Source: Ignavibacteria bacterium (GTDB taxonomy: Bacteria; Bacteroidota; Ignavibacteria; Kapaibacteriales; UBA961). From it: DNA of 40,637 nucleotides. The stretch spans positions 1 through 40,637 of the forward strand of contig VGWD01000021.1 in assembly GCA_016873735.1 (NCBI GenBank), read 5' to 3'. This document shows, piece by piece, positions 1 through 40,637 of this stretch (its first letter is position 1; each line of letters opens with the position of its first letter). The notes beneath the pieces were generated by a model that was not told the DNA's origin, did no database searches, and saw only the letters and a program-made list of their open reading frames with translations. A program made the translations under genes and the position numbers.

Positions 1-120
1 TGTATTGAATTATATGTAGTTATGATATTGTCAGTAGTATTACCGACCTCATCACAACAACTCAGTCACATCATCACAGTTCACATTCAACACAGTCTCA
101 TTCATCGGTATTGATAGGGG
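1..120 (+). repeat. Left arm of 120-bp perfect inverted repeat
   Basis: Base-by-base comparison with the reverse complement of 1548-1667 gives 120 of 120 matches. The match stops at the inner ends (after the GGGG at 117-120). The outer end is cut by the window edge, so the true arm may be longer. The arm is poor in G on this strand. It carries TCACA four times, at 52, 66, 74 and 81, which could be arm-type binding sites for the recombinase. Confidence 0.97.
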
Positions 121-154
121 TAAATCGATGAAAAAAGGGGTGATTACAGTATCT

Positions 155-197
155 AATTCGTAACCTTTTGGTCACTTTTTGAAAAAGGTTACGAATT
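155..197. repeat. 15-bp inverted repeat upstream of the recombinase
   Basis: Perfect 15-bp arms at 155-169 and 183-197 are separated by a 13-base spacer. The pair lies between the left long repeat and the recombinase start. No T-run follows on either strand, so it does not look like a terminator. A recombinase core site, or an operator controlling the recombinase gene, are the likely roles. The function is inferred from position only. Confidence 0.75.
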
Positions 198-318
198 TCC
201 CTACAAGTGAGTATTCATCAGTGTAGTTGGGTATTCGGATTTGAGGTAAAATGAGGTGATACTGAACACTTTTGGTGTCATTTACAGTAACCATTTAGGT
301 GTTGAATTGAACTCAAAA

Positions 319-1524
319 ATGACCGTCTCCTTTGTGTTATACACAAACAAAGTCAAGATAGACAAGACAATACCCATCTATCTACGGATATACTATTCCA
401 ATAAGATGGTTCAAATCTCTACAGGATTGAGTGTTCACAAACAATCTTGGAACAAGAAAACCAACCGTTTTCTCGGAAACAGTTTGGAAATCATGACCAA
501 GAATGAAACCTTGAAACTTCTAGAGTTGAAGGTTTGGAACATTTTCAACAATCTACTAAGACAAGAAATACCCTTCACGGTCTATTCAATCAGATCTAAG
601 TTACTTGGAGATGAAACCACTAAAGTCACTCTACTTCAAGTCTTGGAATTGTATCTCAACAGAATGGAAAGATTAGTTGGGAGTGATTATTCCCCATCCT
701 CACTTCAAAAGTATACGAATTCAAAAACTCGGATATTGGAGTTCATTCAGTTAAAATTCAATAAGAATGACTTACCTATTCATGAGGTGAACAATTCATT
801 CATGATGGACTTTCTTGACTATCTTAAAGTGAATGTAAAAAATCAACCAAAGACGGTTCAGAAACATTGTCAGAGAATAACAACAATGATGAACTATTCA
901 GTAAAGAGGGGTTTAATTGAGAAAGTCCCATTCAATGAAATCAGAGTGAAAGTCCCACCAAAATTGGTGACATATCTCACTCAAGAAGAGGTTGATAGAA
1001 TTGAACACAGAGATTTCAAGAATGAACGATTGAACATCATCCGTGATATGTTCATTTTCTCGGTGTATAGTGGGTTTTCTTACACGGAATTGAGAAACCT
1101 ACATGAAAGTCATACAAGAATGATAGACGGTCAAATGTGGGTGGAGATGATAAGACAGAAAACACGGAGACCATATAAAGTCCCACTACTTCCAAAGTGT
1201 GTGGAATTGATTGAACGATATAAAGACCATCCAAAGACAAAAGAGAATGGTCTTCTACTTCCACTTCCAACCAATCAGAAGTTCAATTGTTATCTCAAAG
1301 AGATACAAGACCTCTGTTCAATCAACACTACATTGACTTGTCATCTAGGTAGGAGGACTTTCGGTTCTACCATACTCCTCAGAAACAATATCAATATCCA
1401 TGTTATCAGTCAGTTGTTGGGACATTCATCAACCAATATCACTATCAAGTCTTATCTCGGTTCAGTTCCTGAATTGATGTTGAATGAATTCGATAAGATA
1501 AAATCAGTCTATGAGAGAGATTAA
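319..1524 (+). CDS. Tyrosine recombinase/integrase
   Basis: This is a site-specific recombinase of the tyrosine family in the layout common in Bacteroidota: an N-terminal arm-DNA-binding domain (about residues 1-65, ending in an ISTGLSV-type strand), a SAM-like core-binding domain (about 105-200), and a C-terminal catalytic domain. All catalytic residues are present: Arg259 (TELR), Lys281, His342 and Arg345 (HLGR), His369 (LLGH) and Tyr379 (IKSY). It therefore looks active. A GTG at 256 would add 21 residues. The ATG at 319 is preferred because the arm-binding domain begins there. It is the only gene between the 120-bp inverted repeats, and by eye it is more AT-rich than its neighbours, which fits acquisition by transfer. 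No partner gene (excisionase, relaxase, transposase) is present. Confidence 0.93.
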   Translation: MTVSFVLYTNKVKIDKTIPIYLRIYYSNKMVQISTGLSVHKQSWNKKTNRFLGNSLEIMTKNETLKLLELKVWNIFNNLLRQEIPFTVYSIRSKLLGDETTKVTLLQVLELYLNRMERLVGSDYSPSSLQKYTNSKTRILEFIQLKFNKNDLPIHEVNNSFMMDFLDYLKVNVKNQPKTVQKHCQRITTMMNYSVKRGLIEKVPFNEIRVKVPPKLVTYLTQEEVDRIEHRDFKNERLNIIRDMFIFSVYSGFSYTELRNLHESHTRMIDGQMWVEMIRQKTRRPYKVPLLPKCVELIERYKDHPKTKENGLLLPLPTNQKFNCYLKEIQDLCSINTTLTCHLGRRTFGSTILLRNNINIHVISQLLGHSSTNITIKSYLGSVPELMLNEFDKIKSVYERD

Positions 1525-1547
1525 GTTACACCCTTTACAATCTTACT

Positions 1548-1667
1548 CCCCTATCAATACCGATGAATGAGACTGTGTTGAATGTGAACTGTGATGATGT
1601 GACTGAGTTGTTGTGATGAGGTCGGTAATACTACTGACAATATCATAACTACATATAATTCAATACA
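1548..1667 (-). repeat. Right arm of 120-bp perfect inverted repeat
   Basis: This is the exact reverse complement of 1-120. It starts 23 bp after the recombinase stop codon and ends at 1667. The flanking sequence beyond it (1668-1710) is unrelated to the inside of the element and contains no gene. Confidence 0.97.
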
Positions 1668-1710
1668 GTTAGTAAAAGATTTATACCTACCCAACACTAC
1701 CATTACCAAC

Positions 1711-1745
1711 AAAAAAACCGATAATTACCTATTGTAATCATCGGT
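1711..1745 (-). terminator. Intrinsic terminator after tRNA-Ser
   Basis: Read on the minus strand, a 12-bp stem (1745-1734 with 1728-1717, one G-U pair) with a 5-base loop is followed by seven Ts (1717-1711). It lies about 30 bp past the tRNA 3' end and is a clear Rho-independent terminator for the rsgA/tRNA direction. Confidence 0.88.
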
Positions 1746-1773
1746 CACAAGTATCCAGTCTCTACCTGGGTTG

Positions 1774-1860
1774 CGGAGAAGGAGGGATTCGAACCCTCGA
1801 TAGGATTGCTCCTATAACGGTTTTCGAGACCGTCCGATTCAACCACTCTCGCACTTCTCC
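1774..1860 (-). tRNA. tRNA-Ser (anticodon CGA)
   Basis: The minus strand folds as a class II tRNA. The acceptor stem pairs GGAGAAG with CTTCTCC, there is a long variable arm, and the T-loop is GGTTCGAATCC. The anticodon loop is CTCGAAA, giving anticodon CGA, which reads UCG serine codons. The discriminator base is G, as expected for tRNA-Ser, and CCA is not encoded. It lies 39 bp downstream of rsgA on the same strand and may be co-transcribed with it. A strong terminator follows. Confidence 0.96.
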
Positions 1861-1899
1861 GGATGTGGTTTGGAGCTCAAAAGTACGAAATCGTTTCGA

Positions 1900-2997
1900 C
1901 TATTCTTCCAGACTCTCCACGATCTGCAGATAACTCACATAGCGTTCGGGGTCAATCAATTCTTCTTCCACCGCTTGTTTCACCGCACAATCAGGTTCAT
2001 GCCGATGCGTGCAAGAGGTGAATTTGCATTTGGGATACCATGCATCAAAATCATGAAAATAAAATGCGGTGTCATCAGGATGCATGTCCCATATTCCCAA
2101 TTCTCTCAATCCCGGTGTATCGGCAAGAAATCCTCCGCCGGGCATTGCAAACAATCGAGCGGAAGAAGTGACATGCTTGCCCTTCCAAGTGCGCTCGCTC
2201 ACTTCGCCGGTTCTTTGTAATTCCTCGCCCGTGATTGCATTGATGAGTGAAGATTTTCCCACGCCTGAAGGACCCGACAAGACCATTGAATGTCCGCGCA
2301 ATACTTCTGATAATTCCTCGATTCCGATTCCCTCCGCAACGCTCGTGAACATCATGGGGATTTTCAGCGTGTCAGAATACACAGCCAAATCCTCGGCAAT
2401 CAATTCTTGATCCATCAATTCAATTTTGTTGATGCAAATCAATGGCTCCAATTTTCCCAATTCAGCGGCAATCAAATATCGATCAAGCAAACGCTTATTG
2501 TAAAAAGGATCCGCAGCTGACATTACGATCAAAATGGAGTCCACATTGCTGATGATCACCTGCTCACCAGCATGCTTGCCAATACCTTTTCTGGATAATT
2601 GAGAAGTCCGCTTGCCAACTTCAACTATGCTCCCTTTCTTGATCCCCGTTCCATCATCCACAAACACAATCCCAACATGATCGCCAACAGCCAAAAGGGA
2701 AGTGTCCTCATGCATGGCAAAAACAGTACCCGCAGGCAAACATTCAAAAACCTCACCCGATTCAGATTGCACAAACCAAGTTCTGCCACCTACAGCCATC
2801 ACATGTCCGGATGCATCAATCATACCCTCGGGCGCTTGACCGGCCTTGATCATCGTGCGCGTCTCCTCCTTCTTGGATTGTACCCTGCCGGTGGATGAAC
2901 GAACATCCATCTCCTCTAGCCATGTCTCCTCAGTGGAATATGACTTTCTTTGCTTGATTTTGGCCTTTTTACCCGATTCTACTCGCTTTTTCTTCAT
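1900..2997 (-). CDS. rsgA: Ribosome small-subunit GTPase RsgA
   Basis: RsgA is a circularly permuted GTPase that checks late 30S ribosome assembly. An N-terminal basic tail leads into an OB-fold (about 60-130). The GTPase motifs follow in permuted order: G4 as NKIE at 190-193, G1 as GPSGVGKSS at 242-250, and G3 as DTPG at 293-296. A zinc knuckle follows (Cys324, Cys329, His331, Cys337). The 365 residues are close to the family length. The last residue of G4 is Glu where Asp is usual, a conservative change that touches guanine recognition. Its divergent neighbour is recJ. tRNA-Ser lies directly downstream on the same strand. Confidence 0.96.
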   Translation of the reverse strand: MKKKRVESGKKAKIKQRKSYSTEETWLEEMDVRSSTGRVQSKKEETRTMIKAGQAPEGMIDASGHVMAVGGRTWFVQSESGEVFECLPAGTVFAMHEDTSLLAVGDHVGIVFVDDGTGIKKGSIVEVGKRTSQLSRKGIGKHAGEQVIISNVDSILIVMSAADPFYNKRLLDRYLIAAELGKLEPLICINKIELMDQELIAEDLAVYSDTLKIPMMFTSVAEGIGIEELSEVLRGHSMVLSGPSGVGKSSLINAITGEELQRTGEVSERTWKGKHVTSSARLFAMPGGGFLADTPGLRELGIWDMHPDDTAFYFHDFDAWYPKCKFTSCTHRHEPDCAVKQAVEEELIDPERYVSYLQIVESLEE

Positions 2998-3060
2998 GAA
3001 TACAGTATGAATGTGTCAGATTGTTTACACAATTCTGTCAATATTTTTCCACAATGACTC

Positions 3061-3089
3061 TTGCCATATATGGGAATTTATGTAATTTG
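3061..3089 (+). promoter_or_regulatory. Candidate Bacteroidota-type promoter of recJ
   Basis: A TTG at 3061-3063 is followed after 19 bases by TAATTTG at 3083-3089. This is close to the TTG-N19-TAnnTTTG pattern but one base short in the -7 box. Transcription would start near 3096, downstream of the ATGs at 3021 and 3054. That supports the TTG at 3123 as the recJ start codon. Confidence 0.4.
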
Positions 3090-3122
3090 AATACAGTTTT
3101 TCTAAACAATAGTCAGTTTTTT

Positions 3123-4823
3123 TTGGAATATCGTTGGATTATCAGAGAACATGCTGATGATGGTTCCGCACAAACACTTGCACAAAAGCTAAATGTACCG
3201 ATATGCCTCGCGAAAGTCCTTGCGACTCGTGGACTTATCAATGAATCCGAAGCAGAACGATTTCTCACTCCTGCACTTGAAGAAATCCATGATCCGTTTT
3301 TGATGGATGGAATGGACAAGGCAACGGAAAGAGTTTGTAAGGCCATAGCGACCGGTGAAACTATTTGGGTTCATGGCGATTATGATGTGGATGGAACCGC
3401 AAGTACAGCAATGATGCTCCTCTTCCTGAGAGAGATAGGGGGGTACGTAAAGTATTTTGTTCCGGACAGACAAGGGGAAGGATATGGTCTGTCGCATCAA
3501 AGCATTGGCAAAGCCAAAGAAGCCGGTGCAACACTTCTCATCGCCGTTGATTGCGGCATTACTTCCGTTGAACCCGTTGAATATGCCAAATCACTTGGTA
3601 TAGACACCATCATTTGCGATCATCATGAACCGGCTGAAGAATTGCCGAATGCATACGCAATTCTGGATCCCCTCAAACCTGAATGTTCCTATCCCTTCAA
3701 ACATTTATCTGCCTGTGGTGTTGCATTCAAATTGATCCAAGGAATTTGCATCGCACTCAATAAACCCGACATTCCTTTTTCCTATCTGGATTTTGTTGCA
3801 GTTTCATCAGCGGCCGACATCGTTGCACTCACTGGTGAGAATCGCATTCTTGTGCATTATGGTTTGGAGCGCTTGAATAATAATCCGCGTCCCGGATTTC
3901 AGGGCTTGCTTGATTGTGCAGACATGCGTGTCGGAAATCTCACAACATCCAATATCATTTTCGGCATTGCGCCTCGCATCAATGCTGCCGGCAGATTGGG
4001 TGATGCAGGTAGAGCGGTGGATATGATGATAGCCGATGATGAATATTCTGCATTCTCGATTGCACAAATGCTTGAGAGTGATAATCGCCGTCGCAGACAA
4101 TTGGATGAATTTACATTTGACCAAGCAAGCAAAGAAGCAGAACGATTGCTTGGCGAAAAGGAACGTCGCTCACTTGTGGTGTATAAACCAAATTGGCATG
4201 CAGGCGTAATCGGAATAGTTGCATCACGTTTGGTGGAGCGCTTTCACTTACCAACGATTTTGCTTACTTCATTGGACAAACATGCGAAGGGTTCAGCAAG
4301 AAGCATTCGTAATTTTGACATACATAATGCATTAAAAGAATGCGAACATTTATTGCTTGAATTTGGCGGTCATAAACATGCTGCCGGAGTAACACTTCTG
4401 GAGAAAGACATCGAGGAATTGCGTGAGTCAATCGATGCCATAGCACATCGCGAAATCACTCCCGAAATGTTGATTCCCGAAATCGTCGTTGATTCAGAAT
4501 TGCAACTCAGTGAATTGTCACCACGATTTTTGGAAGTTCTCAGACGATTCGCACCATTTGGTTATGCAAATTCAAAACCAATGTTTTATGCTCGCAATGT
4601 ACGATCGGCAAATGGTGTGAAAATCATTGGTGGAAATCATATCAAATTGCGAACCGTGCAATCAAACTTTGCAATCGATGCAATCGGATTCAATCTCGCT
4701 CACAAAATCGAATATTGTAGCAATGGAAAGCCCTTTTCAATTTGCTTCAATTTGGAAGAGAATGCACAAAATGGATCCAATGCTCCCCAGCTTTCCATCA
4801 AAGACATTCGTCCTGAAGAATGA
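3123..4823 (+). CDS. recJ: Single-strand DNA exonuclease RecJ
   Basis: RecJ is a 5'-3' single-strand DNA exonuclease of the DHH family, used in recombination and repair. With the start chosen here (566 residues), the motifs are GDYDVDG at 85-91, DCGIT at 143-147, DHH at 166-168, and a DHHA1 GGHKHAAG near 414. The C-terminal OB-like region is present. The frame is open back to ATGs at 3021 and 3054. The RecJ N-terminus (EYRWIIRE) begins right at the TTG at 3123, and a promoter-like sequence lies between the upstream ATGs and this TTG. The stop codon TGA directly abuts the TCA stop of the convergent permease gene, forming TGATCA. Confidence 0.95.
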   Translation: MEYRWIIREHADDGSAQTLAQKLNVPICLAKVLATRGLINESEAERFLTPALEEIHDPFLMDGMDKATERVCKAIATGETIWVHGDYDVDGTASTAMMLLFLREIGGYVKYFVPDRQGEGYGLSHQSIGKAKEAGATLLIAVDCGITSVEPVEYAKSLGIDTIICDHHEPAEELPNAYAILDPLKPECSYPFKHLSACGVAFKLIQGICIALNKPDIPFSYLDFVAVSSAADIVALTGENRILVHYGLERLNNNPRPGFQGLLDCADMRVGNLTTSNIIFGIAPRINAAGRLGDAGRAVDMMIADDEYSAFSIAQMLESDNRRRRQLDEFTFDQASKEAERLLGEKERRSLVVYKPNWHAGVIGIVASRLVERFHLPTILLTSLDKHAKGSARSIRNFDIHNALKECEHLLLEFGGHKHAAGVTLLEKDIEELRESIDAIAHREITPEMLIPEIVVDSELQLSELSPRFLEVLRRFAPFGYANSKPMFYARNVRSANGVKIIGGNHIKLRTVQSNFAIDAIGFNLAHKIEYCSNGKPFSICFNLEENAQNGSNAPQLSIKDIRPEE

Positions 4824-6182
4824 TCAATGCTTGAATCTCAGCCATATATCCTTGATTGACCATTCATTGTTCATGATGAATGTCAATGCCAGGCCAATGA
4901 ACCCCGTCACATAAATACCGAACCAACCTCCCACTTCGGCAGAGATCAAATCACGATCGGCCAATTTTTCTCCTCCGATCAAACAAGCCCAGAAAATCAC
5001 ATAAAATATCAGACTGATTGCAGCACTTATTCCGAAATTTCCGCGCTTGCTCATCATGCCGAGCGGACATCCAATAAACACGAAAACCAGACATGCACAA
5101 GGAATGGAGTATTTCTTGTAAATCTCCACGAGATATACTTTCTTCTTTTTTTGCTGCTCCGATGCCTGAAACAAATCAGATTCCAATGGAGAGCGTAGCA
5201 TGGACAATCGATTCATCACGCGTTTCTGAATGTCAATATCATTCGGTTTGGAAGGTTTCTGCAGAACATCCGTCAATCCTGAAGAATCACCTGCAATGCG
5301 GGCCTGCATCACTTCGGCATAATGGTCTTGCATCAATGTGTCGATACGCTTCTGCGTGACATTGATCGATGCATCGGTTTCAAAAACGATTGCCCTCATG
5401 TCTGCAATGGACATCTCGCGATCTCCACGAGAACCCAGATTCACATCCGATTGCTGAAACAAAAAATCTCTGGCAGCTATTGAAATCACATGTTTTGCAA
5501 AACGCATGATTCTGAAATCAGTTCTCTTTTGTTTTTGCAATTGATGCACTTCTCCATTGTGAAGCGTTACAATCACTCGAGCATAATCAGATGAAAATTT
5601 GATTGATCCCGTATCTGCAGAAAGGACATTCGTTCTTGTGCTGAAACCATTGTCATAAATCGTGACCCCATACATCGCGCCGCTTGCAGTATCAACCTTC
5701 CTTGCAAGAATAGTATATCCCTCCAATTGAGAAACAAATCTACCGGACTCAATGGCAAAAGTCGGTTTCTTGCGCTGTATGTCCTGCATCAGGATTTTAA
5801 AACGATGATTTGATTCAGGCAGGATAGTGTCATTAAACCAATATACCCCATAAAACAATCCGCAACCGATGAAAATGATCGGCATCATCATGCGCCACAA
5901 ACTGCGTCCACCGGACTTGATGATCGTTGTTTCATGCGCTCCGGACATACTGCCGAATGCCATCAATGTGGAGAAGAGAACGCCCATGGGAATGGCGAGA
6001 ACAATCATCCAAGACAAACTCAACATGATCACTTGCAGAATGATGGCATTGTCGAGCCCTTTTCCGATGAGCTTGTCCAGATTGTTCATCAAGAACTGCA
6101 GGAGAAACAAAAACATCACCGTGAAGGTCCCGAAGAAGAAGGGGCCTATATGCAGTCTGAGAATATAAAGAGATATGAGCAT
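4824..6182 (-). CDS. LptF/LptG family LPS export permease
   Basis: This is a YjgP/YjgQ-family membrane protein. In the LPS transport complex LptB2FG, these permeases pull lipopolysaccharide from the inner membrane. Three helices near the N-terminus (about 12-34, 50-72, 98-118) and three near the C-terminus (about 358-378, 386-406, 420-438) flank a periplasmic beta-jellyroll region, the usual topology. The conserved S-K-R-G-N-F-G loop between helices 4 and 5 is present. The 452 residues exceed the E. coli length because of an extended charged segment at about 250-345, as often seen in Bacteroidota. The sequence does not say whether it is LptF or LptG. It lies 20 bp downstream of the HNH gene on the same strand. 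Confidence 0.88.
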   Translation of the reverse strand: MLISLYILRLHIGPFFFGTFTVMFLFLLQFLMNNLDKLIGKGLDNAIILQVIMLSLSWMIVLAIPMGVLFSTLMAFGSMSGAHETTIIKSGGRSLWRMMMPIIFIGCGLFYGVYWFNDTILPESNHRFKILMQDIQRKKPTFAIESGRFVSQLEGYTILARKVDTASGAMYGVTIYDNGFSTRTNVLSADTGSIKFSSDYARVIVTLHNGEVHQLQKQKRTDFRIMRFAKHVISIAARDFLFQQSDVNLGSRGDREMSIADMRAIVFETDASINVTQKRIDTLMQDHYAEVMQARIAGDSSGLTDVLQKPSKPNDIDIQKRVMNRLSMLRSPLESDLFQASEQQKKKKVYLVEIYKKYSIPCACLVFVFIGCPLGMMSKRGNFGISAAISLIFYVIFWACLIGGEKLADRDLISAEVGGWFGIYVTGFIGLALTFIMNNEWSIKDIWLRFKH

Positions 6183-6202
6183 GATTCAGTGGAATTCAAT
6201 CA

Positions 6203-6730
6203 TCAATCAAGGAAAAGATACGGTTTCCACGCTTCATCCACTTTTCCCATGAAATTTTTCAAGAAAGTGACATGATGCGGTTTGCGAGGTTGCTTTGCAA
6301 GTTTCATGCCCGCTTCCTCCGGTGTTTGATTTCCTTTGCGATTATTGCATCGGATGCAAGCGGTCACCAAATTATCCCATGTGTCCATGCCTCCGCGTGA
6401 ACGAGGTATGACATGATCCAAAGTCAATGGAGGACTTGTCTTCGCGCAATACTGGCATTGATGATTATCTCTTCTGAGGATATTTCTTCGCGATAATTCA
6501 ATATTCTTGAATCGAACCCGGATATAAGAGGAAAGTCGAATGACACTCGGATAGGGAAATGTTGCATTCACTGAACGCAAAACACGGTCTTGTCTTTCGG
6601 CAACAAGATCGGCTTTCAATAAATAAATCAACAAAAATGCCTTTTTGGCACTGCAAACGCTGATGGGTTCATAGCTTTGATTCAGAACAAGCACGCGATT
6701 GGCCAATGAAGGCGAATTCGGTAATTGCAA
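6203..6730 (-). CDS. HNH endonuclease family protein
   Basis: This is a 175-residue protein with a C-terminal HNH nuclease fold stabilised by zinc: Cys92 and Cys95 (CQYC), Asp105-His106 (DHVIPRSRGG), Asn120, Cys125 and Cys128 followed by NNRKGN. The N-terminal part (RVLVLNQSYEPISV) is characteristic of a widespread stand-alone bacterial HNH family with no settled role. It is neither a restriction-system nor an intron enzyme on this evidence, since no methylase or intron is nearby. It precedes the LptF/G gene by 20 bp and probably shares its transcript. A TATATTCG box on the minus strand at 6847-6840 is a weak promoter candidate. Confidence 0.9.
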   Translation of the reverse strand: MQLPNSPSLANRVLVLNQSYEPISVCSAKKAFLLIYLLKADLVAERQDRVLRSVNATFPYPSVIRLSSYIRVRFKNIELSRRNILRRDNHQCQYCAKTSPPLTLDHVIPRSRGGMDTWDNLVTACIRCNNRKGNQTPEEAGMKLAKQPRKPHHVTFLKNFMGKVDEAWKPYLFLD

Positions 6731-6896
6731 GCTTTCTTGATCATCATCCTGAATGAATGAGGCCTTTTGCGATCCATAATATGTGGTGTTTTTACTGAAT
6801 GTACCCTCGGCTTGAACAAATGATCATGTTTCAATGATACGAATATAGCACAGAAACATGAATTCTCATGATGTTCGCTTTGTCATCGTGAAATGG

Positions 6897-6904
6897 TAAA
6901 TTTG
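6897..6904 (+). promoter_or_regulatory. TAnnTTTG -7 box upstream of the lipase operon
   Basis: The sequence TAAATTTG matches the Bacteroidota -7 consensus exactly. The -33 element is poor: TTTG at 6879-6882 gives only 14 bases of spacing. If used, transcription would begin near 6911, past the first in-frame ATG at 6893, so translation would start at 6917 or 6941. Confidence 0.4.
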
Positions 6905-6940
6905 AGTAAATATTCCATGTCATTGAGATTGTTTCCAACT

Positions 6941-8290
6941 ATGAAGCCAATCATCGCTTGTATCGTCTTCATGCTTGTGTTCGGGGGTTGCTCAAGCACC
7001 AAAATGGCTTTGCCTGAATATCTACCCGTTTATGAATCCGCAAGACCTTCAAATGTTCTGCAAATCCCATATCCTATTTTGCTCCTTCATGGCCTTGGAC
7101 AAAAAGCCACTGTTTGGGACAAAGATGCCATTGAATTTTATGAACATGATCTCGGATTGCAACATGCGGGGATCTTGCGGCCGAACAAAAAAGGAATTTC
7201 ATTGGACAAAAAAGGTTCAGGAACTTTCATGGATTTTTTCACGGTACAATTCAGCAATCCCGTCGATTCGGTTGAAGGTTGGACAAAAGAATTGGAACAG
7301 TGCATACAATTTGTGCGAGAAAAAACTGATGCTGATAAAGTGATTCTCATTGGCTATAGCATGGGTGGTCTTACCGGCAGAAATTATCTCACAAAGCATG
7401 TGAAAGATCATCATGTGCAAAGACTAATCACTATTGGTTCTCCGCATCAGGGGTCTGCTTATGCAAAAGTGTATAATTGGAAAACCTCGGTGAATACTAC
7501 GCTCAAGGAAGGAAAGGGAGGATTATTGCAACCCATCATTGAACAAGCCGCTGAATTGATTCGAAAAGCAGAGCGTGATGTTCCTTATGATTCTCCTGCG
7601 GTGCGTGATCTACGTAGACCACAGGATGGCGGTTGGTTTATCGAAAAATCCGGCAATAGAGAACATCCTTTGGATGTTGAATACATCTCCGTGATTGGTG
7701 ATGTAGACATCATGAAGGAATTGTCTGCTTTGAATCAATCCGGTGCCAAGGAATTGCTCAGACGCATCATGGGATTGCTTGGACTCGGTGTTGAATCGCT
7801 CTTTGAGGGCGGAGATGGTGTTGTGAGTGCCAGCAGTCAGACAATCAATGAATTGCCATGGTTTAGATCTCAGCCGGGGAGACAAAGAATTTCACAGACG
7901 ATAAAATTGTCCTCAGTTCATGAAGAACATCTTCGCAATAGCAATGAAATTCAGAAATTATCGCTTGAAGATCAGCCCGAATTCAAGGGCGCTGAATTCT
8001 ATCGTGATGCATCCGGCAATCAATTGCTTCTTGTTATCGAGTATACTGATTATTTACCGAAGAATGAATGTAAAGTAACCATTGATTTCAAGCAATCGGG
8101 AATCACCAAACAAATCATCGTTTCACCCAAGGATATATCATTGGTGAAAACATCCTCCGGTCTCGTAAAACAATGCGCAATCAATATGCCGATGGGATTC
8201 AATGTTAACTCGGCGATTGAATGTTCAATCATGATCAAAAATGCCTTTGGCAGACAATGTTCCGCAATCAAGTCTTGGAGAGGAATATGA
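6941..8290 (+). CDS. Lipase-like alpha/beta hydrolase, probable lipoprotein
   Basis: The protein is a secreted alpha/beta hydrolase. Its N-terminus has a lipoprotein signal ending in a lipobox at Cys17 (VFGGC), so it is probably anchored in a membrane. The core shows the oxyanion-side motif LLLHGLGQ (about 47-54), the nucleophile elbow GYSMG with Ser140, Asp292 (GGDGVV) and His327 (SSVHEEH), which form a complete catalytic triad. This resembles triacylglycerol lipases and PGAP1-like esterases; the substrate cannot be told. The ATG at 6941 is chosen because the signal peptide starts there and a -7 box lies just upstream; an ATG at 6893 is also in frame. Its stop overlaps the HIT gene start by ATGA. 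Confidence 0.85.
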   Translation: MKPIIACIVFMLVFGGCSSTKMALPEYLPVYESARPSNVLQIPYPILLLHGLGQKATVWDKDAIEFYEHDLGLQHAGILRPNKKGISLDKKGSGTFMDFFTVQFSNPVDSVEGWTKELEQCIQFVREKTDADKVILIGYSMGGLTGRNYLTKHVKDHHVQRLITIGSPHQGSAYAKVYNWKTSVNTTLKEGKGGLLQPIIEQAAELIRKAERDVPYDSPAVRDLRRPQDGGWFIEKSGNREHPLDVEYISVIGDVDIMKELSALNQSGAKELLRRIMGLLGLGVESLFEGGDGVVSASSQTINELPWFRSQPGRQRISQTIKLSSVHEEHLRNSNEIQKLSLEDQPEFKGAEFYRDASGNQLLLVIEYTDYLPKNECKVTIDFKQSGITKQIIVSPKDISLVKTSSGLVKQCAINMPMGFNVNSAIECSIMIKNAFGRQCSAIKSWRGI

Positions 8291-8814
8291 ATCATTTGTG
8301 GTCACCCTGGCGATCAACCTATATCCAATCATTTTCAGAGTCCAAGCAATCCGGTGATTGTTTTTTATGCGATGCATCACAATCACATGCACAAGATTCA
8401 TTGCTGATCGGAGAAAGTCCGCATTCGATCATCATCATGAATCGCTATCCATACAATGCCGGGCATGTTTTGCTTTCACCCAAGCGACATTGTGCCGATC
8501 TGCTCATGTTGAGCGATGAAGAATATCTTGATTTGATGCACTTGACCAGAAGCATGCAGGCTGTTTTGGTGGCTACATATGCTCCGCATGGTTTCAATAT
8601 TGGCATGAATCTCGGTGAAGCCGGTGGCGCGGGTGTTCCCGGGCATCTACATGTGCATATCGTTCCGAGATGGAATGGCGACACGAATTTCATGTCCACC
8701 GTGGCTGATGCAAAAGTGATTTCATCATCGATGGAAACAATCGTGACTGAACTCAAAGCGAATTTCTTGAAGATCATGCAATCCACAGAGCCCGATCGCG
8801 GGACAGCATTATGA
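8287..8814 (+). CDS. HIT family hydrolase
   Basis: This is a 175-residue histidine-triad protein. The hallmark HLHVHIVPRW is at residues 120-129 and the N-terminus carries LWSPWR and CFLC (Cys25, Cys28), a pattern of the Ap4A phosphorylase-like HIT group. Such proteins hydrolyse or phosphorolyse nucleotide phosphoanhydride bonds; the natural substrate is not known here. The ATG at 8287 overlaps the preceding stop by 4 bp and begins exactly where the family begins. A longer frame upstream only reads into the lipase gene. It overlaps rsmA by 4 bp, so the three genes are probably translationally coupled. Confidence 0.92.
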   Translation: MNHLWSPWRSTYIQSFSESKQSGDCFLCDASQSHAQDSLLIGESPHSIIIMNRYPYNAGHVLLSPKRHCADLLMLSDEEYLDLMHLTRSMQAVLVATYAPHGFNIGMNLGEAGGAGVPGHLHVHIVPRWNGDTNFMSTVADAKVISSSMETIVTELKANFLKIMQSTEPDRGTAL

Positions 8815-9632
8815 AACAAGATAAGCGGATTCAAGCGAACCGATCTCTGGGTCAGAATTTTCTTACTGACAAAAACAAGGCATCACGTATAGCCGAATTG
8901 ATGGAAGCAACCGCTCAAGACAATATCCTTGAGATTGGTCCTGGATGTGGCGATCTTACTCGATTCCTGCTTGATACCGGCGCTCATGTACATGCGATTG
9001 AATTGGATGAGCGTGCCATCGATACCCTGCATGATCTCTTCAAAGATGAATCACGATTCACTGTGGAGCATGGCGATGTGTTGAAATTCGATCTTCGTGC
9101 TTATGGATTAAACATCATGCAAGAGCAAGCTGATCATCGAAAACTGAAAGTGGCAGGAAATATTCCGTATTATATCACCTCCGATATTCTCTTCAAATTA
9201 TTTGAACATGCGGATATATTGGACAGAGCAGTGATCATGATGCAGAAAGAGGTTGCAGATCGGATAGTCGCCCAGCCAAGAACAAAGGCCTATGGCATAC
9301 TTAGCATAGCAGCGCGTTTTGTTTCTGCACCGAAAATTGCATTGAAAGTACCTTCGGGTTGTTTCACGCCACGACCTTCGGTGGATTCTGCCGTTGTGGT
9401 TTTTGATTTTTCCAAAGCAAGCATAACGATGGAACAATTTGCCATGGTGCATCCACTTGTAAGAACAGCATTCGGACAAAGAAGAAAAATGCTCTCCAAT
9501 GCTCTGAATATCTATATCAATGCATATGGTAAAGAACTTCCTGAAGATATACAATCAATGATGCAGAAGAGAGCTGAGGAATTGCTTCCGGAACAGTTTC
9601 TGCGATTGGCAGATTGTTTTTCACAATCATGA
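8811..9632 (+). CDS. rsmA: 16S rRNA dimethyladenosine transferase RsmA (KsgA)
   Basis: RsmA dimethylates the two adjacent adenosines near the 3' end of 16S rRNA using S-adenosylmethionine. The 273 residues match the family length. Motifs are QNFL at 15-18, the SAM-binding LEIGPGCG at about 40-47, the acidic AIELD, the catalytic NIPY at 117-120, and the C-terminal FTPRPSVDSAVV. It overlaps the HIT gene and the PAP2 gene by ATGA on either side. Confidence 0.97.
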   Translation: MKQDKRIQANRSLGQNFLTDKNKASRIAELMEATAQDNILEIGPGCGDLTRFLLDTGAHVHAIELDERAIDTLHDLFKDESRFTVEHGDVLKFDLRAYGLNIMQEQADHRKLKVAGNIPYYITSDILFKLFEHADILDRAVIMMQKEVADRIVAQPRTKAYGILSIAARFVSAPKIALKVPSGCFTPRPSVDSAVVVFDFSKASITMEQFAMVHPLVRTAFGQRRKMLSNALNIYINAYGKELPEDIQSMMQKRAEELLPEQFLRLADCFSQS

Positions 9633-10600
9633 AGAATGGACATATGAAATCACAACCATTCATGCGATTCACATTAAGAGACATACTGCTTGGAGCTGAT
9701 TGGTATTTTCTCGGAATGATTGCGATCTATACAATCATTTTGATCATATTCCATAAGCAAATACCAAATGTTGGCATGTTCTTCATGCAGAATGTATTTC
9801 TAACTCTTACCATCATTAGCATTGCAACGCTCGGAAAATATAGATCAGGCAATCTCTTCATAAATATTCATCGCTATTATCATTTGCCAATCATCTATGT
9901 GATTTTCATGCAAGTGTTTGTGTATATCAGCGTATTGAATCCTCATGATTATGATCAGATATTGGCCGGATGGGATCGTGCATTATTCGGAATGAATCCA
10001 ACGGAGTATATTCAACAATTTACTTTTCCTGCATTGACCGAATTTTTGCAGATCGCTTATGTGCTATTTTATTTCCATGCATTTGCTCAATCAATTGAGC
10101 TGAATCTTCGTGGATTATATGAAGAAGCGGAATCAGTGACGCGAACAATCGTATTTGGATTCTTGCTTTCTTATGTGATGTATGTCTTCATGCCGGCCAT
10201 CGGACCCAGATTTTCAGTTCATGATTATGCTTCAATTTCAACGGATCTTCCCGGACTTTGGTTAACCGATGCGCTAAGAACCATCATTGATACAGGTGAT
10301 GGCTTTCGCGATAAAACACTGGATCCTTCCCTGCAAATGCATCGCAATTGCATGCCAAGTGGTCATACCATGATGACACTCATGAATATGATACTGTCAT
10401 TCCGCTATAGATCCAAGTTACGATGGGTGTTTTTGATCATGGGAATCAGCCTGATCATCGCCACCGTATATCTCAGATATCATTATGTGGTTGATGTTTT
10501 GGCGGGAATAATTCTTGTATTTGCGGCTCTAGGCCTTGAATCTTGGATTTATTCCTTCCTACAATCCAGAAATTTGATAAAAAAAGTTTCAATGGATTAA
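9629..10600 (+). CDS. PAP2-superfamily integral membrane protein
   Basis: This is a polytopic membrane protein of 323 residues with about six hydrophobic helices. It has the phosphatase-type motifs PSGH at 243-246 and Y-x-R-Y-H-Y-V-V-D with His285 and Asp289. The arrangement resembles the PAP2_3/inositol-phosphorylceramide-synthase-like branch (lipid head-group exchange or phosphatidate phosphatase) rather than small soluble PAP2 enzymes. The substrate is unknown. The ATG at 9629 overlaps the rsmA stop by ATGA; an upstream ATG at 9614 is less likely. A 72-bp gap separates it from the next gene. Confidence 0.82.
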   Translation: MKNGHMKSQPFMRFTLRDILLGADWYFLGMIAIYTIILIIFHKQIPNVGMFFMQNVFLTLTIISIATLGKYRSGNLFINIHRYYHLPIIYVIFMQVFVYISVLNPHDYDQILAGWDRALFGMNPTEYIQQFTFPALTEFLQIAYVLFYFHAFAQSIELNLRGLYEEAESVTRTIVFGFLLSYVMYVFMPAIGPRFSVHDYASISTDLPGLWLTDALRTIIDTGDGFRDKTLDPSLQMHRNCMPSGHTMMTLMNMILSFRYRSKLRWVFLIMGISLIIATVYLRYHYVVDVLAGIILVFAALGLESWIYSFLQSRNLIKKVSMD

Positions 10601-10672
10601 ACCCATGCAATGATCTTGTGGTCTGAATACACGGAGATCTCAAATTATTCATTACTATTTCGGAGTTCGATT

Positions 10673-11002
10673 ATGCGTACAATGATGATTGCGATATTGG
10701 TCGCACTAGGTATGACACTCTCTGCATCGGCACAAGATAAAGATCAAATCAAAGAAAGATTGAATGCCGGTAAAGAACAAGTAAAAGCAGGCGTCACAGT
10801 CGTGAAGTCAGCCAAAGAGCAGGCACGTCAATTGCGTGAGCAAGTAAAATCAGGTCAAATGACCAAAGAAGAAGCGAAAGCTCAGATGCAACAAATGAAA
10901 GATCAAGTTCGTACAGCGAAAGATCAAATCAAAAATGGCAAAGAGTCCGTCAGAGATGCTCGCCGTGAATTGCGTCAATTGAAAAGAGCCGGCAAACCAT
11001 GA
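10673..11002 (+). CDS. Small secreted basic coiled-coil protein
   Basis: This 109-residue protein has an N-terminal signal peptide (MRTMMIAILVALG, cleavage likely after SASA). The mature part is almost entirely charged helix, with the repeated pattern K-E-Q/K-D-Q spaced by hydrophobic residues, and an excess of Lys and Arg (24) over Asp and Glu (13). No known domain is recognised. The ATG at 10673 is preferred over the frame start at 10610 because the signal peptide begins there and GGAG lies upstream. It overlaps the outer-membrane protein gene by ATGA, so the two are probably made together. Confidence 0.75.
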   Translation: MRTMMIAILVALGMTLSASAQDKDQIKERLNAGKEQVKAGVTVVKSAKEQARQLREQVKSGQMTKEEAKAQMQQMKDQVRTAKDQIKNGKESVRDARRELRQLKRAGKP

Positions 11003-11928
11003 GGTTGAAGCTCCAATGCTCAACAATGTGTTCACTCCTCATCATGATCATGATGGGGAGTGTTCTCTTTACAGCCCCAATGTATTCTCAGGACCTTCCG
11101 ACAGATCCGGATGACATGTTTGACATAGAACTGCTTGATGATTCACTCGATGTATTACTTGATGATTCACTCGATATTCTACTGTCTGACACCACATTGC
11201 TTGCTGAGGAAATTGAGGAAGAATTTGAAGAAGAATTCCCATGGACTTTGAATTCCGGTATTTCTTTGCGCAATAGGCAGGTACAAAATGGGGTGGATTT
11301 AAGTGGGAGTCAGGGGTTATTGTCAATTGGGACTGAATTGTCTCATGATGGTGGAGTCTTGTTCGGATTCGATGCCGCAAGAAGAGTTGGAGATTCGCCC
11401 GGGCCCCAAGGTTGGAATGCACGTTTGGGTTATCAATATTCGGCAAGTGATTGGCTGGATCTTTCAGCGCAATTCACGCGATTCGGTTATCCATCCGATA
11501 CGATCAATCCTGTGGCAGGCATTCCGAACATGTTCTCTGTAAGTGCCACTGCTTTTTCTTCAGGATTGATGTTTGACCTTACTTTTGACCGCATGTTCGG
11601 TCCTGTTTCGGAGACGATCAATTATTTATCAGCAACCATCATGGCCATGACGCAATGGGGTAATCTCCGCATCACTCCGATTGCATCAATTGTGGGTACG
11701 CGGTATACCATTGCCACAAGACGCTTGCTTATCAATCGACCGGGAAAATTACAGACGATATCAGGTATAGCCATGACATCCATTGGATGTGCTCTTGCAT
11801 ATGATATATCAAGAGCATGGTCTTTGACCGCAACCCCAATGCTCCTCTATACTCCGCAGAAAGATTTCTCACGGAATGATGTTCAAGCAACATTTGTGAT
11901 TGGCATTCGACATCTGCTTGAGTTTTGA
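10999..11928 (+). CDS. Probable outer-membrane beta-barrel protein with acidic N-terminus
   Basis: A signal peptide (about 1-31) is followed by a strikingly acidic segment of about 50 residues with 21 Asp/Glu and no Lys/Arg, including the repeat LDDSLD twice and a run of Glu before FPW. The rest consists of alternating hydrophobic/polar strands rich in aromatic and glycine residues and ends in Phe, as outer-membrane barrels do. The family is not recognised. It is coupled to the small basic coiled-coil gene by a 4-bp ATGA overlap. The opposite charges of the two suggest they may bind each other; that is inference. Confidence 0.7.
   Translation: MRLKLQCSTMCSLLIMIMMGSVLFTAPMYSQDLPTDPDDMFDIELLDDSLDVLLDDSLDILLSDTTLLAEEIEEEFEEEFPWTLNSGISLRNRQVQNGVDLSGSQGLLSIGTELSHDGGVLFGFDAARRVGDSPGPQGWNARLGYQYSASDWLDLSAQFTRFGYPSDTINPVAGIPNMFSVSATAFSSGLMFDLTFDRMFGPVSETINYLSATIMAMTQWGNLRITPIASIVGTRYTIATRRLLINRPGKLQTISGIAMTSIGCALAYDISRAWSLTATPMLLYTPQKDFSRNDVQATFVIGIRHLLEF
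11134..11181 (+). repeat. Two 24-bp tandem repeats in the acidic segment
   Basis: Two adjacent 24-bp units (11134-11157 and 11158-11181) share their first 18 bases and encode the repeated LDDSLD segment. Copy number is a multiple of three, so slippage would lengthen or shorten the acidic region without breaking the frame. Confidence 0.75.
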
Positions 11929-11969
11929 TGACAATTTGCTAATATCGGTCATCAATTTTCGAGCATGAC

Positions 11970-12512
11970 ATGTCTTCCATTATTCGCATTCAAGATTTAC
12001 GCTTCACAGAATATGTGACACCTGATGCCATTGCAGATCGCGTGTCTGCCATAGGCAAGGCATTGGATGAACGATTCAAAGGTGTGGATTCAATCATCAC
12101 TATCATCACATTGAAGGGGGCATTCATGTTCGCTGCGGATTTGATCCGCACCATGCACACTCCTATGTACATAGACATGGTGAAGGCATCAAGTTATAAG
12201 GGCGGTGTCACATCAACGGGTACCGTCACGCTCAGTGGATTCACTGAAGAATTTGAAGGAAAGCATATATTGATCATTGAGGATATCGTTGATTCCGGAA
12301 GAACAATTTATGCTTTGCTCGATGCATTGAAGGATAGAAACATTGCATCGTGCACGATCACAGCATTATGTTCCAAACCTTCTCAACATGATATTGACAT
12401 TTCTCAGGAATTCGTGGGATTTGAATTTCAGCCAGTATTCATCGTTGGATATGGTTTGGATTATAAAGAAATGGGGCGTGAATTACCAGGTATATGGCGA
12501 TGCATCGATTAA
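11970..12512 (+). CDS. hpt: Hypoxanthine phosphoribosyltransferase
   Basis: This purine salvage enzyme joins hypoxanthine or guanine to PRPP. The 180 residues fit the family. The PRPP-binding loop LIIEDIVDSGRT is at 101-112, the LKG element at 48-50, the flexible-loop SSYKGG at 74-79 and VGYGLDY at 159-165. The gene lies 41 bp after the barrel protein gene. Its stop TAA overlaps the stop of the convergent TPR gene (TTAA, 4-bp overlap). Confidence 0.95.
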   Translation: MSSIIRIQDLRFTEYVTPDAIADRVSAIGKALDERFKGVDSIITIITLKGAFMFAADLIRTMHTPMYIDMVKASSYKGGVTSTGTVTLSGFTEEFEGKHILIIEDIVDSGRTIYALLDALKDRNIASCTITALCSKPSQHDIDISQEFVGFEFQPVFIVGYGLDYKEMGRELPGIWRCID

Positions 12513-14653
12513 GGAGGATTGCCGGTATTTGTGGTGTCTTGTGGATTGAATTGTTGGGGTAGAGTATTCAAAGAACCCGGTAATATTGCATTTGTTGGTA
12601 ATTGCATGGGTTGATTTGGATTCAATTGCATGTTTTTCTTTGGTGCTTTCTGATTTTTAAGAGGCTCCTGTTGGGGATCAGTTTGAATGATGGTACGAGT
12701 ATTATCCTGTTTTTGTCTATCCACTTCAGGTAATTGCGGTGTGGATGCGGAATCTGAGGGCTGATTGTTTACAGAATCGATCGCAGGCTTTCTGTCAATC
12801 AACTTTCCTGATTTAACATCATAGATTCCACTTTTATAGGCCAAGCCAATTTCCACGCCTGCTCTCACATCTTTTGCATATTCCGATTGCGGATATCGTT
12901 CAACCAGCATTCGATAATAGTGCAATGCACTATCTGTTTGCATCAGATTGTTCTCGAACATCCATCCAAGAGAATACAAAGCTTTGGGAGCAAGAGGGGA
13001 ATCGCGATATTCCTCGGCAATCCGATTGAATTGCCTCGCCGCCAAAATATAATTCGATACTTTTCTGAATCGAACGCCTGAAGAATACAGCTCTGCCAAT
13101 GTGTCGATAGTTACGGCTTCGGTGAATCCCATGATTTGTCTTGCTTCGCGACCATACTCCGTTTTTCCATAATCATATGCAAGAATCTCAAGAAGCGAAT
13201 CAGAGAGTTCGGGTTGTTCTTTGCGAATCATTTTTTGATAACTATAGAAATATTGCGATCTATTCGTATCATTGATTCGGACGGTTTCATAAGCCAATTT
13301 ATAGTAGATCTTTGCAGAGTCTTTATTGTTCAATTGATCATGAATGCGTGCAAGTTGATAATGTGCATAGCAAAATTTCGCATTCACTGAATCGGGATAT
13401 ATTTGTGTGGAATCTTTGAATAAACTATCTGTGATTGTTTTTCCCAGAGTGAGCATTTCATGTTTCTGACTCCATTCCGTGATTAGACCGAAATACTTTC
13501 CGGCAGCTTCCATTACAGGGGATTTTACGGTTTTTGATTTTGCGAAATAGTGTTTGGCTTCATCATATTTTCCATCTTTATACAAGCTCATAGCATTTTC
13601 GAAATAAGCCACAGGTATTGCCGGAAAGCCCGCGAGTTTTTCTGCTTCTTTGGCAAGGGTATTGAATTCATCTTTTTTACCTTTCAGGCGTAGCATGCGT
13701 AGTCTCTGGCCGAGAATATCTGCTTTATATTCTTTGTAATTGTCATTGCCATCCAAATCATCAAGAATATCTTGAGCTTCATCATACCTGTTCATGTACA
13801 TGAGGCAGGCTGATTTGTATAATTCGGCTTCGAATTCTTGCGTTATTTCCGGACTTTCATCAAGAACCATGTCGAATTCTTTTAATGCTTTGTCGAATCT
13901 TCCAAGTCTATAATACAATGAAGCCAGATCTAATTGCCAGCGTGCACGAATTTCTCCATCATCACTTTGTGCTATTGCTTGTCTGTATGGTCTTACCGCC
14001 TCATCTTCATTGGACTCAAAGATCGCTTGTTCTGCCATGAACCGAAATGTTTCGGATAAGATGTCATATCTCTTCTTGAACCAAGCAATATCCGCAGTGC
14101 GGGAAAGCATGGTTTTTCCTAATGCATATTTTCTTTGGATGAGATAGATCTTTGAGAGCAGCAAATGTGCATCTGGGGATAAATCGGCTAAAGCAAATTT
14201 GTCTATCAATTCAGAACATTTGATTTCTGCAGAAACCCATTCACTTTGATAGTAAAATGATTTGGCCATCAGAAATAGCGTCCCTTCAACATAATCCGAT
14301 TTCGGATGCTGCTTAAGAATCTTTGAACCTTTGATAATAACGGAGTCCAATTTCACTTTTACGGGTTGCAGGCGGGATTGCTCAATCATGATGTCTTTCA
14401 GGAATTGTGGCAATTCAGCCGGTTTGCCGAATGCATCTTGACCGAATCTCATTCCGCTATCAACCGGCGTTAATACGCGAGGTTTTTGGCGTCGCATTAT
14501 TTCCGTGCCCTCAAAATCGTATTCGGTTTCCCATATCAACCTGTCCATATTGTAATATGTGTTGAAATAGGTTGTGAAATTATCATAGGTATGGCAACCT
14601 GATATGAACAAACCTGATAACAGGATGATCCATGAGAATGAGAAATGCTTCAT
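12509..14653 (-). CDS. TPR lipoprotein, PorW/SprE-like
   Basis: This 714-residue lipoprotein has a signal ending at Cys20 (FISGC) and then a segment rich in Tyr and Asn (TTYFNTYYNMDRL) like the N-terminus of PorW/SprE, the TPR lipoproteins needed for T9SS and gliding in Bacteroidota. The body (about 80-620) is a helical TPR array, with visible repeats such as LASLYYRLGRFDKALKEF and ALYSLGWMFENN. The last 75 residues are a Pro/Gln/Asn-rich tail. It overlaps the GWxTD gene by ATGA. The T9SS role is inferred from the N-terminus and from T9SS cargo elsewhere in the window. Confidence 0.75.
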   Translation of the reverse strand: MKHFSFSWIILLSGLFISGCHTYDNFTTYFNTYYNMDRLIWETEYDFEGTEIMRRQKPRVLTPVDSGMRFGQDAFGKPAELPQFLKDIMIEQSRLQPVKVKLDSVIIKGSKILKQHPKSDYVEGTLFLMAKSFYYQSEWVSAEIKCSELIDKFALADLSPDAHLLLSKIYLIQRKYALGKTMLSRTADIAWFKKRYDILSETFRFMAEQAIFESNEDEAVRPYRQAIAQSDDGEIRARWQLDLASLYYRLGRFDKALKEFDMVLDESPEITQEFEAELYKSACLMYMNRYDEAQDILDDLDGNDNYKEYKADILGQRLRMLRLKGKKDEFNTLAKEAEKLAGFPAIPVAYFENAMSLYKDGKYDEAKHYFAKSKTVKSPVMEAAGKYFGLITEWSQKHEMLTLGKTITDSLFKDSTQIYPDSVNAKFCYAHYQLARIHDQLNNKDSAKIYYKLAYETVRINDTNRSQYFYSYQKMIRKEQPELSDSLLEILAYDYGKTEYGREARQIMGFTEAVTIDTLAELYSSGVRFRKVSNYILAARQFNRIAEEYRDSPLAPKALYSLGWMFENNLMQTDSALHYYRMLVERYPQSEYAKDVRAGVEIGLAYKSGIYDVKSGKLIDRKPAIDSVNNQPSDSASTPQLPEVDRQKQDNTRTIIQTDPQQEPLKNQKAPKKNMQLNPNQPMQLPTNAILPGSLNTLPQQFNPQDTTNTGNPP

Positions 14654-16002
14654 CGTACCCCCGAATAACGATATTTGATGCCGGTTGGGAAAGGTGTTGT
14701 AACACGATAATCTTCGAAACCACTATTATCCACAAAAGTGAATTGTCGTTGATCCGGATAGATCCATCGGGCAAATGTTCGGCCATCGGATCCGCGTGGT
14801 GTGCGTTCCACTTGAATGGGTTGTCCGAATATGATATAGACCATGCCCATGTCTGTCATCCAGCCTTCCGTATATGATCTGAAATTCTTGTTCGCAAAAT
14901 CAATTCTTCCATAATACTCTTCAAATGCTTCATTGCGAGATGTTGATGGATTTGGATCTTGTACTTTCCAAAACTCTTCGAACATCATGCGTTTGGTTTC
15001 ATCATCTTGGCCTTCATTGATATGATCGATTTCGGCTTGGGTTGCAATGAATCGTAATTGCCTGATTGCTTTTTTCAAGTCTTGATAGACCAATCCACCA
15101 ATTGTTTGCTCAATCGTGAGTGGTTTGACACTGCGAGTCAATTCCTTATCTATGGAATCACCTTTCATTGTATGTGCCATCACGATGAGTGTATATGTCT
15201 TTGCACGCAATATCGGCAATTGTTTCACCGGAATATATATGTGTTGAGATTCAGCTCTTCCCGCGGCATAGGTGACGGGAGAGGATTTTACGAATGTTTC
15301 TTCCTGATCCTCATCCATGATTGCATAAGAAATCCCTATTATATCATCTTTTGGCATTCCAAAGTGATAGAGTTCTACATAGAGAAAGAATCCATCATTC
15401 AAGCCGGCTACATTATTTGAAAGATGCGGCGTGATCACAATCGGACCATTGCTTTTTTCTTCGATTGCAGCGGAATACATCACAGAGCTGAAGAGATAGC
15501 GATGTTCCTTTTCTAGTTTAGACCACTGTGGAATCGTGATCGTTCTCACTTCCCGAATATCCGTATTTGCAATCGCATCATGAACATTGATGAAACATGT
15601 ATGATAACCCATTGAAGCCGGTACACGAAATTGTACATAATCGAATTCGGCACTTATACCACGAGATTGTTCATAGGTTTCGGCAAAGAGCATGCGATCG
15701 AGATTCTGTTCCGCTATCTTTTTTCCGGTTGTGTCTCGCACTGACAATGAAATGGAAATCTTTGCACTGAATCCTTGATTTTCCGGAGTGAATTGTAAAG
15801 ACTCATATGGTATTGTTGCATAGACATCAATGAAAGGCAGCGAATCTCCATCGGACTTGAACCAGTATGTATCGGCATGGATGACTGAAATCTTTTTAGC
15901 GATGCTTGGTGATTGTCTGAATTGACTGAACAATGAAGCGGAGAACATCAAGCTGATGATCGCCAAAAAGAATTGTGTGCTATGCCTCACGCATTTATTC
16001 AT
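14650..16002 (-). CDS. GWxTD domain-containing secreted protein
   Basis: This 450-residue protein has a signal peptide (MNKCVRHSTQFFLAIIS, cleavage near residue 27), a large beta-rich middle and a C-terminal domain with the signature GWMTD at 380-384. That is followed by GMVYIIFGQP and the conserved RxWxY-like ARWIYPD. The GWxTD domain is common in FCB-group genomes and has no assigned biochemical role. The frame is open further upstream into mnmA, but the signal peptide fixes the start at 16002. The start overlaps the mnmA stop by 8 bp and the end overlaps the TPR gene by 4 bp, so the three are probably one operon. Confidence 0.88.
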   Translation of the reverse strand: MNKCVRHSTQFFLAIISLMFSASLFSQFRQSPSIAKKISVIHADTYWFKSDGDSLPFIDVYATIPYESLQFTPENQGFSAKISISLSVRDTTGKKIAEQNLDRMLFAETYEQSRGISAEFDYVQFRVPASMGYHTCFINVHDAIANTDIREVRTITIPQWSKLEKEHRYLFSSVMYSAAIEEKSNGPIVITPHLSNNVAGLNDGFFLYVELYHFGMPKDDIIGISYAIMDEDQEETFVKSSPVTYAAGRAESQHIYIPVKQLPILRAKTYTLIVMAHTMKGDSIDKELTRSVKPLTIEQTIGGLVYQDLKKAIRQLRFIATQAEIDHINEGQDDETKRMMFEEFWKVQDPNPSTSRNEAFEEYYGRIDFANKNFRSYTEGWMTDMGMVYIIFGQPIQVERTPRGSDGRTFARWIYPDQRQFTFVDNSGFEDYRVTTPFPTGIKYRYSGVR

Positions 16003-17122
16003 GCGAATGAAGTTCAAGTTCAGACATACGATCGATGATTCCGCCACCGATGACATCATTGCCTTCATAGAGTACGATTGATTGACCGGGTGTGATGGCC
16101 TTGCGTTCTTCCTGAAACACAATATGCAATCTGCCATCAGGCAATAGCGTGCATTCTGCGGGTGCTCCATCATCTTTATATCTGATTTTGACCGTGAATG
16201 TTCGCGTTCCTTCAATGTTCTTATACTTGATGAGATTCACTGAATGGGCAATCAATTCTTTTGAAAGCAATTGCTCTTCTTTTCCGACAATCACTTCATT
16301 TGAATCTGCGAGCACATTCAATACATATAGCGGTTCAGGTGAAGATATGCCGAGTCCTTTTCTTTGCCCAACTGTATATCCATGATATCCATTATGTGAT
16401 CCTATTACTTCGCCGTCCATGATGATATCACCTTTGCCTGCTTTTTCTTCCAAGTCAGGCACCATGTCTCTCATGAAGCGTTTGTAATCATTATCGGGGA
16501 TAAAGCAAATCTCATAGGATTCAGGTTTCTTGGCTATGCTAAGTCCGAAGCGTTCGGCTTCAGCTCTGGCGCGCTCCTTGGTAAATCCCGTAAGTGGGAA
16601 AAGTGTGCGTGAGAGATGTTCCTGCGTCAGGCCCCATAATGCATAGGATTGATCCTTCACATTGTCTGAATCTCTGGAGAGAATATAGCGATCACTTTGT
16701 GGATCGTGAGAAATATCGGCATAATGACCAGTTGCAATCCATTGAGCACCAAGCATGTCCGCTTTGCGAATCATCTCTCCCCATTTGATGGTGCGATTGC
16801 ATTTCACACATGGGTTTGGCGTATTTCCTGCGAGATAATCCTCAACGAAATAGTCAATTACTTGTTCTTTGAATCGTTCGGACCAATCCACCACATAATG
16901 CGGAATTCCTCTTGCATTGCATACACGTCTGGCATCGTTAATGCCGTCAAGAGAGCAACATGAGGAATCATTTCCAACATTTCCACCAACATCCTCATAT
17001 CTATATGTCTTGATCGTAATGCCTATCACTTCATATCCTTGCTCATGCAATAGACATGCTGCCACGGAAGAATCAACTCCTCCGGACATTCCGACCAATA
17101 CTCTATTAGGATTTCTTTTCAT
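15995..17122 (-). CDS. mnmA: tRNA-specific 2-thiouridylase MnmA
   Basis: MnmA thiolates uridine 34 of Lys, Glu and Gln tRNAs. The PP-loop GMSGGVDSS is at 11-19, the catalytic cysteines are Cys105 (NPCVKC) and Cys206 (EICF), and ATGHYA and GQRKGLGI are present. The 375 residues fit the family. The region CSLDGINDA after the PP-loop is typical of the Bacteroidota/Chlorobi-type enzyme. The gene overlaps the GWxTD gene by 8 bp, an unusual pairing of tRNA modification with a secreted protein. Confidence 0.96.
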   Translation of the reverse strand: MKRNPNRVLVGMSGGVDSSVAACLLHEQGYEVIGITIKTYRYEDVGGNVGNDSSCCSLDGINDARRVCNARGIPHYVVDWSERFKEQVIDYFVEDYLAGNTPNPCVKCNRTIKWGEMIRKADMLGAQWIATGHYADISHDPQSDRYILSRDSDNVKDQSYALWGLTQEHLSRTLFPLTGFTKERARAEAERFGLSIAKKPESYEICFIPDNDYKRFMRDMVPDLEEKAGKGDIIMDGEVIGSHNGYHGYTVGQRKGLGISSPEPLYVLNVLADSNEVIVGKEEQLLSKELIAHSVNLIKYKNIEGTRTFTVKIRYKDDGAPAECTLLPDGRLHIVFQEERKAITPGQSIVLYEGNDVIGGGIIDRMSELELHSHE

Positions 17123-17195
17123 GATTATGCGTTTGTTCTCATTAAGGTCAATCTTGACGATTCATGAGTGGTGATAGTCTATGATTTCACAACTT

Positions 17196-17515
17196 TCAAT
17201 TACTGATTTTGATGCCTACTATACCTGCGAGTACCAGAAATGCTGAGATCAATCTCCATATTCCGGCTGAATCACCGTAAAAAAATTGATGCCGATTGTC
17301 ATAGTTCCAACCGCTCCGATTCCGGTCCAAACCATGTATGCAGTGCCGATTGGAATGGTTTTTTGCGCCATCCATAGAAATGTAAAGCTCAATCCCATCG
17401 ATAGAATGGCAAGAATCATGCCCCATAGTCTCGAGGCAGGATATTGCATGAATTTCACTCCGATGTGCCATCCCATTTCTAAGATACCGGCAAGGCAGAG
17501 CAATATCCAATCCAT
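17196..17515 (-). pseudogene. SMR family efflux transporter, apparent frameshift
   Basis: This is a four-helix small multidrug resistance protein, closest in sequence feel to the Gdx/SugE (guanidinium exporter) branch. It has Glu13 in helix 1 (LEMGWHIGVKF) and the segment PIGTAYMVWTGIGAVGT. The first frame stops at 17249 after 88 residues. The missing fourth helix (LISAFLVLAGIVGIKIS) continues in another frame to a stop at 17196. The frame changes at seven As (17279-17285, seven Ts on the coding strand). One more T would restore a protein of about 106 residues, the normal family length. Sequencing error, slippage-based switching or real inactivation are all possible. It lies 73 bp upstream of mnmA on the same strand. 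Confidence 0.85.
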
Positions 17516-17545
17516 ATTCTATCCTGTTTTGACTAAAAATATGCT

Positions 17546-17553
17546 CAAAATTA
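17546..17553 (-). promoter_or_regulatory. Candidate -7 box of the SMR gene
   Basis: On the minus strand, TAATTTTG matches TAnnTTTG exactly, 30 bases before the SMR start codon. No convincing -33 TTG is visible at the usual distance. Confidence 0.35.
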
Positions 17554-17573
17554 CGTAAATGAGGGGTCTGAAA

Positions 17574-17587
17574 TGATGCTTGCATCA
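17574..17587. promoter_or_regulatory. Candidate operator palindrome upstream of the SMR gene
   Basis: TGATGC and GCATCA are separated by 2 bases, a perfect 6-bp-arm dyad about 20 bp upstream of the -7 box, where a repressor would block the promoter. No regulator gene is adjacent. The rest of 17516-17792 holds no recognisable gene or riboswitch. Confidence 0.3.
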
Positions 17588-17792
17588 CTTTGTACAGAGG
17601 ATTTTATGCCTTCAATCAGCGATTAAGATCTGATATATACATTCTGAATACGGCTTGATTAGTGCATAATCTCCATGCTGTCTGTAATCCGGGTAAACAT
17701 CATAAGAATTTTCGGGGAAAAATTCATGTATTTGTTTCCCTCTATTATTCGTAGTTTTATAATGTAAGTTCTTGATAAACATCTGACATTGC

Positions 17793-19607
17793 ATGAATTA
17801 TATACATGATTTCCATATCCCTGTCATGGGATTGTCTTTTTCGGTTGACACACCTTTGAAAGTTGCTCATTTTGGCATTTCTTCCGTTGTTTCCATCATG
17901 GAAGAAGATTTGTTGGAAATGATGAGGGAACATCATTCAAAAAAGAATGGAATTCCTTTTGAACCGATAGACAAGAAAGAGTTTGATTCCAGAGCCAAGC
18001 GTATCACAGCATATTGCAATGTTCTCGATCAATTGGTCACGAGAAATATAGAGCGCATTCGCAACCAGGAATTCACATTTGGTTCGGACATCGTCAAATA
18101 TTTCGAGTTATTGCCTGAGCTTTCTCCGGTTAAAGCTAAATACCGTGAAATGCTTCTATGTACGGATCAGGACAAGCGTTCAGCCCTTGAAGGAGATCTT
18201 AGAAAGGCGATTGTACCGGGATATATTGATGTGAACATCATGTCCAAGGTTGATAATCTTGGTGCTACAAAAACTGGCGAGCCACTTCCTGTTGAGCAAT
18301 CTGATGCATTGACGGCTCTTCGCGGATATGCTCAAAGTGTCCTAAATTCCTCCATTGTTTTTTCAGCCGGCTATAATCCACGTTTGTATAATTATATCGC
18401 TGCTTTTGAGGATTTTTATCCGAATGCAAATGGCATGCTGAAAAAGCGTGTGATTTTGAAAGTGAGTGATTATCGTAGTGCGGTTGTTCAAGGAAAGATA
18501 CTTGCTAAGAAAGGGATATGGGTATCGGAATTCCGAATTGAATCAGGTTTGAATTGCGGTGGACATGCTTTTGCAACAGATGGTTTACTGTGCGGACCCA
18601 TCTTGCAATCATTCAAGGAAAACAGGCACTCCATGCGAGAGGAATTGTTTGCTTTGTGCAATGCCTCACTCGAAGCTACAGGAAGAATAACCTTTTCGGA
18701 TCTTCCAATGCAAAGAATCACCTATCAAGGTGGAATTGGAACGGCCCATGAACAACAGTTTCTGATTGATTTTTATGAATTGGACGGCACGGGATGGGGA
18801 AGCCCATTCTTGCTTGTTCCCGAAGCAACCAATGTGGATGATTCCACTCTCAATGCACTGGCCACTGCCGAGCCGGATGATTATTATCTAAGTGGCGCTT
18901 CGCCTCTTGGCATACCATTCAATCACTTCAGAAAAAGTGGATCTCAAAAATTGCGTGATGATCGTGTGGCTGCCGGAAAACCCGGAAATCCATGCGTCAA
19001 GAAACTTCTTATTTCCAATACGGAATATACGCAAGAGCCCATTTGCACATCCTCAATAAAGTATCAGCGATTGAAGCTCGATGAATTGAAGCAAGCAGGG
19101 TTGCCGGAAGAAGAATATAAAAAGAGATTTGCGGCAGTCGTTGAAAAGGATTGTTTGTGCACCGGTCTTGGCACTACGGCGCTATTGAAAAATGACATTG
19201 TGAACAAGCAACATAAGCCCGAGGGTGTGATCATTTGTCCGGGTCCGAATCTAGCTTATTTTTCAGGTACAATCACATTGGCACAGATGATCGACCATAT
19301 TTATGGTCGGACAAATGTGAGAAATTCCGTTGAACGAGCATCGCTCTTCGTCAATGAGCTTGTATTATATGTGAAATATCTACACAAAGAGATTGACCGC
19401 AATGCTTTGACGCTAAATCAGAATACATTCAGAACATTGAATGCTTTCAAGACAAATCTTCTTTCCGGCATTGAGTATTACAAAAGCATTAATGCAGACT
19501 TTTTGAAGAATTGCACCTATGAATGTCCGGACATGATTGCAGATCTTGAACGATATGCCAAAGATGTTCTGGCCATAGAAATTCCATCACTTGTCATTGC
19601 ATCCTGA
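17793..19607 (+). CDS. Conserved-looking protein of unknown function (604 aa)
   Basis: No family is recognised with confidence. It is a long soluble protein with no signal peptide or membrane helix, and normal codon use for the window. Cysteines are clustered in suggestive contexts: Cys255 (GLNCGGHAF), Cys267, Cys401 (NPCVKK), Cys418, Cys454 and Cys456 (KDCLCTGLG), Cys482 (ICPGP), Cys574 and Cys578. The stretch about 218-350 runs KVSDYRSAVVQGK, then YQGGIGTAHE, then GTGWGSPFLL. It resembles the second half of an FMN-binding TIM barrel such as nitronate monooxygenase or glutamate synthase. A flavin and/or iron-sulphur enzyme is therefore a reasonable guess, not a call. Its stop abuts that of the convergent serine hydrolase gene (TGATCA). 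Confidence 0.85.
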   Translation: MNYIHDFHIPVMGLSFSVDTPLKVAHFGISSVVSIMEEDLLEMMREHHSKKNGIPFEPIDKKEFDSRAKRITAYCNVLDQLVTRNIERIRNQEFTFGSDIVKYFELLPELSPVKAKYREMLLCTDQDKRSALEGDLRKAIVPGYIDVNIMSKVDNLGATKTGEPLPVEQSDALTALRGYAQSVLNSSIVFSAGYNPRLYNYIAAFEDFYPNANGMLKKRVILKVSDYRSAVVQGKILAKKGIWVSEFRIESGLNCGGHAFATDGLLCGPILQSFKENRHSMREELFALCNASLEATGRITFSDLPMQRITYQGGIGTAHEQQFLIDFYELDGTGWGSPFLLVPEATNVDDSTLNALATAEPDDYYLSGASPLGIPFNHFRKSGSQKLRDDRVAAGKPGNPCVKKLLISNTEYTQEPICTSSIKYQRLKLDELKQAGLPEEEYKKRFAAVVEKDCLCTGLGTTALLKNDIVNKQHKPEGVIICPGPNLAYFSGTITLAQMIDHIYGRTNVRNSVERASLFVNELVLYVKYLHKEIDRNALTLNQNTFRTLNAFKTNLLSGIEYYKSINADFLKNCTYECPDMIADLERYAKDVLAIEIPSLVIAS

Positions 19608-20909
19608 TCACTTCTTTACTATCAATTGATTGATATTACCTTTTGTTGATGAAATCACCACATTATAGACCCCAATGGGGAATTGTGCCACATTGATGGG
19701 GTCTTGATTGTATTGCATGTGCATGCTTCTTCCATTCATGTCATAAACTGCGATGCGATTGATATCCGTTCTCAATGATGTGAATCGTATCATGTCATCA
19801 TGCATCACGAGAGGTTCTACTTCAGAAATCATCGTTTCTTCCTCAGAAGTGGCTCTGCAAGCCACATCCATGGTTAACTTCCACAGATCGCTCATATAGA
19901 AATTCGGAACATATCCGAGAGAATCGGGTGCTTGACCCATGCGTATCATAACAAGATCATGTTCTTTGGAGAATGAAACGAATTGACCGTTCTTACCCAT
20001 ACCTGATATTGCATCTTCCGGTGCTTCTTTCGCTAAATTCCCATTAAAGAAAAATTGGAATCCTGGAAGCATATATCCACCCTGACCGTTGAGCCACCAC
20101 AAATATCCATATGAGGGATTCAACACTTGAGAGCGCGTGATGCTTGCATTATAATACTCTCGATCTTTGATGATGGTATCCTTATTCCAAATTCCATTAT
20201 TGAGCATCATCAATCCAAAGCGAGCCATTGATCGTGGAGTACTGAAATATACATTGTTGAAGCCAAGCTTGAGCCAAGAGCCGGTCATCCCGATTTTTGT
20301 TTTGAGTGTGGTTGTCGTAAACGCATTGAGAGTTTGACCGGTGGCTTTTGTAAGAACTTCTTCCAATAATGTATAAGGTGCATTGTGATATGACCATCGA
20401 GTGCCCGGATCGGCAAGATAGGTAAGGCATGTATCATCGGTGCAATCGAGATCAATCCCTTCATCATTTAATCCGGTGGTCATGGTAAGTTGATTCTTGA
20501 TCGTGATGAGATCTTCCTTTTCCTTTGGCGTGGAAGTCCACCCAGAACCAAGATATGTTGAAGTCTTGTCTTCAATCGAAAGTAATTTTTCTTCTTGTGC
20601 CTTTCCTATCAATACCGAAGTAAGAGTTTTGCCGGCTGATGCCCAATACCATGCACTATCTTTTGTGAAAGTCCCGAAATATTTTTCAAGAACAATCCTG
20701 CCTTTATAGAGAAGTAAATACCCTTTTGTATTGGAACGTTCAAGATATTCATACAAAGCCGGAGTTTTTTCAGTACACCATCCCAGAGTGATTGCTGAGA
20801 GTGTGTCCCATTGCAATTGAGGATTCAAGGGGGGGAAATATCTCTGAGCTTGTACTTTAGCATTAGAAAAAATAACCAACAATGAGAGAGTGACAAGCAG
20901 TGCTCGCAT
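19608..20909 (-). CDS. Secreted serine hydrolase (beta-lactamase fold) with T9SS-like tail
   Basis: This is a class C beta-lactamase/DD-peptidase-like hydrolase. A signal peptide is followed by a catalytic domain with SAGK (nucleophile Ser and Lys, about 91-94), YHN (about 174-176) and a third glycine-rich motif GMGKNGQ. The last 65 residues (YDMNGR, FPIGVYNVVI, ending in LIVKK) look like a T9SS type A sorting domain, so the enzyme is probably secreted or surface-attached. The natural substrate is unknown; family members include esterases and peptidases. GGAG at 20917-20920 lies 7 bases before the ATG at 20909 and only 4 before the ATG at 20912, so 20909 is chosen. Confidence 0.87.
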   Translation of the reverse strand: MRALLVTLSLLVIFSNAKVQAQRYFPPLNPQLQWDTLSAITLGWCTEKTPALYEYLERSNTKGYLLLYKGRIVLEKYFGTFTKDSAWYWASAGKTLTSVLIGKAQEEKLLSIEDKTSTYLGSGWTSTPKEKEDLITIKNQLTMTTGLNDEGIDLDCTDDTCLTYLADPGTRWSYHNAPYTLLEEVLTKATGQTLNAFTTTTLKTKIGMTGSWLKLGFNNVYFSTPRSMARFGLMMLNNGIWNKDTIIKDREYYNASITRSQVLNPSYGYLWWLNGQGGYMLPGFQFFFNGNLAKEAPEDAISGMGKNGQFVSFSKEHDLVMIRMGQAPDSLGYVPNFYMSDLWKLTMDVACRATSEEETMISEVEPLVMHDDMIRFTSLRTDINRIAVYDMNGRSMHMQYNQDPINVAQFPIGVYNVVISSTKGNINQLIVKK

Positions 20910-20933
20910 CATGTTACTCCAAATGATGAACTG

Positions 20934-20969
20934 AAAAAAATGGAATAGTAGTTAAACACTAATTCCATT
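20934..20969 (-). terminator. Second, weaker terminator-like hairpin
   Basis: On the minus strand an 8-bp AT-rich stem (20969-20962 with 20946-20939) runs into seven Ts (20940-20934, two of them in the stem). It lies between the strong terminator of the receptor gene and the serine hydrolase ribosome-binding site. It could be a backup terminator or an attenuator for the hydrolase. Confidence 0.35.
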
Positions 20970-20996
20970 CATTGGTTTAACATCAATAGCCATGCC

Positions 20997-21029
20997 AAAA
21001 AAAAAGCCTCTCATGTTTCCATGAGAGGC
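20997..21029 (-). terminator. Strong intrinsic terminator of the TonB receptor gene
   Basis: A perfect 10-bp GC-containing stem (21029-21020 with 21015-21006) with a 4-base loop is followed by nine Ts (21005-20997) on the minus strand, 23 bp after the receptor stop codon. Confidence 0.95.
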
Positions 21030-21051
21030 CATTTTCAACATCGAGATTTCA

Positions 21052-24000
21052 TCAGAAAGAATATCTGATACCCAATTGCATTTGCATACGGGAGAGCAAA
21101 TCGGAATACTGATATGCATTTTCTCTGTCTCTGTAACTGAAAAGAGGAGTACCTACGGGCAATGCAGCACCATTTGCACCAAATGTATTGCCTGTTCTTG
21201 CCAATCCCTCAAAGCGAAGCATCTGATCACTCTGATTTGGTACAAAGCGATAGGCATTGGAACCAAGATTGATGATGTCCAGGGATACTTCAAGATTATG
21301 TCCATTTGCAAAAGGATTGCGAATATCTGCGGCGATCCGAAGATCAATGCGATTATTCCATGGCTCGCGAGCAACATTACGTTCAATGATTGTTCCACGA
21401 GCAGCTTGTAATGCCTCATCATTTGTGATGAAGCGATCAAGTGCATCATATGTGGCATCAGTGGCACGAGAGGTGCCGGTTATGAGTGCGATATCATTTT
21501 TGTCTTTTGGCACATAGATCAAATCATTGCTTGTTTGTCCATCGGCATTAAGGTCGCCATCATAAACATAAGAGAATGGTTGGCCTGAACGACCTTCATA
21601 GAACAATGATGCCTTGAGTGACACTTCAGGAATCAATTCAATGCGATAAGCAGCGGATGCAATCAAGCGATGAGGAATGTCAAAATAAGAACGTGAGAGC
21701 GTTGGAGTATTTGGATTGTCTTGGATATAATTAAATCTCCACTGAGACACAGCTTGTGATGACAAACCGGAATTGATGTCATAAGAAGCTGAGTGAGTAT
21801 ATGCGGCCATAAGATCCAGACCTGCTTTCCAGGATTTTTGCAATTGCACGGACATATTATAAGAATAGCCCATATCTGTATTGCTGAGCAAAATGACATT
21901 GGTGAAACCTTTTCTACCGTCATGGAAGCGAGCGGTTGTATTGCGGCCATTGTAAATGCCGAATACTCCGCGATTGCCTGGCAATTGTGTACCGAATTGT
22001 GTTGTGTCTCGTCGATCGCCCAGATTCAAGTCGGAGTAGAAGATTTCATTCAGATTCTTTGTGTACATACCATCGACCGTAAGGATGATGTCTTCAGGCA
22101 ATTTATAGTCAAATCCCAAATTCATGCGAAATGTCTGAGGCATTTTGAAATCATTTCCTGTGAGATTCAACTCTGTAGTTGATGCAACTTTTGTGGTATC
22201 CTTTAAATTCTGAGACAAAGAATTTGCGATGGTTGGATTGAAACGAACGGTATCGGAACCTGCTGTAGCAAGTGACAAACGTGCGATTTCCACACCGGTG
22301 TTTCCATAATGATTGGAGATCCAAACAAAAGGAACGCGGCCCGTGAAAATACCCGCGCCACCACGCACTTGCAATGATTGATCACCATTCACATCCCAGT
22401 TGAAACCAACTCTTGGGGAGAACAATAATGCTGACTTAGGCATCTCGGACGTTTTCCATCCAAGTGTTCTTGTTGAATCATTTTTATATGAAATGGATCC
22501 ATTTCCATTGGATGCCACGCCAACTGTTGCAGTATTGACAAATGCATTTTCAGCTTTGAAATTATATGATGGAGCATCGGGAAACACAGGGACATCCACG
22601 CGCAAACCCACATTGACTTTGAAATTATCTGATACTTTGATGTCATCTTGAATATATGCACCTAATTGCATCGCTGAAAACTGAGCTGCCCAATCATTTG
22701 CAAATCCCGGACGAGCAAAAGACATACTGACGGATGCCGCATTTCCAAGCACGAAATCAGAATAGGAATTGAAACGATATGTTCCATAGGCGTCACGGAT
22801 GAAGAGATTTCTGAAAGAGAAAATTTCATTTTGTGTTCCGATTGTCAAGGTGTGATTCTCATTCAAACTCATTGTAAAGTTATCAGTGATTTCAATCACA
22901 TCTTGATCGAGTTTATTCAAGTTTGAAAATTCTTCGGATCCGAATTGAATACCGACACCTTGACCCATGCTGGGATCATTGACCGTGATGGCTGAGAATG
23001 GCTTGCCGGTAACTTCACGGAAATCACGAATTCTAGTATATCCCACGATCAATTCATTGTGCATGTCATTCCCCAATGAAGAATTGAGTTCGAGCACGGT
23101 TGAATTCTGTGAATTATTGAATCGATAATTTCTGTCGCTAAAACGCAAACTTGTGACCGTGTTGCTATAATTGTCATCATAAGCACTCACATAATTGTTC
23201 CGGAAGGTGAGTCGATTATTGTCATCAATATTCCAATCCAAACGAGCAAATACTTTTGTAGAAGGACGTGTGATTTCAAAACCGGTCAATTGTCCCGGAG
23301 CATATCCATATTTTGAAGTCAAATGAGAAGAAACCAATTGTGCGATTGAATCAATTTGCTTGGATCTTGTATTCTGAGTCAATGCCACATTGTCAACCGG
23401 TTGCACCCGGGATGTGAATTCTGCATTTGCAAAGAAAAACAGTTTGTCAGGAATGATAGGGCCACCGACTCTCACACCGGTTTGCAATTCATTGAAATTG
23501 GAAAATGTGGTTGTGATGGTTGTATCCTTCGTTAGCGGATCAAGGAGATTATTATTCGCAATGTTCTTTCTGGTGATTGTCAAATCGCTAATCATTGATT
23601 GACTTCTCGTGAACCAGTAAGCGGAACCTTCGAATTTATTTGTACCGGATCTTGTGATTGCGTTCACACCACCTCCGGTAAATCTTCCTTGGCGTACATC
23701 ATAGGGAGCAACCAATACTTGGAATTCCTCAATCGCATCCAGCGAGACGGGATTTGTATTGGCTTGCCCGCCGGGTGTGCCTGCGCTGCCTAATCCGAAC
23801 AGATCTGTATAATTTGAACCATCGATTTGGATATTATTATAGCGATTGTTTCTACCTGCAACGGAAACACCGGCACCTGTTGAAACTACTTGAGGGGTAA
23901 ATTTTGCAAAATCTTGAAAAGAACGAGAAATGGTGGGGAAATTATTCAATTGCTCTTTGGACACATTCGTTTGAGCTCCTGTTCTGGATGCTCCGAATAC

Positions 24001-24405
24001 TCCTTTTTGAGCCATGACAGTGACTTCATCCGTGGAAATTGCTTTCTCGGACAATACCATGCTAATTTTTAGGTTTTGACCAAGCTTTACAAATTGATTT
24101 GATAATGATGATTCACCATATCCAACTGCGGATGCCTTTATCGTATATGGGCCGCCCACGCGAACATTGTTAATGGTGAATGTTCCATTTGATTTTGCAT
24201 TAGCGCCAAATCGAGTTCCTGTGGGGATATGGATCGCAATGATTTTTGCTCCCGCCACAATGCCTCCATTCGCCGCTCTGACCGTTCCGGTGATTCCACC
24301 GCTGGTAACGCCTTGAGCATGCATGGCAGCCGGCATGATGATTGTGCAATACACACCCAAACCCATGATGGCAGTTACACAAAGTGAAAGTACTGAATGT
24401 CTCAT
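21052..24405 (-). CDS. TonB-dependent receptor, Oar-like
   Basis: This is a large outer-membrane receptor of 1117 residues. Order of parts: a signal peptide ending in MHAQ (about residue 31), a carboxypeptidase-regulatory-like beta-sandwich (about 36-125, with GTVRAANGGIVAGAKI and YTIKASAVGY), a plug domain (about 130-270), and a long beta-barrel ending in the canonical terminal Phe (GIRYSF). The plug contains AGRNNRYNNIQIDGSNYTD, as in Oar-family proteins from Myxococcus and Bacteroidota. The ligand is unknown. AAGGAG 4 bases before the ATG at 24405 and the signal peptide fix the start; an upstream in-frame codon at 24510 is rejected. Transcription ends at a strong terminator. Confidence 0.93.
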   Translation of the reverse strand: MRHSVLSLCVTAIMGLGVYCTIIMPAAMHAQGVTSGGITGTVRAANGGIVAGAKIIAIHIPTGTRFGANAKSNGTFTINNVRVGGPYTIKASAVGYGESSLSNQFVKLGQNLKISMVLSEKAISTDEVTVMAQKGVFGASRTGAQTNVSKEQLNNFPTISRSFQDFAKFTPQVVSTGAGVSVAGRNNRYNNIQIDGSNYTDLFGLGSAGTPGGQANTNPVSLDAIEEFQVLVAPYDVRQGRFTGGGVNAITRSGTNKFEGSAYWFTRSQSMISDLTITRKNIANNNLLDPLTKDTTITTTFSNFNELQTGVRVGGPIIPDKLFFFANAEFTSRVQPVDNVALTQNTRSKQIDSIAQLVSSHLTSKYGYAPGQLTGFEITRPSTKVFARLDWNIDDNNRLTFRNNYVSAYDDNYSNTVTSLRFSDRNYRFNNSQNSTVLELNSSLGNDMHNELIVGYTRIRDFREVTGKPFSAITVNDPSMGQGVGIQFGSEEFSNLNKLDQDVIEITDNFTMSLNENHTLTIGTQNEIFSFRNLFIRDAYGTYRFNSYSDFVLGNAASVSMSFARPGFANDWAAQFSAMQLGAYIQDDIKVSDNFKVNVGLRVDVPVFPDAPSYNFKAENAFVNTATVGVASNGNGSISYKNDSTRTLGWKTSEMPKSALLFSPRVGFNWDVNGDQSLQVRGGAGIFTGRVPFVWISNHYGNTGVEIARLSLATAGSDTVRFNPTIANSLSQNLKDTTKVASTTELNLTGNDFKMPQTFRMNLGFDYKLPEDIILTVDGMYTKNLNEIFYSDLNLGDRRDTTQFGTQLPGNRGVFGIYNGRNTTARFHDGRKGFTNVILLSNTDMGYSYNMSVQLQKSWKAGLDLMAAYTHSASYDINSGLSSQAVSQWRFNYIQDNPNTPTLSRSYFDIPHRLIASAAYRIELIPEVSLKASLFYEGRSGQPFSYVYDGDLNADGQTSNDLIYVPKDKNDIALITGTSRATDATYDALDRFITNDEALQAARGTIIERNVAREPWNNRIDLRIAADIRNPFANGHNLEVSLDIINLGSNAYRFVPNQSDQMLRFEGLARTGNTFGANGAALPVGTPLFSYRDRENAYQYSDLLSRMQMQLGIRYSF

Positions 24406-24409
24406 AACA

Positions 24410-24415
24410 CTCCTT
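24410..24415 (-). promoter_or_regulatory. Ribosome-binding site deciding the receptor start
   Basis: AAGGAG on the minus strand is followed by GTGTT/ATG spacing to the ATG at 24405. It is one of the clearest Shine-Dalgarno sequences in the window and supports the internal start over the 35-residue-longer frame. Confidence 0.7.
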
Positions 24416-24517
24416 GAAATGTGAAGTTCAAGCCAAGAATATGGCAAGAACGATAAAAAAACATTATATGATTTGTCTGCGAATTGAATAGCAAACTGTG
24501 ATTTTTCCATGATGAAA

Positions 24518-24541
24518 ACATATTACCAAGTGGTAATATGT
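24518..24541. repeat. 24-bp palindrome between PAP2 and receptor genes
   Basis: Perfect 11-bp arms (24518-24528 and 24531-24541) flank a 2-base centre. It begins at the last base of the PAP2 stop codon and lies 113-136 bp upstream of the receptor start. Read leftwards it is followed by a few Ts, so it may be a weak terminator of the PAP2 gene. Its high symmetry also fits an operator for the receptor gene. Confidence 0.8.
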
Positions 24542-25092
24542 CAACTATTTGCAGTAGATATCGAGAATCGCCTAAGCATCATTGCTGTGAACAATCCGAA
24601 CCCTGCTCCAATGAGAAGGCCACCAAGAACATCAAGCGGATAATGTACGCCTACATATATTCTTGAATAGCTCACAAGCAATGCAAACACTAAAATCCAA
24701 AGTCTCATGTGTGGAAACATGATGCCTATGAACATCGCCAGGCATCCATTATTGATTGCATGAGTTGATGGAAATGATTGGCCTGGACCGCAAGGAATGA
24801 GCAAACGAATCGTTGCTTCCTGTCTGCAGGGTCTTTCACGATTCACTATCGGCTTCAACACATGTGTCGAGAACTGATCTGTGATGCCAAGCGTCAGTGC
24901 CAATGCCATAAGCGCAATGATGCCTTGCTTTTTATATGTGAAACCGATAAACAAAGCCAAGATGGCATAAATCGGCCAGGTATGACGGATTGATGTAAGG
25001 AATATAAAGAGGTGATCAGTCGGTGGTGAGGTCAGTATTCCATTCAACACTTGAAACAAAGCTGAGTCAATATGCATGATGACATTCTGCAT
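24541..25092 (-). CDS. PAP2 family phosphatase
   Basis: This is a membrane phosphatase of about 183 residues with the complete three-part PAP2 signature: KPIVNRERP (Lys80 to Pro88), PSTH at 108-111, and S-R-I-Y-V-G-V-H-Y-P-L-D with Arg144, His150 and Asp154. Family members remove phosphate from lipid phosphates such as undecaprenyl pyrophosphate or phosphatidate. Here the long hydrophobic helices and the short length suggest an undecaprenyl-diphosphatase-like enzyme, but this is not certain. Starts at 25125 (GTG), 25092 (ATG) and 25077 (ATG) are possible; 25092 is chosen. It lies 85 bp after the BatA-like gene on the same strand. Confidence 0.9.
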   Translation of the reverse strand: MQNVIMHIDSALFQVLNGILTSPPTDHLFIFLTSIRHTWPIYAILALFIGFTYKKQGIIALMALALTLGITDQFSTHVLKPIVNRERPCRQEATIRLLIPCGPGQSFPSTHAINNGCLAMFIGIMFPHMRLWILVFALLVSYSRIYVGVHYPLDVLGGLLIGAGFGLFTAMMLRRFSISTANS

Positions 25093-25177
25093 GAAATAAC
25101 CCGAATGGAACTGAATTGAATGCACTGCAATTTGATGCTTTTTTGCGGTAAATCAAGAATTGAGTTTTCCACAATTA

Positions 25178-27262
25178 TCATTCAGTGGTGGATCTTCCAA
25201 TGCTGCGTGAGAGGATCATTTCAGCAATAGCAAAACACAGTGCAAGAATCAAAAACAGTCTCCATAACTCTGTACCTACTCTTGCTTTTGCCACTGAATC
25301 ACCGATACGTGAAGATTGATTCAGTATTTGCACAAGAGATGGTTCTTTGACGCGATCTTTGATTGCATTGAGCATATCTTTTTCTGAAGCAAATGCCAAA
25401 TGACCTTCTTGTACGGGAATATTGACTGTCAATGCTGTAAGTGACTCACCTTCCTTGCTTCGAATGGCATATACTCCCGGATAATTCAATCGTCCGATGC
25501 GTACAGACAATCCACCCGGAACGGTTAATCCCTGCACTTGTGATTCCGTTCCTGCGGGATCACTCACACGCACCAATTGCTCAGGATTCTTCATGGCATT
25601 GGTAGGAATCATTGTGATTGCATCATCTCCGCAAATCAATTCGGAGGTGAGCATTTCTTTGGCTGATAAATATTGCATCGCGCGATATACCATTGCCGGC
25701 ATCAAACCGGAATATGGGAATGTGCTCCATGCAGGTGATGGGGGAACGGCACAATAGAGGATTTTGCCTTCACCACGACGTATCTCCGTCAAAAAGCTGC
25801 CTCCTTGCATCTGAATGAGCGATTGGCCCCCACTTGCAGTCAATGCTTTTTTGATTTTCGGCGAATCGCTGAGTGAGGTTTCCATTTCCAAACCCTTGAA
25901 CACTCCTCTGAATAGAGGATGCTGTCTGTCCACTCCGCTGCAAAGTCCGGGTGACCGCTCGCTAAATGACTGCACGCTCATTGGCGCAAGTCCAAGCAAT
26001 GACAATGCGGGGATTTGCTCTGCCGGTTCGAATCGATCATCCGGAAAAATGAGAGCAGTCCCACCTGATTGAATGAATGCATCCAATCTACTTGCTTCAT
26101 TTCGATTAAGAGTTCCGGCCACAATGATGATATCATGCTCATCATAATTCACGACACCTGCCTGATCGGCAGCATATGTAGCAAAAGAACCAACAATATT
26201 TGAAAGAGCTATGCGAAGAAATTCAGCCGAATTACCTGATGCAATTGCGCCAACAGTTGGTGGTGGCGGTATGATGAATGAGGCATGTCGAACATTATCA
26301 TGCTCGAGTGCATCCGGTTCTATCATCATGCGTACACGTATGATGCCGGTGGATTTCGGGGGTGCGGACAGTGTGACTGTTGCCGACTCACCTGCCTCGA
26401 TGTCTATACTTTTTTGAGCGACGCGCTGCTCATTGAATAACATGCTGATGATCAATCCACGAATATCATTTTTTCCACTATTGGTAAGACGCGCCTGGAT
26501 GTCTGCTGATTTGTCTTTCTCAAACATCGTGGTCATCATGATGATTGTGTCTATCGAAATATTCGTGGCGGGATTTCCATTTTGCATCGGTATGATAAAC
26601 ATTCCTGTTTGTGCATCAAATAATTGCAATGAATCAGCAAGAATCGATGCATAGTGCGATCGCTGCATATCAGTGATCAGATATACTTCTTTGTGGATGT
26701 TTACAGATACATCCAGCAAACCCTGAGAAGCACGTAAAGCATTATTGACTGTTGCAGTGGAATGAGCAGGAACACAAGCATTGATTTCCTTCAAGAGAAA
26801 TTCAGGATTGCGACTAAATGTTCGTTTTCTTTGATTTGCTATTGCGGACAAAGGAAGAAATGCCAATTCATCGCCTTCTTTCATTGCCATTGCGATTTGC
26901 TTGACCATCCCCTTTGCCTTCGCAAAACGATTGCCACCCAAATCCGACACATCCATGCTCAGAGAATTGTCCAAAATGACTATGATACTTGTTTTTGCAT
27001 GAGAACCAAGAGCAGGAATTGAACGTTGAATCGTCGGACGCGAAAATGCCAACACACAACAGATGATAATCAATGTTCGTAGAATCAATAATATGATTTG
27101 CTGTGTTTTGAGCTTACGAATGCTAGTCTTCTGCAATTCTTTGATGAATCGCAAAGTGCTGAAATCAACGGTTTTCAATTTCCGCAGATTCAATAAGTGA
27201 AGAATCACGGGAATTGCGGCCGCGATGAGACCGAGCAAAACAAGTGGATTGAGAAAGGTCAT
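25178..27262 (-). CDS. BatA-type membrane protein with VWA domain
   Basis: This 694-residue protein begins with the double transmembrane region typical of BatA/aerotolerance-type proteins (FLNPLVLLGLIAAAIPVILHLLNLR, about 3-27, and about 55-75). A von Willebrand A domain with a complete MIDAS motif follows (Asp98-x-Ser100-x-Ser102), then a large periplasmic region and a final helix at about 667-686. In Bacteroidota such proteins usually sit beside MoxR and DUF58 genes. Those are not in this window, and here it lies between mscL and a PAP2 gene. The function of the family is not settled. Confidence 0.88.
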   Translation of the reverse strand: MTFLNPLVLLGLIAAAIPVILHLLNLRKLKTVDFSTLRFIKELQKTSIRKLKTQQIILLILRTLIIICCVLAFSRPTIQRSIPALGSHAKTSIIVILDNSLSMDVSDLGGNRFAKAKGMVKQIAMAMKEGDELAFLPLSAIANQRKRTFSRNPEFLLKEINACVPAHSTATVNNALRASQGLLDVSVNIHKEVYLITDMQRSHYASILADSLQLFDAQTGMFIIPMQNGNPATNISIDTIIMMTTMFEKDKSADIQARLTNSGKNDIRGLIISMLFNEQRVAQKSIDIEAGESATVTLSAPPKSTGIIRVRMMIEPDALEHDNVRHASFIIPPPPTVGAIASGNSAEFLRIALSNIVGSFATYAADQAGVVNYDEHDIIIVAGTLNRNEASRLDAFIQSGGTALIFPDDRFEPAEQIPALSLLGLAPMSVQSFSERSPGLCSGVDRQHPLFRGVFKGLEMETSLSDSPKIKKALTASGGQSLIQMQGGSFLTEIRRGEGKILYCAVPPSPAWSTFPYSGLMPAMVYRAMQYLSAKEMLTSELICGDDAITMIPTNAMKNPEQLVRVSDPAGTESQVQGLTVPGGLSVRIGRLNYPGVYAIRSKEGESLTALTVNIPVQEGHLAFASEKDMLNAIKDRVKEPSLVQILNQSSRIGDSVAKARVGTELWRLFLILALCFAIAEMILSRSIGRSTTE

Positions 27263-27298
27263 GATGATTGCATGTGAATGAAGATTACCCCTAAAACA

Positions 27299-27727
27299 TC
27301 ATGATTGCTCTTGAAGATCCATGGTGCAATGTCCGCAACGCTTTGCTTGCACAGGGATTTTCATCAAACAATACCGACATTCCTTTTCTTTGCCTTCTTT
27401 TGACTGTTGGAATTTCATGAGCGCTCTCGTCATGGCAAAAATTGTGACGGAAACAATGACGAAATCCAAAATGGAATTCAAAAACAGTCCTAAATTCAAT
27501 GTTGGTGCACCGGCATCTTTTGCTGCTTTCAATGTTGGATAATCAATGCCATTCAAGCTGATGAAGAAATTCGAGAGATCCACCTTGTTGATTGCTCCGA
27601 GGGGAGGCATTACGATATCATTGACAAGTGAAGTGACAATCTTTCCGAAGGCACCACCGATCATCACGCCAATGGCCAAATCCAGAACATTCCCTTTATT
27701 GATGAATTCTTTGAAATCTTTCAGCAT
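27299..27727 (-). CDS. mscL: Large-conductance mechanosensitive channel MscL with zinc ribbon
   Basis: MscL opens under membrane tension to release solutes. The N-terminal amphipathic helix and TM1 are classic (FKEFINKGNVLDLAIGV, GGAFGKIVTSLVNDIVMPP), and TM2 is at about 78-103. After TM2 the usual cytoplasmic helix is replaced or followed by a four-cysteine ribbon (Cys117, Cys120, Cys131, Cys134) with a basic linker. The 142 residues otherwise fit the family. An AGGAG sequence 7 bases before the ATG at 27727 fixes the start against a longer frame from 27751. It is 36 bp upstream of the BatA-like gene on the same strand. Confidence 0.95.
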   Translation of the reverse strand: MLKDFKEFINKGNVLDLAIGVMIGGAFGKIVTSLVNDIVMPPLGAINKVDLSNFFISLNGIDYPTLKAAKDAGAPTLNLGLFLNSILDFVIVSVTIFAMTRALMKFQQSKEGKEKECRYCLMKIPVQAKRCGHCTMDLQEQS

Positions 27728-27734
27728 ACATCTA

Positions 27735-27740
27735 CTCCTA
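27735..27740 (-). promoter_or_regulatory. Ribosome-binding site deciding the mscL start
   Basis: TAGGAG on the minus strand lies 7 bases before the ATG at 27727. It falls inside the alternative longer frame and so argues for the shorter protein. Confidence 0.65.
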
Positions 27741-27892
27741 GGATGACTCAAAAATCATGAAATGAACGCTTCTCTGCAAACGAATTCCGAATGGAATGAT
27801 GTCTTATCCACATGCAAGCCCGATATAGCAAGAAAAGCAGGTGATTTCGTATTTTGCATGCATTCTGATTTACTTTTTGCAAGGATTGCTTC

Positions 27893-28777
27893 ATGGCAGA
27901 GCATGGAATGGGCATTGATGCCTCAGAAAAAAGTGCACTTCTCGATAAACGCATAGATTGTTTGGACAAAGGTTTTGTTCGCCTCATCGATGTGATGGGT
28001 GATGATGCCTCGATTGTGCAAGCTGCTCGTGTATCCTATGGATCTGGAACAAAGAAGGTGCATGAAGATCGCGGACTCATTCGTTATCTGCTTCGCCATG
28101 CTCATACCACTCCTTTCGAAATGGTGGAATTCAAATTTCATGTGAAATTGCCAATCTTTGTTGCAAGACAATGGATCAGACATCGTACCGCGAATGTGAA
28201 TGAATATAGTGGTCGATATTCTGAAATGAAGGATGAATTTTACACTCCGTCAATTCAAGACATTCGTCCGCAAAGCGTCTCGAATAAGCAAGGAAGATCA
28301 GATGAAACGCTCCCCGACGGCATGGCTGAACAAGCAGCCGATGCTTTCAAGAAAGGTCAGGACGATGCTTATGCTCAATATCAGGAATTTCTGGAGCAAG
28401 GCATCGCTCGTGAAATCGCCCGCATCAATTTGCCGGTTTCGAATTACACAGAATGGTATTGGAAGATTGATCTCCATAATCTTTTCCATTTTCTGAGACT
28501 TCGCGTTGATGCTCATGCCCAATATGAGATTCGCGTTTTTGCAGAAGCAATTGCAGAATTGGTGAAGCCATTTGTTCCTCATGCATGGGAAGCATTCGAG
28601 GATTATATTCTGAATGCACATCGCATGACTGCTCCTGAAATGAAAGTGATGAAATATCTTCTGCAATCACTCACCATGCCATCCGATGAGCAATTGGCTG
28701 AACTTGGTTTGAAGGGAAGGGAAGCTGTTGAATTCAAAGATAAAATGCAGGGACTCTTCTCTCAGGACAATCCCTGA
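27893..28777 (+). CDS. thyX: Flavin-dependent thymidylate synthase ThyX
   Basis: ThyX makes dTMP from dUMP using methylene-tetrahydrofolate, NADPH and FAD. The signature RHRx7S is at residues 96-106 (RHRTANVNEYS), followed by GRYSE. The 294 residues are slightly longer than many ThyX proteins because of an N-terminal extension. AAGGA lies 9 bases before the ATG at 27893. The gene is divergent from mscL, with a shared 165-bp promoter region, and lies 7 bp before the cytochrome c peroxidase gene on the same strand. Confidence 0.96.
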   Translation: MAEHGMGIDASEKSALLDKRIDCLDKGFVRLIDVMGDDASIVQAARVSYGSGTKKVHEDRGLIRYLLRHAHTTPFEMVEFKFHVKLPIFVARQWIRHRTANVNEYSGRYSEMKDEFYTPSIQDIRPQSVSNKQGRSDETLPDGMAEQAADAFKKGQDDAYAQYQEFLEQGIAREIARINLPVSNYTEWYWKIDLHNLFHFLRLRVDAHAQYEIRVFAEAIAELVKPFVPHAWEAFEDYILNAHRMTAPEMKVMKYLLQSLTMPSDEQLAELGLKGREAVEFKDKMQGLFSQDNP

Positions 28778-28784
28778 TATTCCT

Positions 28785-29822
28785 ATGAAAAACAATATCC
28801 GATATAGCATCTTATTGATGTTCATGATCGGATTATGTGCCATTTCATGCTCAGAAAGTACTTCTCCTTCGATGGATTCCTGTTCTCCATCAATGATGAA
28901 TCTTCCCGGTGGAATTTCCGTCATTCCATTTTCTGCTCATCAATCATATTCACAGCCGGTGTTTGTACTGGGACGTGCTTTGTTTTACGAAGGCAATTTG
29001 TCAGGAGATGCCTCTGTATCATGCGCTTCCTGCCATAAACAAGCATTTGGGTTTTCGGATGCAGGAAATATCGTAAGCAAGGGCGTGGCAAGTGAATCGG
29101 GTATGCGCAATGCTCCCACGCTCATCAATTCAGCATTTCAGGCTTCTTTCTTCATGGATGGCAGATCCGCAACGCTCGAAAGGCAAATCGAAGATGCATT
29201 GCGAAGTCCGAATGAAATGTATGCTACTGATTCCATCGTGAAGAAAGCGGTGATCAACTCTTCTCGATTATCTCAATTATGGAAACAGGCATTTGGTGAA
29301 CAAGAGATAACTCTCGGTGGAGTTTCAATGGCAATTGGTGTATTCACCCGTATGATTGTTTCAGGTTCAACTCCGCATGACGCATTTCTTGCAGGCAATC
29401 AATCTGCATTGAATCAAAGAGAGCAAAGAGGAAAATTATTATTTGATGGAAAGGCGCATTGCGTGAAGTGTCATGGCGGACCCCATCTCTCTGATGGCTT
29501 ATTTCACAGCACCGGATTGCATACGCATTATTATGACAAGGGGAGATATTATGTCACGAAATCAGATGCAGACATTGGAACATTCAAAACTCCTACTTTG
29601 AGAAACATTGCTCTCACGCATCCTTATATGCATGATGGCTCATTGCCAACACTTCGGTCGGTGATTGAGCATTATAATGCGGGTGGAAAGCAATTCATCA
29701 ATAAGTCTTCAGACATCATTCCCCTGAATCTCACCAAAGAAGAAATGGATGATTTGGAAGCTTACTTGCATGCATTCACTGATTCATCATTGATTCGCAA
29801 TGCTTGTTTGTCCAAGCCATGA
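28785..29822 (+). CDS. Di-haem cytochrome c peroxidase, probable lipoprotein
   Basis: This is a MauG/CcpA-family di-haem protein of 345 residues that reduces hydrogen peroxide or performs related oxidations outside the cytoplasm. The two haem-binding sites are C80-A-S-C-H84 and C226-V-K-C-H230, with the typical downstream FKTPTLRN and PYMHDGS segments. The N-terminal signal ends at Cys22 (CAISC), so it is probably a lipoprotein. The frame is open back to 28728 inside thyX, but the signal peptide fixes the start. Its stop abuts the xseB stop (TGATCA). Confidence 0.93.
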   Translation: MKNNIRYSILLMFMIGLCAISCSESTSPSMDSCSPSMMNLPGGISVIPFSAHQSYSQPVFVLGRALFYEGNLSGDASVSCASCHKQAFGFSDAGNIVSKGVASESGMRNAPTLINSAFQASFFMDGRSATLERQIEDALRSPNEMYATDSIVKKAVINSSRLSQLWKQAFGEQEITLGGVSMAIGVFTRMIVSGSTPHDAFLAGNQSALNQREQRGKLLFDGKAHCVKCHGGPHLSDGLFHSTGLHTHYYDKGRYYVTKSDADIGTFKTPTLRNIALTHPYMHDGSLPTLRSVIEHYNAGGKQFINKSSDIIPLNLTKEEMDDLEAYLHAFTDSSLIRNACLSKP

Positions 29823-30017
29823 TCAAGAAGCTCCAAGCACTGTGAGTTTTTGTTCGGCATCATCCAGTGTTTTCTTGCATGCCCCGATCAATGCAATCCC
29901 TTCTTCATACAGCGACATCATTTCATTGAGCGGTGCATTGCCTTGATCCAATACGGATACGATGTATTCCAATCTTTTTATCTGATCTTCAAAACTTTGT
30001 TCATTCTTCTTTGCCAT
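29823..30017 (-). CDS. xseB: Exodeoxyribonuclease VII small subunit
   Basis: This 64-residue helical protein has the XseB pattern: [35 protein letters not shown], a conserved core of the exonuclease VII small subunit. The partner xseA is not in the window. The ATG at 30017 overlaps the end of msrB by 17 bp. Its stop abuts that of the cytochrome c peroxidase gene. Confidence 0.92.
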
Positions 30018-30414
30018 GTGCATCCTTAGCTGAAAATGATAATGAAGCGGAATTGACGCAATAACGAATTCCTGTAAGGGCGGGTCCATCCGGAAACACA
30101 TGTCCAAGATGTGCGCCACATTGCGAACATGTGATCTCGGTGCGAATCATTCCATGCGAATGATCAGGAGTTTCTTCAATCAATTCGGGATTCGGTGCAG
30201 AGAAAAACGAGGGCCATCCGCAACCTGAATCATATTTCTCATGCGAAGTGAATAGGGGAGCTCCACAACAAATGCAGGAATATGTACCATCTTCATGATG
30301 ATCCCAATATGTTCCGGTAAAAGCGCGTTCCGTACCTTTGAGTCTTGTCACAGCATACTGTTCATCTGTGAGTTGCTCTCTCCATTCTTCTTCAGATTTA
30401 TTGATGTGATTCAT
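30001..30414 (-). CDS. msrB: Peptide-methionine (R)-S-oxide reductase MsrB
   Basis: MsrB repairs the R form of methionine sulphoxide in proteins. Zinc ligands are Cys47/Cys50 and Cys96/Cys99, the core SGCGWPSF is at about 63-70, and the catalytic Cys119 is in [11 protein letters not shown]. The 137 residues match a stand-alone MsrB with no fused MsrA. No signal peptide is present, so it is cytoplasmic. The start at 30414 lies 1 bp after the upstream gene's stop; an in-frame ATG at 30465 inside that gene is rejected. Confidence 0.97.
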
Positions 30415-30415
30415 G

Positions 30416-33400
30416 TTATTTCTGAATGATGATGGGAATCGAACAGCGTTCCGTTCTTGTTTCAAGAAGAAGCATATACATTCCCGGACTCAATCCTTGA
30501 TATGGTAATATTGCTGTGATCACACCGGGCAACGTGAATCCTTTTACAATAGGGAATTCACTACCTGTGCTTGAATATGCTCGCAGAGAGAATGGGCCTT
30601 GTTCAGGTATGCGTAGAATTATGTCTGCATCTTGAACAATTGGATGAGGATTCACACTGATGGCGGCCTTTGCAAATGATTTATCGGGATGCCATAAGCG
30701 GATGCCGCCTTCATAACAAATGTCGCCGATGATCACATTTCCATTTCGGGTGGTATATTTCAAGATTCCACCTATGGGCTTTACAGCTTCGATCGTCACG
30801 CTTGTGGAAGGTGCATTTCCAAGTAATCCTCTTATATTCAAAGTGGTCAAAATCGGGGCATTGCTCATGGGCAAATACAGAGTCGCAAACTTTATTGAAT
30901 CGCCTGTAACTTGACTAAATCCCTGATTTAAAATTTCAGCAACAGTTGCATTCCATGAAATTCTCAATTCCACGGCTGCGATGCCTGCTCCTTCAATCCC
31001 GGAAGTGTCGACAATTGAGATATTCATGATCGCTTTTTCATTATTGTTCACGATCAATGAATCCAATATGATGCGTGCATTACCGATTGACACGAACATG
31101 GAATCAGACAAGGTGGAGCAATATTGTGAATATGCTCTGACTGCATAAAAGCCTGAAGTATCGATCACTTTGATTGAATCTCTGCCTTTTGCAAGAACAG
31201 TGCCATTCAATAACCATTCATATTGTGATCCATTACCACTGACAAATAGTGTATCATTTCTTCTGCTTATGATTGGCTTTATTGGTGGATCAACAATGGT
31301 GATTGTCACGGTATCGAAGATTGTACAACCTTTGGATGACATCCCTTTGACTATATACGTTGTTGTCACTTGTGGTGTGGCGATTGGATTCGCTATTGTT
31401 GGATCAGATATTCCTGTAATTGGCAACCATTCATATGCATCACTTCCGCTTGCATCTAACATTATTCCATCACCTTTGCACAAGATGGTATCTCGTAATT
31501 GAGTGATTTTGGGTTTAGGATTGACGATCACTGAAATCGAATCTCGGAATACACATCCTATTGGTGAAGTGATTGCAAGTTGAAATACTGTTGTTGTTGA
31601 TGGTTTCACATTGATTTGCTTAAAGATGGATCCTCTTGCAATCGTATCATTTTGTGTGTACCATACATAGGTATATGGTGGGACGCCCCCAAAAGTAAAT
31701 GAGCCGGGAATTGCGATCGAATCTTGTTCCGGGCATATTTCAATCATGCGCTGGATACCTGAAACGGTTGGTGCTTCTTCCATTTCGACACGGATTGTAT
31801 CTATAGCGGAACAACCTGATTGTGTTTCTGCATAGACTGTATATGTGCGTGTGGAATCAACAATGCAACGTACTTTTTGCCCTTTGTTTTCGAGCAATCC
31901 TTTTGTGGCAAGCCATGTTAAATCCTGCGTGCTGTTTGCACTAAGAATGATGGTGTCCCCTTTGCAAGCTTTGATGATATTCGAGGGAACGCTCAGCGTT
32001 GGAGCCGGCAATACTTTTACACTGACCAATGCATAATCAACGCAACCATTGGAATCTGTTACGATCACTCGATATACTTCATCTTTTGTAGGTCTTGCAG
32101 TTGTGTTTTGCCTATCAGTATTTGTGATATTCATTCCTTCCCAACGATATGTATAGGGTCCTGTACCACCGATTGGTTTTACGGATAATTGCACCAATGT
32201 CTTCTCACAAATCGTTGTGTCTTTCGAAGCGGAAACAGACATCACACCAAAGGAACTTTCTTTGAATTGCACATTGGAAACTATGATTCCTTTTTGGCCC
32301 TGTTCAGCTCCATAACTATTTCTATGGGCTGTATTGAGTCCGGGCATGCCACCAATATTGTCTATGATTGCAAGACTTGATGCTGAATTTTTAAAGAGTA
32401 CGGCACCACCGGCACCACCTCCCCCCGGTCCATGCATCCCGACAGCTGTTGAACCACCTTTTCCACCCTTTGTTTCAATGATGAGTGTATCGCCAAGTGA
32501 GATAAAACGATTCACATCAAAGTAAACGGTTCCGCCGGCACCACCACCTCCATAGCCATCATTTGATGCTCCGGGTTTAGGACCTCCGACATCGGCACCA
32601 TTATTTTTGATGACAGCAAAATCTCTGATAATCACATTATTCGCTCGGATATATGCGATGCCACCACCGGCTCCTCCGGACAAACTTGCATTGTTATTGT
32701 CATGTCCTGCACCACCTCCTCCACCCATGAATAATCTCGGCAATGAATCATTCACGAATTGTTGATAAGGAAGATTCATCCCACCGATTCCTCCGATGTG
32801 AGCGAGTGTATCATGGTGGTGGCGTGGGAAATCTTTTGAACCTATTCCGCCTTTCCCGCCATTACCTCCGCCACCCCCACCGGAATTATGAGCATTGCCA
32901 CCGCCACCACCATTTGCAGGAGCACCTCTTCCGAGGAGATAATTTCGAGAAAGTATTGCAATGCCTGAACCTTTTTCACCTGCATCCAATACAACTGTAT
33001 CCGGGAGAGCATAATCCTTAACTTTGTAATTGCCAGAGCCGACCCTTGCTCTTCCACCATTGAAACCTTTACCTGAAATATCAATGATTCCTGCTATTTC
33101 AAAGTAAAGCCGCACCTCAAATGCGAGCACTCCGCCGGTAGAACCATTCCATGGTTCACATGTGAGTGGCATATTGAAAATATTCACTTCAGCTGAATCA
33201 TAAACAGGTACCGTCACCAATTGCACAGGTGCTTTTTCGGGGTCATATTGACGCATGGGAGCATGCTTGAAAATGATTGTCGAGCCCTTGATCGAATCAA
33301 TAACCAAGATTTCGGAATTTCCTGCATTTCCCCATTGTAGAACAGTGCCGAAAGCCGGAGTATTGGTGGTATCTATCCTGGCCCCTTGCATTTGTATCAT

Positions 33401-33631
33401 CAGAACTTTTTGATTTGGAGCAAACCCAAATACACCAATCACATCAACCGATTTCGTGCATCTATGATATTTGGTCACTTTCGCATAATTATTGATGATT
33501 CCTCTCAAGGGTTTTACGCCCTGTCCATGGGAAATTTCGGGAAAAAGGACCAAAAAGAATAAGCAAAAGACCAATATTGAAATGAAGTGGCTTTTAATTG
33601 GTCCGGAATTATGTGAAAAGTTCAAATGCAT
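30416..33631 (-). CDS. Large glycine-rich, PKD-like secreted protein with T9SS-like tail
   Basis: This is a 1071-residue secreted protein. After the signal peptide (ending ISHGQ) comes a beta-rich domain (about 40-220). A glycine-rich section (about 224-410) follows with several runs of four to six Gly separated by Asn, His or Ser. Several Ig/PKD-like repeats (about 460-830) share motifs such as [12 protein letters not shown] and [11 protein letters not shown] region at about 842-977 resembles cohesin-type beta-sandwiches. A C-terminal sorting-type domain ends in PIIIQK. The repeats resemble SprB-type and other T9SS surface adhesins. The start is taken at 33631, where the signal peptide begins; 33679 is also in frame. 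Confidence 0.85.
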
Positions 33632-33700
33632 GTCGCGAAGATACATGTTTTCAGCAAAGTTGGAACCCACAACAGTCAAATTTCAAGGAGAAAGTTGGCA

Positions 33701-33814
33701 ATGCGAAAAAAACTGCTGTTTTTGGGACAATTCCTTGAAAACTATTGCTTTGAAGGGCACATTGAGCTGGGATATTGGGGGGAAATTCGAGAAAAATCCG
33801 TATTTTTCCGTTAG
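33701..33814 (+). CDS. Possible 37-residue leader peptide upstream of glgA
   Basis: A short frame starts at ATG 33701, 10 bases after a strong AAGGAG (33685-33690), and ends with TAG at 33812-33814, 42 bp before glgA. It has no recognisable domain. The good ribosome-binding site in an otherwise empty 225-bp gap is the only support. Confidence 0.25.
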   Translation: MRKKLLFLGQFLENYCFEGHIELGYWGEIREKSVFFR

Positions 33815-33856
33815 GCACCCGTGCGTATTCATACACCTTAGGTTGAACTTCAAGCC

Positions 33857-35344
33857 ATGGCAAAACCATTAAGCATATTGTTTGTGACGAGCGAAGTCTA
33901 TCCATTTGCCAAGACCGGTGGTTTGGCGGATGTTTCCTATTCTTTGCCCCTTGCTTTGCGTGAATTGGGTCATGACATCCGAGTGATGGCACCAAAATAC
34001 GGTTCAATCAGTGAAAGAAAGAATCGCATTCATGAGATCAATCGTCTTAGGGACATTCCCATACCGATCGGGGACACTGAATCTTATGCCACTGTGAAAT
34101 CTTCTTCAATCAATAATCCTCGTTCCAAGGTTCAAGCATATATCACGACGAATTCAAATTATTTCGATGCAAAGAAGGGTTTTTATGCCGATCCGGTAAC
34201 AGGTTTGGACTATCCGGACAATGATGAGCGATTTGTGTTTTTTGGGCATTCGGTGATACAAACTTGCATGTTGCTCGGTTGGGTTCCTGATATCATTCAT
34301 TGCAATGATTGGCAAACCGGGATTTTGCCTGCATTGGTTCGATTGAAGCATAGTGATTTGTTTGCAAAAACGAAGATCATTTATACGATACACAATTTCG
34401 GATTGCAGGGTGATTTTCTGATGAAGACATTGACAAAAACCGGGTTTTCTTCCCGTGATGCTGATGCTTTGTCGCATAAGAAGAAAGTCAATTTCATGAA
34501 AGCCGGCATACATTTTTCGGACTGCATCACAACAGTAAGTCCGACATATGCAAAAGAGGTTCTTGCAGATCAAAAGCTCAGCAATGGATTGAGCGATGTA
34601 TTGAATGCAAAACCCGATCGTATGGTGGGGATTGCTCACGGAGTTGATTTGAACACATGGAATCCAAAGACTGATGCATATCTTACAAAAAAATATGACA
34701 AGTCCTCTTTGGAAAACAAAGCACCGAACAAAGTAACAGTTCTTGAGAGATTTGGCTTGCCTGTGCATCATGATAAGCGAGTTCCTTTGATAGCAATGGT
34801 CACTCGTATCATCGATCAGAAAGGGATTCAACTTATTCTTGATGCTGAAAAGGATTTGTTCAAAAAGGGTATACAGTTTGTTCTACTTGGGGAGGGTGAT
34901 CATTCATTCTATCCAAAGCTCGAAGCATTGGCAAAGAAATATCCTGAAAAATTCTCTCTTCGCATTGAGTTTGATGATGAATTGGCTCATTTGATGGAAG
35001 CAGGCGCAGATATGTTTCTGATGCCCTCCAAGTATGAACCATGTGGTCTCAATCAGCAATACTCATTGGTGTATGGCACTGTTCCCATTGTACGTTCAAC
35101 AGGGGGATTGGCAGATACAGTCACGGATTTTGACAAAAAAACCGGTGAAGGCACAGGTTTTGTGTTCAAGGATTATACTGCTAAATCAATGCTTGCCGCC
35201 ATAGACAAAGCGTGCAAACATTATGATGATGAAGAACAATGGAATGCACTGGTCCTCAATGGCATGAATGAAGATCGTTCTTGGGGGCGTGCCGCCAGAC
35301 AATACAGTGAATTGTATCGTGCTCTCATGAAAGACATGCTCTAA
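33857..35344 (+). CDS. glgA: Glycogen/starch synthase GlgA (GT5)
   Basis: GlgA elongates alpha-1,4-glucan from a nucleotide-glucose donor. The donor-binding KTGGL is at 19-23, HCNDWQT at 148-154, TIHNFGLQG at about 177-185, TRIIDQKG at about 316-323, and the C-terminal EPCGLNQ and STGGL at 394-400 and 414-418. The 495 residues fit family GT5. The start is at the first ATG after a 225-bp gap from the divergent T9SS protein. The stop overlaps the next start in TAATG. No other glycogen gene is in the window. Confidence 0.96.
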   Translation: MAKPLSILFVTSEVYPFAKTGGLADVSYSLPLALRELGHDIRVMAPKYGSISERKNRIHEINRLRDIPIPIGDTESYATVKSSSINNPRSKVQAYITTNSNYFDAKKGFYADPVTGLDYPDNDERFVFFGHSVIQTCMLLGWVPDIIHCNDWQTGILPALVRLKHSDLFAKTKIIYTIHNFGLQGDFLMKTLTKTGFSSRDADALSHKKKVNFMKAGIHFSDCITTVSPTYAKEVLADQKLSNGLSDVLNAKPDRMVGIAHGVDLNTWNPKTDAYLTKKYDKSSLENKAPNKVTVLERFGLPVHHDKRVPLIAMVTRIIDQKGIQLILDAEKDLFKKGIQFVLLGEGDHSFYPKLEALAKKYPEKFSLRIEFDDELAHLMEAGADMFLMPSKYEPCGLNQQYSLVYGTVPIVRSTGGLADTVTDFDKKTGEGTGFVFKDYTAKSMLAAIDKACKHYDDEEQWNALVLNGMNEDRSWGRAARQYSELYRALMKDML

Positions 35345-36597
35345 TGAACATACATCGCTCTTCGATTCAGCTTTCCTTATATATGTTTATCGGTTCCTTC
35401 TTGCTCTTGATCATGTCGGGATGCAATGAGCAAAGTCCGATAGCAGGAAGTGACTTGCATAATGATACCATCAATGCAAGCGTCATTTCATCCGATTCAG
35501 TTCCCATGTTGATAGGATCAAGCTTACTCAATAATAAGCCATCCGCTTCATATCCCGTTGATGTGTTCTTGGGGGCTGCGAAAGGATATACCTCAACTGT
35601 GCTTCTTCGTTTCACGCCTGAAAATATTCCTGATTCCGGTACATATCAAATCATTTCTGCGCAATTGTCTCTTCAACCAAAGAGATATGCATTCGGCGAT
35701 ACCTTGTCGAATCGTTTGGCTTTTGATGTGTTCCCAATAGCAAAACCATGGACACCACGTGCCACGATTGACACATTGCAACAAGCCGGTTTTTTGGAAA
35801 GCAATGCCCAAGGAACATTTGATGCTTCGATTGCATTGCGTGATACGATGCCGGAAATTTTCTGCGATTTATCACCAAACTTGATCAAATCGTGGTTCGA
35901 AATAAAGCAAAAGAAGATCAAGGATTCAGCATTCAATACCGAATCCGCTTATGCAATTGCACTTGTTCCAAAACCGGTTTCCAATATTATTCGAACATTT
36001 GCCAGAACAGCTTTAATCGTGGACCCCGCAACAAATGCCAAATTGCTCGATGAAGCAATGATAATACGCGTGATTTGCAGAAAAAATGATGCCACGAAAA
36101 ATGATACCATACTTGTCAAAACCGCCTATCATGGGTCTTTCACTTCTGATCCATCCACCAAATCAGATAAAATCATCGTGAATTGCGGAACAGGTGTCTA
36201 TGGTGGCTTGGACATTTCATTGAATCAATTGCCCTCGGGAATTGCCATTCATGGTGCAGTCTTGAAATTGACTTTGGATAGTGCATCGAGTGTACGCGGA
36301 AATCAACCTCGAGATTCAATTCTGACTGCGCAATTCACGGACTCCACAAGTGGAAATCTGATACGGGAATTTTCCGGTTGGGCCAAGAATGGTTCGGATG
36401 TCTATGAGTTCTCAGTGGTAAATGCATTGATTGAATCATTGCTGCGAAAGTCGAGAGTAGGAACATTGAAGATATTCCCATTCATCGATAGAGATCGCAC
36501 TCGATTGGATAGACTTGTATTCCATGGTCCCAATGATCCGGATTCCAAAAAGCGTCCATTGCTACGCATAATCTATTCGACTCGCCCCAAGCCCTGA
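35344..36597 (+). CDS. Lipoprotein with DNRLRE-like beta-sandwich repeats
   Basis: This 417-residue lipoprotein has a signal ending at Cys27 (LLIMSGC). Two beta-rich regions (about 55-205 and 230-410) carry patterns such as STVLLRFTPENIP and SAQLSLQPKRY, similar to DNRLRE/carbohydrate-binding-like domains of secreted proteins. No enzyme motif is seen. It is coupled to glgA by a TAATG overlap, so it is probably in the same transcript, although a functional link to glycogen is not obvious for a surface lipoprotein. Confidence 0.75.
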   Translation: MNIHRSSIQLSLYMFIGSFLLLIMSGCNEQSPIAGSDLHNDTINASVISSDSVPMLIGSSLLNNKPSASYPVDVFLGAAKGYTSTVLLRFTPENIPDSGTYQIISAQLSLQPKRYAFGDTLSNRLAFDVFPIAKPWTPRATIDTLQQAGFLESNAQGTFDASIALRDTMPEIFCDLSPNLIKSWFEIKQKKIKDSAFNTESAYAIALVPKPVSNIIRTFARTALIVDPATNAKLLDEAMIIRVICRKNDATKNDTILVKTAYHGSFTSDPSTKSDKIIVNCGTGVYGGLDISLNQLPSGIAIHGAVLKLTLDSASSVRGNQPRDSILTAQFTDSTSGNLIREFSGWAKNGSDVYEFSVVNALIESLLRKSRVGTLKIFPFIDRDRTRLDRLVFHGPNDPDSKKRPLLRIIYSTRPKP

Positions 36598-36731
36598 ATT
36601 ATTCAAGCAGAGAAAAATGCAGCAGTAATATGGTTATGCATTGTACTGCTTTGTCTATTGTATACCATTCCATCCCCAACTTTTCATATTACAATTGTAT
36701 ATTCGCTACATGTTTAATTGAGAGAATTTTC

Positions 36732-39700
36732 ATGCTACTATTAATTCTTCTATCTGTTTTTTCATTTCACATGCATGCGCAACAATTGGAGCAATCCATT
36801 GTTCAAGGCATGAAATATCGTCATATAGGACCTTTTCGCGGAGGAAGATCTCTGGCTTGCACGGGTATCCCGGGCGATAGACAAATCTATTATTTTGGTG
36901 CTACAGGTGGGGGTATATGGAAAACCGAAGATGCAGGTGAATCTTGGTTTTCAATTTCCGATACAACATTCACTGCATCATCAATCGGCGCAATCGCTAT
37001 TGCACCCTCGGATCATTCGATGATCTATGTTGGAACAGGTGAATGTGATATTCGGGGGAATATCTCCTTTGGAGAAGGCATGTATCGTTCACTAGATGCA
37101 GGTAAAACATGGAAATCAATCAGTCCTTCTTCATTCGGCAGCATAGCCAAGATATCCATTCATCCAAATAATCCGAATGAGGTCTTGATTGCATCAATGG
37201 GAAGAATATTTGGTCCGAATCCAGAGCGAGGACTCTATAAAACCACGAATGGTGGTACTACATGGACACAGGTATTAAAAGGGCAAGGTGCATTTGCAGA
37301 TTCCACCGGTGCCATAGACATTCAAAGAGATCCACATAATCCCAGAGTACTGTATGCAGCTTTATGGCAGGCATATAGAAATGCATTTAGCATGAATAGC
37401 GGCGGACAAGGCAGCGGTTTGTTTCAGTCCACCGATGGTGGAGACACATGGAAAGAACTATCCAAAAATCCCGGTTTGCCAAAAGGAATTCTTGGTAAGA
37501 TTCGCATCGCATGTTCACCTGCAAAAAGAGATCGCATTTGGGCCATGATTGAACATGAACATGGAGGTTTATTCAGAAGTGAAGATGCAGGAGCAACATG
37601 GATGAAGGTTTCAGAGGATAGAAACATACGCCAAAGACCATGGTATTTTTCACATATAGTGGCCGATCCTCGCAATGCCGAAACACTCTATGCATTGAAT
37701 GTAGGTATATTTAGAAGTACCGATGGAGGTAGAACATTTTCAGGTATGCGAACCATGCATGGCGATCATCATGATATGTGGATTGACCCTGAAGATTCGG
37801 ATCGCTTTATCATCGCAGATGATGGTGGCGCATTCATAACCAATACCGGAGGAAGCACATATTCCGATATTGATATTCCAACCGCTCAGTTTTATCATGT
37901 CACAACCGATAATCAAATACCATATCGCGTATATGGATGTCAGCAAGACAATTCTTCCATCGGAATTGCATCTCGCTCACTTGGATGGTCTATTGATAAA
38001 TCCGATTGGTTTATCGCTGCGGGAGGTGAATCCGGATATATCGCCGTTGATCCCAAAGATCCAATGATCATCTATGGAGGAAATTATGGAGGATTTCTTT
38101 CAAGACTCAATAGAAAAAACATGCAAGATCAAGATGTGAGCGTTTATCCTGAAAACGTTGTTGGAAGTGCTGCGGCAACTCATCCCTATCGTTTTCAATG
38201 GACATATCCCATCGTCTTTTCAAAGCATGATCCAAAAGTATTGTACACATGCGGCAATCATGTATTCAAATCAACCAATGATGGTCAGGCATGGGAACGC
38301 ATAAGCGATGATCTCACAACAAAAGATACAAGCAAAATGCAGGCATCGGGAGGCATGATAACAAAAGACAATACCGGCGTTGAAACATATTGCACGGTTT
38401 TTTCTTTCAGTGAATCTCCCTTGAACAAAGATGTACTGTGGGCCGGAAGTGATGATGGCTTGGTTCATGTAACACGTGATGGTGGAAAAACTTGGAGCAA
38501 TGTCACTCCAAAAAATCTACCGAATGGAGGAAAACCTGCTCTGATATCCATTATTGAAGCAGGACATTTCAATGAAGGAACCGCCTATATCGCAGCAACA
38601 CGATATAAGTCAGCAGATGATAGAAAACCATATCTACTCAAAACAACAAACTATGGCAGTACATGGAACATCATCACAAAAGGTATTCCGGACAATGCAT
38701 ATACACGCGTGATTCGTGAAGACACAAAACAAGCCGGCCTTTTGTTTGCAGGAACCGAAACAGGAATGTATATATCAACAAATGACGGTGATTCGTGGAT
38801 GACATTCCAGAATAATCTTCCGAGAACCCCGATTCATGATATCGCAATTCAAGAGCGCGAAGGAGATCTGGTGATAGCAACGCATGGCCGCTCTTTTTGG
38901 ATAATGGATGATATTACACCGCTACGATTTATTGCATCAAAAGAACGACTATCAGCCGGTAAAACAATTCAGGGTTTGACACTTTTCAAGCCTCGCATGA
39001 GCTGGCGAATAGATGGTGGCTCATGGTCTGCTCCCATGATGCAAACCGGAGAAAATTTACCCAATGGAGTCATGGTGTATTATCATTGGGATGGTTCAGA
39101 CAATCAACCAATCACCATGCAATTCCGAGATGAAAAAGATTCAGTGTTACGTGAGTTTTCATCTGACAAAGATATGAAGGGTGAAAAAGCTCAGACAGAA
39201 ACCAATTATCATACAGAGCCCGGAAAGGAAGTGAAAAATGCGGCACTCATGCTGCAAAAAGGTCTGAATCGTTTTGTATGGGACATGCACAGCGCCCCTG
39301 CATTGGAATCACCGGTTGTTATGTGGGGTGCATCAACCAGAGGACCAAAAGTTGTGCCGGGCACGTATTCGGTTTCTCTTAAAAAAGGGGATAGTATTAT
39401 TGCAAAACAGGTCTTTGACATCGCATCGGCAATAGGTGCATCAACGGAAGATCTGAAAGCTCAATATGAATTACAAGCTTCGGTCAATGCAAAAGTGACC
39501 GAGACGCATAAAGCAGTCAACAGAATAAAAGACATGCGCTCTTCCATCAATCAAGCAATTGCAAAAATGAAAAAGGAAGTGAAAGATACATCCACAACCA
39601 AAGACATCATGCGATTGGGAAATGCAATCATTGATACATTGTCAGCTATTGAACAACGATTGGTACAAAACAAGGCAAAGGCAGGGCAAGATTTGTTGAA

Positions 39701-39917
39701 TCATCCAATGAAGCTCAACAATAAACTTGCTGCATTGACATCGACCATCGCATCTGCTGATGCAAGGCCAACAGAGCAGACATATCTTGCAGTGAAACAC
39801 ATCACCGGATTGATTCAAAGAGAACTTGATGCAATCAAGGCATTGGAATTGGTCGAAATCAAAAAATTCAATGAACAGTTCATTGGTCTTAAATTACCGG
39901 TAATCGGAGCGGAATGA
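36732..39917 (+). CDS. Asp-box (BNR/VPS10-like) beta-propeller protein
   Basis: This 1061-residue protein has a signal peptide (ending HMHAQ) and a propeller region (about 60-690) with at least ten Asp-box motifs of the form S/T-x-D/N-x-G-x-x-W/F, for example TEDAGESW, STDGGDTW, SEDAGATW and STNDGDSW. Such proteins are often annotated as glycosyl hydrolase, sortilin-like or exo-alpha-sialidase-like. The catalytic residues of sialidases are not visible, so the enzyme function is unproven. Residues about 730-1060 form a separate region with a beta-rich part and a charged helical coiled-coil tail. No T9SS-type sorting tail is obvious. The start at 36732 is fixed by the signal peptide. Confidence 0.88.
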   Translation: MLLLILLSVFSFHMHAQQLEQSIVQGMKYRHIGPFRGGRSLACTGIPGDRQIYYFGATGGGIWKTEDAGESWFSISDTTFTASSIGAIAIAPSDHSMIYVGTGECDIRGNISFGEGMYRSLDAGKTWKSISPSSFGSIAKISIHPNNPNEVLIASMGRIFGPNPERGLYKTTNGGTTWTQVLKGQGAFADSTGAIDIQRDPHNPRVLYAALWQAYRNAFSMNSGGQGSGLFQSTDGGDTWKELSKNPGLPKGILGKIRIACSPAKRDRIWAMIEHEHGGLFRSEDAGATWMKVSEDRNIRQRPWYFSHIVADPRNAETLYALNVGIFRSTDGGRTFSGMRTMHGDHHDMWIDPEDSDRFIIADDGGAFITNTGGSTYSDIDIPTAQFYHVTTDNQIPYRVYGCQQDNSSIGIASRSLGWSIDKSDWFIAAGGESGYIAVDPKDPMIIYGGNYGGFLSRLNRKNMQDQDVSVYPENVVGSAAATHPYRFQWTYPIVFSKHDPKVLYTCGNHVFKSTNDGQAWERISDDLTTKDTSKMQASGGMITKDNTGVETYCTVFSFSESPLNKDVLWAGSDDGLVHVTRDGGKTWSNVTPKNLPNGGKPALISIIEAGHFNEGTAYIAATRYKSADDRKPYLLKTTNYGSTWNIITKGIPDNAYTRVIREDTKQAGLLFAGTETGMYISTNDGDSWMTFQNNLPRTPIHDIAIQEREGDLVIATHGRSFWIMDDITPLRFIASKERLSAGKTIQGLTLFKPRMSWRIDGGSWSAPMMQTGENLPNGVMVYYHWDGSDNQPITMQFRDEKDSVLREFSSDKDMKGEKAQTETNYHTEPGKEVKNAALMLQKGLNRFVWDMHSAPALESPVVMWGASTRGPKVVPGTYSVSLKKGDSIIAKQVFDIASAIGASTEDLKAQYELQASVNAKVTETHKAVNRIKDMRSSINQAIAKMKKEVKDTSTTKDIMRLGNAIIDTLSAIEQRLVQNKAKAGQDLLNHPMKLNNKLAALTSTIASADARPTEQTYLAVKHITGLIQRELDAIKALELVEIKKFNEQFIGLKLPVIGAE

Positions 39918-40637
39918 TTACTGTTTGATGAATCGAATCATGTGTTCATCATTCTTGAATCGTAACATATATATACCTTTGGGCAAGAATGACACATTAA
40001 GCGGAGTATTTGTCATGCCGGACATGATGGATGCTCCGTTTATTGTTATTATATCATAAGACTTTAGTTCTTGATGATGAATATGAAGAATATCTTCAAT
40101 GGGATGAGGGAATATGCCATAGCTGATCAAAGCATCATCGATGGAACTCAATTGTTGCTCTCTGAATGTCAATGTTCTTATAGCGCTCCAAGCACTCCAT
40201 CCATACATATTTAGAGACCGTATCTGCATATACCAAACTGAATCATTGCCCGGAATGAATTGTGGCAAATTGATTGAAGTTGCAAGCCCGGCATTCACAG
40301 TATCTGCTTTGGGAGAAAATGCAAGATGTGGTGAAAAACGCACTTGGGACTGCAAGATGCTGTCTTTTGCTTGTACTTGCCAAGAGATCACAAGACTTAG
40401 TTTTTCCCCTTTTGGATATGTTAACACAGTATCATTGCTTGGACGAATCACAATGATGCTTGGCACTTGTCCTTGTTGTAATTCCGAGAATCGGATGGCA
40501 GTCATTTCGCTCCAAGAACTCCAACCAGCATTGTTTCCAATTCTTGATTGCATATAGAGGATTTCATCTCCACCCATCGTACTAGCCGGAAGATGATTGG
40601 CAATCGGATTCATGATATCAGTTGTATCCGCAATCAA
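39918..40637 (-). CDS. T9SS cargo protein, partial (C-terminal part)
   Basis: The gene enters from beyond the right end of the window; the visible part is about 239 residues and has no natural start. It contains two fibronectin-like repeats, each closing with W-S-S-W-S or W-S-A-W-S before AIR-type strands. The C-terminus is a T9SS type A-like sorting domain (YGIFPHPIEDILHI, then FLPKGIYMLRF). The identity of the N-terminal effector domain cannot be seen. Its stop abuts that of the propeller gene (TGA next to TTA). Confidence 0.85.
   Translation of the reverse strand: MIADTTDIMNPIANHLPASTMGGDEILYMQSRIGNNAGWSSWSEMTAIRFSELQQGQVPSIIVIRPSNDTVLTYPKGEKLSLVISWQVQAKDSILQSQVRFSPHLAFSPKADTVNAGLATSINLPQFIPGNDSVWYMQIRSLNMYGWSAWSAIRTLTFREQQLSSIDDALISYGIFPHPIEDILHIHHQELKSYDIITINGASIMSGMTNTPLNVSFLPKGIYMLRFKNDEHMIRFIKQ

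Follow-up and report, generated by a model that had tools for sequence, protein, structure and literature searches.

The window, i.e. the whole stretch of DNA that was analysed, comprises 40,637 bases and represents the entire contig C21 of genome G000, which has a size of 2.26 Mb in 61 contigs and a completeness of 99.89%. Its first 120 bases (1-120, plus strand; left arm, R) return as an inverted copy at 1548-1667 (minus strand; right arm, R'), with 1427 nt between them. The two arms are 100% complementary across 120 nt, which is far beyond chance, and the perfect inverted repeat that had been reported in a preliminary description was thus confirmed over all 120 bases. A continuation of the inverted repeat inward past 120 bp was not significant. 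No further long copy of the arm was found elsewhere within the window and none in the rest of the G000 genome. A partial match at 20605-20626 (22 nt, 86%) was set aside after its context had been read, since it probably results from chance. Apart from the arms, a 24-base direct tandem repeat was seen at 11134-11181 inside a predicted protein gene.

The sole long open reading frame between the arms was delimited mechanically at 256-1524, starting with GTG 256. In the remnants of this gene in two congeners (G003 and G004, see below), stops interrupt the frame that matches the N-terminus, while the ATG equivalent to position 319 is kept in G003, in G004 and in a copy beside a tmRNA. Since this ATG is conserved, the true start most likely lies at ATG 319, resulting in a predicted gene of 401 amino acids at 319-1524 (plus strand; int). 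The product showed an arm-binding domain (PF17293, 41.6 bits, cut-off 22.6), a SAM-like core-binding domain (PF13102, 49.0 bits, cut-off 22.3) and the catalytic domain of phage integrases (PF00589, 51.2 bits, cut-off 27.1) and is assigned by its sequence to the IntCTnDOT-type tyrosine integrases. Only integrase families matched, and no DDE transposase was found. Relatives of the integrase are widespread in the phylum, with best matches of about 30-35% identity and E-values down to 7e-76; a search with short exact peptides gave no relatives in genome_contigs or viral contigs.

The recombinase had been described as catalytically complete. This holds true for K302, H363, R366, H390 and Y400, which are all present, but not for the usual first catalytic arginine (Arg I), which is replaced by a serine at residue 275 (numbering of the frame from GTG 256). 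The Arg-I position is occupied by A, S, G or P in 27/27 aligned sequences, and R300 is invariant in the same 27 sequences together with the five residues named above. Because R300 sits two residues ahead of the catalytic lysine, it may represent the substitute arginine. The CTnDOT integrase is functional also without the usual first arginine. For the IntCTnDOT subgroup it is described that the first catalytic arginine occupies one of two alternative places (PMC8138268). CTnDOT and NBU1 of this subgroup comprise the same combination of PF17293, PF13102 and PF00589 and likewise lack Arg I while having an alternative conserved arginine, and the subgroup occurs, like the window integrase, in Bacteroidetes and relatives (PMC8138268). 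Unlike in CTnDOT and NBU1, no conjugation or mobilisation genes were seen adjoining the window integrase, and long inverted repeats lie on both sides of it.

The key to the locus is a tRNA-Ser(CGA) gene at 1773-1860 (minus strand), which is absent from the preliminary description. It is presumed to be the integration target. Between its end and the right arm lie 105 bases, which include the intrinsic terminator of the tRNA gene (1716-1746, minus strand). Since int is encoded on the plus strand and the tRNA on the minus strand, the 3' end of int lies nearest to the tRNA. On the far side of the tRNA, a gene at 1900-2997 (minus strand) forms a conserved host flank in 7/7 genomes of the genus; as judged from its sequence, it is presumably an rsgA-like GTPase gene. 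In 6/7 genomes of the genus a contig ends at most 2 kb downstream of tRNA-Ser(CGA), compared to 1.1 expected (P ~1.5e-5, which is somewhat optimistic since the site was picked after the contig end of the window had been seen). Based on this clustering, the site either varies in several populations or is difficult to assemble, and an integration hot spot is suggested. A pattern search of the genome that allowed 3 mismatches found no displaced tRNA 3' end as direct repeat (att/attR), although one could lie in the gap beyond base 1.

For comparison, the loci of the 29 closest relatives of the integrase for which loci were fetched were considered. In 25 of these 29, a tRNA or tmRNA lies 140-520 bp upstream of the integrase, and in 25/25 on the same strand. 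The window integrase is the exception, as it is not located downstream of its tRNA on the same strand. Long inverted repeats flanking the integrase were found in 0/29 relatives, with only two isolated 14-base matches, and the wider flanks, considered for 20 regions that largely coincide with these loci, contained no inverted repeat of at least 16 bases. The Islander-type tRNA/tmRNA genomic islands (PMC4383910) likewise comprise an integrase adjoining a tRNA or tmRNA, as is the case for the window and for the relatives, of which many lie at tRNA-Ser and one at a tmRNA. Unlike these islands (PMC4383910), the window integrase is reversed with respect to the tRNA and no displaced tRNA fragment was found.

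The same site is occupied by related sequence in two other Ignavibacteria, G004 (ZE-13oct10-104) and G003 (UBA961). In both, the same tRNA-Ser is succeeded by a matching spacer, a single arm, the leader and the initial 20 codons of int, after which the sequence is unrelated. The left arm is 83-91% identical to the segment that separates tRNA-Ser from int in these genomes, and the int leader (121-318, plus strand) is 93-95% identical, as measured over 121-255. In G003 and G004 the tRNA-proximal arm runs into the int leader, compared to the int 3' end in the window. Since both remnants show the order tRNA, arm, leader and int start, the arm is, as judged from these alignments, an element-borne segment with its normal place between the tRNA and the start of int, and the module in the window is reversed relative to the congeners. 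In genome_contigs the arm was found on only two Ignavibacteria contigs, which are the remnants of G004 and G003, and it is absent from the remainder of the order (123 genomes) and from viral contigs, where the int leader was not found either. The search of related genomes advised by the preliminary description gave remnants in G003 and G004, but no inverted pair outside G000.

Within the leader, a palindrome at 155-197 (plus strand) comprises a 15-bp perfect stem with a 13-nt spacer, and its centre lies about 144 bp ahead of int. It looks like an operator and is regarded as a putative one on the basis of its sequence. A stem of at least 10 bp within the 190 bp upstream of int was found in 17/30 sequences (the window and the 29 relatives), although some of the stems counted for other relatives probably represent terminators of tRNA genes. 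Upstream inverted repeats with a stem of 10-16 bp and a spacer of about 10-22 nt were seen in L141, L143-L145, L147-L151, L153, L162, L163 and L168, and in many integrases of the clade the repeat is located mostly 100-145 bp before int. The half-sites often resemble GTnACC, and both halves vary together between elements. At 287-296 of the window, a third half-site-like GTAACC lies close to the start codon. Palindromes of this kind, which precede many integrases in the clade, are candidates for a role in integrase regulation that could be tested.

A second remnant in G003 is located beside a tmRNA, where G003:C101:33916-33980 matches positions 1616-1690 of the window. The shared sequence starts inside the right arm and reaches 1690, i.e. 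23 bp past the arm, so that the flank at 1668-1690 (minus strand) is common to both loci. Since the homology crosses the arm boundary, the element does not seem to terminate at position 1667, and the earlier view of a recombinase enclosed by the repeats is not supported. The alignment further gives two R-like segments in direct orientation at the tmRNA locus of G003. These two segments lie downstream of the tmRNA, at about 5690-6345 of L064 (G003:C101), together with an int fragment split by a short repeated sequence.

These observations also bear on the earlier proposal of a minimal, IS-like mobile element, in which a lone tyrosine recombinase would transpose by means of 120-bp terminal inverted repeats. 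The architecture corresponds to the one drawn in that proposal, and tyrosine-recombinase elements with terminal inverted repeats are known, of 13-19 bp for SEs and of 34 bp for RIT elements (PMC10214605). Both types likewise carry tyrosine recombinases between inverted repeats, but contain several such genes and have repeats of 13-34 bp, compared to one gene and 120 bp in the window (PMC10214605). The three recombinase genes in a row of a RIT element were not found, as only one recombinase lies between the arms. Furthermore, the structure occurs as a single copy in the genome, its arm is confined to G000 and the remnants of G003 and G004 in the collections searched, related sequence extends past the arm, and the relatives are integrases on the side of a tRNA or tmRNA without inverted repeats. 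A minimal mobile element is therefore considered very unlikely.

A comparison of the identities showed 83-95% to G003 and G004 for spacer, arm, leader and int start, while the neighbouring rsgA-like gene showed 79%. Since the identity of the element region exceeds that of the host gene, this region may either have moved between species or be constrained. In G002, which is the closest congener by the rsgA-like gene, different DNA follows tRNA-Ser. Both observations would fit an independent insertion, in which an element with symmetric ends entered the same tRNA in opposite orientation in the G000 lineage and nothing flips, as the high similarity suggests a transfer after the species split. However, the tRNA-linked relatives all show one orientation, as expected if the tRNA end fixes the orientation, and symmetric ends were not seen in the relatives. 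This explanation is regarded as unlikely.

The start of the left arm coincides with the first base of the contig, which agrees with the earlier statement that the window starts inside the repeat. No contig in the G000 bin was found to continue the left arm beyond base 1, and the arm may be truncated by the contig end. Together with the normal order in both congeners and in the 25/25 tRNA-linked relatives, this could be explained by a misassembly or a chimeric junction at the contig end, in which case the genome would truly comprise tRNA, R, leader and int, and the contig would have been joined through R the wrong way. Among the fetched contigs of G000, overlapping contig ends share 127 or 126 bases with their partners, from which the assembly's overlap word follows. 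That the arm, with its 120 bases, is a plain k-mer overlap of contig ends was therefore rejected. The earlier suggestion of an assembly that stopped at a repeat is consequently retained with respect to the contig end, but not in the form of a k-mer overlap. According to the standard behaviour of de Bruijn graphs, a fold-back loop at a word size of 127 bases should leave arms of 127 bp, although a chimeric or minority junction could still account for the structure. As the arm falls short of this 127-base word, a genome with a single arm is not expected to yield this contig by repeat collapse, and the junction of the int 3' end with the inverted arm (1547/1548) must exist in the reads. Altogether, a misassembly is considered rather doubtful, though a serious possibility; if the structure is an artefact, it would be a useful warning on inverted repeats at contig ends.

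A possible continuation of the locus is located on contig C31, which carries the genes that follow tRNA-Ser in G004 and then 6.6 kb of mostly AT-rich DNA to the contig end. Two of these genes are presumably MbnP-like and MauG-like, as judged by eye. At 12286-18569 of L093 (G000:C31), the AT-rich DNA encodes a secreted-type protein of 1169 aa as well as a repeat protein that is incomplete. The AT-rich stretch could be the rest of the island between tRNA-Ser and those genes. Parts of it are 82-85% identical to DNA of G001 and G005, compared to 72% for the rsgA-like gene between G000 and G001. Since these parts recur in G001 and G005, and C21 and C31 share no overlap, the stretch is not counted as belonging to the element.

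Altogether, it is assumed with a probability of roughly 50% that the integrase module of an island associated with tRNA-Ser gained a second, inverted arm and was flipped. The normal order would be tRNA, terminator, arm R, leader with the operator-like palindrome, and int reading away from the tRNA, with R probably being the region of the integrase arm-type sites. In G000, int would have gained a second, inverted copy of R at its opposite end, and R-int-R' would have been turned around by recombination of one arm with the other, mediated by the integrase or by homologous recombination across the 120 identical bp. The arms would stay identical through repeated exchange or gene conversion. We infer that the flip is a cellular event and not a product of the assembly, and the same applies to its reversibility and to the enzyme involved.

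The flip is favoured by the perfect 120-bp arms, by the opposite orientation of the same-locus remnants in G003 and G004, where R and then the leader lie beside the tRNA, and by the same-strand position of 25/29 relatives downstream of a tRNA or tmRNA without a long flanking inverted repeat. The arms are identical to each other, yet diverged by 9-17% from those of the congeners, which would be the consequence of sequence exchange between them or of a recent duplication. Multiple arm copies per site are also present at the G003 tmRNA, there in direct orientation, and the arm is shorter than the contig overlaps of 127 or 126 bp. The flip is weakened by the unassembled far side of the left arm without continuation in the bin, by the absence of the inverted pair from relatives outside G000, by the two orientations being known from separate genomes and not from one population, by the lack of a tRNA-end direct repeat (att) elsewhere in the genome, and by the fact that an independent insertion in opposite orientation would look alike. 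Among the three options of the preliminary description, the self-inverting segment is the best supported because of the opposite orientation in two congeners at the same tRNA, though the two orientations are known from different genomes. Explanations other than the flip, a misassembly, an independent insertion and a minimal mobile element are together given hardly any weight.

Invertons (e.g. PMC5903667) likewise comprise a segment between inverted repeats with an orientation that differs among related genomes, and the window shows flanking inverted repeats together with an opposite orientation in two congeners. Unlike these invertons, the arms of the window comprise 120 bp, the recombinase gene itself lies inside the segment, and the difference in orientation is one between genomes. 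It is conceivable, if improbable, that the integrase gene lies in a segment which its own product inverts at the opposed arm-site regions, so that the element next to the tRNA switches from excisable to locked and back. If the flip indeed occurred, a tRNA-side integrase module would have turned around between two opposed copies of the DNA from its own attachment side. The integrase would then be uncoupled from the arrangement of its tRNA-linked relatives, which could explain locking or decay of such islands.
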